Positions 1 through 64,000 of a stretch of 64,000 nucleotides of DNA are shown here, in pieces (within the stretch, counting starts at the first letter, position 1; every line of letters starts with the position of its first letter). Under the pieces are notes generated by a model that was given only the letters and a program-made list of their open reading frames with translations, was not told the DNA's origin and searched no databases. Location of the stretch: positions 1-64,000 of the forward strand of contig NC_009486.1 in the NCBI RefSeq assembly GCF_000016785.1. The letters run 5' to 3'. This DNA is from Thermotoga petrophila RKU-1 (GTDB lineage Bacteria; Thermotogota; Thermotogae; Thermotogales; Thermotogaceae). Made by a program: the position numbers and the translations under genes.

Positions 1-2
1 AG

Positions 3-95
3 TTGGACGAAGGTTCTGATCCCTACAGAACACCTGCCCTGAAATGGTCCCTCAGGAGAATCATCGAGGAGTTAACCGCTCAGGGCTCTTTTTGA
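3..95 (+). CDS. C-terminal fragment of an unidentified protein (cut by window edge)
   Basis: An open frame enters from the left edge and ends at TGA (93-95). About 30 residues are visible, ending in a basic, helix-like stretch (SLRRIIEEL) before a short polar tail. It runs tail to tail into dnaA and overlaps its last 24 bases, which is normal for this compact genome. The fragment is too short to assign a family, and an open frame of this length can arise by chance. Confidence 0.4.
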   Translation: MDEGSDPYRTPALKWSLRRIIEELTAQGSF

Positions 96-1394
96 AATCT
101 CTCCTATCACTTCATCGATCAGGCTCTTCAGTTGTTTGTTCCCTTTGAGGAGGGAATCTTTGACTCTTTTGACACTGTCTAAAACAACAGGGTGTGACCT
201 GTTGAATTTCTCCGCTATCGTTCTCAGAGAACTATTCAGATGGTTCTTGGCCACGTACATACCAATTCGTCTGGCTGTGAGAGCCTTAACGTTTCTGTTG
301 TTGGAAAGGATCTCTTCACGTGAAACACCAGTTACTTTTGCAACGATCTCTATGAGTTCATCTATTGGATCCATGGCTTTTACTCTGTTTGGCTTTATGA
401 AGTCTTTCAGGAGCAAGATGGCTTCTCTCAGATCGACCTCTTTTCCCGTCGTTTCCTTGTAAACCAGAAGCTTTATAATGGCTCCTCTGAGTCTTCGCAG
501 GTTATCGTCCACGTTCTCTGCGACAAAATTCAGAACTTCTTCAGGAAGTTCACCATGCTCGATTTCAAGCATCTTTTTCGCAATGCTCTTCCTCGTTTCC
601 TCGTCGGGGGGCTCTAACTTCGCCACGAGCCCCATTTGAAATCTGGAAACCAGCCTATCCTGAAACTCACTCAATTTTTGAGGTTCTCTGTCTGAACAAA
701 TGACGATTTGTTTTCCGGAATCGTGCAGTTCGTTGAAGGTGTGGAACAGTTCCGTCTGAACCCCTGTCTTTCCTATGAGAAACTGGACATCGTCTATGAG
801 AAGAATATCAACCTTTTTTCTGTATTTCTCCCTGAATTCATTCAGCTTTCCTTCCTTCATACTGTCAACAAGGTCGTTCAAGAATTTCTCACTGGTGATG
901 TACATCACCCTCAGATCTGGTTCGTTCTGGACAACGTAGTTCCCTATCGACTGAAGAAGGTGCGTCTTCCCAAGTCCGACACCACCGTATATGAAGAGTG
1001 GATTGTATCTTCCTGGATGTTTTGCCACTTCGAGAGCGGCGTGATAAGCAAACGAATTTCCCGGACCAACGACGAAATTTTCGAAGGTGTAATCAGGATT
1101 CAGTGGTGTGAGAAGCACCGCTCTTTTCTTCACAAGAGGTTCGCTGTAAGAGGAGTGAGGTTCAAAGGCTTCGTAAGTGATTTCAAAAGTGGCGTCGTTT
1201 CCGAGCACAACTTTCACGGCTTTTGAGAGAACAGAATGATACTTCTTCTCCAGCCATTCTTTTATGAAAAGATTACCGACCGAGAAGACAACCTTGTTAC
1301 CCTCTATCGATCTCACATCAAAAGAACTGAACCAGAGTTCCCAGCTTTTTCTGTTTACCCTGGTCTTTATTTCCTGGAGTATTCTCTCTTTCAT
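72..1394 (-). CDS. dnaA: Chromosomal replication initiator DnaA
   Basis: DnaA binds origin DNA boxes and, in its ATP form, melts the origin and helps load the replicative helicase. The 440-residue protein has the usual four parts: an N-terminal interaction domain (about 1-75), a short linker, an AAA+ ATPase core with Walker A GGVGLGKT (137-144) and a Walker B stretch LLIDDVQFL near residue 200, and a C-terminal DNA-binding domain with a helix-turn-helix containing RSHPVVLDSV. Length is normal. The ATG is preceded by a G-rich but weak ribosome site and by a good promoter. The neighbouring genes are not dnaN, recF or gyrB, so dnaA is alone here, as in other Thermotoga. No cluster of DnaA boxes is visible beside it. 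Confidence 0.97.
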   Translation of the reverse strand: MKERILQEIKTRVNRKSWELWFSSFDVRSIEGNKVVFSVGNLFIKEWLEKKYHSVLSKAVKVVLGNDATFEITYEAFEPHSSYSEPLVKKRAVLLTPLNPDYTFENFVVGPGNSFAYHAALEVAKHPGRYNPLFIYGGVGLGKTHLLQSIGNYVVQNEPDLRVMYITSEKFLNDLVDSMKEGKLNEFREKYRKKVDILLIDDVQFLIGKTGVQTELFHTFNELHDSGKQIVICSDREPQKLSEFQDRLVSRFQMGLVAKLEPPDEETRKSIAKKMLEIEHGELPEEVLNFVAENVDDNLRRLRGAIIKLLVYKETTGKEVDLREAILLLKDFIKPNRVKAMDPIDELIEIVAKVTGVSREEILSNNRNVKALTARRIGMYVAKNHLNSSLRTIAEKFNRSHPVVLDSVKRVKDSLLKGNKQLKSLIDEVIGEISKRALSG

Positions 1395-1429
1395 AATGGA
1401 GGACCCCCAAACGAGGAGTGACTGGATTA

Positions 1430-1459
1430 ATTATCCAACAGATACACTCGAAAAATCAA
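1430..1459 (-). promoter_or_regulatory. Predicted dnaA promoter
   Basis: Read on the minus strand, a -35 TTGATT (1454-1459) and a -10 GATAAT (1430-1435) lie 18 bases apart, about 35 bases upstream of the dnaA ATG. This is a good match to a housekeeping sigma promoter. It also puts dnaA in its own transcription unit, separate from the ferredoxin/trmB operon that ends just upstream. Confidence 0.55.
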
Positions 1460-1492
1460 CGGAGAAAAAGAAACAGATCTGAAAAATTTCTA

Positions 1493-1514
1493 AAGGGGTG
1501 GAACCCCACCCCTT
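1493..1514 (-). terminator. Intrinsic terminator of the trmB-ferredoxin operon
   Basis: A 9-bp inverted repeat (AAGGGGTGG / CCACCCCTT, 4-base loop) begins three bases past the ferredoxin stop codon. On the minus strand it is followed by a T-rich tract (TTTAGAAATTTTT). It would end transcription of the long minus-strand operon before dnaA. Confidence 0.7.
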
Positions 1515-1517
1515 ACT

Positions 1518-3414
<1,897 letters not shown>

Positions 3415-3418
<4 letters not shown>

Positions 3419-4548
3419 AGCCTCTTCAAAAAGTACTCGGCGTCGTCCGCGTACTCACTATCTGGGAAGAATTTTATGAACTCCTCGAAGAGCGAACGAG
3501 CAGTCGATGTATCGCCTTTGTAGTAGTAACACAAAGCCCTGTAATAGTAAACGTCATCTTTGAAATAGACGTTGTCTTCTCCAATTTCCTTTATGGCGAT
3601 TTCAAACCTATTTATGGCTTCATCGTAGTCCCTTCTCAGGTAGAACATGTATCCCAGAAACCACAGACTCTTTGCCCTCTCTATTCGATCTTCCCGTTCG
3701 GGAACGTAAACAACGGACACTGAAGGTTCTTTGTTCGAAGTCTTTGCTATAGCGGATTCAATCTTGGAGAGTCTGGATTCCAGGTTCGTGAGAGCCTCTT
3801 TAAGAGATTCAATATTCTCAGAAATGGGACTCATATTCTCCTGCAAGTCAGTGAAATTCTTATCAAGGGAATCGTTTATCCTTCCCAGATTTTCCGTGAT
3901 GGCAAAGATGTTCGACAAGACATCTTCGATACGCTGTTCGATGGGTTTAATATTTACCGTGCTTTCAGAAGATGGCACGTTTACCTCGATGCGGGAGGGA
4001 AGGGTGTAAAAAGCGAGTATTGTTGTGACAAGAAGTGCAACCAAAAGAGAAAGTGTGAACACTTCGAAAACACCTATCTTTCGAGAGGAAACTCTGGTTT
4101 CGATCAGAGCAGGGTGCGTTCTGTCAAGGCTTAAAAGAAGCTTTCGATACTTTTCAATCGCTCTCTTCTCGTTTCTCTGGAGGGCGAGTTTGTATCTCAG
4201 AGCTATTACTTCCACGAGTTCGGGGTAATCCTTGACGATCGATTCGAGTATGGAGGCAGCTCCCTGAAAATTCTTTCGTTCTATTTCTTTGAGGGCTTCT
4301 TCTGTTTCTTTCGAATAGTCTATATTCAGCTGGTTTGTCGCGTACTCGTAATATTCTCTGTATTTCTCCTTGAGTTCATCCGGCAAGTTTTCATAGAGCC
4401 TTTTCACAGCCTTCCAGTTCCTGGCAGCGTACTCCACTTCCAGTTCAAGATGAGGAAACTCTTCTGAAAAGAGAGAAAGCAGATTTCTCGCCTCGGTGAT
4501 TCTTTTCTCACTGATGAGATCCCTCACGATTTTTTCCAGAATGTTCAT
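3415..4548 (-). CDS. Membrane-anchored TPR and coiled-coil protein
   Basis: This is a 377-residue protein. An N-terminal helical, TPR-like cytoplasmic part (about 1-160) leads into one membrane segment ([19 protein letters not shown], about 163-181). A long heptad-like region follows (about 200-265, with [10 protein letters not shown] and [18 protein letters not shown]), and then two TPR-type repeats at the C-terminus ([19 protein letters not shown] and [19 protein letters not shown]). The C-terminal half resembles the YbgF/CpoB-style TPR proteins of the envelope, which suggests an envelope scaffold role. No precise function can be given. An ATGA overlap joins it to the NAD(P)HX repair gene. 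Confidence 0.7.
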
Positions 4549-6056
4549 TCTTTCAACCTCCTTATAGCCTCAGGTATGAGGCGCAGTAACTCGGAAGCGG
4601 TGAGCCCTCTTTCATCCTGTTCAAAAAGCTCCGCGGCAAAACCGTGTAGATACACAGAAACCGTGGAAGCTTCGAGAGGGGAAAGTCCCTGTGCCATAAA
4701 GCCGGCTATCATTCCTGTCAGAACATCTCCGCTTCCTCCCTTTGAGAGGCCCGTGTTTCCCGTTATATTGAACAGAGTTCTCACACCGTCCGTTACAATG
4801 GTGGTAGCAGATTTCAAAACCAACACGCAACCGTTCTCCTTTGAGAACTCCTCTGCCAGTTCGTAATTGTACTTGACGTCCCCAACAGTTTTTTTCACGA
4901 GTCTTGCCATCTCCCCAGGATGTGGGGTTAGTACCGCAGGGGATTTTCTCTCCTTCAGAACAGAGATATCCAGAACGTTGATGGCATCGGCATCGATGAC
5001 AGCCGGTTTTTCGAGTGTTTTCAAAAACTCGTTGACAAACTCCCTCACGTGTTCATTGTTTCCAAGACCCGGCCCGATGGCTACCACATCCACGTCTTTT
5101 GATAGCTCCAGACATTCCTGAAGATTCTGCAGGCTGAAGAAGCCTTTTTCTGTATCTATGGGAACGGAAATGAGTTCTGGAAATCTCGAAGTAGCGATCA
5201 AACTCTGTGGAAAAGGAACTGCGAGCTTCACAAGACCCGTTCCCACTTTCAAGGATCCCATTCCAGAGAGAACGGGAGCTCCAGAGTACAGTCTGGACCC
5301 TGCTATTATCAGCACTTTTCCGTAGGTTCCCTTGTGGGAATCTCTGGGTCTTTCCGGCAGAAGGGAACGAACCATTTCCCGTGTTATCACGTATCGATTG
5401 ATCGAATCGATCAGATGAACAGGATGACCTATGTTGGCGACTTTGAGCTTTCCTGTGAGATCTCTTCCTGGAAAGAGGATGTGACCTATTTTGGGAACTC
5501 CAAAGGTAACCGTGAGATCCGCTTTCACCGCTGTTCCAAGAACCTTCCCCGTGTTCGAATCTATTCCCGATGGAACGTCAACGGAAACAACTATTTTTCC
5601 CGATTTATTCACGAGATTTATTATCTCAGCGTACTCTCCCGTGATTTCTCCTCTCAGGCCCGTTCCAAAAATGGCGTCAACCACCACATCGAATTCGTTC
5701 AGAATAGAGGGTTTGAATTGTTCCACCCCTTTTCCTCCAAACTTTTTGTAAAGACCGTAATTGTATTCACAATCGGGAGTTTTTTTCTTTCCAAGAGAGA
5801 CAACCAGAACATCTTTCGCCGTACCGAGGAGATTTCTGGCTACGACAAAGCCGTCTCCTCCATTGTTTCCTCCCCCGCAAAGAACCAGGAATCTGTAATC
5901 AGAAAGATTCCCAAGTTCTTCTTCCATCGCGAGAACAACAGAAATCCCTGCTCGTTCCATGAGGATTCTCGAATCCACGCCGTATTCTTTTATCGTTAAT
6001 TCGTCGATCTCTTTCATCTCTTGAGCGGTTGCCACTCTCACTTTCTCACCTCTCAT
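4545..6056 (-). CDS. nnrD: Bifunctional NAD(P)HX epimerase / ADP-dependent NAD(P)HX dehydratase
   Basis: This enzyme repairs hydrated NADH and NADPH, which form readily at high temperature. The N-terminal YjeF_N half (about 1-215; [16 protein letters not shown]) is the epimerase. The C-terminal ribokinase-like half carries HPGEMARL and [13 protein letters not shown], the ATP/ADP-binding and catalytic region of the dehydratase. At 503 residues it is a full-length fusion (NnrE plus NnrD). The start is uncertain: the ATG overlaps the transglycosylase gene by 11 bases, a GTG at codon 6 follows AGAGGTGAG, and an internal ATG (MKEIDEL) would give about 490 residues. Confidence 0.93.
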
Positions 6057-6510
6057 TGTAGAGGAAACGGTATATGAGATAGGTCCTCTTCACTTTTTTC
6101 AAGTATCTTCTCGCACTGTCCAGATTTCTTCCTTCGTCCAGAGCAGTTGGCCCTATGTTGTAAGCCATGATAGCTTTGTCGAGATCCCCGTACAGATCTT
6201 TCAAAAATCTCAGATAAACGATTCCGTAGATTATGTTTCCCTCTGGATCCTTGAAATCCTCCTCCAGAGAAAATTTCTTTTTCAACCAGACGGCCGTTGA
6301 AGGCATGATCTGCATGAGACCAAGGGCTCCCAGCGAAGAAACCGCGTTTCTGTCAAAACTGCTCTCCACCCATATGATACTTTGAATGAGAAGAGGATCG
6401 AGATCATCGGAATTTTTGGATATGAAATCGTAATAATCATCTGGGAACAATCTGTAGAGATTCGCTATAAACACAAGAACAAGCAGAAAGCACAGGAAAA
6501 AACTCCTCAC
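6046..6510 (-). CDS. Lytic transglycosylase (SLT domain), membrane-anchored
   Basis: It cleaves peptidoglycan between MurNAc and GlcNAc to leave anhydro-MurNAc ends. From the GTG start, residues 3-19 form a signal anchor and residues 35-150 the SLT domain. The catalytic Glu is E49 in WVESSF, followed by [13 protein letters not shown] and AYNIGP. At 154 residues it is a minimal soluble-type transglycosylase without LysM. The GTG lies in a GTGA overlap with the alcohol dehydrogenase stop; the longer frame from an upstream ATG reads back through that gene and was not used. Confidence 0.88.
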
Positions 6511-7586
6511 ACCCCGAGGGCCTCCCTGTATATGTTTCTGATCTTCTCGGGAGTGAAAGTACCAGGTGTGTTGGTCAAGTGTTTCGCTTTGGAACCCTTT
6601 TCGACCCACTTCTCCAGTTCTTCAGAGGAGACTGTTACTTTTTCATAAAGCCCAAGCTCTTTCAGAAATCTCAAAAGACTGCCACCGAATATGTGGTTCA
6701 CCGTGGTCACTTTTTCTGGAATTTCTTCTTTCATTACTTCCATGACAAACGGGAGCACCATACCTGTCGCCTTTCCGTGTTTTATTCCCTTCTCCACTGT
6801 CAGAGGATAACCCAGAGCGTGCGCCAATGTGGTTCCAGTTTGCGCAATCACCATTCCAGCAAGGCAGGAGGCCACGAACATCTTCTTTCTGGCTTCTCTG
6901 TTTCCTTCAATGGCCTTCGGTAAATTCCTGTGTATTATCTTCATGGCTTCGATCGCGAGGGCATCAGAGGGCGGTGTGCTCTTTCTGGAGAGGAATCCCT
7001 CGACCGCGTGGGAAAGCGCATCAACTCCAGTTGACAGAGCCAGTTTATCAGACATGAAATAGGTGTATCCGGGATCGAGAAACGCGTACACCGGGAACAT
7101 GAGTGTACAACCTCTTTTGTTTCCTTCTGGATCGGTGAGAATGGAATACGGCGTGACCTCACTACCCGTTCCGGCGGTGGTCGGTATCTCCACAACTGGA
7201 AGCCAGTGCTTCACTTTTTCTCTATCGTACAGATCTTCAACGGAAAGATCTTTTTCTTTCAAAAGCACGGCCACCGCTTTGGCGAAATCCATTGGACTTC
7301 CTCCACCGAGTCCCACGACAAAATCGAAAGAATCGTTTCTGTACCTCTCAACAGCTTTCATGACGTTATCGAAAGACGGATTCTCCTCGACTTCATCGAA
7401 AATCTCGTAGGATATTCCTGTTTCGTTGAGAAGCTTTCTCAGATCATCAAGGGATCCATTCTTCTTCGAAGAAGATTTACCGGTCACCACCAGGGCCCTT
7501 TTTCCAAGAATATCTATTATGCTTCCTTTTTTTTCGAGGATCTTTTCTCCAAAAAAGACATCTGTGGGCATGTAGAATTCCCACAT
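6507..7586 (-). CDS. Iron-containing alcohol dehydrogenase
   Basis: A group III (Fe-dependent) NAD(P)-linked alcohol dehydrogenase, cytoplasmic. The 359-residue protein has the GGGSPMDFAKA dinucleotide motif, TTAGTGSEVTPY, and the iron ligands in DALSHAVEG and in HALGYPL...KHGKATGM. It is nearly identical to a T. maritima alcohol dehydrogenase that I recall. The ATG (MWEFYMP) follows GAGGTGG at good spacing; a GTG three codons upstream overlaps that site and was rejected. The physiological substrate cannot be read from the sequence. Confidence 0.93.
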   Translation of the reverse strand: MWEFYMPTDVFFGEKILEKKGSIIDILGKRALVVTGKSSSKKNGSLDDLRKLLNETGISYEIFDEVEENPSFDNVMKAVERYRNDSFDFVVGLGGGSPMDFAKAVAVLLKEKDLSVEDLYDREKVKHWLPVVEIPTTAGTGSEVTPYSILTDPEGNKRGCTLMFPVYAFLDPGYTYFMSDKLALSTGVDALSHAVEGFLSRKSTPPSDALAIEAMKIIHRNLPKAIEGNREARKKMFVASCLAGMVIAQTGTTLAHALGYPLTVEKGIKHGKATGMVLPFVMEVMKEEIPEKVTTVNHIFGGSLLRFLKELGLYEKVTVSSEELEKWVEKGSKAKHLTNTPGTFTPEKIRNIYREALGV

Positions 7587-7596
7587 GAATACCACC

Positions 7597-8022
<426 letters not shown>

Positions 8023-10008
8023 TCACACCTTGAACTTTTGAACGAGCGTTGAGAGCTGTTCAGAGAGGGAAGAGAGTTTTTCGGCAGCCTCTGAGACTCT
8101 GGCAGCAGACTCGGTCTGGTTTTCTATGAGAGACTCCATCCTGTTCAGGCTTTCCACAACCCCTTCAACGATCTTTGTGACGTTGTCCATGGCACTTGCC
8201 ATCTCTTCTGCGGCCGCTCCCTGCTCCTGCGCAGTGGCAGCTGTGTTCTCTATCATGCTGTTGATCTCTTCTATCCTTCCAAGGATCTCTCTGAATCTCT
8301 TCGTCACTTCTTCTCCCATCACCGCTATCTCGTCCACTCCTTCGAACATCTCTTTCGAGCCGTTCTCTACGTGTTCTATCGTCGTCCTCAGATTGCTCAG
8401 CATCTTCGCTATGTCTTCTGTCGCCCTCTGGCTCTCTTCTGCAAGTTTCCTTATCTCGTCTGCCACAACCGCAAAGCCCCTTCCCGCTTCCCCAGCTCGA
8501 GCTGCTTCTATCGCTGCGTTCAACGCGAGCAGGTTCGTCTGCTCTGCTATCGAGCTGATCGTGTCCACTATCTCCCCTATCGTCTTGGCTGAGTCAACGA
8601 GTTCTCTCAGGTAGTCCCTCTGTCTTTCTGCTGACCCTTTGAGTTTGTTTATGACTCCTCCCACCGCTTCTACTCTCTCTGTTCCTTCTCTTGCCGCTTT
8701 CGTCACCGCTTCTGACCTTTCTGTCAGATCCTGGGTGATCTTTGAGATGTTCTGCGCACTCGCTGCCACTTCTTCTACTCCACTCGTCACTTCTGTCAGC
8801 GCACTGCTCATGTTGTTCGCCTCGTCCAGTATCTTCTTGGCTTCTTCGTGCAGGTTCTCTGACATCTTGTGGCTCTCTTCTGAGAGAACTTTTATCTCTT
8901 CTGATGCTCCGCTAAGCTCTTTCGAAGCTTCTATGATGCTCACTATCATCTCTTTGAGTGATAGTACCGCTTCTTTCAGGCTCTCTTCTATCTGGGTCAG
9001 TTCATCTTTCCCTTTCGCTTCGAACTCTACTGTCAGGTCCCCTTCTCCGAATCTCTTCACTCTCTCCACCTGCTCTCTCATCCTCTTCACTATCGGCATC
9101 ATCGAAACAAACAACACCGCAAAGATCACGCCGCCAAACACTACATACGTCACTATCGTCCCAAAGGTCGCTTTCCTTCCTTCTGCAAGAAGTTCATCCA
9201 GGTACCCCGTCGAGAAGATGTAGAAGTCGTATCCGGGCACTTTTTCCCACACGGTGTATTTCTTCTCTCCGTTGTATTCGTACTCTACGTATTTCTCTCC
9301 ACCTTTCTTTGCTTCCTCGAATGCTCTCTCAAAGTCTCCAAGCTCCTTCACGTCTTTCATGAAGTTTCCCATGTCTTTGTGAATCAGTACTTTCCCGTCG
9401 CTTGTGACAAGAAGCCCGTAGCCGCTCTCTCCCAGTTTTCCTCCTTCTGCCACCGTGTGCCAGAAATCCTTGTTTTGAGAAAGATCTATCACATAACCTA
9501 CTGCGCCGAGCGTGCCCGCACCGAACGCACCTAGCGGAGCTAAAACAACGAGGGCGGGTTTACCTTCAAAGACATCCGAGGTAACTAAATATGGATTTTG
9601 CGAATTCTTAACAAGATCCATATATTTTTGATAGATGGTCGAAGAAGAATCGATCTGCTCTAATCCGTCAGCTTTAGCAATGTAGCCAGAACCCGTCATT
9701 TCTTCTATCGTAATTCCAGCAATGAGTGTATTGGAAGCTTCTTTCACCAGCTTGACCATGTTGGAAGCCATGGAATATGTATCGAGAAGCTGTGCTTCCA
9801 TGGACTGGGTCAGAGCAACTGCCCTTTCTACGTATTTGTTCAACTTTTCAGCAAAATAATTCGAAAGAACCTGAATCTGAACAGTAGCATTTTTCTTGAC
9901 TGTTTCAACAACCGCACCAGAAACGCTCTGATAGATGAGGTAAAAACTAACAAGGAGTCCTGCCAGAACAACCAGTATAACAAGGAAAACCTTCGCACGA
10001 AGTGTCAT
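8023..10008 (-). CDS. Methyl-accepting chemotaxis protein with periplasmic Cache-type sensor
   Basis: A 661-residue transmembrane receptor that controls the CheA kinase. There is one N-terminal membrane segment (about 6-27), a periplasmic sensor of about 250 residues with Cache features ([32 protein letters not shown]), and a second membrane segment near 283-305. HAMP ([19 protein letters not shown]) follows, then a long coiled-coil signalling domain whose hairpin tip holds [19 protein letters not shown]. The C-terminus has no CheR-docking pentapeptide. The sensor-coding part (9540-10008) is visibly more AT-rich than the signalling part. A TTGACA on the minus strand (10059-10064) may belong to its promoter, but no well-spaced -10 is clear. 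Confidence 0.95.
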
Positions 10009-10042
10009 GGCTTCACCCTCCCGGTTTCGATGTTATCAACTT

Positions 10043-10972
10043 TTATTTTATCAGAGATGTCAACAAAAAAGAAAGGGTACCGGAAACTGCGGGGGTTAAA
10101 AACCACCCACTCAAAATCCTTATTAAAACTTTCTTATTTCCCAGATTCATACCCTTTGAGTAACCAGCTCCCAGAACGGCTCCCACAATGGCCTGAGATG
10201 AAGAAACTGGGATTCCTATCAAGCTGAAAATCCACACAACCATTGCCTGTGATAAAACCGCTATAAGAGAAGTAAAGTGATCTAATTCTATTAGATTTTT
10301 CCCCACCGTCAGCATTACGTTTTTACTGTAGGTGAGAATTCCGATGGCTATACTGATTCCTCCCAGAAAGGCTGCTTGCTCGATCGTCAGGATCTTTCCG
10401 GCGAACACTCCTGTTACGTTTGCGATGTTGTTCGCTCCCAAGGAAAACGCACCGTAAGCACCTATGATCCACGCGGAAGTTTTTATTACTCTGTCTTGAA
10501 TTTGAATGCTGGGAATTCTCCTGAAGAGAAACGAAAGAGCTGGATAGAAGATGAGGCTCAAGAAAAACGCTCCAACTGGTGTTAAAAACCACACAGTAAG
10601 TATTTTCGTGAGTGCAGAAAAATCAATTCCACCAATGCCCATTACCGTGACATTGGCTCCTATTATACCTCCGACCACAGCTTGAGATGTGGAAACGGGT
10701 ATCCCAAGCTTTGTCATGATCGTGACTGTAATTGCACCCGAAAGAACAGCGATACTGGAGAGAAGTAAATCGGAAGTGCTCAGAGAACTGATATTCTGAA
10801 GCCCCCTCGCTCCTCCAAGAACAGAACCCAAAATCACGAAAATGCTCGCCACCATGGTGGCTTTTCTGTAAGAAATGAGACCAGATCCCACAAAGGGACC
10901 GAAAACGTTCGCCGCATCGTTGGCACCCAGCGACCATCCCAGAAAGAGAGAAGGTAAAAGGAGTATGAACAA
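10043..10972 (-). CDS. Inorganic phosphate permease, PiT family
   Basis: A membrane carrier for phosphate, probably with a coupling cation. Two related halves each carry the family signature: GANDAANVFGP near the N-terminus and GANNIANVTG in the middle. SQAVVGGIIGA and SQAIVGAVLGAG repeat in the same way. About ten hydrophobic segments span its 309 residues, compact for the family. The start is a TTG, with AGGAGG seven bases upstream. The usual partner, a DUF47 (PhoU-like) gene, is not adjacent but lies on the other strand at 12821-13462. Confidence 0.9.
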   Translation of the reverse strand: MFILLLPSLFLGWSLGANDAANVFGPFVGSGLISYRKATMVASIFVILGSVLGGARGLQNISSLSTSDLLLSSIAVLSGAITVTIMTKLGIPVSTSQAVVGGIIGANVTVMGIGGIDFSALTKILTVWFLTPVGAFFLSLIFYPALSFLFRRIPSIQIQDRVIKTSAWIIGAYGAFSLGANNIANVTGVFAGKILTIEQAAFLGGISIAIGILTYSKNVMLTVGKNLIELDHFTSLIAVLSQAMVVWIFSLIGIPVSSSQAIVGAVLGAGYSKGMNLGNKKVLIRILSGWFLTPAVSGTLSFLLTSLIK

Positions 10973-11135
10973 TACGACCCCTCCTGTGGTGTGTTTTCTA
11001 TTGTATCACTTTGAACTCTTTTCATGATACCTCCGTCTCAGATAACGAAGGGCAAGAAAACCCAACAGAACTTCACATAATTTTAAAAATAAGGTACCCG
11101 TTTAGGAAAGAAATTAGAATCTTCTCTTAACCTGT

Positions 11136-11150
11136 TACATTTAAAATGTA
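11136..11150. promoter_or_regulatory. Perfect 7-1-7 palindrome, possible operator
   Basis: TACATTT-A-AAATGTA is a perfect inverted repeat of 7-base arms around one base. It lies between two divergent transcription units, one of them a phosphate permease gene. The size and symmetry suit a dimeric repressor site. Which regulator would bind is unknown. Confidence 0.35.
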
Positions 11151-11209
11151 CCATGGAGAACGAAAGTTGACCCCCCTATCCCCCTTGAGATACACCCCCC
11201 ACGGCCTTG

Positions 11210-11237
11210 GCGGGCTCGAAAGAGCCCGCATTTTTTT
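11210..11237 (+). terminator. Strong intrinsic terminator hairpin
   Basis: GCGGGCTC, a GAAA loop and GAGCCCGC form a perfect 8-bp GC-rich stem, followed by A and seven T on the plus strand. It is a textbook terminator, placed 76 bases before the first gene of the plus-strand operon. It therefore ends some upstream transcript that no protein gene accounts for. Confidence 0.75.
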
Positions 11238-11268
11238 GTATAAAAACCCCGCCAAATGTGGCCCGATG

Positions 11269-11277
11269 TGATAGAAT
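11269..11277 (+). promoter_or_regulatory. Extended -10 promoter of the protease-to-flagellar operon
   Basis: TGATAGAAT combines a TG extension with a -10 of TAGAAT (11272-11277), and lies 35 bases before the ATG. No good -35 is present at 17 bases. Arms TGTGA (11267-11271) and TCACA (11292-11296) flank the start region and could form an operator. It is the only promoter candidate between the terminator and the operon. Confidence 0.4.
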
Positions 11278-11312
11278 TTACACAGCAAGTGTCACATTAA
11301 GGAGGGATACTC

Positions 11313-12167
11313 ATGGTAGATATTGGTACCTTGATCTTTCAAATTTTTTGGATGATCTTCATTTTTTCACTCATTACGCCTTTTCTCAAGAATTCTGCCC
11401 TCAAATCAGCCAGAGAAGCCTTGATAAGAGAAATTGAAAAAAAGAGAAACAGCCGTGTGATCACACTGATTCACAGAACGGAATCCATCAGTTTCCTTGG
11501 TTTTCCAGTGCGCAGATACATAGACATCGAAGATTCCGAGGAAATTCTGAGAGCGATTAAGCTAACCCCTTCCGATATGCCCATAGATCTCATACTACAC
11601 ACACCAGGCGGACTCGTTTTAGCGGCGGAACAGATTGCCAGAGCTTTGAAAATGCACAAAGGAAAAGTAACGGTTTTTGTTCCACACTATGCCATGTCCG
11701 GCGGAACATTGATAGCTCTCGCTGCCGACGAGATCATCATGGATGAGAACGCTGTTCTGGGACCTCTCGATCCCCAGATAGGAAACATGCCCGCTCCCTC
11801 CATTCTCGCCGCCGTGAAAAAGAAAGATGTGAACGAAGTGGACGACCAAACGCTGATACTGGCAGACATAGCGGAAAAAGCGATCAGACAGGTGAAAGAG
11901 TTCGTGGTGGAAATTCTTTCAGACAAAGTGCCAAAGGAAAAAGCTGAAGAAATTGCCGATAAACTCTGCAGTGGATACTGGACACATGATTATCCGCTGA
12001 ACTACGAAAAATTGAGAGAAATGGGCATACAGGTGAAAACTAACATGCCCCAGGAAATATATGATCTCATGGATCTTTACAAACAGGCTGAACCTAAGAG
12101 GCCGTCGGTGAACTACATACCGGCTCCCTACTACAATAGAAAGGAGATGGGTAATGGGAATAGATGA
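11313..12167 (+). CDS. SDH-type (ClpP/SppA-fold) serine protease, membrane-anchored
   Basis: The 284-residue protein has an N-terminal membrane segment (about 7-26) and a ClpP/crotonase-fold domain. HTPGGLVLAAEQIA and the nucleophile motif AMSGGTLIALAADEI (Ser in SGG) are followed by LGPLDPQIG, the signature of the serine dehydrogenase proteinase (SDH_sah) family. I infer a membrane-linked proteolytic role, perhaps clearing signal peptides or membrane fragments as SppA does. It has a strong AAGGAGGG ribosome site and is the first gene of the long operon. It overlaps rnhB by 14 bases. Confidence 0.8.
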   Translation: MVDIGTLIFQIFWMIFIFSLITPFLKNSALKSAREALIREIEKKRNSRVITLIHRTESISFLGFPVRRYIDIEDSEEILRAIKLTPSDMPIDLILHTPGGLVLAAEQIARALKMHKGKVTVFVPHYAMSGGTLIALAADEIIMDENAVLGPLDPQIGNMPAPSILAAVKKKDVNEVDDQTLILADIAEKAIRQVKEFVVEILSDKVPKEKAEEIADKLCSGYWTHDYPLNYEKLREMGIQVKTNMPQEIYDLMDLYKQAEPKRPSVNYIPAPYYNRKEMGNGNR

Positions 12168-12870
12168 GCTCTACAAAAAAGAGTTTGGAATCGTAGCAGG
12201 TGTGGATGAGGCGGGAAGAGGGTGCCTCGCAGGCCCTGTTGTGGCGGCCGCTGTCGTTCTGGAAAAAGAAATAGAAGGAATAAACGATTCAAAACAGCTT
12301 TCCCCTGCGAAGAGGGAAAGACTTTTCGATGAAATAATGGGGAAAGCAGCTGTTGGTATAGGAATTGCCTCTCCAGAGGAAATAGATCTTCACAACATAT
12401 TCAACGCCACAAAACTCGCTATGAATCGAGCACTGGAGAATCTGTCCGTGGGACCATCATTTGTACTCGTTGACGGGAAAGGAATCGAGTTGAGAGTTCC
12501 CGGTACATGCTTAGTGAAGGGAGACCAGAAAAGCAAATTGATAGGAGCAGCTTCCATTGTTGCGAAGGTCTTCAGAGATAGATTGATGAGCGAGTTTCAC
12601 AAGATGTATCCCCAGTTTTCCTTCCACAAACACAAAGGTTACGCAACAAAAGAACACCTGAACGAAATCAGAAAGAATGGAGTTTTGCCCATCCACCGGA
12701 TGAGTTTTGAACCTGTTTTAGAACTTCTGACCGACGATTTGCTGAGGGAGTTCTTCGAAAAAGGCCTCATCTCCGAAAATCGATTCGAACATATAAAGAA
12801 TCTTCTGGAGGCGAAAAAGAGTGTGGTTTTCCGGAAAGAAAGAACAGACCATAATCTCCCTCTTTTTTAA
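12154..12870 (+). CDS. rnhB: Ribonuclease HII
   Basis: It cuts RNA in RNA-DNA hybrids and removes single ribonucleotides from DNA. The active-site acids are visible: D18 and E19 in GVDEAGRG, D107 in VLVDGKG, and D124 in VKGDQKS. The tyrosine of HKGY, typical of RNase HII, is present. The 238 residues match the T. maritima enzyme. Its end overlaps the start of the DUF47 gene by 50 bases, which implies coupled translation. Confidence 0.97.
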   Translation: MGIDELYKKEFGIVAGVDEAGRGCLAGPVVAAAVVLEKEIEGINDSKQLSPAKRERLFDEIMGKAAVGIGIASPEEIDLHNIFNATKLAMNRALENLSVGPSFVLVDGKGIELRVPGTCLVKGDQKSKLIGAASIVAKVFRDRLMSEFHKMYPQFSFHKHKGYATKEHLNEIRKNGVLPIHRMSFEPVLELLTDDLLREFFEKGLISENRFEHIKNLLEAKKSVVFRKERTDHNLPLF

Positions 12871-13462
12871 ACACATCGACAAAGTCGAAGAAACTCTGGA
12901 ATGCGTCTTCAAACTCTTAAAAAAGTATCTTGAAGATGCTGACGATATCGAGTCTCTTTATCTTCGGGCACAAAGGCTTGAAAGCGAAGCCGATCGATTA
13001 CGCCGAAAAACAGAGATGGAAATGTACAGTGGAGCGTTCCTGCCGAATTTTAGAGGAGACCTTCTTGGTTTGATTGAATCCGTAGACAAGGTGGCGAACA
13101 AAGCCGAATACGTGGCGGATTTGATTGTTCTTCAAAAACCAGAAGTTCCCCACCAATTGAAGGATCTCATTCTGATGCAGATGGAATACTCTCTGAAGGC
13201 CTACGAATCCCTGAAAAGTGCTCTCAGATTTTTGTTCGAAGATCTCGAGAGAGTTGAAGAGTTCGTTCTTGCCGTGGAGAAATACGAACACGAAGAAGAT
13301 AATGTGGAGCGAACAGCTCTCAGGAAGCTTTTCGAGATGGACATCGAAAGTTGTGTAAAACTCGAGTTGAAAGAGTTGATAAGGAGTATAGGGGACATAG
13401 CCGACAGAACGGAGGACGTATCTGATAGAGCAGAAATCATTCTTCTGAAAAGGAGGTTCTGA
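12821..13462 (+). CDS. DUF47 / PhoU-like protein
   Basis: A 213-residue, largely helical protein of the DUF47 family (PhoU-related), which in most genomes sits beside a PiT phosphate permease and is thought to modulate it. Helix pattern and family features: LEDADDIESLYLRAQRLESEADRLRRKTEMEMYSG... and a C-terminal repeat with EHEEDNVER and RSIGDIADRTEDVSDRAEII. The DxxxDxxE-type acidic motifs could bind metal, as in PhoU. It starts at a GTG inside rnhB, nine bases after GGAGG. The likely PiT partner is 1.8 kb away on the opposite strand. Confidence 0.82.
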   Translation: MWFSGKKEQTIISLFFKHIDKVEETLECVFKLLKKYLEDADDIESLYLRAQRLESEADRLRRKTEMEMYSGAFLPNFRGDLLGLIESVDKVANKAEYVADLIVLQKPEVPHQLKDLILMQMEYSLKAYESLKSALRFLFEDLERVEEFVLAVEKYEHEEDNVERTALRKLFEMDIESCVKLELKELIRSIGDIADRTEDVSDRAEIILLKRRF

Positions 13463-13463
13463 A

Positions 13464-14231
13464 GTGAAAGAAGCGGGGTTTCTCTTCGAAGAACTCGTTT
13501 CCATCATGGAAAAGCTCCGGTCTGCTGAAGGATGTGAATGGGACAGAAAGCAAACCCACGAGAGCTTGAAACCGTATCTCATCGAAGAATGCTACGAGTT
13601 GATCGAGGCGATAGACGAAAAAAACGACGATATGATGAAAGAAGAACTTGGTGATGTGTTGCTCCAGGTGGTGTTCCACGCACAGATAGCCCGAGAAAGA
13701 GGTGCTTTCACCATTGAGGATGTGATACGAACTCTCAACGAAAAATTGATCAGACGACACCCACACGTTTTCGGAGACAGTCCGGGGTACTCGTACAAAC
13801 AATGGGAAGATATAAAAGCCCAGGAAAAAGGAAAAAAGAAATCCTCGAGGATCGGTGAGATAAACCCGCTCGTTCCCGCTCTCTCGATGGCAAGAAGAAT
13901 TCAGGAGAACGCTTCACAAGTGGGGTTTGACTGGAAAGATCCGGAAGGAGTCTACGAGAAGATAGAGGAAGAGTTGAAAGAGCTGAAGGAGGCAAAAGAT
14001 CCCGGAGAACTGGAAGAAGAATTCGGTGACCTGCTGTTTTCGATAGTCAATCTCTCGAGGTTTCTGAACGTTGACCCCGAATCGGCTCTGAGAAAGGCCA
14101 CAAGAAAATTCGTCGAAAGATTCAAGAGGATGGAGGAATTAATAGAGAAGGACGGTCTGGTTCTTGAAGAGCTTCCTATTGAAAAGTTAGATGAATACTG
14201 GGAAAAGGCGAAGGGAGGAGATGAAGAATGA
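13464..14231 (+). CDS. mazG: Nucleoside triphosphate pyrophosphohydrolase MazG
   Basis: It hydrolyses NTPs or dNTPs to the monophosphate and pyrophosphate, clearing non-standard nucleotides. Two MazG repeats are present. The first has EECYELIEAID...EELGDVLLQVVFHA and the second EELKELKEAKDPGELEEEFGDLLFSIVN, both with the metal-binding EExxE plus ExxD pattern. At 255 residues it is the standard tandem form. GTG start one base after the DUF47 stop, with AGGAGG ahead; a 4-base overlap leads into the next gene. Confidence 0.95.
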   Translation: MKEAGFLFEELVSIMEKLRSAEGCEWDRKQTHESLKPYLIEECYELIEAIDEKNDDMMKEELGDVLLQVVFHAQIARERGAFTIEDVIRTLNEKLIRRHPHVFGDSPGYSYKQWEDIKAQEKGKKKSSRIGEINPLVPALSMARRIQENASQVGFDWKDPEGVYEKIEEELKELKEAKDPGELEEEFGDLLFSIVNLSRFLNVDPESALRKATRKFVERFKRMEELIEKDGLVLEELPIEKLDEYWEKAKGGDEE

Positions 14232-15217
14232 GAAAGTTGATCTTCGTGATTCTGGTAGTACTGGGAATCAGCCTCTTCGGTCAGGCGACAACCACATCCA
14301 GCACAGTCGTTGCTATTGTCAACGGGAACCCCATCACCTCTGATTTGCTCGAACTCGAAGCGGATATAGACGGAATCCTGAGAAGCATTGCACAGATCGA
14401 TTTGAGATTTTTCAACGTTCTTACAGGCACCGAAGAAGGTCTGAAATTGCTGTTGAAATACAAGCAAGAAGTTCTCAACTCTTTAATAGACGATCTTCTT
14501 GTTCAGCAACTTGCGGAGAAAGAAGGGGTCGGAGTAAGCGACGAAGAGGTAAAGAAAGAAGTTGAGGCAAGGCTAAAAGAAACAGTTGAAACCATGGGAA
14601 TAACTCTGGAAGACCTTGACAAGTTCCTTCAGAGAGCTGGATACGGTGATCTCGAATCTTTCAAAAAGAGATTGCACTGGCATATGAAAACACAGCTTTC
14701 ACTCCAACGACTCCAGGAGAAAATCACTCAGAACGCAACCGTCACACTTGAAGAAGCGCAGAACTACTACAATCAAAACAAGGAAACCTACAGGATACCT
14801 GCCGCTGTTCACCTCTACAGAATTACCACTGAGGATAAGAGTAAAATGGATGAGGCACTCTCAAAGATCAGAAAAGGAGAAGACTTCCTTGAAGTTGCAA
14901 CTCAGGTGGCAACTGGTGGGGATCTTGGCTGGATTGAAGAAGGAAAGTTGGAAAAAGACATCGAGAGCGTGATCTTTGACGCTCCGGAGGGAGCTATTCT
15001 TGGTCCTTTCGAGTCTGAAGGTAAATTCGTGCTCTACAAAGTCGTAGAGAAGAGATCTTCTTCCTACAAAAAGTTCGAAGAGGTTAAACAGGAGATCATG
15101 GATAAATTGCTCGCGGATAAGAAGAATCAGCTGTGGAACGACTGGTTCAATAAGGTGTTCGAGGAATTCAAGAAGAACAGCCAAATAGAGATAAAACTTG
15201 GAGGGAGTCAGGGATGA
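14228..15217 (+). CDS. Exported peptidyl-prolyl isomerase (SurA/PrsA-like, parvulin domain)
   Basis: The 329-residue protein begins with a signal peptide ([18 protein letters not shown]). An N-terminal chaperone domain of SurA type (about 25-170; [37 protein letters not shown]) precedes a parvulin rotamase domain (about 190-290; [48 protein letters not shown]). It probably folds or escorts exported proteins between membrane and toga. It lacks a lipobox Cys, so it is not an obvious lipoprotein. Confidence 0.88.
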
Positions 15218-16245
15218 AACTCAAGACGAAAACGATGGAGTGGTCGGGAGATTCTCTAAAACTCCTCGATCAGAGAAAGCTTCCATTCATTGAAGAATAC
15301 GTGGAGTGTAAAACACACGAGGAGGTTGCACACGCCATAAAGGAGATGATCGTCAGAGGAGCTCCTGCCATAGGAGTCACTGCAGCGTTCGGATACGTCC
15401 TGGGACTCAGAGATTACAAAACGGGAAGTTTGACGGACTGGATGAAACAGGTGAAAGAGACTTTGGCCAGAACAAGACCCACGGCTGTGAACCTGTTCTG
15501 GGCACTGAACAGGATGGAAAAGGTGTTTTTCGAGAACGTTGACAGAGAGAATCTCTTCGAAATCTTAGAAAACGAAGCGTTGAAGATGGCGTATGAAGAT
15601 ATAGAAGTCAACAAAGCGATCGGAAAGAACGGTGCTCAGCTCATAAAAGATGGATCGACCATCCTCACTCACTGCAACGCGGGGGCCCTTGCAACTGTAG
15701 ACTACGGTACTGCCCTTGGAGTGATAAGAGCAGCAATGGAATCAGGAAAAAGAATCAGGGTGTTCGCAGATGAGACAAGACCGTACCTTCAGGGAGCGCG
15801 GCTCACCGCCTGGGAACTCATGAAAGACGGTATAGAAGTCTATGTCATCACCGACAACATGGCCGGATGGCTGATGAAGAAAGGGTTGATCGATGCCGTT
15901 GTGGTTGGAGCGGACAGAATCGCTCTGAACGGTGACACAGCGAACAAGATAGGAACTTATTCTCTGGCCGTTCTTGCTAAGAGAAACAACATACCGTTCT
16001 ACGTTGCAGCTCCCGTCTCGACGATAGACCCAACTATAAAGAGCGGGGAAGAAATACCCATAGAGGAAAGAAGACCGGAGGAGGTAACTCACTGTGGTGG
16101 GAACAGAATAGCTCCGGAGGGAGTAAAAGTTCTGAACCCCGCTTTCGATGTCACAGAAAATACCCTCATAACGGCAATAATCACGGAAAAAGGTGTGATC
16201 AGACCTCCTTTCGAAGAGAACATAAAGAAGATACTCGGGGTGTGA
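15214..16245 (+). CDS. mtnA: S-methyl-5-thioribose-1-phosphate isomerase
   Basis: It converts methylthioribose-1-phosphate to methylthioribulose-1-phosphate in the methionine salvage pathway. The 343-residue protein has [13 protein letters not shown], the catalytic Cys in [14 protein letters not shown] and the catalytic Asp in [20 protein letters not shown]. It shares ancestry with eIF2B subunits. No other methionine salvage gene is visible beside it; it is embedded between a folding factor and flagellar genes, with a 4-base overlap upstream. The reaction assignment is strong. Confidence 0.95.
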
Positions 16246-16248
16246 TTT

Positions 16249-17019
16249 TTGGAGACCATATTCAGTTTTCTCGAGGAAAAATTCCTTGCGTGGATGTGTA
16301 TTTTCACGAGGTTTACGGGATTTTTTTTGATCGCTCCTTTCTTTTCCGAGAGAGCGTTCCCTGTTGAGGTGAGAGTGTTTCTGGGACTGTTCACGAGCTG
16401 GTTGATGCTTTTCACAGTTGATGTATCCATACCCTTGAACACACCTGTTTTGAGTTTCACTTTGAATCTGTTTTTCAACTTTCTCGTTGGGTTCGGAATC
16501 GGTTTTATCGTTTATCTTTTTCTTCAGGCGTTCAACGGGGCGGGATACATCTTTGGTTTTCAAATCGGATTCGGAATGGAAGAAGTGCTGGCTTTCGGTG
16601 AAGAAGAAACAAACCCCACGGGAGAATTGGTTTATTTTATAGCCCTCACTGTTTTTGTGCTGATAAAGGGACCTGTTCTCGTGTTCGAGGGCTTGAAGGA
16701 TTCAATCGATGTCTTCCCCGTGAATCTCACAGGTGTTGCGGACGGGTTCTTCTCCTACGTCGTGGAAAGATCGAGTGACTTCTTTGTGCTGATCCTGAAG
16801 ATAGGAGCACCAGTTATCGCTTTCATGCTCATCATAAGCATCGTTCTCGGTATCGTTTCGAGGCTCATCCCACAGATGAACGTTTTCATGGTTGGATTGC
16901 CCCTGAAAGTGATCATTGGGGTTATATTGATTCTGGGGATGTTACCGATATGGGCGGAAGTGGCTCAGAAGATTTCAGCGCTCAGCTGGAACGCTATTCA
17001 GGAACTTCTTGGGAAATAG
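16249..17019 (+). CDS. fliR: Flagellar export gate protein FliR
   Basis: Part of the FliPQR export gate complex in the basal body membrane. The 256 residues hold several hydrophobic segments, with the family motifs RFTGFFLIAPFFSERAFPVEVRVFLG near the N-terminus and RLIPQMNVFMVGLPLKVIIG near the C-terminus. It starts at TTG just past mtnA, with a weak GGGGTG ribosome site. It opens the flagellar part of the operon; fliP and fliQ are not in this window. Confidence 0.93.
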   Translation: METIFSFLEEKFLAWMCIFTRFTGFFLIAPFFSERAFPVEVRVFLGLFTSWLMLFTVDVSIPLNTPVLSFTLNLFFNFLVGFGIGFIVYLFLQAFNGAGYIFGFQIGFGMEEVLAFGEEETNPTGELVYFIALTVFVLIKGPVLVFEGLKDSIDVFPVNLTGVADGFFSYVVERSSDFFVLILKIGAPVIAFMLIISIVLGIVSRLIPQMNVFMVGLPLKVIIGVILILGMLPIWAEVAQKISALSWNAIQELLGK

Positions 17020-18074
17020 AGCTCCTGCTCTTTGCCGAAGCAGAGAGAACAGAGCGCGCCACTCCCAGAAAAAGAAGGAGAGTAAGAGAAGAAGGTAGAG
17101 CTCCCGTATCCAGGGAGCTCAACATGGCCGTCACCTTTCTCGTGTTCGCTTTAGCGCTGAAGATCTTTGGATATCAGGGTGTAGAGAGGATCACAGAAGA
17201 CGTTCAGGCCTTTCTCTCGTTTGAAGAAACAGAGGATTTACTCGTGAATGCAGTAAACACTTTTAAAGACGTGCTTTTGATCATAGGAGCCTTTGTGGTC
17301 TTCTCCATGGTCGCAGGTGTTATGATTGGGGCCCTTCAAACGAGATTTTTGTTTGCTCCGAAAGCGTTGAAACCGGACCTCAACAGAATCAACCCGATAG
17401 AAGGTTTTAAGAGATTGTTCTCACTCAGATCACTCGTGGAACTTTTGAAGTCTGTCCTTAAAGTCGCCATCGTGGGGATCGTGGTCTACCAGGTCTTGAA
17501 AAACAGATGGGACGAAATGATTCTCTTAACAGAAATGAACGTGAACGACGCCTTTGCTAATTTCTGGGACATCGCATCCGAGATCACGTTGAAAAGCGGA
17601 ATGGTCCTTCTCGCTCTTGCCGTTTTCGACTACTTCTACCAGAGATGGGAATTCGAAAAGAGCATCCGCATGACGAAGCAGGAAGTGAAGGATGAACTGA
17701 AAGAAGTGGAAGGAAATCCCGAGATAAAGCGAAGACAAAGACAGATGATGTATGATATCCTACGAAGAAGAATGATGGAAGAGGTCCCGAAGGCGGATGT
17801 CGTGATCACCAACCCCACTCACTTCGCTGTTGCTTTGAAGTACGATCCAGATACGATGAACGCACCAGTTGTGGTAGCGAAAGGTGTGGATCATCTGGCA
17901 CTGAAAATAATAGAAATCGCAAAGGAGAACGATGTACCCGTTTTGAGAAATCCGTCTCTTGCGAGGGCTCTATACTATAAGACGGAGATAGGTGAAGAAA
18001 TTCCGGTAGAATTTTACAGGATAGTGGCGGAGGTACTCGTTTACGTTTACACGAAAAAGGGCGTGAGAATTTGA
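16950..18074 (+). CDS. flhB: Flagellar export switch protein FlhB
   Basis: It controls substrate switching in the flagellar type III exporter. It has four membrane segments and a cytoplasmic domain with the self-cleavage motif NPTH (in VITNPTHFAVALKYD). The family's conserved N-terminal pattern (ERTERATPRKRRRVREEG) begins only after about 30 residues of the longest frame. That frame uses an ATG inside fliR, giving a 70-base overlap and no strong ribosome site. The next in-frame candidates near the conserved start are ATA or CTG (about 17013-17030), with no ATG, GTG or TTG. The true start is therefore uncertain. Confidence 0.92.
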   Translation: MGGSGSEDFSAQLERYSGTSWEIELLLFAEAERTERATPRKRRRVREEGRAPVSRELNMAVTFLVFALALKIFGYQGVERITEDVQAFLSFEETEDLLVNAVNTFKDVLLIIGAFVVFSMVAGVMIGALQTRFLFAPKALKPDLNRINPIEGFKRLFSLRSLVELLKSVLKVAIVGIVVYQVLKNRWDEMILLTEMNVNDAFANFWDIASEITLKSGMVLLALAVFDYFYQRWEFEKSIRMTKQEVKDELKEVEGNPEIKRRQRQMMYDILRRRMMEEVPKADVVITNPTHFAVALKYDPDTMNAPVVVAKGVDHLALKIIEIAKENDVPVLRNPSLARALYYKTEIGEEIPVEFYRIVAEVLVYVYTKKGVRI

Positions 18075-20107
18075 AGAATGTGGATATAATCGTTTCTCTG
18101 ATGATAGTCGCTATCGTTCTTTTGATGGTGCTTCCTGTACCGGACAGGATGCTGGATTTCTTCCAGATCCTGAATATAACTCTTTCCATGATCATACTGT
18201 TTTCCACCATGTACATAAGAAACGCCCTTGAACTCTCTTCATTTCCAACACTACTTCTTGTGGTGACCCTGTTCAGACTCGGCCTCAACGTAGCCTCAAC
18301 AAGGCTCATACTCCTTGAGGGTCCAAAGTTCCAGGGACGGGTTATAAGAACCTTCGGGGATTTTGTTGTGAAAGGAGATTACGTCGTTGGTCTCATCGTC
18401 TTTTTCATCCTCGTCATTATCCAGTTCATCGTCATCACCAGGGGTGCGGAGAGAATAGCGGAGGTAGCTGCAAGATTCACTCTCGACGCTATGCCCGGAA
18501 AACAGATGAGTGTGGATGCCGACCTGAACAGCGGATTGATAACCGAAGAAGAAGCGAGGAAAAGGAGAGAAGACATCAGAAGAGAAGCGGACTTCTATGG
18601 AGCCATGGACGGTGCGAGTAAATTTGTGAGAGGGGATGCCATAGCGAGCATCATAATCGTTTTTATAAACATAATCGGTGGACTTCTGATAGGCATGCTC
18701 AGACATGGGATGAGCCTTGCAGAGGCTGCGCAGGAGTACGTGATTCTCACCGTAGGAGATGGCCTTGCGGCACAGATCCCGGCTCTTCTCGTTTCAACCG
18801 CCACCGGTATAATCGTATCCAGGGCCGCATCCAAGGAAAATCTCGGGAAAGATCTTGTCACGGAACTTTCGAGAGAAACAAAAGTACTTCTTTTCACCGG
18901 TGGAGTGCTGATTTTTCTGGGAATCTTCACTCCTATACCGTTCTTCAGCGCCATTCTTGGTGGAGCGCTGATCTTTCTTGCGATGTACACCTCCAGAGCC
19001 GTTCCTCAAGAAGAGCTGGTGGGACCTGCTCCTGCAGAAAGACCCGGTGGGCCTGTTCTATCTACACCTGAAGAGGTTTCTGAGATCATACAGAGCGATA
19101 CCGTTGAGGTGGAGATCGGCTATGGACTGATACCGCTCGCCGATCCATCACAGGGAGGAGACCTCCTCGATAGAATCACTTCCATCAGAAAACAGCTCGC
19201 GTTCGAGCTGGGACTCGTCGTTTCCCCCATCAGGGTGAGGGACAGCGTTCTTTTAAAACCCAATGAATATTCCATAAAGATCCGTGGAAGTGAAGTTGCG
19301 AGGTACGAGCTCGTACCCAACAGGCTCCTCGCCATAAATCCAGGGACTGCTAAGGAAAAGATTCCCGGTATTCCAACCAGAGAACCAGCGTTCAATCTGG
19401 AAGCATACTGGATAGAAGAGTGGAGAAAGGAAGAAGCCCAGCAAAAAGGTTACACGGTCGTGGATCCACCAACTGTGTTCGCCACGCACCTTTCTGAAGT
19501 TCTGAGGAGACACGCCGATGAGCTCCTCGGCTTCAAAGAGCTCGAACTTCTTATAGAAGGACTGAAAGAGAAGTTTCCCAAGCTGGTGGAAGATCTCATA
19601 CCAGATGTTTTGAAACCCGCTGAAGTCAAGAAAGTGCTTCAGAGACTTCTGAAGGAAGGGGTGTCCATTCGAAACCTTCCAACGATCTTTGAAATTCTAC
19701 TTGAGAGTGCTGAGAAAAGTAAAGATATAGACTACCTTGTGGAAAGTGTGAGAAAGGCACTGAAACGTCAAATAGCTTCGATGGTCCGCTCCGAAGACGG
19801 GAAGATACACGCGATCGTTCTGGAGAGGGACCTCGAACAGAAACTCCTGGAGTCGCTGAAAGAAATAGGAGAAGAAAGGGAGCTCCTTCTCAACCCTGAA
19901 GTCTCAAGAGAACTGATGAACAAGATTTCAAACGAACTGGGAAATCTGATGAAAAAAGGCTATCAACCTGTGATTGTGTGTTCGGCAAGGGTCAGACCTT
20001 ACTTCTCCAGATACGTAATGCGAACTATCCCGGGTGTTTCTGTGATCTCTTACGATGAAATACCCGATGACTACACCCTTCAAATTGAAGGTGTGGTGAA
20101 ATTATGA
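18071..20107 (+). CDS. flhA: Flagellar export apparatus protein FlhA
   Basis: Main membrane component of the flagellar export gate; its cytoplasmic ring docks chaperone-substrate complexes. The 678 residues have an N-terminal region of about eight membrane segments (1-310), including the conserved cytoplasmic FHIPEP region near 140-200 (LDAMPGKQMSVDADLNSGLI) and a C-terminal cytoplasmic domain of about 350 residues. TTG start in a 4-base overlap with flhB. Length and motifs are normal. Confidence 0.97.
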   Translation: MKNVDIIVSLMIVAIVLLMVLPVPDRMLDFFQILNITLSMIILFSTMYIRNALELSSFPTLLLVVTLFRLGLNVASTRLILLEGPKFQGRVIRTFGDFVVKGDYVVGLIVFFILVIIQFIVITRGAERIAEVAARFTLDAMPGKQMSVDADLNSGLITEEEARKRREDIRREADFYGAMDGASKFVRGDAIASIIIVFINIIGGLLIGMLRHGMSLAEAAQEYVILTVGDGLAAQIPALLVSTATGIIVSRAASKENLGKDLVTELSRETKVLLFTGGVLIFLGIFTPIPFFSAILGGALIFLAMYTSRAVPQEELVGPAPAERPGGPVLSTPEEVSEIIQSDTVEVEIGYGLIPLADPSQGGDLLDRITSIRKQLAFELGLVVSPIRVRDSVLLKPNEYSIKIRGSEVARYELVPNRLLAINPGTAKEKIPGIPTREPAFNLEAYWIEEWRKEEAQQKGYTVVDPPTVFATHLSEVLRRHADELLGFKELELLIEGLKEKFPKLVEDLIPDVLKPAEVKKVLQRLLKEGVSIRNLPTIFEILLESAEKSKDIDYLVESVRKALKRQIASMVRSEDGKIHAIVLERDLEQKLLESLKEIGEERELLLNPEVSRELMNKISNELGNLMKKGYQPVIVCSARVRPYFSRYVMRTIPGVSVISYDEIPDDYTLQIEGVVKL

Positions 20108-21240
20108 AGATAAAAAAATACGTTGCTGAGAGCATCAGAGAAGCGATGATCATGATAAGAAGAGAACTGGGGGAAAACGCCGTTATTTTGAGTTCTCGAA
20201 GAATAAAAAAGGGGGGATTCTTTGGAATAGGTGGAAAAACGTACTTCGAAGTGACAGCTGCGGTTGAGGAAGAGAGAAAGAGAGAGGAAAACACGAGTTA
20301 CAGACTCCAGGAAATACTCGTAAAGAATCGACAGAGTTCGAACGATAATATCAAAGGGGAGTTCGATGAGATAAAAAGGACGATAAACGAGATAAAGCAG
20401 ATGCTTGTAACTGAAAAGAGGCAGACTCTACCAGAAGGGCTTTCAAAAATTCTTTACGGTATGGAGAAACAGGAAATTCTCCCAGAGATCAGATACAAGC
20501 TGATAGATTTTCTGAGAATGAAGTTTGGAGATCTGGATCCGAATTCGAACGAGACTTTCAAGATTCTGTCGGAGCAATTCGCAAACCTTGTGAAGACAAA
20601 TGCACCAGATTTCAAAAACGCGAAAGTACTCTTTGTGGGAACAACAGGTGTGGGGAAAACAACTTCACTCGCCAAACTTGCAGCCCGTTTCAAGATAGAC
20701 GAGAAAAAACGCGTCGCTATACTGACGCTTGACACGTACCGGATAGCAGCGGCAGAGCAGTTGAAGATATATGCGGATATCATGGATATTCCCATGAAGA
20801 TCGCCTACACTCCAAAAGAAGCGGAATACGAAATGATGGCTCTGAAAGATTACGATATCGTTCTTGTGGATACAGCCGGGAGAAGCCATCAAAACGATCT
20901 TCAGATGAGCGAACTCAGAGCACTTTCGGAAGCTGTAAAACCAAACATCACTTTTCTGGTAATTTCTATGAACTACAAACTCGATGACGTGAAAAGAATC
21001 GTTGAAAGATTCTCCACCGTGAAACCAACTCACATCATTCTCACCAAAATGGATGAAACATCGGTTTACGGAACATTCGTGAACATATCGGAAATCACGG
21101 GACTTCCCATTGCGTTCGTTACAAACGGACAGAGGGTCCCCGATGATATATTCGAAGCGAACCCTATGGAGCTTGCCAGGATTGTCGCCGGTGAGGTGTT
21201 GAATTATGCCAGATCAAGCGGAACATCTGAGAAAGACTGA
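20104..21240 (+). CDS. flhF: Flagellar SRP-type GTPase FlhF
   Basis: An SRP-family GTPase that, with FlhG, sets flagellum number and place. The basic N-terminal and helical linker region (about 1-175) is followed by the NG domain with [18 protein letters not shown] (G1), [21 protein letters not shown] (G3) and TKMDE (G4). At 378 residues it is typical. The ATG overlaps the flhA stop by 4 bases, and flhG starts inside its 3' end. Confidence 0.96.
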
Positions 21241-22033
21241 ACCGAATATAATAAGTGTTCTCAGCGGTAAGGGCGGTGTTGGAAAGTCCGTGATAGCTGT
21301 CAACCTTTCCCTTGCTCTTAAAGAGAAAGGGTTGAGAGTACTTCTGTTCGATGCCGACGTGGGATTTGGAAGTGTCGAGATCCTTCTCGGTTTCATGGCC
21401 CCCAAGACCCTGAAAGATTTCTTCAAGTCAAATGTGAGGATAGAAGACATCGTTTTTGAAACAAAATACGGTGTGGATGTTCTCAGTTCAGGAATAGACA
21501 TAGAAGATCTCATTCTTTTCAATTTGAGCGATCGCCGGCGCTTCTTCGACGAGTTTGCCAGACTTCTCAAGAAATACGATTACCTCGTGATAGATTTTCC
21601 ACCGGGGTACAACGAAAACCTGGATGAGTTTTACATTCAATCAGACTTCCTCATTCTCGTTACCACCCCAGAACCAACCTCGATCATAAACACCTATACT
21701 CTGATAAAGCTTCTTTCGGTAAAAGGAATAACACCCGAAGAGATATTTCTGGTGATGAACATGGCTAGGAATATGAAAGAAGGAAGAATGGCAGCCGACA
21801 GATTGAAAAGGGTGGTCGAAAGGTTCGTTGGTTTTACGATAAAAAACTACTTTGTGATAAAAGAAGATCAGGTCGTACAGAAGAGTGTGTCTTCACAGGA
21901 GCCGTTTGTACAGTTTCACAGTCATTCACAGCCATCCCTTGCCATCTACGGTCTGAGAGAAAAGATCTTGAAGGAACCCGTTCAAAAGAAAGGTTTTCTG
22001 AGCAAGATAAGACAGATGCTGGGAATAGGGTGA
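21206..22033 (+). CDS. flhG: FlhG (YlxH), MinD-type ATPase regulating FlhF
   Basis: A ParA/MinD-family ATPase that limits flagellar number. The deviant Walker [15 protein letters not shown] is at about 18-31. An N-terminal helix carries DQAEHLR (residues 3-9), matching the DQAxxLR motif known to activate the FlhF GTPase. Conserved [17 protein letters not shown] and [11 protein letters not shown] follow. A basic C-terminal tail may act as the membrane-targeting sequence. It overlaps flhF by 35 bases, which fits stoichiometric coupling of the pair. Confidence 0.95.
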
Positions 22034-22039
22034 GAAAGA

Positions 22040-22729
22040 ATGGAGTACTACACAGAGCTCGTAAATGCAAAGGACGTGATAAAACCAGGTCAAAATGTGA
22101 TCGTAGAGGTTTCTGCGCCGGAGGATCTGGAAGGTCAATACAAGAGCAGTGTGCACGACGTGGACTTTGAAAGGGGAATCCTCACTCTTTCGATGCCGAG
22201 TTTTAAAGGAAGATTGGTCCCACTTCCTCGCGGAACCAGGTGTACTGTGATGATACTGGACAGCTCTGCGATCTATGTTTTCAGGACGAGTGTGCTTGAA
22301 AGTGGTAGAGACGAAGACGGCTTTCCGGTGACAAAAGTACCGTTTCCCGAAAGATTGAGGAAAATTCAAAGAAGGAGATTCAAGAGAATAAAGATATTTC
22401 TCGAAGGAACGTACAGGGTCGCTTCGAGAGATGAACCACCGAAAAGATTTGTGACGAAGGATTTCAGTGCCGGTGGTATGCTTATGGTAGCTGAAGATAT
22501 CCTGACGCCTGAACAGATCATATACGTTACACTCGAACTGGACGAAGATCTAAAACTCAAGGATCACCCAGCGAGAATCGTGAGAGAAGCGGGCATCCTC
22601 GAAACGGGAGAGAGAATGTACGGCGTAGAATTTTTGAACGTTTCCCCGGCTTTGGAGAGAAAACTGGTTAGCTTTGTCTTCAAGAAAGAAATAGAGATGA
22701 GAAACAAGGAAAGGAGTGAAAGCGAATGA
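22040..22729 (+). CDS. YcgR-like PilZ protein (cyclic-di-GMP flagellar effector)
   Basis: A 229-residue protein with an N-terminal YcgR-type beta domain (about 1-100) and a C-terminal PilZ domain. The PilZ c-di-GMP motifs are visible: an arginine cluster RRRFKRIKIF (about 112-121) and DFSAGGM (about 139-145, the D/NxSxxG motif). It probably brakes or tunes the motor in response to c-di-GMP. It lies between flhG and cheC with a 4-base overlap to cheC, so the motility context is firm. Confidence 0.88.
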   Translation: MEYYTELVNAKDVIKPGQNVIVEVSAPEDLEGQYKSSVHDVDFERGILTLSMPSFKGRLVPLPRGTRCTVMILDSSAIYVFRTSVLESGRDEDGFPVTKVPFPERLRKIQRRRFKRIKIFLEGTYRVASRDEPPKRFVTKDFSAGGMLMVAEDILTPEQIIYVTLELDEDLKLKDHPARIVREAGILETGERMYGVEFLNVSPALERKLVSFVFKKEIEMRNKERSESE

Positions 22730-23340
22730 AGATCTCAGAAAGACAGAAAGATCTTTTGAAAGAAATAGGAAACATAGGAGCCGGAAACGCTGCCACGGCG
22801 ATTTCTTACATGATAAATAAGAAGGTCGAAATCTCCGTTCCAAATGTAGAAATTGTACCTATCAGTGATGTCATATTCGTAGCGAAAAATCCTGAAGAAA
22901 TAGTCGTCGGTGTGAAAATGCCTGTAACTGGAGAAATAGAAGGAAGTGTACTTCTCATAATGGGAACTACTGTTGTGAAGAAAATACTCGAAATTCTGAC
23001 AGGCCTGGCTCCCGACAATCTGTTGGATCTCGATGAGTTTTCCGCTTCGGCGCTTCAGGAGATAGGGAACATAATGTGCGGTACTTACGTTTCAGCTCTC
23101 GCGGATTTTCTTGGTTTCAAGATCGACACACTTCCCCCACAGCTTGTCATCGACATGATATCTGCCATATTCGCAGAAGCTTCCATAGAAGAGCTGGAAG
23201 ATAACTCGGAAGATCAGATAGTGTTTGTAGAAACGCTTCTGAAGGTGGAAGAGGAAGAGCCTTTGACATCCTACATGATGATGATACCAAAGCCGGGATA
23301 TCTGGCCAAGATCTTCGAAAGGATGGGGATTCAGGAATGA
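22726..23340 (+). CDS. cheC: CheY-P phosphatase CheC
   Basis: It dephosphorylates CheY-P and binds CheD. Two active-site repeats are present: E13/N16 in LLKEIGNIGAGNAA and E112/N115 in LQEIGNIMCG, as in the characterised T. maritima CheC. The 204-residue length agrees. 4-base overlaps on both sides tie it to the PilZ gene and cheD. Confidence 0.97.
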   Translation: MKISERQKDLLKEIGNIGAGNAATAISYMINKKVEISVPNVEIVPISDVIFVAKNPEEIVVGVKMPVTGEIEGSVLLIMGTTVVKKILEILTGLAPDNLLDLDEFSASALQEIGNIMCGTYVSALADFLGFKIDTLPPQLVIDMISAIFAEASIEELEDNSEDQIVFVETLLKVEEEEPLTSYMMMIPKPGYLAKIFERMGIQE

Positions 23341-23810
23341 AAAAAGTCATCGGAATAGGAGAATACGCGGTTATGAAGAATCCTGGAGTGATTGTGACCC
23401 TTGGGTTGGGATCCTGCGTTGCTGTATGTATGAGAGATCCTGTGGCAAAAGTCGGAGCCATGGCACACGTTATGCTTCCAGACAGCGGCGGAAAAACGGA
23501 CAAACCCGGCAAATACGCGGACACGGCTGTAAAAACGCTGGTGGAAGAGTTGAAGAAAATGGGAGCAAAGGTGGAAAGACTGGAAGCAAAAATAGCGGGC
23601 GGAGCCAGCATGTTTGAATCTACGGGGATGAACATAGGAGCGAGGAACGTAGAGGCTGTGAAAAAACATCTGAAGGATTTTGGAATCAAACTACTGGCGG
23701 AGGACACGGGGGGCAACAGAGCAAGGAGCGTTGAATACAATATTGAAACTGGAAAGCTTCTCGTGAGAAAAGTAGGTGGTGGTGAACAATTAGAAATAAA
23801 AGAAATTTAG
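23337..23810 (+). CDS. cheD: Chemoreceptor glutamine deamidase CheD
   Basis: It deamidates glutamines in chemoreceptors and raises CheC activity when bound to it. The catalytic set is visible: T21, C27 in LGLGSCVAVC and H44 in MAHVMLP. It is 157 residues long. It overlaps the cheC stop by 4 bases, and its TAG stop shares its last base with the GTG of the sigma factor gene. A chemoreceptor substrate lies at 8023-10008. Confidence 0.97.
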   Translation: MKKVIGIGEYAVMKNPGVIVTLGLGSCVAVCMRDPVAKVGAMAHVMLPDSGGKTDKPGKYADTAVKTLVEELKKMGAKVERLEAKIAGGASMFESTGMNIGARNVEAVKKHLKDFGIKLLAEDTGGNRARSVEYNIETGKLLVRKVGGGEQLEIKEI

Positions 23811-24472
23811 TGTGGGACAAGGAAAGTATGATAAGAAGCTTGCTTCCGTTTATAAAGAGAACAGCTGAGGATTTGGCACAGACCCTACCTCCAAACGTGG
23901 AGGTAGATGATCTGATTCAGGAAGGAATCGTCGCAGCCCTGTCTTCTCTGGAAAGATACGATCCATCAAAAGCGAGTTTCACAACGTTCATAATGAAAAG
24001 AGTGAAAGGTGCCATGTACGACTATTTGAGAAAAATAGACTGGATGCCGAGGAATCTGAGAAAAAACGTGAAGATGATCGAAAGAGCGATATACGAAAGC
24101 GAGGAGTTTCCATCCGATGAAGAGATAGCCAGAAAAACCGGTCTTGAATTGAAGGAAGTCGTTCGTGCAAGAAACGAGATGATGAGGAAGCAACTTCTCA
24201 TGATAGATGCGATGGAAGACGAAATCGTTCTGAAAACAGAGGGGCCAGACGAAAACGCGTACCGTGAACTTCTGGTGGAGGAGATGAAGAAGGCAATAGA
24301 AAAACTCTCGGACAAAGAAAAGCTGGTTCTGTCTCTCAGATTCGAAAAGGATCTATCTTTGAAAGAGATAGCGAAAGTACTGGATGTTTCTGAATCCCGT
24401 GTTTCTCAGATTATAAGTAAGTCCCTTCTGAAAATAAAGAAAGAAGTGATGGGCGATGATCAGGCCGGTTGA
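23810..24472 (+). CDS. fliA: Flagellar sigma factor FliA (sigma-28 type)
   Basis: A group 3 sigma factor for late flagellar and chemotaxis genes. The 220 residues have region 2 (VEVDDLIQEGIVAALSSLERYDPSKASFTTF and a following KGAMYDYLRKIDWMPRNLRK), region 3 (SDEEIARKTGLELKEVVRA) and region 4 with a helix-turn-helix (LSLKEIAKVLDVSESRVSQIISKSLLKIK). It starts at GTG. No flgM is seen next to it; the following small unknown gene is a possible but unsupported candidate for a regulator. Confidence 0.94.
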   Translation: MWDKESMIRSLLPFIKRTAEDLAQTLPPNVEVDDLIQEGIVAALSSLERYDPSKASFTTFIMKRVKGAMYDYLRKIDWMPRNLRKNVKMIERAIYESEEFPSDEEIARKTGLELKEVVRARNEMMRKQLLMIDAMEDEIVLKTEGPDENAYRELLVEEMKKAIEKLSDKEKLVLSLRFEKDLSLKEIAKVLDVSESRVSQIISKSLLKIKKEVMGDDQAG

Positions 24473-24761
24473 CTTCCAGGGATTTGTCGTGAAGGGTGTG
24501 GAGTCTGTTCAAAATGTCTCTCAATCGTTGAACCAGCAAACACTGGTTCAGCAGGCTCTTTCCCAACATCTATTACATCAGATTCAAAGAGAACAGAGTT
24601 CAGTTAAAGAGAGCAACACAACTGAAAGAGCGGAAGTGAGAACTTCCACAGAAGGAAGGCAAAGGGGTTTCTCGCAGGCTAAAACACACTCTTCGCTGAA
24701 AAAGAAAAAAACGTCAATAAAAGAAGAAAACAAGGGGTTGTTCATGGACGTGAGAACATGA
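24456..24761 (+). CDS. Unrecognised small protein, flagellar operon
   Basis: A 101-residue protein I do not recognise. The N-terminal half is glutamine-rich and helical (LNQQTLVQQALSQHLLHQIQ). The C-terminal half is polar and basic and looks disordered (SLKKKKTSIKEENKG). It overlaps fliA by 17 bases and the next gene by 4, so it is part of the operon. Size and charge would allow an anti-sigma factor, a chaperone or a hook-length-type tail, but no motif decides this. Confidence 0.65.
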   Translation: MIRPVDFQGFVVKGVESVQNVSQSLNQQTLVQQALSQHLLHQIQREQSSVKESNTTERAEVRTSTEGRQRGFSQAKTHSSLKKKKTSIKEENKGLFMDVRT

Positions 24762-25240
24762 CAATAGCATATCTCGATTCAAGAAAGATAGAGGGAAAGT
24801 TCATAGGTGGGCTCCTTTCAGTCGATGAAAGAGGAATCCCTGTGGAGTTCAAGTACACAGATCCAGTGGTTCCAAACGAACTCCAGAAAATTCTCTACGG
24901 CAGTTCAATCGACACTTATTTGAAGGGAGAACTGATTGCCAAAACGCTGCTGAAGAAAATGGAGAAAAAACCGGATTTCGTTTTTGTACACGATCCGGAG
25001 TTGCTGGAAGTGGACGACAGGCTTCTTCTGATCGCAGAAAGAACTGAAAAATTAGAAACCCCCACCCGTGTGTCTGAAGAGGAAGTTCTTCTGCCGTTCA
25101 AAGGATCCTCAGTGAAAATTGTGGGAAAAGTATCCGATGAAGACATGAAAAAACTCGCTGATCTTCTGGAGACCTTCGATGTTATGGAACCGTTTCAGAG
25201 GCTGGAAAGGGCGCTGGAGTATCTATGTTCGGAAAAATAG
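24758..25240 (+). CDS. Unrecognised protein, flagellar operon
   Basis: A 160-residue, mixed alpha/beta, acidic protein with no signal peptide or membrane segment. The N-terminal part looks like a beta-rich fold (TIAYLDSRKIEGKFIGGLLSVDERGIPVEFKYTDP). A central helix reads LIAKTLLKKMEKKPDFVFVHDPELLEVDDRLLLIAE. It sits between two other unknown genes with overlaps of 4 and 16 bases. I cannot name a family; expression with the flagellar genes is the only functional hint. Confidence 0.68.
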   Translation: MTIAYLDSRKIEGKFIGGLLSVDERGIPVEFKYTDPVVPNELQKILYGSSIDTYLKGELIAKTLLKKMEKKPDFVFVHDPELLEVDDRLLLIAERTEKLETPTRVSEEEVLLPFKGSSVKIVGKVSDEDMKKLADLLETFDVMEPFQRLERALEYLCSEK

Positions 25241-25890
25241 TTGTGCTGATAAAGAAATGGATAGAGGGTTTTCTTCTTGAATTGAAAGGGCCTTCTGTTG
25301 AAGAAGCAGATACTTCTTTTCAACTTCCAGACGTAAGAGAACAGCCTTTCCAGAACAAGGTGAACGTTTTCTCTCTAAAAGAAGAAACAACGGTTCACGA
25401 GGGTACAACAAACCAGCAACAGATCTCTATAAAAGAATGTTCCCTTGAGAATGAAATACGATGTAAAACAGGAACTCCAGAAATTCTAATCTCCGGAATT
25501 CACCTTTTTAACCCTGAACTCTCGGACGTATCGTTCCACAGCGAAAACGTTCATTTCATAGTAGATGCGAAAACGATCCCGTCTGAAGAGATGGATGTTT
25601 TCTCAAATACCGACATTCCAATCTTGTGGAGAATGAGAGTAAAAAGAGAGGTGCTCGTCGACAGAAAAAAAATAGAAGGAGCACTGAAAGTGCTCCTGAA
25701 TAGTCTGAAAGATAGAAAGATTGACAGGATCAAATTTGTCGGTTATTACAAAAATGTTCCTGCTGGAAAAATCAGCTTGTTTTCTTCTGATCTTCTCGTT
25801 GAGATCGATAAAGGTCCTTCTAAGAATCTCGTCGTTTTTGAATTAGAAATCAACGGAGAAAAGAAGCACGTTTTCATCTCTGTTCAATGA
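25225..25890 (+). CDS. Unrecognised protein closing the flagellar operon
   Basis: A 221-residue cytoplasmic-looking protein. A hydrophobic start (MFGKIVVLIKKWIEGFLLELKG) could be an amphipathic membrane-contact helix. A low-complexity polar middle (about 30-85) is followed by a predicted alpha/beta C-terminal domain (about 90-221; ILISGIHLFNPELSDVSFH, KIDRIKFVGYYKNVPAGKI). It overlaps the previous gene by 16 bases and the converging minus-strand gene by 17. No family recognised. Confidence 0.65.
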   Translation: MFGKIVVLIKKWIEGFLLELKGPSVEEADTSFQLPDVREQPFQNKVNVFSLKEETTVHEGTTNQQQISIKECSLENEIRCKTGTPEILISGIHLFNPELSDVSFHSENVHFIVDAKTIPSEEMDVFSNTDIPILWRMRVKREVLVDRKKIEGALKVLLNSLKDRKIDRIKFVGYYKNVPAGKISLFSSDLLVEIDKGPSKNLVVFELEINGEKKHVFISVQ

Positions 25891-26107
25891 GCTTTGAAAG
25901 TTCTTCGACGTTTTCAAGCACTATTTTGAAAAACTTGAAGGCTTCCGTATCCACTTCGGAATTTCGGTCCATAAAGTAGTACATCACCTTCTTTTTAAAT
26001 TGCTCCCTTTCCTCGGCAGACATCTTGAGAATTTGAGTGACTATTACTTTGATTCTCGAATCTTCCTCCATTACTTTAACTATTTCTCGTATTTCCGGCT
26101 TCATCAC
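25874..26107 (-). CDS. Small unrecognised helical protein, paired with SpoVS
   Basis: A 77-residue, highly charged helical protein (MMKPEIREIVKVMEEDSRIKV..., MSAEEREQFKKKVMYYFMD). It begins in a 4-base overlap with the SpoVS-like gene and is the last gene of that unit. No domain recognised. Its end overlaps the end of the flagellar operon. Confidence 0.62.
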   Translation of the reverse strand: MMKPEIREIVKVMEEDSRIKVIVTQILKMSAEEREQFKKKVMYYFMDRNSEVDTEAFKFFKIVLENVEELSKLIEQR

Positions 26108-26379
26108 TCATTTTTGTTATTTTCCAGAAAGACTTTGAAAGAAATACCTGTTCTCACATCATCCCCTATTTTGATTTCAATGAAACCCGGTACAACGAAG
26201 AGATCCTTTCCGGATTCTTCCAGAAATCTTCTTGCAACTGCCAGAGCCTTTACTGCCTGGTTCACTGCACCAGCACCGATAGCCTGAATCTCCACCTTTT
26301 CACTCTTGGTAAGGGAACCCGCTATCGCACCGGCTACCTTGTTGGGGTTCGAGTTCGAACTGACCTTCAGGATTTCCAT
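26104..26379 (-). CDS. SpoVS-family protein
   Basis: A 91-residue protein that matches the SpoVS family almost throughout: LKVSSNSNPNKVAGAIAG, AIGAGAVNQAVKALAVARRFL and FVVPGFIEIKIGDDVRTGISFKV. The fold is Alba-like and is expected to bind nucleic acid. In Bacillus the gene acts in sporulation and septation, but Thermotoga does not form spores, so the role here must differ. It has its own promoter behind galT and a ribosome site, AAGGAGGA. Confidence 0.92.
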   Translation of the reverse strand: MEILKVSSNSNPNKVAGAIAGSLTKSEKVEIQAIGAGAVNQAVKALAVARRFLEESGKDLFVVPGFIEIKIGDDVRTGISFKVFLENNKNE

Positions 26380-26416
26380 CCTACCATTCCTCCTTACTCA
26401 CGGGTTTCTAATCTGC

Positions 26417-26446
26417 ATTTTATCATAAAAGAATTGGAGATTTCAA
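26417..26446 (-). promoter_or_regulatory. Predicted promoter of the SpoVS gene pair
   Basis: On the minus strand TTGAAA (26441-26446) and TAAAAT (26417-26422) lie 18 bases apart. The -35 overlaps the galT stop codon. The -10 lies in a small palindrome, TTTTAT-C-ATAAAA. The match is good enough to make the SpoVS pair an independent unit. Confidence 0.55.
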
Positions 26447-27453
26447 ACTTGTTCCAAACTGACTTCTCTCAGGTATCTAGCAGCATCTTCTGGTGGCACT
26501 ATGTTTATGTAAAATCCCGTTCCCCATTCGAAGCCCGCTACTTTTGTCAATCTCGGGAATATCTCTATGTGCCAGTGGTAATAATCCTTGCCTTCAAGAC
26601 TCGTAGGAGCGGTGTGGATCAAAAGGTTGTAGGGCGGATTATCTAAAGCGGCGTATATCCTGTAGAGAACGTTCTTCAGGATCTTTGCAAGAGACCCAAC
26701 TTCATCCTCAGATATCAGGTGAAAGCTGTTCATGTGTCTTTTTGGAAGAATCCACGTTTCGAACGGAAATCTGGCAGCGAAGGGTTCCAGAGCTATGAAG
26801 TGATCGTTTTCCTCAACGATTCTCTCCCTCTCTTTCTTCTCCTCGTCTATGATATCGCAGAAAGGACATCTTTCCTTGTACTCGTAATATTCCTTGGAAC
26901 CGTCGAGTTCTTCCTGAACCCTCTTTGGCATGATGGGGAGTGCGATTATCTGGCTGTGAGGGTGGCTGAGAGAAGCTCCTGCGTCCTTTCCGTGGTTCTT
27001 GAAAATCAGTATGTATTTTATTCTCTCATCCTTCATGAGCTGCTCGTATCTGATCTTGTAAGCCCAGATGACTTCTTCCACGTTTTTGTAATCCATAACG
27101 GCAAGGTGAGAATTGTGATCGGGAGTTTCAACGACCACATCGTGGTAACCAAACCCCATCGCTGCATCGTACATACCTCTTCCGTATTTTCTCAAAGGCA
27201 CGTCGGGATCAACCGCTGGGAACTTGTTTGGAACAACACGCACCCACCAGCCGGGTGTGTTGGGTTCTGTGTCGGCAGGCCTGAAGGCGAAAATCTCCGG
27301 TGGTGTGGTGTGTTCATTACCGTAATCGAAGGGACAGAAGCCCTCCCGTACTTCTTCTACTTTCGTTCTTGCAAAATCGTGGGGCCTTTTCGCTCTCTCG
27401 GTGGCTATGATAACCCACCTTTTTATAATGGGATCCTTCCTGAATTCGGGCAT
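26443..27453 (-). CDS. galT: Galactose-1-phosphate uridylyltransferase
   Basis: It exchanges UMP between UDP-glucose and galactose-1-phosphate in the Leloir pathway. The active site GASLSHPHSQIIALP contains the nucleophilic His of HPH, and HWHIEIFPR lies near the end. The first zinc motif of the family, usually CPFC, reads CPFD here (EGFCPFDYGNEH), while a later CPFC is intact, so the metal site may differ. The ATG (MPEFRK) follows AAGGTG; the longer frame would run into glgA and was rejected. Length is then 336 residues. galK and galE are not in this window. Confidence 0.95.
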   Translation of the reverse strand: MPEFRKDPIIKRWVIIATERAKRPHDFARTKVEEVREGFCPFDYGNEHTTPPEIFAFRPADTEPNTPGWWVRVVPNKFPAVDPDVPLRKYGRGMYDAAMGFGYHDVVVETPDHNSHLAVMDYKNVEEVIWAYKIRYEQLMKDERIKYILIFKNHGKDAGASLSHPHSQIIALPIMPKRVQEELDGSKEYYEYKERCPFCDIIDEEKKERERIVEENDHFIALEPFAARFPFETWILPKRHMNSFHLISEDEVGSLAKILKNVLYRIYAALDNPPYNLLIHTAPTSLEGKDYYHWHIEIFPRLTKVAGFEWGTGFYINIVPPEDAARYLREVSLEQV

Positions 27454-27457
27454 GCTT

Positions 27458-28918
27458 TCACCTTCCAACCTTTGCAAGGGCTTTTTTGTAAAGATCAACG
27501 TACTCTTTGGCAGACCTGTCCCAGGACAGATCCGTGTTCATGGCGTTTGTCATGATTCTTCTCCAGTGATCTTTTTCCCTGTAGTAAAAGTGCAAAGCCT
27601 TCGAAACAGCCTTCAACAGATGAGCAGAATCGTACTTCTTGAATCCAAAACCCGTTCCTTCCATCGATTGTGGATCGTATTCTTTCACAGTATCTGCCAG
27701 GCCTCCCGTGTATCTCACAACGGGGATTGTTCCATATCTCATGCTGAACATCTGTCCCAAACCGCACGGTTCGTATCTGCTCGGCATGAGGAATATGTCC
27801 GCACCAGCGTATATCTTCTGCGCCAGCTCGACATCGAATTTTATGTTCGCTGATACTTTGTCTGGATACCTCTCCTGGAACTTTCTGAAGGCGTTTTCGT
27901 ACTGTTCGTCTCCCGTTCCAAGAACAACGATCTGAAGATCGAAGAGCATCAGATAATCCATCACATCAACCAGAAGGTCCAGACCTTTTTGAGGGACGAG
28001 TCTGCTTATCAACCCGGCTACAGCCGTTTCCTTGTTAACGGGAAGTCCCAGTTCTTCCTGGAGTTTCACCTTGTTTTCCCACTTGAGTTCAAGACGATTC
28101 ACATCGTAGTTGACGTAAATGTATCTGTCCGTAGCTGGGTTATAAAGCTCGTAATCTATTCCGTTCAATATACCGTAGAGATCTTTCGAACGCATTCTCA
28201 GTACACCCTCGAGTTTCTCGCCGTACTCTTCCGTCTGAATTTCCTCGGCGTAAGTGGGGCTAACCGTGTTTATCACATCGCTGAACACTATTCCACCCTT
28301 GAGGAAATTCAGCTGTCTGTAGAACTCAAGGCCGTCGATAGTGAAAACATAATCGGGAAGGCCTGCAAAAGAGAGGTACTTCGGATCGAACACGCCCTGA
28401 TATCCAAGGTTGTGTATCGTCAAAACCGTGGCCGTTCTGGAAAAGTAAGGATCGTCCCTGTAAACGGTTTTCAAATAGACAGGAATCAGAGCGGTTTGCC
28501 AGTCGTTCACATGGACGATATCGGGCTTCAAATCAAGATGTTTTACCAGATCCAGAGTAGCTGCGCAGAAGAAAATCGCCTGTTCACCAAGATCTGGCCC
28601 CGCATAGACATCTTCCGCGGAGAAATAGTAATCGTTGGCAACGAAATACGTTTTCACATCGCTACCGGGAAGAACGGATTCGTATATATCGAACTTTTGA
28701 TCGGTTTTGACATGAGAAACAGAGAGACCTTCGGCTACTTTCTTGATCTCATACCCAAATTTCTCTGCATTTTTTTCAACGATTCTGTGTTTCGGCATAA
28801 CTATCGTGACATCCACCCCGTGTTTCTTCAAATACTTTGGAAGAGTTCCAGCAACGTCCGCCAGTCCTCCTACTTTCGCGAACGGAAAAACCTCGTAAGA
28901 AACGAATACTACCTTCAT
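27458..28918 (-). CDS. glgA: Glycogen synthase (ADP-glucose type, GT5)
   Basis: It adds glucose from ADP-glucose to alpha-1,4-glucan. The 486 residues form two Rossmann-like domains. KVGGLADVAGTLP near the N-terminus binds ADP-glucose, HVNDWQTALIPVYL follows, and the C-terminal half has PSRYEPCGLGQMFSMRYGTIPVV with the conserved glutamate. ATG start in a 4-base overlap with the metallo-hydrolase gene. Next to galT it suggests a sugar-phosphate and storage-glucan section of the operon. Confidence 0.96.
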   Translation of the reverse strand: MKVVFVSYEVFPFAKVGGLADVAGTLPKYLKKHGVDVTIVMPKHRIVEKNAEKFGYEIKKVAEGLSVSHVKTDQKFDIYESVLPGSDVKTYFVANDYYFSAEDVYAGPDLGEQAIFFCAATLDLVKHLDLKPDIVHVNDWQTALIPVYLKTVYRDDPYFSRTATVLTIHNLGYQGVFDPKYLSFAGLPDYVFTIDGLEFYRQLNFLKGGIVFSDVINTVSPTYAEEIQTEEYGEKLEGVLRMRSKDLYGILNGIDYELYNPATDRYIYVNYDVNRLELKWENKVKLQEELGLPVNKETAVAGLISRLVPQKGLDLLVDVMDYLMLFDLQIVVLGTGDEQYENAFRKFQERYPDKVSANIKFDVELAQKIYAGADIFLMPSRYEPCGLGQMFSMRYGTIPVVRYTGGLADTVKEYDPQSMEGTGFGFKKYDSAHLLKAVSKALHFYYREKDHWRRIMTNAMNTDLSWDRSAKEYVDLYKKALAKVGR

Positions 28919-29544
28919 TTTTTCACCTCCAGTTTCAGCGGTGCGTCGTGTGGAAAAACTAAAAGATCGATCCTTCCAACTCTGTCAAGGAAGTTCTTAA
29001 CCTGAACACTTCCGTACCCTTTGATTATATCATAGTAGCTAAGCCTGTTAGGTGTTATATCCCCCGTGATCAGCACTCTTCCCGCATTCTCCGTATCGAG
29101 AAGAAAAGAAAGGTGCTCTCTGGCGTGCCATGGGGTGTGAAACACCTTTACTTTTTCATCGAACAGCGACTCTTCTCCCTTCAGAAGCACCACATTCTTC
29201 CACGAAGAGATCACTTTTGAATAGATTCTTCCCACGATCGTACCAAAAGAAAGATAGTTCTTCGTTTTGTAAGCTTCATGAACATAGAAAGTAGCATTCT
29301 CGAAGAGGACAGAGTTGAAGATATGATCGAGATGCACATGCGTGAAGAGAACGTCCGTTATATCATCCGGGGAGATTCCCAGCTCAGAGAACTTTTCTTC
29401 CAGTTCGTCCATAGAAGAGAGGTTACCGGGGTCGATGATGATTCTTCTGTCCTTGTGTTCCAGATAAACGACTGTGGAAAAGTGAGCGTTCAACCTTCCT
29501 GGAACGAAAACGCTTCCTCCCGTTACGAGGATTTTCAATTCCAC
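28915..29544 (-). CDS. Metallo-beta-lactamase-fold hydrolase
   Basis: A 209-residue cytoplasmic hydrolase. The metal motif THVHLDH is present (in DVLFTHVHLDHIFNS), with further ligands in HTPWHAREHL and ITGDI. The layout resembles small glyoxalase-II-like or lactonase-like enzymes rather than RNA nucleases. The substrate cannot be deduced. GTG start preceded by GGGGTGA, in the uppP-glgA operon. Confidence 0.85.
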   Translation of the reverse strand: MELKILVTGGSVFVPGRLNAHFSTVVYLEHKDRRIIIDPGNLSSMDELEEKFSELGISPDDITDVLFTHVHLDHIFNSVLFENATFYVHEAYKTKNYLSFGTIVGRIYSKVISSWKNVVLLKGEESLFDEKVKVFHTPWHAREHLSFLLDTENAGRVLITGDITPNRLSYYDIIKGYGSVQVKNFLDRVGRIDLLVFPHDAPLKLEVKK

Positions 29545-29550
29545 TCGGTA

Positions 29551-30264
29551 TCACCCCACAAGGTAACTCAAAATCGCCACGAACAAACAGTAGTAAGAAA
29601 ACTGCCATATCTTTCCAGATCTCACAGATCTTGAAAGCACGTAAAGAGCGAAAAGGCCAGAAAGAAAAGCAAAAATCGGTGCCAGAATGGTTATATTTCC
29701 CTTTTCTAAGCCGAGGATTCCTGCACCCAGAACGACGGGTATGGACATCAGAAAAGAGTATTGAAGAGCATCTTCACCTCTGTACTTCATGAACAAAAGA
29801 GAAGACACTGTGATTCCACTTCTCGAGATACCCGGAAAGAGAGCAAAAAGCTGGGCAATCCCAACAAGAAGGGCATCGAGGAAACTCATGTTTTCCATTC
29901 TCTTTTCACCAGACGAAGAATACCTGGTAAACATCAGGATCAAAGCGGTTACAGAGAAAAACAGAGGGAGGAAGCGTGGCGAAGAAAACAGTTGATCGAT
30001 TTGTTTTTCGAAGAGAACTCCAAAAACGCCAGCCGGAATGGTTGAAACAATCAGATTCAGGATGATTCTCCAGCTTCTCAGGCTCCTTCTTATACCATCG
30101 AACGCAAAAAGAACAACGGATACCAGCGTCCCAAGATGCAGAACAGCCGTCTGGTAAGCGTTCAGATCCGTCTTTAACAGATGCGACAGAAGAGTCAGGT
30201 GTCCGGAACTGGAAACGGGAAGAAACTCAGTCAACCCCTGTATTATTCCGAGCAGCAGATCCAC
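29551..30264 (-). CDS. uppP: Undecaprenyl-diphosphatase UppP (BacA)
   Basis: An integral membrane phosphatase that recycles undecaprenyl pyrophosphate for cell wall synthesis. The 237 residues have about eight membrane segments and both family motifs: GLTEFLPVSSSGHL (catalytic Glu and Ser) and GISRSGITVSSLL. GTG start one base after the preceding stop. It lies in an operon with dxr and ispG, which make the isoprenoid precursors of the same lipid. Confidence 0.95.
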   Translation of the reverse strand: MDLLLGIIQGLTEFLPVSSSGHLTLLSHLLKTDLNAYQTAVLHLGTLVSVVLFAFDGIRRSLRSWRIILNLIVSTIPAGVFGVLFEKQIDQLFSSPRFLPLFFSVTALILMFTRYSSSGEKRMENMSFLDALLVGIAQLFALFPGISRSGITVSSLLFMKYRGEDALQYSFLMSIPVVLGAGILGLEKGNITILAPIFAFLSGLFALYVLSRSVRSGKIWQFSYYCLFVAILSYLVG

Positions 30265-30265
30265 G

Positions 30266-30871
30266 TCAGAACCCCTCTTCCTTTTCGATGGATTCTATTT
30301 TTATCCCAAGACTTTCAAAAAGCTTGATGAGTGTTCCTTCATCTACCGCGTCCACTTTGATGAGAACCTCTCTCTTGCCATCTTGTGACCTTGTTGTGAT
30401 AACGGATAAGATGTTTATGTTACTGAGCGCTAAGGCATCTACAACCTTCCTCAACTCTCCAGGTTTGTCCTCGAGAAGGACAGAAAAACGGATACCAGGA
30501 ACGTCCATCGCCAGAGCCTCTATGAGCGCTTCAAGAAAATCATGAAGACTCACAGCACCCTTGAGGCGCATCTCTTCATCAACCACCGGAAGGTAAGGCT
30601 CCTGGTGCTCCAGAAACAGAAGAAGAGCGTGGGTGATGTTGTCTTCTTCGTGGACGAAAAAGTCCGGAAGGGAAACTTTATTGAATACAGAAGAATCGAG
30701 ATCCAGATCCAGCAAATCCTCCTTGTTCACCACTCCTCTGAAGTGGCCTTCCCGATCTTTGACAATACATTCGTTCGTCTGGTACTGCCTCATCCTGTGC
30801 AGACATTCTCTCACTGTAGCTGATTCTTCAACCATCGGGAAGTCCTGGGTGACCCATTTTTTGACTTTCAT
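30266..30871 (-). CDS. CBS-pair plus ACT domain protein, probable ligand-sensing regulator
   Basis: The 201-residue protein has two CBS motifs (about 1-115; MVEESATVRECLHRMRQ, LPVVDEEMRLKGAVSLHDFLE) followed by an ACT domain (about 125-195; RFSVLLEDKPGELRKVVDALAL). CBS pairs bind adenine nucleotides and ACT domains usually bind amino acids, so it probably senses energy state and a small metabolite. It has no DNA-binding or enzyme domain. A 4-base overlap links it to ispG. Confidence 0.88.
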   Translation of the reverse strand: MKVKKWVTQDFPMVEESATVRECLHRMRQYQTNECIVKDREGHFRGVVNKEDLLDLDLDSSVFNKVSLPDFFVHEEDNITHALLLFLEHQEPYLPVVDEEMRLKGAVSLHDFLEALIEALAMDVPGIRFSVLLEDKPGELRKVVDALALSNINILSVITTRSQDGKREVLIKVDAVDEGTLIKLFESLGIKIESIEKEEGF

Positions 30872-31902
30872 CGTTCCACCTCCTCGAGTAGTTCATTCAG
30901 ATAGTGTTTGAGACGTTCCAGAACGAACTCTTTTGAAACACGTTCTTTTATCTCTCCCTTCACGAATATAACAGCTCCATCCCTGAGACCGGCCACTCCC
31001 AGATCGGCATCTTTTCCTTCTCCAATACCGTTCACAACACATCCCATAACAGCTATTTTCAATCTCTTTTGAACGTGAAAGAAATTCTCTTCGATCATCT
31101 TCGCCATGTTTTCGACATCTATTTCTGCTCTGCCACAAGTGGGGCAGGCTATCACCTCCACACCTTCCCTGAGACCGAGGGCTATGAGGATTTTCTTTCC
31201 GACGATAACCTCCCTCACTGGATCTCCAGATATGGATACCCTTATGGTGTCACCTATGTTTTTCAGAAGGAGATGACCTATAGCAATGGAGGATTTAACA
31301 ACGGCCGTTTCCGAAACTCCCGCCTCGGTCACCCCAAGATGGATGGGATATTCGATCTTTTCAGCAATGTACTCGTTCGCCTTTATCGTTTCGAGTATAT
31401 CTGAGCTCTTCACCGAGACGACGATATCATAGAACCCTTCCTTCTCGAGTAGTCTGACTTCCTCGAGAGCGGATTCTGCCAGATCTTTCCACCTTTCTGA
31501 GGTTCTTCTCTTTATGGATCCCACGTTCGCTCCAACACGAATGGGAATGCCTTTTCCTTTCGCAGCCGCGACGACATCCTTCAGCCGATCCCTACTCATA
31601 TTACCTGGATTGATCCTTATTTTGTCTGCTCCATTATCAATCGAAAGAATAGCAAGCCTGTAATCGAACTGAATATCCGCAACAAGGGGAATCTCTATCT
31701 GTTCCTTTATTCGTCTGATTGCTTTCGCATCTTCTTCATCTTGAACGGCCACCCGAATGATCTCACAACCAGCCCTTTCAAGGCGTTTTATTTGGGAGAT
31801 GGTTCTTTCCACGTCGGCCGTCTTCGTCGTGGTCATAGACTGAACACTCACGGGGGCGCCTCCTCCGATCACCACGTTCCCGACTTTCACACTCTTTCTC
31901 AT
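30868..31902 (-). CDS. ispG: 4-hydroxy-3-methylbut-2-enyl diphosphate synthase IspG
   Basis: A 4Fe-4S enzyme of the MEP isoprenoid pathway; it makes HMBPP from the cyclic diphosphate and needs reduced ferredoxin or flavodoxin. The cluster ligands are the Cys residues in ACPTCGRAEID and VMGCVVNGIGEGKDADLG. SVQSMTTTKTADVE lies at the N-terminus. The ATG is in an ATGA overlap with rseP, giving 344 residues; the longer frame merely reads back through rseP. Confidence 0.97.
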   Translation of the reverse strand: MRKSVKVGNVVIGGGAPVSVQSMTTTKTADVERTISQIKRLERAGCEIIRVAVQDEEDAKAIRRIKEQIEIPLVADIQFDYRLAILSIDNGADKIRINPGNMSRDRLKDVVAAAKGKGIPIRVGANVGSIKRRTSERWKDLAESALEEVRLLEKEGFYDIVVSVKSSDILETIKANEYIAEKIEYPIHLGVTEAGVSETAVVKSSIAIGHLLLKNIGDTIRVSISGDPVREVIVGKKILIALGLREGVEVIACPTCGRAEIDVENMAKMIEENFFHVQKRLKIAVMGCVVNGIGEGKDADLGVAGLRDGAVIFVKGEIKERVSKEFVLERLKHYLNELLEEVER

Positions 31903-33404
31903 ATTCCCATCATCCTTCCTATGTCGAGGAACGTGATGTAAAGGAAGAGTATCATGAGAAAGATGAACCCAAGAAAATGAATGATGTTTTCGACCTGGGG
32001 ATTGAGTCTTTTTCGAGTGATCATTTCCACAAGCGAGAAGATAATGCGACCACCATCGAGCGCCGGAAGTGGCAGAAGATTCAAAACACCCAGACTGATT
32101 GTTATCACGGCCACAACTGTGAGGACTGCCTCCAGACCCGTTTTGGATGCCGCGCTGATCACGCCCGCCAGTCCCACCACTCCCACTATCTGTCCTGTCT
32201 GAACATTCCTGAAGAAGTTCTTCAGAGAAGAGGCAGTCGTCAGTAACACATAGTTGCACGCCTTCACAGAAAGATTCACCGCTTCCAGAGGATTCTTCGG
32301 TTTATAACGGGGAACACCCATCTCCAAGAGATCGGGCGTTTCGAGGATGTTCTTCAAAAATGAGGCCTCCACGTTTTTCTCTATCGTGCTGTCACCCCTT
32401 TTTATCACTACTCTGACGCTGCCTGAAAGTCCTCTCCACCATTCGAGATCATTTCCCTGCAAACTCACCATCATGGCGTCTTTTCCCAGTGTCAGCCTCT
32501 GATAAAGCACCACCAGATCCTGCCATCCTTCTATCTCCTGATCTTCCACCCGGACTATACGATCTCCCTTTTTAAAGACGAAAAGCCCTTCTTTAAAATA
32601 AATGTCCTTTTTGAACACAGGAGCGAGCCCGGAGAAGGATATTCCGATCATATATCGGGCCGGAATTTCGTTGAACTGCTTCAGAATTCCCTTTACCGTT
32701 CCTCCTTCGAACTCAAGAACCACGTATTCGTTCACAAATTCTTTGAGAACAGATGTGTCTCTGTTTCCGTTAACTGAGACGAGTTTTCCCGAAGGAGTTC
32801 CTTCTGCACTTTCGAGAACGAACTCGTACGTTTCGGGATACATTCTGGGGATTAACCTGAGAGATTTCTTCTCACCATTCCTGATGATAACCAGTTCAAC
32901 AGGCAGTCCTTTCTGAATCTCGTTCGAGATGATCGACGTGTCGAAAGCGATCTTTCCGTTTATGGAATAGACGACATCTCCTCGCCTCAGTTCAGCTTCT
33001 TCTGCGGGACTTCCCGGCACAACTTCATCTATCCCGGGAAGCGCGATTCCCCAGTTAAGAGTGATAGGGAGAAAGAGGAGATAACCCGCGAGTATTGAAA
33101 AGAGAGGACCCGCAAGGGTGATCAGAAATCTCTGCCAAGCGGGTTTCGCGTAGAAACTCTTTTCTTTCTCTTCCTCGTCTGCTATCTCTTCTCCTTCTTC
33201 GCCGAGCATTCTCACGTATCCACCTATGGGAAAGACGTTTAGTCTGAAGGTAGTTTCCCTTCCCTTCACAGAAAAAATCTTTGGTCCAAATCCAATCGCG
33301 AACTCCAGAACCTTCACTTTAAAGAGCCTCGCAAAAAGATAGTGGCCGAGTTCGTGGACCATTATGACACCCGTCAATATCAATATGAAGTAGACGATAA
33401 CCAT
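31899..33404 (-). CDS. rseP: Site-2 intramembrane metalloprotease RseP
   Basis: It cuts membrane proteins inside the bilayer. The zinc motif HELGH lies in the first membrane segment (residues 15-19). The C-terminal metal motif is [13 protein letters not shown], and a PDZ domain sits in the middle ([28 protein letters not shown]). The middle region is long (501 residues in total) and may hold a second, degenerate PDZ. In other bacteria the substrates are anti-sigma factors or signal-peptide remnants; no partner is visible here. Confidence 0.94.
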
Positions 33405-34510
33405 TCTGTCACCCTCTCCGCTTTTTTTATCGCTTCGAAATGAATTCGCTCCACATCATCCAGCGTTCGCGGTTGTGGATATCCTTGAAACTCTTCGAGA
33501 GTTTTCTCTATCACTCTGTGGATACCACCGAACCTTATTCTCCCTTTCAGAAAGGCTTCGACCGCTACTTCGTCCGCCGCGTTGAAAGCTGTTCTCAGAG
33601 CGTAAGAATCCTTTATCTCTTTCAGAAGAAAGAACGCAGGGTATTTTTCGGGATCGGGATCTTCAAAAGAAAGGCTGATGGTCCTCAGAAAAAACGGTTC
33701 AAGAGCGACGCGTCTCGGATAGAAAAGAGCATAACTTATCGGTATTCTCATATCCGGTGGTGATACCACCATTTTGACGTTTCCATCGGGCAAAACCACC
33801 GCTCCGTGAACCAGCCCCTCTCTGTGTATCTTCACTTCTATCTTCTCGAAGGGCAGCTCGAAGAGCTCCATGGCTTCCAGAACTTCGAACGCCTTGTTCA
33901 CCATTGTTGCAGAATCTACCGTTATACGGGCTCCCATATTCCACACGGGATGCCTGAGCACGTCTTCAGGTCTTGCTCTATCGATCTTGGAAATCTCCCA
34001 GTCTCTCAAAGCACCTCCAGAAGCTGTCAAAACCACCTTTTCCACTTCTGGTTCTATCACCTGAAAGATGGCACTGTGTTCACTATCGACCGGAATGAGT
34101 TCAGTTCTTTTCTCTTTGAGTTTTTTCTTCACCAGAAATCCGCCGCACACGAGAGATTCTTTGTTTGCAAGGCACACCCTTTTCGAGTGCTCCAGAGACG
34201 AAAGCACCGCCCTCAATCCACTGAATCCCGAAACTGCTACCATTGTGATGTCAGGCTTCAGCGCTTCCAGCATCTCTTCTATGGAATGAGGACCTTTCCA
34301 GACGTTGATCGAACTGTCTTCGAACTCCACATCACCCGTGACCGCCACGTTTTTCACGTTGAATTCCTTCACGATCTTGAAGGCCAGCTCCAGATTGCTG
34401 TGAAACGAGATGCCTATCAATCGAATTCCCTTCACTTTTTTCAAAACATCGAGTGTCTGAGTTCCTATGGATCCAGTGGCACCCAGTATCACGAGGGTTC
34501 TTTCTTCCAT
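33380..34510 (-). CDS. dxr: 1-deoxy-D-xylulose-5-phosphate reductoisomerase
   Basis: First committed enzyme of the MEP pathway; it forms MEP from DXP with NADPH. The N-terminal [13 protein letters not shown] binds NADPH. The DXP and metal site is seen in [10 protein letters not shown] and [23 protein letters not shown]. The 376 residues are the full length. It overlaps thiN and rseP by 22 and 25 bases. Confidence 0.97.
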
Positions 34511-35097
34511 CTGAAGTAGATCAAACCTCCCTTCTTCACTTCTATCGTGACCCTATCGCTCACAGCTTCGTTGCTCACACCGTAGGGTTTTGTGATGGGC
34601 ATAACGGCATCCTCAAGGGTGTATTTGAAGCCTTTGAGAGTCACACCTTCTGCGTCGCCACCGAGCGGTAGTATGGACCACTTTTCCCCAGGAACAGCGG
34701 AAAGAGTTTTTGCTCCTTCCACGTAACCAACCGTAAGAGAAGATGATTCAAGGGTTGTGTTTTTGAAGCGTTTTAACAGGTAGAAAAGAGCGAGCACCAT
34801 GTCGAGGCGTTCTCCCTTCCATCCGAAGACAACCTTTTCTTCCTCTTCAAACTCTCGAAGTGCAAGTTCAAGGTCTATTTCGTCCTTCTCTCTTGGAAAT
34901 ATCTTCAGCGTTACCCCGTGTTGTTTCAACCACTCCATGGTTTCCTCTTTCGCCGAATCGGCATCACCTATGAAAAGATCTGGTACAATGTTTCTTGTTC
35001 TCAGGTAGTTCGCTCCTCCGTCCACCGCCACGATCCTTTCACAACGGGAAACATCCACGAACTCTTCGTAGGAACCGTTTGCAAAAATACACACCAT
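34489..35097 (-). CDS. thiN: Thiamine pyrophosphokinase
   Basis: It makes thiamine pyrophosphate from thiamine and ATP. The 202-residue protein has the family's N-terminal DGGANYLR and [12 protein letters not shown] motifs (metal and pyrophosphate binding), an acidic [12 protein letters not shown], and a C-terminal beta domain. It heads the nine-gene minus-strand operon, with AAGGAGGAG ahead of the ATG. TPP is needed by DXS, which feeds dxr, and by 2-oxoacid oxidoreductases, but that link is inferred. Confidence 0.9.
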
Positions 35098-35127
35098 GGA
35101 TTTCTACTCCTCCTTCTCGTTCAAGGC

Positions 35128-35147
35128 CCTGATATAATTCTATCAGG
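35128..35147. promoter_or_regulatory. Palindrome with ogt -10 element in the thiN/ogt divergent region
   Basis: CCTGATA-taattc-TATCAGG is a perfect 7-base inverted repeat. It contains TATAAT (35133-35138) as a plus-strand -10 and TAGAAT as a minus-strand -10, and runs into the ogt ribosome site AGGAGG. With only 64 bases between the two genes, it may serve as promoter core in both directions, as an operator, or both. No convincing -35 is seen. Confidence 0.4.
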
Positions 35148-35161
35148 AGGCGGTGTTTTCG

Positions 35162-35572
35162 ATGAGAGTACCGGGAAACATTTCTGTTCAGACGGAGAAT
35201 GGAAAGGTAGTGAAAATTATCTTGGGATCGAACGAAACAGAAGGTCCGGAGGAGATTCTCCGCGAAATAGAAGAATACCTTTCAGGTCAAAGAAAAAGCT
35301 TTTCATTCCAGGTAGAGATCAGAGGCACACCCTTTCAGAAAAGAGTCTGGGAAGAAGTTCGAAAAATCCCGTACGGTGAGACGAAAACTTACAGCGAGAT
35401 AGCAAAAAAACTCGGAACGTCCCCCAGAGCAGTGGGACAGGCTCTTTCGAAAAACCCTCTTCCTCTCTATATACCGTGCCACAGGGTGGTTTCTAAGAAA
35501 GGACTCGGTGGTTTCAGCGCAGGCTTGGAATGGAAGAAATACCTGATCGATCTGGAGAGATTCAGAAAATGA
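35162..35572 (+). CDS. ogt: Methylated-DNA--protein-cysteine methyltransferase (Ogt/AGT)
   Basis: A suicide DNA repair protein that takes the alkyl group from O6-alkylguanine onto its own Cys. The acceptor motif PCHRVV has Cys at residue 106. The arginine finger lies in the helix-turn-helix segment TSPRAVGQAL. At 136 residues it is a short form with a reduced N-terminal domain. I chose the ATG 11 bases after AGGAGG; a GTG at 35153 is too close to that site. It overlaps the next gene by 4 bases. Confidence 0.94.
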   Translation: MRVPGNISVQTENGKVVKIILGSNETEGPEEILREIEEYLSGQRKSFSFQVEIRGTPFQKRVWEEVRKIPYGETKTYSEIAKKLGTSPRAVGQALSKNPLPLYIPCHRVVSKKGLGGFSAGLEWKKYLIDLERFRK

Positions 35573-37500
35573 AGAAATTCCTTTTATCCTTCTTCATAGC
35601 TTCACTTTTGACTTTTTTCTTACTGTGGGGTCTTTATTTCTTCTTCACAAAAGACCTTCCTCCTCCCGAGGAGAAACTTGTGCCGACCATCAGACTGTTT
35701 TACAGTGACGGAACTCCACTGCTTGTCTCCAGGAATATCTGGATAGACCTCTCCGACATTCCAGAGAAATTCGTTGAGATACTCCTCACCTCCGAGGACG
35801 AGGAATTCTACAAACATCCAGGATTCGACCTCATGGGATTTCTGAGGGCGTTGATCATTGATATAAAGACACTGAGTTTCTCACAGGGCGGAAGCACCAT
35901 CACACAGCAACTCGCCAGGACGCTTTATCTTTCGATGGACAAATCCATCGTCAGGAAATTGAAGGAAATCTTCATATCCTTCTGGCTTGAACGCATAAGA
36001 ACCAAAGATGAAATCCTCGAGATGTACATAAACTCCGTCTATATGGGAAACGGAATATACGGATTCCAAACGGCCTCTAAATTATACTTCGGAAAGGACC
36101 TCTCTGATCTTTCGGTGCCGGAGATGTGTGTTCTTGTGGCTCTGATCAAATCCCCCGAGAACTTCAATCCTTTAAAAGATCCCGAGACCTCCCGAAAGAG
36201 GGCGAAGATCGTCCTGGACAGGTTACTGACGGAGAAAAGAATCAGCACTCAGGAATACGAGAATTACTCTGCGGAACTTTCAAAACTCGAGTTTCACACA
36301 CAGCAGATGAACGTGGACGAGGAACTCTTCTGGAGGGTCGTGAGAGAAGCCCAGGACCTTGGATTTTCGCTGAACGAACTCAGGTACGGCTACAGGGTTT
36401 ATCTCACATTGGATAAAGAACTTCAGAAAAAGGTGTACAACACGGTCGAAGATGATAAGACAGCTTTTGTTGGTGTGAAGGTGAAAACAGGAGAGATAGT
36501 GGCTTATCGAGGAGTCGGCCTTCAATACGGAACCGGATGGAGACAGATAGGATCAGCCATAAAGCCCCTGTATTATTACTATGCCGTTCTCAAGGGAAGA
36601 AACCCTTCCGATCTTCTTTTAGATCTTCCCCTGAAGATCGGAGAGTGGGAACCAGAAAACTTCGATAAAACTTTCAAAGGATCAGTCAGTTTGAAGGAAG
36701 CGCTCGTCGACTCGAGGAACATTCCTTCTGTGTTACTTTACTCGTATTTGCAACCAGAGAGTGTGAGAAATTTTATAACGGAAGTATTGAAGCTGAGAGC
36801 CAGATATCCAGACGACCTCACCGCTTCCCTCGGTACCGTGGAAACCGCCCCGGAAGAAGTTGTGAAGGTTTATTCAGCCATCTTCAACGGAGGAGTGGTT
36901 CTGGAACCGTACATCATCGACAGAATAGAAGACAGAAACGGAAAGATCGTCTACAGAGGATACCCAAAAGTCCTGTCCGTCGTTCCGTCTTTCGTGAGAT
37001 CCCCTCAGGAAGCGAGTGAAATATTGAAGGGTATTTTAAAGGAAGTGGTTGAGAGAGGCACCGGTGTTCGGGCAAAGATTCCGGGAAAAGAAATCGCGGG
37101 AAAAACAGGAACGGCAGAAAAGAACGCCTGGTTCATTGGAGGAGATGATGATTACATCTTCGCGGTGGTGAAGGACGGGGAAAACCTTCTTGGTGGAAGA
37201 GATTGCGCTCCAGTGTGGAAAGAAATAGCGAGCAGCTGGGAGAAGTTCGAGGGAGATCTTCGATACAAAAGGCTGGACAAACCGGGAATTTCTCTTATTG
37301 ACGATAGAACAATAGAATATCTGGACTACGCGAGACTGGTTGAACTGGTCAATGGGTCAAAACTTCCTGTAAGCGTTCTGGTCAAAATTCTACAGCTCAT
37401 GGGCTACAATCATCAGATTGAGTTCCTCTCAAAATTGAACAGCGTGGATCCGATACTGTCCCTTGAAATCTGGAAAAAGTTTTTGATGGAAGGAGGTTGA
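35569..37500 (+). CDS. Class A penicillin-binding protein (PBP1A type)
   Basis: A bifunctional peptidoglycan synthase. A signal anchor (about 3-25) is followed by a GT51 glycosyltransferase with EDEEFYKHPGFD (catalytic Glu) and QGGSTITQQLARTLYL, then a transpeptidase with SAIK (SxxK), SRN and GKTGTAEK. At 643 residues it is shorter than many class A enzymes. After the KTG box there is a C-terminal helical tail of about 80 residues (RTIEYLDYARLVELVNGSK...) I do not recognise. ATG start in an ATGA overlap with ogt. Confidence 0.95.
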   Translation: MKKFLLSFFIASLLTFFLLWGLYFFFTKDLPPPEEKLVPTIRLFYSDGTPLLVSRNIWIDLSDIPEKFVEILLTSEDEEFYKHPGFDLMGFLRALIIDIKTLSFSQGGSTITQQLARTLYLSMDKSIVRKLKEIFISFWLERIRTKDEILEMYINSVYMGNGIYGFQTASKLYFGKDLSDLSVPEMCVLVALIKSPENFNPLKDPETSRKRAKIVLDRLLTEKRISTQEYENYSAELSKLEFHTQQMNVDEELFWRVVREAQDLGFSLNELRYGYRVYLTLDKELQKKVYNTVEDDKTAFVGVKVKTGEIVAYRGVGLQYGTGWRQIGSAIKPLYYYYAVLKGRNPSDLLLDLPLKIGEWEPENFDKTFKGSVSLKEALVDSRNIPSVLLYSYLQPESVRNFITEVLKLRARYPDDLTASLGTVETAPEEVVKVYSAIFNGGVVLEPYIIDRIEDRNGKIVYRGYPKVLSVVPSFVRSPQEASEILKGILKEVVERGTGVRAKIPGKEIAGKTGTAEKNAWFIGGDDDYIFAVVKDGENLLGGRDCAPVWKEIASSWEKFEGDLRYKRLDKPGISLIDDRTIEYLDYARLVELVNGSKLPVSVLVKILQLMGYNHQIEFLSKLNSVDPILSLEIWKKFLMEGG

Positions 37501-38026
37501 GCGATGGTCCTGTTCGAAAAACCAGGAAAGGAGAACACAAGAAAAACCCTCGAAATAGCGATTCAAAAAGCCTCTGAGCTTTCTTCAAAAAAGCTGTTGA
37601 TCGCTTCCGCTACGGGTTACAGTGCTAGAATGGCCCTCGAGATGATTCCGGAAGACATGAAGCTCGTTGTGGTGACACACCACGCGGGCTTTGAAGAACC
37701 CGACACTCAGGAATTCGACGAAGAATTGAGAAAATTGTTGAAAGAAAAGGGTCACGATGTTCTCACAGCAACGCATGCCCTCTCCGCAGGTGAGAGATCT
37801 CTGAGAAGAAAATTTGGTGGAATCTACCCTCTTGAGATAATAGCGAACACGCTGAGAATGTTCAGCGAAGGTGTGAAGGTGGGTGTGGAGATAACGCTCA
37901 TGGCGGCTGACGCGGGACTTGTTAAAACGTCTGAACTGGTTGTTGCCTGCGGTGGAACAGAGAGCGGTCTCGACTCGGCAATTGTTGTCAAGCCCGCGAA
38001 TTCTCCAAATCTTTTCGATCTAAAGA

Positions 38027-40152
<2,126 letters not shown>

Positions 40153-40165
40153 ACCTCTGAAACAT

Positions 40166-40193
40166 TTGACACGAAGATGTAGTAAGGTAATAC
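40166..40193 (+). promoter_or_regulatory. Predicted metY-metA promoter
   Basis: A perfect -35 TTGACA (40166-40171) is followed 16 bases later by TAATAC (40188-40193). The start of transcription would lie about 40 bases before the metY ATG, leaving room for a short leader without an evident riboswitch. Confidence 0.6.
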
Positions 40194-40242
40194 TAAATCT
40201 AAAAGAGGACATCAGAAAATTTTATCACGGGAGGTGGAGAGA

Positions 40243-41535
40243 ATGGACTGGAAGAAATACGGTTACAACACAAGGGCTCTTCACGCAGGTTATGAACCAC
40301 CCGAGCAGACCACAGGATCGAGAGCGGTCCCTATATATCAAACGACTTCTTACGTTTTCAGAAATTCTGATCACGCAGCGAGACTCTTTGCCCTTGAAGA
40401 GCCTGGGTTCATCTACACAAGGATTGGAAATCCTACCGTTTCGGTCCTTGAAGAAAGAATAGCCGCTCTGGAAGAAGGGGTGGGAGCCTTAGCAGTTGCC
40501 AGTGGACAAGCCGCTATAACTTATGCCATTTTGAACATTGCAGGTCCAGGAGATGAGATCGTCAGCGGGAGCGCGCTGTATGGGGGAACGTACAATCTGT
40601 TCAGACACACTCTCTATAAAAAATCCGGCATCATCGTGAAGTTTGTGGATGAGACAGATCCAAAGAACATAGAAGAGGCCATCACCGAGAAAACAAAGGC
40701 GGTGTACCTTGAAACTATCGGGAATCCCGGTCTCACAGTGCCGGACTTTGAAGCGATAGCGGAGATCGCTCACAGACACGGTGTTCCTTTGATAGTGGAC
40801 AATACGGTAGCGCCATACATATTCAGGCCCTTCGAACACGGTGCCGACATCGTTGTTTATTCGGCCACGAAATTCATCGGAGGACACGGAACATCGATAG
40901 GCGGTCTCATCGTAGACAGCGGAAAATTCGACTGGACGAACGGAAAGTTTCCAGAACTCGTGGAACCAGATCCCATCTACCACGGTGTGAGTTATGTGGA
41001 GACGTTCAAAGAAGCAGCCTACATAGCAAAATGTAGAACCCAGCTTTTGAGGGACCTGGGAAGCTGTATGAGCCCGTTCAACGCGTTTCTGTTCATCCTC
41101 GGACTTGAAACCCTCAGCTTGAGGATGAAGAAACACTGTGAAAACGCACTGAAGATCGTTGAATTTCTGAAATCGCATCCCGCCGTGAGCTGGGTCAACT
41201 ATCCGATAGCTGAAGGCAATAAAACCAGAGAAAACGCACTGAAATACCTCAAAGAAGGATACGGTGCGATTGTAACGTTCGGTGTGAAAGGCGGAAAAGA
41301 GGCGGGAAAGAAGTTCATAGACAGTCTCACACTCATTTCCCACCTCGCCAACATTGGTGATGCAAGAACTCTGGCTATTCATCCCGCTTCGACAACCCAT
41401 CAGCAGCTCACGGAAGAAGAGCAGTTGAAAACGGGTGTTACTCCGGATATGATAAGATTGTCTGTTGGAATAGAAGATGTGGAAGATATCATAGCCGATC
41501 TGGATCAGGCTCTCAGAAAATCTCAGGAGGGATGA
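40243..41535 (+). CDS. metY: O-acetylhomoserine sulfhydrylase MetY
   Basis: A PLP enzyme that makes homocysteine from O-acetylhomoserine and sulfide. The PLP lysine is in [10 protein letters not shown]. Other conserved parts are [13 protein letters not shown]-type phosphate binding, and TTHQQL near the end. The 430 residues match family length. The ATG follows GGGAGGTGG at seven bases; an in-frame GTG at 40234 overlaps that site. It is paired with metA, which supplies the acetylated substrate. Confidence 0.96.
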
Positions 41536-41539
41536 AAAG

Positions 41540-42454
41540 TTGCCAATAAACGTTCCAAGCGGTCTTCCTGCTGTGAAAGTCTTGGCAAAAGAGGGCATTT
41601 TCGTTATGACGGAAAAGAGGGCGATCCACCAGGACATCCGCCCTCTTGAAATTCTCATTCTGAACCTGATGCCAGACAAAATAAAAACGGAGATTCAACT
41701 TCTCAGACTCCTTGGAAACACTCCTCTTCAGGTGAATGTGACCTTACTCTACACCGAAACTCACAAACCGAAACACACTCCCATTGAACACATTCTAAAG
41801 TTCTACACAACTTTTTCCGCTGTTAAAGATAGAAAATTCGATGGATTCATCATCACGGGCGCTCCCGTGGAACTCCTTCCGTTCGAAGAAGTGGATTACT
41901 GGGAAGAACTCACAGAAATCATGGAATGGAGCCGCCACAACGTGTACTCAACCATGTTCATCTGCTGGGCGGCTCAGGCGGGACTGTACTATTTCTACGG
42001 AATACCGAAGTACGAACTTCCACAGAAGCTCTCAGGCGTTTACAAGCACAGAGTCGCAAAAGATTCGGTCCTCTTCAGGGGACACGACGACTTCTTCTGG
42101 GCGCCGCACTCGCGGTACACCGAAGTGAAGAAGGAAGACATAGACAAAGTACCGGAGCTTGAGATCCTTGCAGAGTCGGACGAAGCTGGTGTTTACGTGG
42201 TTGCAAACAAAAGCGAAAGACAGATATTCGTCACAGGACATCCCGAGTACGACAGATACACACTGCGAGACGAATATTATCGAGATATAGGTCGAAATCT
42301 GAAGGTGCCGATTCCTGCCAATTACTTTCCAAACGACGATCCCACAAAAACTCCCATTCTCACCTGGTGGAGTCATGCTCACCTCTTCTTCAGCAACTGG
42401 TTGAATTACTGCATCTACCAGAAAACACCTTACAGATTGGAAGACATACACTGA
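41540..42454 (+). CDS. metA: Homoserine O-acyltransferase MetA
   Basis: It activates homoserine for methionine synthesis. The nucleophile is the Cys in [15 protein letters not shown], with the His of [11 protein letters not shown] and a conserved Glu completing the site. Although the family is often called succinyltransferase, I recall that the T. maritima enzyme prefers acetyl-CoA, which fits the MetY partner. TTG start after AGGAGGG. It is 304 residues and ends at a strong terminator. Confidence 0.95.
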
Positions 42455-42480
42455 AGAACCCCTTCGGGGTTCTTCTTTTT
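42453..42480 (+). terminator. Intrinsic terminator after metA
   Basis: A 10-bp stem (GAAGAACCCC / GGGGTTCTTC, loop TTC) is followed by TTTTT. It begins at the metA stop codon and closes the metY-metA unit. Confidence 0.8.
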
Positions 42481-42529
42481 CCATGTTAAAATAATAGTTG
42501 TGATTCTGAACACAAAAGGAGTGGAAAAA

Positions 42530-43654
42530 TTGTCGATTATATCAGCCCTGGCAAATTTCTTTGCTCAAACCGCGTTCCCATATCTCACATTTGGAAACAT
42601 AGCCATGTTCGCAGTGGCCATTGCCCTGCTTTACGTAGCTATAGTGAAACACTCAGAACCTCTTCTTTTGATTCCCATAGCCTTTGGAATCATTCTTGCG
42701 AACATACCCGTTGAAACCACGGGAATATTGAACGAAGGCGGTTTTCTCTACTACATAAAGAAAGGCCTTGACCTGGGAATCTATCCTCCTCTCATCTTCC
42801 TCGGAATAGGCGCCCTCACAGATTTTTCCTTCATGCTCTCGTACCCGATCACCATCTTTCTCGGTGCGGCTGCACAGATGGGAATATTTTTCACCTTTTT
42901 TGTGGCAAAGGTTCTAGGATTTTCTCTGAAACAGGCGGCTTCCATCTCCATCATAGGTGGTGCAGATGGGCCAACCGCCATTTACATAACGAACACACTA
43001 TCCCCAGAATTGATCGCCCCCATAGCCATATCTGCTTATTCCTACATCGCTCTCATTCCCATCCTCCAACCCGTCGTTTCCAGAATTTTAGTAAGCAAAG
43101 AAGAACGAAAAATCAAAATGAAACCACCAAGAAAGGTGAGCAGATTCGAGAGACTTTCATTTCCGATAGTGATAACAATAGCAACCGCTCTTCTGATTCC
43201 AAAGTCGCTCCCTCTGGTTGGATCTCTCATGTTTGGAAACCTCCTCAGAGAAGCGGGGATTGTGAAAAGACTCGTTGAAGCCGCCAGCAGGTACATACTC
43301 GACACGGTGACGATCCTTCTCATGCTTTCAGTTGGGGCTTCTGCAAGAGCCGATGTTTTCTTGACTCCCCAAAGTCTGATGATATTCTTTCTCGGAGCAG
43401 CCGCTTTCATCGTGTCAATGAGTTCTGGGATTCTGTTTGCGAAACTCATGAACCTGTTTTTGAAGGATAAAATAAACCCGCTCATAGGAGCGGCTGGTGT
43501 TTCTGCCGTACCAGATTCTGCCAGAGTTGCACAGAAACTCGCTCAGGAAGAAGATCCAAGGAATCACATACTCATGCACGCAATGGGACCCAACGTGGCG
43601 GGAGTCATAGGCTCAGCCACTGTGGCAGGAGTGTTTCTGATGTTCCTCAGCTGA
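42530..43654 (+). CDS. Sodium-pumping decarboxylase beta subunit (OadB-like)
   Basis: The 374-residue membrane protein of the OadB/GcdB/MmdB family forms the sodium channel of biotin-dependent decarboxylases. About nine hydrophobic segments are visible. The key segment is IGGADGPTAIYITNTLSP, with the Asp used for sodium transport, and the C-terminal part has GAAGVSAVPDSARVAQ. The preferred start is TTG at 42530, eight bases after AAGGAG; a longer GTG frame exists. No carboxyltransferase, biotin carrier or gamma subunit gene is near, so the partner must be elsewhere. Confidence 0.88.
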   Translation: MSIISALANFFAQTAFPYLTFGNIAMFAVAIALLYVAIVKHSEPLLLIPIAFGIILANIPVETTGILNEGGFLYYIKKGLDLGIYPPLIFLGIGALTDFSFMLSYPITIFLGAAAQMGIFFTFFVAKVLGFSLKQAASISIIGGADGPTAIYITNTLSPELIAPIAISAYSYIALIPILQPVVSRILVSKEERKIKMKPPRKVSRFERLSFPIVITIATALLIPKSLPLVGSLMFGNLLREAGIVKRLVEAASRYILDTVTILLMLSVGASARADVFLTPQSLMIFFLGAAAFIVSMSSGILFAKLMNLFLKDKINPLIGAAGVSAVPDSARVAQKLAQEEDPRNHILMHAMGPNVAGVIGSATVAGVFLMFLS

Positions 43655-43665
43655 GAGGGAAGAAT

Positions 43666-43863
43666 ATGGGTTACAAGATCGTGGTGAATTACGACTGGTG
43701 CAAAGCGTGTAAGCTGTGCGCGTGGGCTTGTCCGACTGGTGCCATTACAAGCGATGAAATAGGAAAACCCGTGACAAACGAGAACAAATGCATCGGATGT
43801 TTAAAATGTGAGAAAATATGTCCGGATATGGCCATAGAAATTGTGAGTGATGAGAATGCCTGA
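43666..43863 (+). CDS. 2-oxoacid:ferredoxin oxidoreductase delta-type ferredoxin (two 4Fe-4S)
   Basis: The 65-residue ferredoxin has two CxxCxxCxxxCP motifs: CKACKLCAWACP and CIGCLKCEKICP. It resembles KorD/PorD subunits, which pass electrons from the thiamine site to free ferredoxin. It overlaps the alpha subunit gene that follows. The matching beta (TPP) and gamma subunit genes are not here. Confidence 0.88.
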   Translation: MGYKIVVNYDWCKACKLCAWACPTGAITSDEIGKPVTNENKCIGCLKCEKICPDMAIEIVSDENA

Positions 43864-45010
43864 GATGATGTTTCTTCAGGGGAACGAAGCGTGTGCTCTG
43901 GGCGCGATAAAAGCAGGATGCAGGTTTTTCGCAGGCTATCCGATCACTCCCTCCACAGAGATAGCGGAGGTGATGGCAAGAGAACTGCCAAAAGTGGGGG
44001 GAGTTTTCGTTCAAATGGAAGACGAAATAGCCAGTGCAGCGGCTGTTGTTGGAGCGTCCCTCGCCGGAGTGAAATCGATGACCGCCACAAGTGGACCCGG
44101 ATTCAGCCTCATGCAGGAGGTTATAGGCTACGCGATCATGACGGAAACACCGTGTGTCTTTGTCAACGTCATGAGACTCGGCCCTTCCACTGGACTTCCA
44201 ACGAAACCCGCGCAGGGAGACATCATGCAGACAAGATGGGGAACACACGGAGACCACGCCATAATCGCTCTCTATCCATCATCTGTCGCGGAAGTTTATC
44301 GTTATATAATCACTGCGTTCAACTTAGCGGAAGAGTACAGGACTCCTGTTGTGTTTCTCATGGACGCAATGCTCGGTCACATGAGGGAAAGTTTCTATCC
44401 ACCGAAAGATGAGGAACTGTTCATCATAGAGAGACTGAAAGACACTTCTTTTGGAGAAGAAGATCTTTTCGTATCCTTTTCTGAAAGTGAGTACGCAGAA
44501 CCCACACCATTCCCCATGGCTGAGATGGGAAAAACGAGGTTTCATGTCTCCGGTCTCGTCCATGACGAATCGGGTTTCCCTCTAACTTCTCCTGATGTGG
44601 CAGAAAAATTGATAAGAAGGCTTACGAACAAAATCAGACTCCATGCGGATGAAATAGCTTTCTACGAGGAGTACGAGACGGAAGACGCAGAAATTCTGGT
44701 GGTGGCCTATGGAATAGTCGCAAGAAGCGCTATGAAAGCAGTGAAGATCGCAAGACGCGACAGAATCAAGGTGGGATTGTTCAAGCCCATCACAATCTGG
44801 CCGGCTCCCGTATCACGTTTCAGAAAATTGGCAGAAAAAGTGAACACCATAGTGATAGCCGAGATGAATCTGGGGCAGTACGCGAAAGAACTCATAAGTT
44901 CCATAGACAGAAGATCGAAAGTCATAAGAACTATAAACAAAGTGAACGGAGAACTCATAAAACCTGAAGAGATTCTGGATGTTATAACCGAAACTCAAAT
45001 AGAGATTTAA
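43850..45010 (+). CDS. korA: 2-oxoacid:ferredoxin oxidoreductase alpha subunit (KorA-like)
   Basis: Alpha subunit of the 2-oxoglutarate (or other 2-oxoacid) oxidoreductase family. GNEACALGAIKAGCRFFAGYPITPSTEI at the N-terminus is typical, with QMEDEIASAAAVVGASLAG, SGPGFSLMQE, and a C-terminal transketolase-like domain. The size fits a lone alpha subunit. The start may be GTG 43847, ATG 43850 or ATG 43856; all lie inside the ferredoxin gene. With no beta subunit beside it, catalysis needs a partner encoded elsewhere. Confidence 0.88.
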   Translation: MRMPEMMFLQGNEACALGAIKAGCRFFAGYPITPSTEIAEVMARELPKVGGVFVQMEDEIASAAAVVGASLAGVKSMTATSGPGFSLMQEVIGYAIMTETPCVFVNVMRLGPSTGLPTKPAQGDIMQTRWGTHGDHAIIALYPSSVAEVYRYIITAFNLAEEYRTPVVFLMDAMLGHMRESFYPPKDEELFIIERLKDTSFGEEDLFVSFSESEYAEPTPFPMAEMGKTRFHVSGLVHDESGFPLTSPDVAEKLIRRLTNKIRLHADEIAFYEEYETEDAEILVVAYGIVARSAMKAVKIARRDRIKVGLFKPITIWPAPVSRFRKLAEKVNTIVIAEMNLGQYAKELISSIDRRSKVIRTINKVNGELIKPEEILDVITETQIEI

Positions 45011-45029
45011 CATAAAGGAGTAGAATTGA

Positions 45030-46355
<1,326 letters not shown>

Positions 46356-46359
46356 CACC

Positions 46360-46389
46360 GAAGGCCCACCTTGGTGGGCCTTCATTTTG
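46360..46389 (+). terminator. Intrinsic terminator after enolase
   Basis: The inverted repeat GAAGGCCCACC / GGTGGGCCTTC is followed by ATTTTGTT. It starts five bases past the enolase stop and probably ends most transcription before the CDF gene. Confidence 0.75.
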
Positions 46390-46405
46390 TTGAGGTGATT
46401 TCAGA

Positions 46406-47326
46406 TTGGAAAGGCATGAAGAGATAAAAAAAGGAGCATGGATTGGAATACTTGGAAACACCGTGCTTGCTGTCTTGAAGATTTTGGTGGGACTTCTCAC
46501 GGGAAGCTATGCGATACTCGCAGACGGAATAGACACGTCCACCGACATATTCACATCTTTTGTCATACTCCTCTCATCCAGAATTTCAGGAAAACCACCC
46601 GACGAGACGCATCCATACGGCCATGAAAGGGCAGAAACGATCGCCTCAAAGATAATCTCCTTCGTTATGTTTTACGCAGGAGCCTCTCTTCTTGTTGAAT
46701 CAGTCAAAAGGCTCGTGAAACAGGAGTTTTCCCTGGAACTCACTCTGACAGCCTTTATTGTTGTTGGGATTTCCGTTGCAGGCAAAACTTTTCTTTTTTT
46801 ATACAAACTGTCTCTTGGGAAACGTTTGAAAAGTTCGGCTACAATCAGTGATGCACTGAACATGAGAAACGACATAATGATCTCAGGAACTGTTCTGGCC
46901 GGCATGGTTGCGATGAAAACCTTCGGATGGTGGTGGCTGGACAGTCTGCTCGCGATTTTCGTTTCCATTATGATCCTGAGAACCTCATTTTCCGTATTCT
47001 ACGAAGCGGCTTACGAACTCATGGATGGCATGAAAAGAACCGAGTTAGACATGTACGATGATATATTTGCCGTCCTCGAACGTTTTCCAAACGTGCATAA
47101 TCCCCACAGGGTGAGAATAAGGAAGGTGGGAACAAGGCACTTCATAGAAATGGATATCGAAGTAGATGGAAAGATGTCTGTGAAAGATGCGCACGAATTG
47201 ACCGTGAAAATAAGGAAAGAAATGTTGAAAAGAAGAGACGATATAGAAGACGTAACCATACACGTTGAGCCACTTGGGAACGTGGAAGAAGAAGGATTTG
47301 GCCTGAAGAAAGGAGAGAAAAAATGA
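46406..47326 (+). CDS. Cation diffusion facilitator (divalent metal exporter)
   Basis: The 306-residue exporter has six membrane segments (about 12-200) and a C-terminal cytoplasmic metal-binding domain (about 210-290; HNPHRVRIRKVGTRHFIEMDIEV). The HPYGHERAE signature is present. The transport-site pairs read D-x3-D in TM2 (GIDTSTDIF) and N-x3-D in TM5 (LNMRNDIMISG), where zinc exporters usually have a His. This points to iron, manganese or broad specificity rather than strict zinc. TTG start after GAGGTGA. The T. maritima homologue's cytosolic domain has been studied structurally, as I recall. Confidence 0.92.
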   Translation: MERHEEIKKGAWIGILGNTVLAVLKILVGLLTGSYAILADGIDTSTDIFTSFVILLSSRISGKPPDETHPYGHERAETIASKIISFVMFYAGASLLVESVKRLVKQEFSLELTLTAFIVVGISVAGKTFLFLYKLSLGKRLKSSATISDALNMRNDIMISGTVLAGMVAMKTFGWWWLDSLLAIFVSIMILRTSFSVFYEAAYELMDGMKRTELDMYDDIFAVLERFPNVHNPHRVRIRKVGTRHFIEMDIEVDGKMSVKDAHELTVKIRKEMLKRRDDIEDVTIHVEPLGNVEEEGFGLKKGEKK

Positions 47327-47799
47327 GATTGATGGACATCCTTGAAATACTCTACTACAAAAAAGGAAAAGAATTTGGTATTCTCGAGAAGAAAATGAAA
47401 GAGATTTTCAACGAAACGGGTGTGAGCCTCGAGCCGGTGAATTCTGAACTGATTGGAAGAATTTTTCTCAAGATCAGCGTCCTGGAAGAAGGAGAAGAAG
47501 TACCAAGTTTCGCCATAAAAGCTCTCACACCGAAAGAAAACGCTGTCGATCTCCCGCTCGGAGACTGGACAGACTTGAAAAACGTCTTTGTTGAGGAAAT
47601 CGACTACCTCGATTCTTATGGTGGCATGAGAATACTATCAGAGAAGAACTGGTACAAAATTTACGTTCCATATTCTTCAGTGAAGAAGAAAAACAGGAAC
47701 GAGTTAGTGGAAGAGTTCATGAAGTACTTTTTTGAATCGAAAGGATGGAATCCTGGAGAGTACACGTTTTCTGTCCAAGAAATAGACAATCTGTTCTGA
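47323..47799 (+). CDS. Unrecognised conserved-looking protein
   Basis: A 158-residue cytoplasmic protein with alternating helices and strands (LMDILEILYYKKGKEFGILEKKMKEIF at the start, VEEFMKYFFESKGWNPGEYTFS at the end). No motif or family is recognised. It overlaps the CDF gene by 4 bases and lies 9 bases before tsaB, so it is cotranscribed with both. Codon use looks like its neighbours. Confidence 0.7.
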   Translation: MRLMDILEILYYKKGKEFGILEKKMKEIFNETGVSLEPVNSELIGRIFLKISVLEEGEEVPSFAIKALTPKENAVDLPLGDWTDLKNVFVEEIDYLDSYGGMRILSEKNWYKIYVPYSSVKKKNRNELVEEFMKYFFESKGWNPGEYTFSVQEIDNLF

Positions 47800-47808
47800 G
47801 GTGAGAGG

Positions 47809-48429
47809 ATGAACGTTCTGGCACTCGACACTTCCCAGAGAATAAGAATTGGGTTGAGAAAAGGAGAAGATCTTTTTGAAATTTCCTACACAGGTGAGAA
47901 AAAACACGCAGAGATTCTTCCTGTTGTTGTGAAGAAGCTGCTGGACGAACTAGATTTCAAAGTGATGGATCTTGATGTCGTGGGAGTTGGTATTGGTCCT
48001 GGAGGATTGACAGGTCTCAGGGTGGGAATCGCCACTGTGATAGGACTTGTGTCTCCATACGATATACCTGTGGCTCCTCTGAACTCCTTCGAAATGGCTG
48101 CAAAAAGTTGTCCAGTCAGCGGTGTTGTACTCGTGGTCAGAAGAGCTAGGAAAGGTTACCACTACTGTGCGGTTTATCTGAAAGACGAAAATCTCAATCT
48201 GCTGAAAGAGCCGAGTGTGGTCTCTGACGAAGAACTGAAAGAGATCACAAAAGAGTTTTCTCCAAAAATAGTCCTGAAGGACGACATTCTCATCTCACCT
48301 GCTGTGCTGGTTGAAGAGAGCGAGAGGCTTTTCAAAGAGAAAAAGACCATCCACTACTACGAAATCGAACCTTTGTATCTTCAGAAATCCATAGCGGAAT
48401 TGAACTGGGAAAAAAAGAAAAGGGGCTAA
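47809..48429 (+). CDS. tsaB: tRNA threonylcarbamoyladenosine protein TsaB
   Basis: It works with TsaD and TsaE to make t6A37 in tRNAs that read ANN codons. The ASKHA-type fold is shown by LALDTSQRIRIGL and the conserved GVGIGPGGLTGLRVGIATVIGL. The 206 residues are typical; catalysis is by TsaD, which is not in this window. It ends against clpC in convergent orientation. Confidence 0.93.
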   Translation: MNVLALDTSQRIRIGLRKGEDLFEISYTGEKKHAEILPVVVKKLLDELDFKVMDLDVVGVGIGPGGLTGLRVGIATVIGLVSPYDIPVAPLNSFEMAAKSCPVSGVVLVVRRARKGYHYCAVYLKDENLNLLKEPSVVSDEELKEITKEFSPKIVLKDDILISPAVLVEESERLFKEKKTIHYYEIEPLYLQKSIAELNWEKKKRG

Positions 48430-48437
48430 CGCCCCTT
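48410..48437 (-). terminator. Intrinsic terminator of clpC
   Basis: A 7-bp stem (AAGGGGC / GCCCCTT, loop TAAC on the plus strand) is followed on the minus strand by TTTTCTTTTTTT. It lies inside the 3' end of the convergent tsaB gene. No T-run follows in the plus direction, so it serves clpC only. Confidence 0.7.
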
Positions 48438-50814
48438 ACTGAACCTTCTCGAGTTCTCTGGCAACTTCGAGGATCAATTTTTCACCGTTGTAATCCACTC
48501 TCACCGTCTGACCTTCCTGCACTTCACCTGCTATGATCATCCTTGCGAGTGGTGTTTCTATTTCCCTTTCTATCAGCCGCCTCAGCGGTCTTGCACCGAA
48601 CGTTGGATCGTATCCTTCTTCTGCGAGGTATTCTTTCGCCGATTCGGTGATCGTGAGTTTTATGTTCTTGTCCTTCAACCGCGCTTCAAGTCTTCTAATC
48701 ATTATTTCCACGATCTGTTTCATGTGTTCTTTTGTAAGCGGTTTGAAGACAACAACGTGGTCTATCCTGTTTATGAACTCGGGTCTGAAGTAGTGTTTCA
48801 GCTCTTCTCTGACTCTTTCTTCAATCTCATCGAAGCTCTTTCCTTCTTTAACGTAGTTCAGTATCAGATCGCTTGCTATGTTACTCGTCATGATGATGAT
48901 CGTGTTCTTGAAATCCACAACGTTTCCTTTGCTGTCTGTGAGTCTTCCGTCGTCCATTATCTGAAGCAGTACGTTGAACACATCCGGATGCGCCTTTTCA
49001 ATCTCATCAAGCAGTACGACACTGTACGGTCTTCTTCTTACGGCTTCGGTCAGCTGACCACCTTCCTCGTAACCGACGTATCCCGGAGGTGCTCCTATCA
49101 GCTTGGAGACAGCGTGCTTTTCCATGTATTCGGTCATGTCGATTCGTATCAGTGCGTTTTCGCTTCCAAAGAGCACTTCAGCGAGTGTCTTTGCGAGCTC
49201 AGTCTTACCAACACCCGTTGGTCCAAGGAAGAGGAAGGTACCAACTGGCCTGTTAGGATCTTTTATTCCAGCCCTTGCCTTCCTGATGGCATCGGCCACT
49301 ACCTTGACCGCTTCCTCCTGGTCCACGAGTCTCTGGTGGATTATCTCTTCGAGCTTCAGAAGCTTTTCCTTTTCAGACTCAACGATTCTGGAAACTGGTA
49401 CACCAGACCAGGATTCAACCACTTCTGCTATTTTCTCCGCTGTGACAACCGGTTTCCCACTCTTCAAAGCTTCGTACTCGTTCCTGAGTTTGAAGAGTTC
49501 TTTCTTGAGATCGGCCGCTTCTTTGTACTGAGATCTTATAGTGAGCTCGTCGATTTTTGCTTCAAGCTCTTTTATTTTTTCTTCGAGCTCGCGAAGCTTC
49601 GTTTCATCCTTTTCCTGTTTTGTAGCGCTGAGTCTCACTCTTGCTGCCGCTTCATCCAACAGGTCAATCGCCTTGTCCGGCAAGAATCTGTCTGTTATGT
49701 ACCTCGCTGAGAGCTTGGCAGCTGCCTCTATCGCTTCGTCTTCTATCTTCACTTTGTGGTGCTCCTCGTAGACTTTCTTCAACCCTTTCAAGATCTCTAT
49801 GGTCTCCTCCACACTCGGTTCTCTCACCATCACCGGCTGGAATCTTCTCGCGAGCGCTTTGTCTTTTTCTATGTGTTTTCTGTACTCATCCAGCGTGGTC
49901 GCACCTATGACGCGTATTTCACCGCGAGCAAGGGCCGGCTTCAACATGTTGGCAGCGTCCATCGCTCCCTCGGCTGCGCCAGCACCAACCAGGGTGTGTA
50001 TTTCATCGATGAAGAGAATCGTTTTTTCTTTCTGTTTCATCACTTCATCGAGGAACGATTTCAGCCTTTCTTCAAACTCTCCCCTGTACTTGGTTCCCGC
50101 TATCATCCTTCCGAGATCCACCATCAGTATGCGCACATCTTTTAGAGGATCAGGGACTTTCCCCTCAACGATTCTCTGTGTGAGACCTTCCACAATAGCG
50201 GTTTTTCCAACACCTGGATCACCGATTAGAATTGGGTTGTTCTTGGTTTTTCTCATGAGAATTTCAATCACGCGCTCGATTTCTTTGTCCCTTCCTATGA
50301 TAGGGCCTACTTTCCCCTCTTTTGCCAATTTTGTGAGATCGGTTGCAAAAGCCGTGAGCGGTGACTGTTCGGTCGCGTACTCTTCTTCGTGCTCCCTAAT
50401 CTTCTGAAGCACTTTTTCGTAGTCAACGCCGTACTTTTTCAGGACACGGGCAGCGTGCGTGGAACCGTCTCTCAACAGTCCTAGAAGGAAGTGAAGAGGA
50501 CCTACATCCCTCTGCTTGAAGAGTCTGGCTTCCTTTCTCGCCAGCTCCAGGATGTAAGAAAGCTCTTTCGATACATAGACCTGATCGGAGAATCCGTAGT
50601 ATATCCCGTACTGGGAATCGATGTAGTCCTCCAGCTCAGTAATCACTTCTTCCACGTTTACATTGAGATCTTTCAGTACCTTCGTGGCCTCGTTTTCATC
50701 GTAAAGAATCTGAAGGAGAATGTGTTCTGGTCTGAGCAGGTTCTGATTTCTTTCTTTGATATCCTCCACACTCCTTTCGAAAATATCCTTCATCTTGTCG
50801 TTCAGGTTTCTCAT
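48436..50814 (-). CDS. clpC: ClpC-type AAA+ protease/disaggregase ATPase
   Basis: A Hsp100 unfoldase that feeds ClpP or remodels proteins. The N-terminal double Clp repeat (about 1-145) is followed by AAA domain 1 (GDPGVGKTAIVEGL; LFIDEIHTLVGAG), a short middle coiled coil with a UVR-like helix (QYKEAADLKKELFKLRNEYEAL), and AAA domain 2 (GPTGVGKTELAKTLAEVLFG) with a D2-small region. The short middle domain marks ClpC rather than ClpB. I place the start at ATG 50814, five bases after GGAGGTGA, giving 792 residues. A CIRCE-like site lies upstream. Confidence 0.95.
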   Translation of the reverse strand: MRNLNDKMKDIFERSVEDIKERNQNLLRPEHILLQILYDENEATKVLKDLNVNVEEVITELEDYIDSQYGIYYGFSDQVYVSKELSYILELARKEARLFKQRDVGPLHFLLGLLRDGSTHAARVLKKYGVDYEKVLQKIREHEEEYATEQSPLTAFATDLTKLAKEGKVGPIIGRDKEIERVIEILMRKTKNNPILIGDPGVGKTAIVEGLTQRIVEGKVPDPLKDVRILMVDLGRMIAGTKYRGEFEERLKSFLDEVMKQKEKTILFIDEIHTLVGAGAAEGAMDAANMLKPALARGEIRVIGATTLDEYRKHIEKDKALARRFQPVMVREPSVEETIEILKGLKKVYEEHHKVKIEDEAIEAAAKLSARYITDRFLPDKAIDLLDEAAARVRLSATKQEKDETKLRELEEKIKELEAKIDELTIRSQYKEAADLKKELFKLRNEYEALKSGKPVVTAEKIAEVVESWSGVPVSRIVESEKEKLLKLEEIIHQRLVDQEEAVKVVADAIRKARAGIKDPNRPVGTFLFLGPTGVGKTELAKTLAEVLFGSENALIRIDMTEYMEKHAVSKLIGAPPGYVGYEEGGQLTEAVRRRPYSVVLLDEIEKAHPDVFNVLLQIMDDGRLTDSKGNVVDFKNTIIIMTSNIASDLILNYVKEGKSFDEIEERVREELKHYFRPEFINRIDHVVVFKPLTKEHMKQIVEIMIRRLEARLKDKNIKLTITESAKEYLAEEGYDPTFGARPLRRLIEREIETPLARMIIAGEVQEGQTVRVDYNGEKLILEVARELEKVQ

Positions 50815-50838
50815 AATTCTCACCTCCAGTTCATTATG

Positions 50839-50865
50839 TTAGCACTCAAATATTACGTTTGATAA
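50839..50865. promoter_or_regulatory. CIRCE-like HrcA operator upstream of clpC
   Basis: TTAGCACTC, nine bases, then GTTTGATAA. The left arm is a perfect CIRCE half-site and the spacer is exactly nine. The right arm matches the consensus GAGTGCTAA at 6 of 9 positions. It overlaps the predicted clpC promoter and lies 25 bases before the ATG, where HrcA would block transcription. Confidence 0.6.
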
Positions 50866-50878
50866 AACAAAAAGTAAA
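50850..50878 (-). promoter_or_regulatory. Predicted clpC promoter
   Basis: On the minus strand TTTACT (50873-50878) and TAATAT (50850-50855) are 17 bases apart. The -10 lies in the spacer of the CIRCE-like element, which supports repression of this promoter. The -35 is weak. Confidence 0.45.
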
Positions 50879-51008
50879 TATTTATTGAAACAACAGAATA
50901 TCTTCTTTTCCAGCTCAATTAGTACACACTTGTATATAAAAAATGAATCAACCAAAAATCCCTTCAATTCTGCATTTTAAGAGGACTGTCGTTTGTTTAC
51001 CGTTTTTT

Positions 51009-51969
<961 letters not shown>

Positions 51970-51970
51970 T

Positions 51971-52225
51971 CTGCCAGCGAAGGTAAACCAGAGGACGAGA
52001 GTACTCGTTCTTTCGCATCAACTTATTTTCACCATTGTGCTCGTTGCTGTGTTATTGTTCGTGGGGGTAACCGCCTTAAGAGTGGGAGTTCTGGCCTTCT
52101 ACCTCACGCAAAACAATAAAAAACTCGAAATCGAGATCAAAGAACTGGAAAGAACTCATCAGGCACTCAAAGAAGAGTTCTACCACATCTCGTCCTATTT
52201 CGATCTCCTGAATCCCTCGGAGTGA
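51971..52225 (+). CDS. ftsL: FtsL-like division protein with a non-canonical start
   Basis: A small bitopic protein of the divisome, here identified by position (rsmH-x-ftsI), size and layout. A short basic cytoplasmic tail (PAKVNQRTRVLVLSHQ) precedes one membrane segment (LIFTIVLVAVLLFVGVTAL) and a short coiled coil (NNKKLEIEIKELERTHQALKEEF). No ATG, GTG or TTG lies where the tail should start. A CTG at 51971, eight bases after AGGAGG, fits best and gives 84 residues. The GTG at 52037 would cut off the tail and part of the membrane segment and has no ribosome site. Confidence 0.72.
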   Translation: MPAKVNQRTRVLVLSHQLIFTIVLVAVLLFVGVTALRVGVLAFYLTQNNKKLEIEIKELERTHQALKEEFYHISSYFDLLNPSE

Positions 52226-52234
52226 AAGTGATAG

Positions 52235-53983
52235 ATGGAAAAAAGGTTGTGGCTGTTGCTCGCAATCTTTGCGTTATTTTTGATGGTCTCCTTAGTGAAT
52301 TTGTTCTTCTTTCCTTTAACAGAAAGAACAAACTGGTTCATTTCTATCCCTCCCCAGAGAGGAAGTATTTTGGACATCAAGGGAAGGAAATTAGTTTACG
52401 ATTTGCCGAAATACGCCGCTTATCTCGATGTCGACTTTTTTAAAAGACAAAATGGGGATATAAAAGCACTCGAGAAGACCCTGCAAAACTGCGGTATCAC
52501 AGAGTCATTGGAAGAAGTGATGAAGTACAAGTTTTTCAAACTCACAGAGGAAGAAGACAAAGTTGACGTGTTAAAGAAGATAGAATCAGAGTTGCTGCCC
52601 TTTGTCAACATAGAACTGGTATACACCAGAAAAAAAATTCAGGATTACACAGCAGGAGTTCTGCTTGGAACGGTGATAGATGGAACGGGAAAGGGAGGAA
52701 TAGAGGGTTTTTTTGACGATCAGTTACGAGGGAAAAGAAATGGTTTTTTAGAACTTCGCTACAGAGGAGCCCGCCTCTCTCCTACCCTTGTGAATTACTC
52801 TCCCCCCGAAAACGGAAAAGATGTATGGCTGTCACTGGATCTTGACCTTCAAAGGCGCGTCTACGACATCATCTCGAAAGCCGTGGAAGGACACTCTGCG
52901 GAAGCGGGTCATGTGATTGTGATGGAATCAAAAACCGGCAGGATACTCTCAATGGTGACCACTAGAAACTGGAACGATTTGATCGGCGGATACATAGAGC
53001 CAGGTTCGACGATAAAACCCCTGGTGTACGCGATCGCTCTCGAGACACATTCTGCTTCTCCAGATTTCACCGTTGAGTGCGAAGGTTCAATAAAACCAGT
53101 AGAGCAACTCCCTGTGATCATAAGAGATATAGAAAAGCACGGTCTGGTGGATTTCTCCATGGGAATCGTAAAATCGTGCAATGTGATGAGTGTTAAGGTA
53201 GGAGAGCTTATCACAGAGAAAATCGGTGTTGAAGGATTCTATGAGTGGCTTCAGAAGGTAGGTTTTGGGGAAAAAACCGGTATCGAAATGGAAGGGGAAA
53301 TCGCTGGTGTTCTGAGAGAACCGAAAAAATGGTCCCTCATAGATCCGGCTGAGATCTCGATTGGCCAGGGTATCGGTGTCACTCCTGTACAACTGATTGC
53401 GTCTCTCAACATCTTTGCGAACGATGGATACTGGGTGAAACCTACCATTTTGAAAGACTCTCCAGTGGAAAAAAGGAAGGTCTTTTCAAAAGAAACAGCG
53501 GACATGATAAGACAGGCGATGGTCCGGGTCGTGGAAGAAGGAACAGGGAAACTCGCTCAGGTGAAGGGAATGACGATTGCTGGTAAAACGGGAACCGCGC
53601 AGAAGGCGGTCGGTGGAGAATACAGGAATCTCTATCACTCACTTTTTGTGGGTTTTTTCCCCGCTGAAGATCCGAAGTACACGATACTGGTTCATCTGGA
53701 CAGTCCTTCAGAGGCTTTCTACGGAGGAGAGGTCGCCGCTCCGGTGTTCAGAGAGATCGTAGAGATTCTCACGGAGAAAGAAGACGGAAGAATAAGGGTT
53801 GTAGAAGGTTTGATGCCGGATCTAACAGGTCTTCCAATTAGAGACGCTTTGCTCGTTCTGGAATCCCTCGGAGTGAAAGACGTGGAAATAAAAGGAAAAG
53901 GGTGGAAGGTGTCTGAACAAACACCCCCACCCAATCATCCTCTTGAAGGACCTGTGATTCTGTTTTTGAGCGATCAGAAGTAA
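52235..53983 (+). CDS. ftsI: Division transpeptidase FtsI (class B PBP) with PASTA domain
   Basis: Septal peptidoglycan transpeptidase. A signal anchor (about 3-25) is followed by a dimerisation domain (QRGSILDIKGRKLVYDL) and a transpeptidase with STIK (SxxK, in EPGSTIKPLVYAI), SCN (KSCNVMSVKVG) and GKTGTAQKAVGG. A single C-terminal PASTA-like repeat (MPDLTGLPIRDALLVLESLG) may sense muropeptides. Length 582. The gene follows ftsL by nine bases and ends overlapping trxB tail to tail. Confidence 0.95.
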   Translation: MEKRLWLLLAIFALFLMVSLVNLFFFPLTERTNWFISIPPQRGSILDIKGRKLVYDLPKYAAYLDVDFFKRQNGDIKALEKTLQNCGITESLEEVMKYKFFKLTEEEDKVDVLKKIESELLPFVNIELVYTRKKIQDYTAGVLLGTVIDGTGKGGIEGFFDDQLRGKRNGFLELRYRGARLSPTLVNYSPPENGKDVWLSLDLDLQRRVYDIISKAVEGHSAEAGHVIVMESKTGRILSMVTTRNWNDLIGGYIEPGSTIKPLVYAIALETHSASPDFTVECEGSIKPVEQLPVIIRDIEKHGLVDFSMGIVKSCNVMSVKVGELITEKIGVEGFYEWLQKVGFGEKTGIEMEGEIAGVLREPKKWSLIDPAEISIGQGIGVTPVQLIASLNIFANDGYWVKPTILKDSPVEKRKVFSKETADMIRQAMVRVVEEGTGKLAQVKGMTIAGKTGTAQKAVGGEYRNLYHSLFVGFFPAEDPKYTILVHLDSPSEAFYGGEVAAPVFREIVEILTEKEDGRIRVVEGLMPDLTGLPIRDALLVLESLGVKDVEIKGKGWKVSEQTPPPNHPLEGPVILFLSDQK

Positions 53984-54927
53984 TGTTTTGCGGCATGCTC
54001 AACGGCTATAGCACCGTCTGCAACAGCTGTGACTATCTGTCTCAAATTCTTCTTTCTCACATCACCGACCGCGTAGATCCCTTTCACGGAAGTTTCCATG
54101 TTCTCATCCGTTATAACGTAACCGTAGGGATCCAGTTCCACCAGACCTTCAAGCAGTTTCGAGTTTGGATCGAGTCCTATGAAGATGAACACTCCATCTG
54201 CTTTCAGCACTTTCGTTTCTCCCGTTTTCACGTTCTCTATAACAACTTCTTCAACCTTGTCTTTTCCTCTGATCTCCTTCACGGTGGAGTTATAAATGAC
54301 GTCTATCTTTGGATTGCTCAAGACCCTTTCCTGAAGAACTTTCGCAGCCGTGAGCGTTTCAAGAAGCTGGATCATGGTGATCTTGTTCACTATGTTGGAG
54401 AGAAAAATCGATTCGTCGCACGCGCTGTCTCCTCCGCCCACTACGATTACATCTTTTCCTGCGAAAAGATATCCATCACAGGTTGCGCAGTACGACACGC
54501 CTTTCCCAAAGAACTCCTTCTCACCTGGCACATTCAGTTTTTTCGGATTCGCACCGGTTGCAACGATCACTACAGGAGCTTCTATTTTTTTACCATCATC
54601 GAGTTCAACTACTTTTTTGTCTCCCAGGACTTCCAGCTTAACGACTTCGGCGTTGTATATGTCTGCACCGAATTTTTCAGCGTGTTCTTTGAATTTCGAA
54701 GCGAGTTCTTCTCCGGAGATGGCCGGGAACCCCGGGTAATTCTCAACCAAATGGGTGAGGTTCACGTATCCTCCTTCGATCGCCTTTTCAACGACCAGAA
54801 CAGAAAGTCCTGCTCTCCTGGCGTAAATAGCAGATGTGAGACCCGCAGGTCCTCCACCCACAACGACTATGTCGTATTTGTCCTTTATCTCCTTCTTTTT
54901 TATGGATCCAGTATCAAAGAAAACCAT
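53974..54927 (-). CDS. trxB: Thioredoxin reductase
   Basis: A flavoprotein that passes NAD(P)H electrons to a disulfide carrier. The FAD motif GGGPAGLTSAIYARRAG is present, with the redox pair CATC in VSYCATCDGY, the NAD(P)H motif VGGGDSACDE and the C-terminal YAVGDVRKKNLRQIVTAVADGAIA. An N-terminal extension of about 15 residues precedes the first strand. The electron acceptor is probably the two-CXXC protein encoded upstream in the same operon, since no thioredoxin gene is here. Confidence 0.95.
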   Translation of the reverse strand: MVFFDTGSIKKKEIKDKYDIVVVGGGPAGLTSAIYARRAGLSVLVVEKAIEGGYVNLTHLVENYPGFPAISGEELASKFKEHAEKFGADIYNAEVVKLEVLGDKKVVELDDGKKIEAPVVIVATGANPKKLNVPGEKEFFGKGVSYCATCDGYLFAGKDVIVVGGGDSACDESIFLSNIVNKITMIQLLETLTAAKVLQERVLSNPKIDVIYNSTVKEIRGKDKVEEVVIENVKTGETKVLKADGVFIFIGLDPNSKLLEGLVELDPYGYVITDENMETSVKGIYAVGDVRKKNLRQIVTAVADGAIAVEHAAKHYF

Positions 54928-54933
54928 TTCTCA

Positions 54934-55599
54934 TCACCCCTTTGCGAGTCTCAACACCTCGTTTATGAACTCTTTCTCGGGATAAGCCCCTACGAAGAAT
55001 TTCGATGGATCTCTGTTCACAACGATATGGGGAACAGAAGAGACTCCGAATTCCTCACTCAGCTCCCAGTATTCGTTCGCTTCTATCATTTCTCCTATTA
55101 TCTTGTCGCTGGCCATGGCCATGTTGTGAGCCATGAGAACCGCCCTGGGGCAGTAGGGACACGTTGGTGTAACAAACACACTGATCCTTATCGGTTCCTC
55201 GAGACTCTGGAGTTTCTGAATGCTCTCCTCGGAAAGCTGCGGTTTTCCTTCAGAGACGGTGATGATATCTTGAATGAGTGTTCCAAATTCGTGTCCTGAA
55301 GGGACTCCGTAGAATCTAATACCGTAATCCTTACCATCCTCGGGCAGAAGAATTGTAGCAGGGACCATTTCCACCTGGTACTTTTCCACCGCTTCTTTGT
55401 CGCTGTCGAAATCGTGAATTTCAAGTTCGAGCTTTGGATCGACAGAAACGAGTTCCTCCAGGACCTGCTCCGTGATTTCGCAGTACTGACAGCGCGTTTT
55501 GTCTTTCGTCTTGAAAAAGACGATCTTTACCTTTCTTTTGAGTTCTTTCCCAAAGAGATCCTTGAGATAAGCAATGTCCTTGTCCGACAAGATACCCAT
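54934..55599 (-). CDS. Glutaredoxin-like protein disulfide oxidoreductase (PDO)
   Basis: A 221-residue protein with two thioredoxin-fold units, each with an active site: CQYC (residues 37-40) and CPYC (147-150). Such PDOs of hyperthermophiles reduce or shuffle disulfides in the cytoplasm and are reduced by thioredoxin reductase. It sits six bases upstream of trxB, so the pair is a self-contained redox module. The promoter just upstream is good. Confidence 0.93.
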   Translation of the reverse strand: MGILSDKDIAYLKDLFGKELKRKVKIVFFKTKDKTRCQYCEITEQVLEELVSVDPKLELEIHDFDSDKEAVEKYQVEMVPATILLPEDGKDYGIRFYGVPSGHEFGTLIQDIITVSEGKPQLSEESIQKLQSLEEPIRISVFVTPTCPYCPRAVLMAHNMAMASDKIIGEMIEANEYWELSEEFGVSSVPHIVVNRDPSKFFVGAYPEKEFINEVLRLAKG

Positions 55600-55617
55600 T
55601 TTTTCACCTCCAATATA

Positions 55618-55645
55618 ATTCTACCAAATTAGTCGAACTTGTCTA
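55618..55645 (-). promoter_or_regulatory. Predicted promoter of the PDO-trxB operon
   Basis: On the minus strand TAGACA (55640-55645) and TAGAAT (55618-55623) are 16 bases apart, each one mismatch from consensus. It overlaps the 3' end of the preceding membrane protein gene. The transcript would begin about 12 bases before the ATG, barely including the GGAGGTGA site. Confidence 0.5.
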
Positions 55646-56111
55646 CTCCGTTTAGTAAACCTATTGTTACACCAAGAACAAGCAAGATTGAAATCACGAA
55701 AGGATTCTTTAGATCTGCATTCGAAAAGACAATGTACAGACCAAAAAACTTCAGGGCAGGTTTTACAAAGGATTTGAAGAGCTTTTTTCTGATCTGATAA
55801 AGGCTGAATTCTCTGTCATTGTATCCAAAGGAGAGAAACATAACGCGGTACTGTTCATTTATACTCATCAGAAAATGAACAGATTCTCCAAGAAAGAAAA
55901 ACACTGCAAGAACGACAACCATAAGATAGAAAAAGAGAGAATTCAACATCCAGGAAAACAGGTAAATGAGACCCAGTATGGTGAACTCGTTGAATATTTT
56001 GAGGGCGCTCAGATCAATTTTTTCTCTTCTTTTCAGATAGAGATAGGAAAAGAAGACAGATACAAAGAATCCAACAACAGAAAAGGACAGCCCTTCAAGG
56101 AGCCAAATCAT
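55629..56111 (-). CDS. Unrecognised membrane protein in the stomatin operon
   Basis: A 160-residue protein with about four hydrophobic segments ([70 protein letters not shown]). A basic middle contains [16 protein letters not shown]. No family recognised. It begins in an ATGA overlap with the stomatin-like gene, so it is likely part of that membrane-domain system. It ends just before the PDO promoter. Confidence 0.7.
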
Positions 56112-57025
56112 TTCTCATCCCTCTTGTTTTCTTCCTTTTTGAAAATTTCAGATATGGCTCCCAGGCTTGCGAGTATGGAACTCGCTTCAAATGGGAGGAA
56201 TATCTTTGTCGCCTGACCGTTAGCCATTTCCTTCAGCGTCTCAAGGTACCTGACGGTGAGAAGATCCTTGGTCGGATTTCCTTCGTGTATCGCGTTGAAA
56301 ACGAGTTTTATCGCCTCAGCCTGTCCACGGGCTTCGAGAATGAGTTTTTGCATGTTCGCTTCTGCGACTCTCTTTATGGCTTCCGCTTCACCCTCTGCTC
56401 TCAAAATGGCCGCGTTTTTCTCACCTTCTGCTTTCAATATTTCCGCCTGTTTGTAACCCTCCGCTTCCAGTATGGCCGCTCTTTTTGTTCTCTCCGCCTT
56501 CATCTGCTTACTCATAGCATCGGTGATATCCTGAGGTGGATCTATCTTTTTGATCTCAACCCGTGTGATTCTCACACCCCACTTGTCCGTTGCTTCGTCG
56601 AGAACAGTTCGAAGCTTCATGTTTATTCTTTCCCTGGATGTGAGCGTTTGATCGAGCTCCAGTTCACCTATGACGTTTCTCAGATTCGTCTGAGCGAGCT
56701 TTATGGTGGCCATCTCGAAGTTGCTCACGTTGTAAACCACCCTGTACGCGTCGGTGATCTCGTAGTAGATCACGGCATCTACCGTCACAACCACGTTATC
56801 TCTTGTTATGACCTCCTGTGGAGGAACATCAATGACTTTTTCTCTCATGTCTACCTTTATCATTCGCTCGAAGAAGGGAATTATGAAATGTACTCCAGAC
56901 CCGACTTCTCTTTTGAACTTCCCGAGCCTTTCCACAAGCCCCCGTTCGTACGGACGCACGATCCTTATAGAACTCGCAGCCAGTACGATCAGGAAGAAAA
57001 CCAGAACAACAAGAGCTATCAACAT
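56108..57025 (-). CDS. SPFH (stomatin/band 7) membrane protein
   Basis: The 305-residue protein has an N-terminal membrane anchor ([17 protein letters not shown]), an SPFH domain ([44 protein letters not shown]) and a long charged, alanine-rich coiled coil (about 185-260; [41 protein letters not shown]). Such proteins form large ring or cage assemblies that organise the membrane. The NfeD gene 13 bases upstream is its usual partner. Confidence 0.92.
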
Positions 57026-57038
57026 AGAAACACCTCCC

Positions 57039-57461
57039 TCATACTCTTTTTACAACCACATGGGCACCTTCCACCTTCATTATCTTCACGTGTTCTCCTT
57101 TCTCTATGACCTCATCGTCGTCTTCCGCGTACGCCCTCCACACATCTCCATCGATCTTCACAAGGCCAGTTCCCTTTCTGTTGTCTATTGTCTCAATGAC
57201 GAGAGCCACCTTTCCAGCGATCTCTTCAACATGGATCTTTCTCGGAGATTCCCAGTTCTGAACCAGCCTTCTCGTGAAAAAGACGAGTACTATAGATACA
57301 GCTGCAAAGACTATGATTTGAACATATACTCCAAGATAAAGTGACACCAGAGAAGCGGCAAGGGCGCCCACTCCAAACCAGAATATGAAGAATGTAGGTG
57401 TGAGAATTTCCGCAACCATAAGGATCACACCGAGAACAAGCCAGAACACCCAGGCTTCCAT
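57039..57461 (-). CDS. NfeD-like membrane protein, short form
   Basis: A 140-residue protein with three or four close membrane segments at the N-terminus ([41 protein letters not shown]...) and a C-terminal OB-fold domain ([36 protein letters not shown]). It lacks the ClpP-like protease domain of long NfeD proteins. It partners stomatins. A separate SDH-type membrane protease of this fold lies at 11313-12167, but no link is shown. Confidence 0.9.
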
Positions 57462-57473
57462 ATTTTCGCCCCC

Positions 57474-58316
57474 TCACATTTCAAACACCTTTCTTGGATC
57501 CATGTAAAGGATCTCTACATCAGGCATTTCCTCCTTGTATTTTTTTATGACCGACTTGAGCTGTCTTATGTAACGGGTGGAAATGTGGTAGAGAATGACT
57601 TTTTTGACACCCGCTGCTTTCACAGACTCCATCACTTCGTCTATGGCAGCGTGGTTCTTGTACCTTCGGTCGCGTGCGTCCAGGAAAGTACACTCGTGGA
57701 TGAGCAATTCCGTTCCACGAATCTCCTCAGGATCGAGCGCCAGCGAGTCCCCGCTGATAGTGAGAACCTTTTTGTGGTATTCTTCAGTGACGAAGTCTCT
57801 GCCTTTTTCTTTTACAAGACGTGAGATTTCTTTGCTGTCCAATCCTTGGAATTCTTTCTTCAATTTTCTTCTAACTTCGAATATGTGATAACCAAAGCTC
57901 ACTTCGGAGGAAACGTGTTTCGTTCTGAACGGCTGAACATACCTTTTGAATCCCCCTGCGTCCCTCAGAAAAACCTTCTCACCTTCCTTCAAAGGGTGAA
58001 CGTTGAAAGAGAATCTGAGATCGGGGTTTGCTCTCTTTATGAATTCGGTGTACTCCTCCACGGCTCTGTTTCCCCTTGGATAAAAAACGTCGAGTGGCTT
58101 TTCTCTGTCTCCCATACCGTTGTTCCTTATGTTCACAACTCCCCACAATCCCGCTATGTGATCCACGTGCCCATGAGTGAGAAAGACGTATTTGAAGGCG
58201 TACACCTTACTTCCAAGAATCGTGGAGACTCCTTCTCCCGCATCGAAAAGTATGCGCTCCGGCGAATAATAGATCCAGGTGGAAAACAGCGCCTTCGAAA
58301 ACCCTATGATGTTCAT
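57474..58316 (-). CDS. rnz: Ribonuclease Z (tRNase Z), T. maritima type
   Basis: A metallo-beta-lactamase nuclease that matures tRNA 3' ends. The zinc motif THGHVDH has H48, H50, D52 and H53; further ligands lie in [14 protein letters not shown] and the C-terminal ILYHISTRY. At 280 residues it is the short, divergent type found in Thermotoga, which as I recall cuts after an encoded CCA rather than before it. A 4-base overlap joins it to rplI. Confidence 0.94.
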
Positions 58317-58762
58317 TCTTCTCTCTCCACCTTGATCTTTATAGTGTCCTTCACACCCCCTGGCAGATTGACTTCCAGAGAGTACTCACCCAGTTCTTTT
58401 ATGGGTTTGTCCAGTTTAAACCACCTTTTATCGAGCTTCAAACCGGTGGTTTTTGAGATCTCTTCTGCGAGTGTTGCGGCTGTGACAGCTCCGAATATCT
58501 TTCCGCCTTCACCCGCTTTGACCTTCACAACGTGAGTTCTTTTCTTCAATTCCTTGAGGATCTTTTCACTCTCTTCTCTTTCTCGCTCTTTTTTTCTTTT
58601 CTCTATTTCCTTTTCGTGTTTTATCGCCCTTTCAAGCCCCTCCGTGTATTCTTTTGCAAAACCACGGGGTATGAGGTAGTTCCTCGCGTACCCATCCGAA
58701 ACTTCTTTGATCTCACCCTTTTTCCCGATCTTTGGAACGTCCCTGAGAAGTATCACCTTCAA
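58313..58762 (-). CDS. rplI: 50S ribosomal protein L9
   Basis: Large-subunit protein that binds near the L1 stalk of 23S rRNA. The N-terminal domain ([36 protein letters not shown]) is linked by a long charged helix (about 45-75) to the C-terminal domain. The 149 residues are normal. TTG start five bases after GGAGGTGAT. Its usual partners rpsF, ssb and rpsR are not adjacent. Confidence 0.96.
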
Positions 58763-58815
58763 AACAAATCACCTCCTGAAAATTTTTCCTTATCTATTCT
58801 ATCATGCTTGATTGA

Positions 58816-58821
58816 TATAAT
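58816..58821 (+). promoter_or_regulatory. -10 element for the nucleotidyltransferase gene
   Basis: A perfect TATAAT lies 23 bases before the GTG, between divergent rplI and this gene. The -35 position (58793-58798, TCTATT) is poor. Transcription would start close to the AGGAGG ribosome site. Confidence 0.4.
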
Positions 58822-58844
58822 CTTGAAAAGAGGAGGTGTGAAGT

Positions 58845-59912
58845 GTGAAGAAAGCGATAGTTCTGTGTGCTGGAAAAGGGACAAGACTCAGACCGCTCAC
58901 GTTCACAACCGCCAAACACCTTATTCCTATTGCTAACAAGCCTATTCTCTTCTACAGTCTGGAAAATATCGCACAAGCTGGTATCGAAGAAGTGGGGATC
59001 GTGGTGAGCCCTCACAACGCCGAAGAGTTTAAAAGCATAGTTGGTACAGGCGAAAACTTCGGCCTCAGGATCTCTTACATCATTCAGGAAGAACCTAAGG
59101 GCCTTGCACGCGCCGTCTGGGTTTCACGAGAATTTCTCGGAGACGAGGATTTCATGATGTATCTGGGAGACAACCTCATTCTCGAAGATCTGGGAAAATT
59201 CGTGAAAGATTTTGAAAATTCGGACTATGCCGCTTCAATTCTGCTATCACCAGTCAAGGATCCAACCCGTTTCGGTGTAGCCGTGATGGAAGGTGACAGA
59301 GTGATAAAGGTTGTGGAAAAACCCAAAACACCTCCCAGCAACCTCGCCATAGTGGGTCTCTATCTTTTCAAAAGTAAGATCTTCGAAGGGATAAAGAACA
59401 TAAGACCTTCTTGGAGAGGAGAACTCGAGATAACGGACGCCATCGAATACCTTATTGAGAAGGGTGAAAAGGTTCGGGGTTACATCGTTTACGGTTGGTG
59501 GAAAGACACTGGAAAGCCTGAAGATCTGCTAGAAGCCAACAGGAAGATCCTGATGGAGACAACCGAAGAATTTCTCGGGGAAATGGATGACAAGTCCTCC
59601 ATACAAGGGCCTGTGAGAATAGGAAAAGCGTCGAAAATCGTCAATTCTGTGATCAGAGGTCCTGTAGTTATAGGAGAGAATTGTTTCATAAAGAACTCCT
59701 ACGTGGGGCCTTACTCTTCGATAGGAAACAGCGTGATACTTGAAGACTGTGAAGTGGAAAACAGCATTGTGATGGATGAATGTTCCATAACGGGTGTGGA
59801 AAAAAGGATAGACTCTTCCATACTGGGAAAGGGAGTTTCTGTGAGGGGATCACAGAAGAGACCCGCGAGTTTGAATCTCATCCTGGGAGACATGAGTCGG
59901 GTGGAACTTTAA
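58845..59912 (+). CDS. Glucose-1-phosphate thymidylyltransferase-like enzyme, long form
   Basis: A sugar nucleotidyltransferase that makes dTDP- or UDP-glucose from glucose-1-phosphate. The signature GKGTRLRPLTFTTAKHLIPI is at residues 10-29, with YLGDNLILED for the sugar site. The C-terminal third is a left-handed beta-helix (IGKASKIVNSVIRGPVVIGE...), seen in archaeal-type enzymes of about 355 residues. It is a single-gene unit; no rmlBCD or glycosyltransferases are nearby, so the use of the product is open. GTG start, AGGAGG eight bases upstream. Confidence 0.88.
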   Translation: MKKAIVLCAGKGTRLRPLTFTTAKHLIPIANKPILFYSLENIAQAGIEEVGIVVSPHNAEEFKSIVGTGENFGLRISYIIQEEPKGLARAVWVSREFLGDEDFMMYLGDNLILEDLGKFVKDFENSDYAASILLSPVKDPTRFGVAVMEGDRVIKVVEKPKTPPSNLAIVGLYLFKSKIFEGIKNIRPSWRGELEITDAIEYLIEKGEKVRGYIVYGWWKDTGKPEDLLEANRKILMETTEEFLGEMDDKSSIQGPVRIGKASKIVNSVIRGPVVIGENCFIKNSYVGPYSSIGNSVILEDCEVENSIVMDECSITGVEKRIDSSILGKGVSVRGSQKRPASLNLILGDMSRVEL

Positions 59913-59914
59913 AA

Positions 59915-59941
59915 AAGAGGGGCTTTGAGCCCCTCTTATTG
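59915..59941. terminator. Terminator between nucleotidyltransferase gene and secF
   Basis: A 10-bp stem (AAGAGGGGCT / AGCCCCTCTT, loop TTG) overlaps the secF stop codon. On the minus strand it is followed by TTTTTT, so it mainly ends the ribF-secF operon. On the plus strand ATTGTTT follows, so it may also stop the gene to the left. Confidence 0.7.
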
Positions 59942-60817
59942 TTTCGTCCATTTCACGATGATAGGTGAGACAATGTAAAACGAGGAGTACGTCCCCACAA
60001 TCGTCCCCACCGTCATTCCGAAAGCGAAAGGTTTGACGGCGTTTCCAGCGAACAGAAGAAGGACAAAAACGACGAAGAACGTGGTGAGAGAGGTGTTTAT
60101 CGTTCTGGCGAGCACCTGATTTATACTCATGTTCACGATGTTCTCCATGTTCCTCCCGCGATATCTTCTCATGTTCTCCCTGATCCTGTCTGAAAGAACG
60201 ATCGTGTCGTTGAGAGAGTAACCAAGCAGTGTGAGAAACGCTGCCACCGCCGCGACGTTTATCTCGTAGCCGAACAGCGAGAAGAATCCCATGGTGATGA
60301 GCACATCGTGTATCAGAGCCACAACGGCGGCGATTCCGAAGATGAACCTGAACCTGATGGTTATGTAGATGAGGAGCACGACAAGAGCCACCAGAATCGC
60401 TGTCCACGTTCCCCTTCTGATTTCCTCGGCCGCCGTTCCACTGATCTCATTGAAGGACACCACCTTACCAGAAAGGAGTTTTTCCATCTCTTCTTGAATC
60501 TTCTGCTTTTCATCTGGTTCGTAAGTTTTCGGAACGATGATGGAGTACTTCTGAACGTTTGAAGGATCACCCGCGGAACGAATCTCAACTATTCTCGCCT
60601 TTGCAAATTCCTCAGAGATTTGAGAGATGGCTGTCCTTATGTCATCTTCAGTGACCTGCTTGTTTTCAAATCTCACTATGATTTCAGAGCCACCGGTGAA
60701 CTCCACACCGAAGTTGAATCCTCTCGTGAATATGGAAACGATGGATACCGCTATCAGTATCAGCGAGATCGTGATGAAGATTTTCGACTTTCCCATGAAA
60801 TCAATTTCTTTTCTCAT
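59936..60817 (-). CDS. secF: Protein export membrane protein SecF
   Basis: With SecD it uses the proton or sodium gradient to pull exported proteins through SecYEG. The 293 residues have six membrane segments and a periplasmic loop after the first. RGFNFGVEFTGGSEIIVRFEN and LIHDVLITMGFFSLFGYEINVAAVAAFLTLLGYSLNDTIVLSDRIREN are the family motifs. It overlaps secD by 4 bases. Confidence 0.96.
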   Translation of the reverse strand: MRKEIDFMGKSKIFITISLILIAVSIVSIFTRGFNFGVEFTGGSEIIVRFENKQVTEDDIRTAISQISEEFAKARIVEIRSAGDPSNVQKYSIIVPKTYEPDEKQKIQEEMEKLLSGKVVSFNEISGTAAEEIRRGTWTAILVALVVLLIYITIRFRFIFGIAAVVALIHDVLITMGFFSLFGYEINVAAVAAFLTLLGYSLNDTIVLSDRIRENMRRYRGRNMENIVNMSINQVLARTINTSLTTFFVVFVLLLFAGNAVKPFAFGMTVGTIVGTYSSFYIVSPIIVKWTKQ

Positions 60818-62211
60818 TGTCCGGTCCCTCCCTGTGCCTCACCGGCTCTGAAGGGTTTTATGAAGCGCGCAAGTGCATCGAGAAGCAGACGGCTGAACAC
60901 CAGATTCACAAAGATACTGCCAAGTACACCGATGATCAGAGTGATGGCAAAGCCTTTGATGGTTCCGGTGCCAAAATAGTAGAGGATGAGACCTGTGAGT
61001 ATCGTCGTGATGTTCGCATCAAGTATCGTTGAAAGCGATCTATCAAAACCAGCCGCTATGGAAGTTTTAACAGGTTTACCCAACCTCATCTCTTCTTTTA
61101 TCCTTTCGTATATGATCACGTTTCCATCGACGGTCGTTCCTATAGTGAGGATGATACCAGCTATTCCAGGGAGGGTGAGGATGAATTTGCCGGCCGCCAT
61201 CACACCAAGAAGCAGTACGGTGTTGTAAATGAGCGCAAGATCGGCGACTATTCCCATCGTTCTGTAATAGATGATCATGTAAGCGAGAACGAGTATGAGT
61301 CCGATTATTCCCGCTTTCAGGGAGGCATCGATCACATCACGTCCAAGGAGTGGTGCAACCCATCCCGAAGAGGTTTTTACGAGCCTTGCGGGAAGTGCAC
61401 CGCTTCTCAGAATGGCAGCGAGTTGTTTCGCTTCTTCCAGTGAGAAGTTACCTGTTATCTCTGCCTTCCCATCAGTTATGATTGCAACTACCTGACCAGC
61501 GAACTGAACAACGTTATCGAGCACTATGGCGAGTCTCTTCTTTGGATCGTAGGTCCCTTCGGGAACGTACAGCGCCTGTGTGATCCTCTTGAACACATCA
61601 ACATACTCTTTTGAAAGCTCAAAAGAGACCTTGTAGCCGTATCTTCCAGTTCTTGTCTCCACTTCCGGTCTTGCATACACGATTCTTGGAGCTTCAAGAA
61701 CCAGGTCTTTCCTACCCATTATCTCTTTTTTCACGAGGTACCACTTTCCGTCTCTTCCTTTGAGCCATACCGCGTTCTCTCTTCTGGCTTCAAGGGAAAG
61801 TTCAGGTACTTTGCTGGGATCTTCACCGAGGTACTCATCGAGAACCTGAGCAAAATAAAGGACACCCGTCGATCCGATCAACTTTTCTGCCTGGACCGTG
61901 TCGGTCGCTCCGGGTATTTCCACCACTATGTAGTATTTGTTATCCCGGAGTACTTTATTCACAGCTGCTTCTGTGTAACCAGCCGCATCGAGCCTGTTTC
62001 TCAACACAGTCCACACGTCATCCACAACATCGGAAGGATTTTCCGTTTCCTGAAGAACTTCAACCATGTATTCGATCCTTGCACCACCTTTTATATCCAA
62101 ACCAAGACGAATATTGGATATCCATCCTCCTTTACTGGGCCAAAAGATGGCGAGCAGAGCGCCAGCCAGTACCAGTAGAACCACTACGAGTCTTACTCTG
62201 TCTCCCCTCAT
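60814..62211 (-). CDS. secD: Protein export membrane protein SecD
   Basis: Partner of SecF. The 465 residues have an N-terminal segment, the LGLDIKGGARIEY motif, a periplasmic P1 region (about 40-290) shorter than in E. coli, and five C-terminal membrane segments with GTTVDGNVIIYERIKEE. The two genes are separate, not fused. It starts three bases after yajC. Confidence 0.96.
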   Translation of the reverse strand: MRGDRVRLVVVLLVLAGALLAIFWPSKGGWISNIRLGLDIKGGARIEYMVEVLQETENPSDVVDDVWTVLRNRLDAAGYTEAAVNKVLRDNKYYIVVEIPGATDTVQAEKLIGSTGVLYFAQVLDEYLGEDPSKVPELSLEARRENAVWLKGRDGKWYLVKKEIMGRKDLVLEAPRIVYARPEVETRTGRYGYKVSFELSKEYVDVFKRITQALYVPEGTYDPKKRLAIVLDNVVQFAGQVVAIITDGKAEITGNFSLEEAKQLAAILRSGALPARLVKTSSGWVAPLLGRDVIDASLKAGIIGLILVLAYMIIYYRTMGIVADLALIYNTVLLLGVMAAGKFILTLPGIAGIILTIGTTVDGNVIIYERIKEEMRLGKPVKTSIAAGFDRSLSTILDANITTILTGLILYYFGTGTIKGFAITLIIGVLGSIFVNLVFSRLLLDALARFIKPFRAGEAQGGTGQ

Positions 62212-62214
62212 TCA

Positions 62215-62565
62215 TCATCCCTCCTGATCTTCCTGTGACCTCTCCTTTATAACCGTGGAAATAGCTCTTTTTGTTATCTCGAGTTCCGTGGAATTTGCCG
62301 TTTTGATCTTGACGGTGTCTTTTTTGATATCGATGACTTTCCCGACAATTCCTCCGATTGTGACGACCGTGTCTCCTCGTTTCATCTGACTTATCATCTG
62401 CTGGAACTGTTTTTCCCTTCTCCTCTGGGGAAGGATGATCATGAAGTAAAAAATAGCTATGAAGAATATCAGCATGAAGAGTAGACTTCCCCAGCCACCA
62501 CCTGTTGTGGTTGTGGTGGTACCGTTCGAAGCACCTGGAGCTGCTGCGTAGATGATCTCAGGCAT
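62215..62565 (-). CDS. yajC: Preprotein translocase accessory protein YajC
   Basis: A small membrane protein that associates with SecDF. Residues 21-41 form the membrane segment (LLFMLIFFIAIFYFMIILPQRRREKQFQQ) and the rest is a beta-rich cytoplasmic domain (GDTVVTIGGIVGKVIDI). The chosen ATG (MPEIIYAA) gives 116 residues and overlaps the upstream stop by 8 bases, with AAGGAG ahead; the longer frame would begin inside the neighbour. Confidence 0.93.
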   Translation of the reverse strand: MPEIIYAAAPGASNGTTTTTTGGGWGSLLFMLIFFIAIFYFMIILPQRRREKQFQQMISQMKRGDTVVTIGGIVGKVIDIKKDTVKIKTANSTELEITKRAISTVIKERSQEDQEG

Positions 62566-63064
62566 TCTCCTTTCCTCCCTTCTCAAATATCAATTGAAGC
62601 CGTCTGTAAACCAGTGGAACCAAAATGAATTGAAGAACGATACCGGGAATACCCGTGGTGAAACTCAACAAAATGGAGGTTAACGGCTGAAGCTTGATAC
62701 CAATGAGAGCCCCAAGAACGTAGTAAGAAACCGAGTAAACGAGTCTTCCAAGAACCACAGCGATGAGGATTCTAACGAATATGTTTTTCTTCATAACCCC
62801 CATAACGAAACCGTACGTGAACACCTCAGGTATCATAAAGAGAAACATTGGAAATGGTGGCATTCCCATCGTTAAAAACGAAAGAATAGGAAGTACCGCA
62901 CCTGTTACTCCTCCCACAAAGGCTCCAGAGGTCGCTCCAGCGAGCATAGCTACCAGGTGAAGAGGCAAGAACATTCTCCCAAGGTTCACCAGGTGAAAAA
63001 GATAGGCAAGAGCTACACCAACAGCGAGCCACATGGCAGTGTAGGTCAGCTTCCGCATCTGCAT
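62558..63064 (-). CDS. ECF-transporter S-component-like membrane protein
   Basis: A 168-residue protein with five or six hydrophobic segments and the small-residue-rich pattern of energy-coupling-factor S components (LTYTAMWLAVGVALAYLF, MLAGATSGAFVGGVTGAVLPILSF). S components bind a vitamin or metal and share a common EcfAAT module, which is not here. Position between ribF and yajC hints at a flavin-related or general vitamin substrate, but this is weak. It starts one base after ribF, at an ATG behind GAGGGGTGAT. Confidence 0.72.
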   Translation of the reverse strand: MQMRKLTYTAMWLAVGVALAYLFHLVNLGRMFLPLHLVAMLAGATSGAFVGGVTGAVLPILSFLTMGMPPFPMFLFMIPEVFTYGFVMGVMKKNIFVRILIAVVLGRLVYSVSYYVLGALIGIKLQPLTSILLSFTTGIPGIVLQFILVPLVYRRLQLIFEKGGKENA

Positions 63065-63065
63065 A

Positions 63066-63947
63066 TCACCCCTCTTTTTCGAACTTCGAATTGATTATAT
63101 CATCTATTATGTTCCTGGCGTTTTTCACATCCTGGTCAATAGCAGCCTTCAGCTCTTCGATTGAATCAAATTTCTTCTCTTCCCTCATGAATTTCAACAC
63201 TTCCAGTTTCAGCTTCTTTCCGTAAAGATCGCCTTCGAAATCCAGGATGTACACCTCGTACTTCACGTTTCTCGCATCACCCACGGTGGGCCTGAAACCC
63301 ACGTTCATGACACCAAATTTTTTCTTTCCATCTGGAAAATGAACTCTCACCAGATAAACTCCTCTTTTCAAATCTACAAGTTTTTCATTTCCTCTATCGA
63401 TGTTAGCGGTTGGAAATCCCAACTTTCTTCCAAACTCCCTGTCTCTGTGGACGATTCCTTCGATCTCGAAATATCTGCCAAGATACACAGGTATTTCCTC
63501 TGCTCTTCCCTTCTGAACGAGATCTCTGATCAGAGAACTGCTCACTCTTATTCCCTGAACAACGATATCTTCAATTTCATAGACTTCCACACCTTTCTTT
63601 CTGAGAAAAGACGTGTCTCCACTCGCGTTCTTGCCAAATCTGAAATCCCTTCCAACAACAACAGCCGATACTCCAGATAGATACCTTTCGACGAACCCTT
63701 CTGGGGTGAGATCTTTTATTCTGAAAAAATCCAGAACAACGGTTCTGGCGTAGCGAGAGAGCATCTCCACCCTGCTTTCTACCGTCATGAGAAGACCGGG
63801 AAAATTCGGCGAGAAATATTCGGGAGGATAGGATATGGTGTAGATCAGGCTATCGTCCTTCCTGAAAAATGCTATTTCCTTCATGGTCCTCAAGACCTTC
63901 TGATGCCCGATGTGAACTCCATCGAAAACTCCGATGCTGACAACCAT
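63066..63947 (-). CDS. ribF: Bifunctional riboflavin kinase / FAD synthetase RibF
   Basis: It makes FMN and then FAD. The N-terminal nucleotidyltransferase has GVFDGVHIGHQKVL (HxGH), and SSSLIRDLV follows. The C-terminal flavokinase has GRKLGFPTANI, GVYLVRVHFPDGKK and NVGFRPTVG. I chose the ATG (MVVSIGVFDG) for 293 residues; a GTG three codons upstream overlaps the GAGGTG ribosome site. Confidence 0.96.
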   Translation of the reverse strand: MVVSIGVFDGVHIGHQKVLRTMKEIAFFRKDDSLIYTISYPPEYFSPNFPGLLMTVESRVEMLSRYARTVVLDFFRIKDLTPEGFVERYLSGVSAVVVGRDFRFGKNASGDTSFLRKKGVEVYEIEDIVVQGIRVSSSLIRDLVQKGRAEEIPVYLGRYFEIEGIVHRDREFGRKLGFPTANIDRGNEKLVDLKRGVYLVRVHFPDGKKKFGVMNVGFRPTVGDARNVKYEVYILDFEGDLYGKKLKLEVLKFMREEKKFDSIEELKAAIDQDVKNARNIIDDIINSKFEKEG

Positions 63948-63952
63948 TCCTT

Positions 63953-64000
63953 TCACCTCGTGTTAAAGACCTTTCTGAGAGTCAAAACTCGCTCGTTTCT
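63953..64000 (-). CDS. C-terminal end of an upstream gene, possibly truB (cut by window edge)
   Basis: An open frame enters from the right edge and stops at TGA (63953-63955). The visible end is RNERVLTLRKVFNTR, a basic beta-strand-like tail suited to the PUA domain of tRNA pseudouridine synthase TruB. TruB is commonly encoded just upstream of ribF. It would overlap the ribF ribosome site. Identity rests on context only. Confidence 0.5.
   Translation of the reverse strand, partial: RNERVLTLRKVFNTR

Follow-up and report, generated by a model that had tools for sequence, protein, structure and literature searches.

The window analyzed here, a stretch of 64,000 nucleotides of Thermotoga petrophila RKU-1 DNA, contains a hairpin with an adjoining T-tract in the interval between two divergently oriented genes, one for a phosphate transporter and the other for a serine protease. 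The arms of the hairpin, GCGGGCTC (11210-11217) and GAGCCCGC (11222-11229), enclose a GAAA loop, and C-runs lie ahead of them at 11171-11176, 11180-11184, and 11195-11200. A first-pass annotation had described this stem, its T-tract, the C-runs, and two GGCC tetranucleotides, all of which are found at the positions given for them. It had also remarked that no plus strand gene lies upstream of the hairpin, and indeed the pit/PHO4 gene is encoded on the minus strand. Among 13 terminator-like sites found between 8000 and 15000 (shuffle mean 7.4), this hairpin is listed first. The features of the locus are collected in Table 1.

Table 1. Features of the small RNA locus and its surroundings in the window.
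Feature	Position	Strand	Basis or remark
PHO4/Pit phosphate transporter (PF01384), upstream divergent neighbor	10043..10972	-	
Conserved putative promoter region	11105..11147	+	38/43 columns invariant in 8 loci
TAAC element	11128-11131	+	14 nt before the -10 element, inside the promoter region 11105..11147
-10 element TAAAAT	11142..11147	+	consensus reading; TACAAT/TATAAT in relatives
Small RNA gene	11155..11237	+	predicted transcript of ~83 nt; 5' end placed from the -10 element, 3' end from the terminator
Seed GACCCCCCTATCCCCC	11169..11184	+	common to the second small RNA family
Invariant C-rich core	11173..11202	+	identical in 35/35 aligned loci; predicted pairing with ribosome-binding sites
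Terminator stem-loop	11210..11229	+	terminator listing and covariation
U-tract (T-tract in DNA)	11231..11237	+	sequence
Competing partner CCCGCCAA	11248..11255	+	judged not functional; intact in 2/8 loci
Extended -10 TGATAGAAT	11269..11277	+	probable protease-operon promoter; consensus reading
SDH-type ClpP-like serine protease (PF01972), downstream neighbor	11313..12167	+	

An excerpt of PMC3636130 places the transcription start 7 bp past the 3' end of the -10 element; applied to the TAAAAT of this locus, the 7-bp rule (PMC3636130, as excerpted) would put the 5' end of the small RNA near 11155. The predicted fold of this putative transcript consists of the terminator and a C-rich region that is mostly open. 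The putative Thermotoga promoter region conserves a -10-like sequence and a TTAAC element, with no recognizable -35.

Eight of the 14 Thermotogaceae genomes searched carry a match, and the corresponding loci (the window and L003-L009) were aligned. Apart from the promoter region, invariant columns number 6 of 21 in the variable 5' part (11148-11168), 34 of 34 in the C-rich core (here taken as 11169-11202), 26 of 27 in the linker and terminator (11203-11229), and 0 of 28 in the spacer that follows (11238-11265). The terminator stem is unchanged at all eight loci, and the match ends between 11236 and 11248 in five of the seven genomes that match besides the window's. In G005 the orthologous interval is C1:934662-934740 on the minus strand. 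Across the order, the 30-mer CCCCTATCCCCCTTGAGATACACCCCCCAC is the same at every aligned locus in three families, in an alignment that excludes two loci at contig ends (L051 and L052) and one interrupted copy (L054). In this last copy (G026:C1:1944534-1944595), the small RNA breaks off after ACGGCTTTATG and unrelated sequence lies beyond, so that the terminator is lost. A BLAST search with the 83 nt finds matches at E<=1e-11 in 37 of the 45 genomes of the order and at E<=1 in 41, the extra four being short and one of them belonging to a second small RNA family described below. In Thermotogaceae the small RNA lies between pit and the protease gene, the latter being downstream in all eight matching genomes; in a second family of the order it lies between MiaB and the gene of a 435-aa protein with no NCBIfam match, and in a third it precedes MnmE, and its other neighbor is FlhA or some other gene. 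The neighbors thus differ among three families and conservation ends at the terminator, as befits an independent gene.

The same alignments bear on the stem itself. Across its 8 pairs, 94.0% of cells are paired, compared with 85.8% in shuffles, and 7 of the 8 pairs have changed on both sides, compared with 2.4 in shuffles; neither value was reached in any of 500 shuffles, with the qualification that the alignment was fitted to the model and thereby favors the terminator stem. Both this covariation and the terminator listing identify the hairpin as an intrinsic terminator. Sequence comparison therefore establishes the gene, its conservation, and its structure, and strongly supports the reading of 11210-11229 as the intrinsic terminator of an independent plus strand small RNA gene whose transcript is predicted. 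Of the three options that the first-pass annotation had offered for this element (a small RNA, a leader, or the end of read-through), it is the small RNA, encoded by an independent conserved gene ending at the hairpin, that gains strong support.

A covariance model built from 16 of the order's loci, which also catches some genes of the second small RNA family, was then run against 103 Thermotogota genomes and matches 98 of them at E<=0.1 and 70 at E<=1e-5; five genomes have no match at E<=0.1, and 28 more have only matches weaker than 1e-5. In 19 of 20 further matches that were inspected, a hairpin and a T-run come after the C-rich seed or a slightly altered form of it; the remaining one (L246) lacks the C-rich seed. 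A search for an exact 31-mer among 84,980 species, which misses variants with five C, returned seven stretches with titles naming Thermotogota, Thermosipho, or Pseudothermotoga. A viral origin was set aside because the 30-mer has no exact match in viral contigs.

The seed of this RNA is shared with another gene. The 16-mer GACCCCCCTATCCCCC occurs exactly in 30 of the 103 genomes of the phylum, compared with none of 103 for the reversed control, and many of these occurrences lie in a gene of the form GCAGC-GACCCCCCTATCCCCC-CTTGG, which continues into hairpins and a terminator of its own. The window's genome holds a diverged ortholog of this second family at G000:C1:374651-374821, with the seed CCCCCCGATCCCCCC (L093, L262); it is convergent to the neighboring gene, whose product ends in LYIPK as in the second family. 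Orthologs of the second RNA occur in the same 8 of 14 Thermotogaceae genomes as the first. Three Thermotogaceae genomes of one genus (G011, G012, and G013; family f1, genus g5) have neither a first-RNA model match at E<=0.1 nor a member of the second family, an apparent joint loss of both small RNAs. The motif [GT]TAAC stands upstream in 51 of 55 regions of the first RNA family and 17 of 20 of the second, compared with maxima of 19 and 10 in 300 shuffles, and its presence upstream of both suggests a shared regulator. Near the -35 region, the arrangement TTGA..TTAACA recurs ahead of both families (for example L230, L074, and L067), and from its sequence it is possibly the site of one such regulator.

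Candidate targets emerge most clearly in genus groups g10 and g11, which we take to be Fervidobacterium. A pseudopilin-like gene occurs in 9 of the 45 genomes of the order, all of them g10/g11; the label is a tentative one, read from the N-terminus and size of the protein, which has no match in Pfam or NCBIfam. Ahead of its start codon, all nine loci have two sites complementary to two arms of the small RNA: GTATCTCAAGGGGG (or a close variant) comes first and, after a hinge whose length differs between loci, GGGGGTTCTC (or a variant) follows. The predicted duplexes (duplexfold at 37 °C, intramolecular structure ignored) range from -36.9 to -54.5 kcal/mol, and all nine outperform every one of 200 mononucleotide shuffles, the type of shuffle also used for comEA and degV below. 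The encoded proteins are as little as 35% identical to the query. Complementarity to mRNAs encoded elsewhere is therefore conserved at 9 of 9 loci, and in the genome with the interrupted small RNA copy (G026) both predicted target sites are nevertheless kept. Outside the small RNA, TGTATCTCAAGGGGG with at most one mismatch is found 18 times in the 45 genomes, compared with 8 for the reversed control, and 8 times in the 11 g10/g11 genomes, compared with 0. Two genomes (L098 and L099) have a perfect 18-nt site before a membrane-protein gene.

The gene comEA, identified by TIGR00426 above cut-off, matches in 44 genomes, and the comparison with shuffles covers 30 loci among the matches listed. Of the 11 g10/g11 loci among these, 6 have a comEA site that outperforms every one of 100 shuffles, and the other 5 have one that is not better than shuffles. 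Among the same listed matches, none of 19 loci outside g10/g11 beats the shuffles, and comEA was accordingly rejected as a phylum-wide target. G-rich Shine-Dalgarno sequences pair to some degree with any C-rich RNA.

The genome of the window's own species gives a sparser picture. A simple script predicted 416 gene starts in the 464 kb sampled, and among these there is no excess of pairing with the small RNA. A value of -30 kcal/mol or below is reached at 13 starts, compared with an average of 22.7 when the small RNA is shuffled (40 shuffles) and of 12.0 when the shuffling preserves its C-runs (40 shuffles). When up to one mismatch is allowed, GGGGATAGGGGG is found at seven places, namely the small RNA itself, a stretch that overlaps the gene for RNase P RNA (L092), the antisense of the second small RNA (L093), a coding stretch (L094), a place in an rRNA operon (L095), degV (L096), and an unassigned one (L097). 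No general target set is apparent from this search, which lacks a useful control because the reversed control is near-identical and gives the same counts. The sole credible candidate in this species is degV, at which the site overlaps the ribosome-binding site. It beats all 200 shuffles in 3 of the 14 family genomes and not in the other 11, in a test that used one Thermotoga small RNA sequence as the probe for all genomes but G004, those without the RNA included. At the degV starts (L247-L260), unusual G-run sites precede the gene in genomes with the small RNA. Six family genomes with no clear small RNA copy have ordinary GGAGGTG sites there, a correspondence that is suggestive only.

Conserved complementarity to ribosome-binding sites suggests trans-acting repression. 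We consider it probable that the element at 11155-11237 is a trans-acting small RNA that pairs through its core with G-rich ribosome-binding sites and blocks translation. In the mechanism we propose, a regulated promoter would give rise to a short RNA ending at the hairpin, the unpaired C-rich core of which would pair with G-rich ribosome-binding sites on a number of mRNAs, using two arms if the target permits; such pairing would block ribosome binding and turn translation off. On the evidence of these complementary sites, the small RNA appears to switch off mRNAs through their ribosome-binding sites, including those of DNA-uptake genes in some relatives. The complementarity, to ribosome-binding sites of particular genes in one group of two genera, is established by the comparison of sequences; that the RNA is transcribed, that it begins exactly at the predicted 5' end, that the outcome of pairing is repression rather than activation, that transcription is under a regulator, and that the mechanism is the same in the window's species are presumptions of the model.

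An alternative in which the RNA mainly binds a protein or the ribosome, as a C-rich sequestering RNA with only secondary matches to ribosome-binding sites, is unlikely, though it accounts for some of the data. A 30-nt core that does not change in 35 loci is under tighter constraint than most multi-target seeds require, and ribosome-binding sites are not enriched for pairing in the window's species. Against sequestration, the two-armed complementarity is kept at all nine pseudopilin-like loci while hinge lengths vary and the protein diverges to the extent given above, and the seed recurs in the second RNA family on a different scaffold.

A reading of the element as a cis-acting leader or read-through end belonging to the protease operon, its two folds mutually exclusive, is very improbable and largely contradicted by the comparisons. 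The competing pairing that the first-pass annotation had pointed out does exist: TTGGCGGG (11207-11214) can pair with CCCGCCAA, and GGCC at 11203-11206 with GGCC at 11260-11263. The two folds do exclude each other, and in a read-through RNA spanning 11155-11300 they are nearly equal in energy, at -35.5 and -34.6 kcal/mol (37 °C) for folds forced to hold the terminator and the alternative, respectively. When the downstream 83 nt are shuffled with dinucleotides approximately preserved, 1.3% of the shuffles contain an 8-nt partner for the arm region, which makes its presence mildly unusual. The protease gene, moreover, stands downstream throughout the matching Thermotogaceae. Conservation nevertheless speaks against the two folds as a meaningful pair, since 6 of the 8 close relatives do not have a sound second partner: CCCGCCAA is intact in the window and in L003, L004 carries it with one mismatch, and L005-L009 lack it. 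When compensatory changes were sought in both stems, as had been proposed, the terminator stem was found to covary and the alternative stem to have none. The partner also lies just upstream of the extended -10, so that only read-through would transcribe it together with the hairpin. This extended -10, TGTGATA.AAT, is itself kept in all eight Thermotogaceae loci (with one base change in L009) and has no clear -35. The competing fold was therefore rejected as a switch, and no exclusive stem is conserved together with the terminator, as a terminator/antiterminator leader would have it. A leader of either the protease operon or pit is likewise rejected on synteny across three families, in two of which the same RNA adjoins MiaB or MnmE instead; because neighbors change from family to family, the small RNA does not serve the protease operon as a leader.

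It is similarly hard to credit a DNA element, such as a G-tract binding site or a minus strand G-quadruplex. Three runs of 5-6 G on the minus strand and the invariance of the C-runs would fit such an element, but it is flanked on one side by a -10-like element and on the other by a compensated terminator, and the complementary sites sit at mRNA starts. We dismiss as extremely improbable a short coding gene in the open frame of the core, since the stop-free frame that crosses it in some loci has no common start codon or Shine-Dalgarno sequence, the third positions of the core are invariant, and the leading C-run varies in length (6 C in 23 of the 35 loci, 5 C in 11, and 4 C in 1), shifting the frame so that none is kept.

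The preferred reading, a trans-acting small RNA that would pair with ribosome-binding sites, carries a broader proposal that we hold to be evenly balanced: that two seed-sharing C-rich RNAs and the TTAAC element descend from the Thermotogota ancestor as a phylum-wide layer of post-transcriptional control, exercised in Fervidobacterium-like organisms on DNA uptake through comEA and the pseudopilin-like gene. If true, this would rank as a base-pairing small RNA system of exceptional age and deep conservation in thermophiles. The host organisms grow near 65-80 °C, and pairing at ribosome-binding sites in thermophiles raises the matter of RNA-RNA regulation near the limits of duplex stability, for which long G-C-rich arms may be the solution. 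Natural transformation has been reported for Thermotoga (in an excerpt of PMC4029938), and regulation of comEA and the pseudopilin-like gene would, if true, link the small RNA to it. Against the one annotated small RNA listed for Thermotogae in a phylum-wise count (the relevant portion of PMC9029176), the family described here is matched by the covariance model in 70 of 103 genomes at E<=1e-5 and offers a 30-nt core invariant across the aligned loci of an order, a seed-sharing sister family, and concrete testable targets.

Titles and abstracts in the literature searched contain no description of this small RNA; supplements or other papers could hold one. Transcriptome data for Thermotoga maritima yielded 13 putative ncRNAs (Latif et al. 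2013; PMC3636130, as excerpted), among which the small RNA may figure as an unnamed transcript. The same paper names GSE37483 as an accession for transcription start and RNA-seq data of T. maritima. At gathering score, no Rfam model matches in the window or in eight relatives, and the seven models in the cmscan list at E<=10 do not include RoxS/RsaE or FsrA. Weak similarities to mmgR/suhB (E 0.14, 18 bits against a gathering score of 41), NmsRb (E 0.61, 19.2 against 52 bits), and Yfr1 (E 3.2, 12.9 against 38 bits) come from the linker and terminator and are compatible with chance; with only such matches at E<=10 and none at gathering score, a known Rfam family was rejected.

RoxS/RsaE and FsrA, like the present RNA, carry a terminator at the 3' end, and their regulators are Rex, ResDE, and Fur. 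An excerpt of PMC8216469 describes them as C-rich small RNAs of Bacillus subtilis and Staphylococcus aureus and expands FsrA as 'Fur regulated small RNA'. The Thermotogota RNA resembles RoxS, FsrA, and RsaE in being short and in having C-rich regions that pair with targets (PMC8216469, as excerpted), here by computation only, and it is likewise by computation only that its C-rich single-stranded region pairs with Shine-Dalgarno regions. Several C-rich RNAs per genome (RoxS, FsrA, and CsfG) are described in the same excerpt of PMC8216469, as two families are found in Thermotogota. Since no Rfam model matches, the small RNA is not a member of the RoxS/RsaE or FsrA families; it is a separate family, with no previous description found, that would act like them. 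Unlike RoxS/RsaE and FsrA, the Thermotogota RNA comes from another phylum, has three longer C-runs in one invariant 30-nt block, and counts DNA-uptake genes among its candidate targets.
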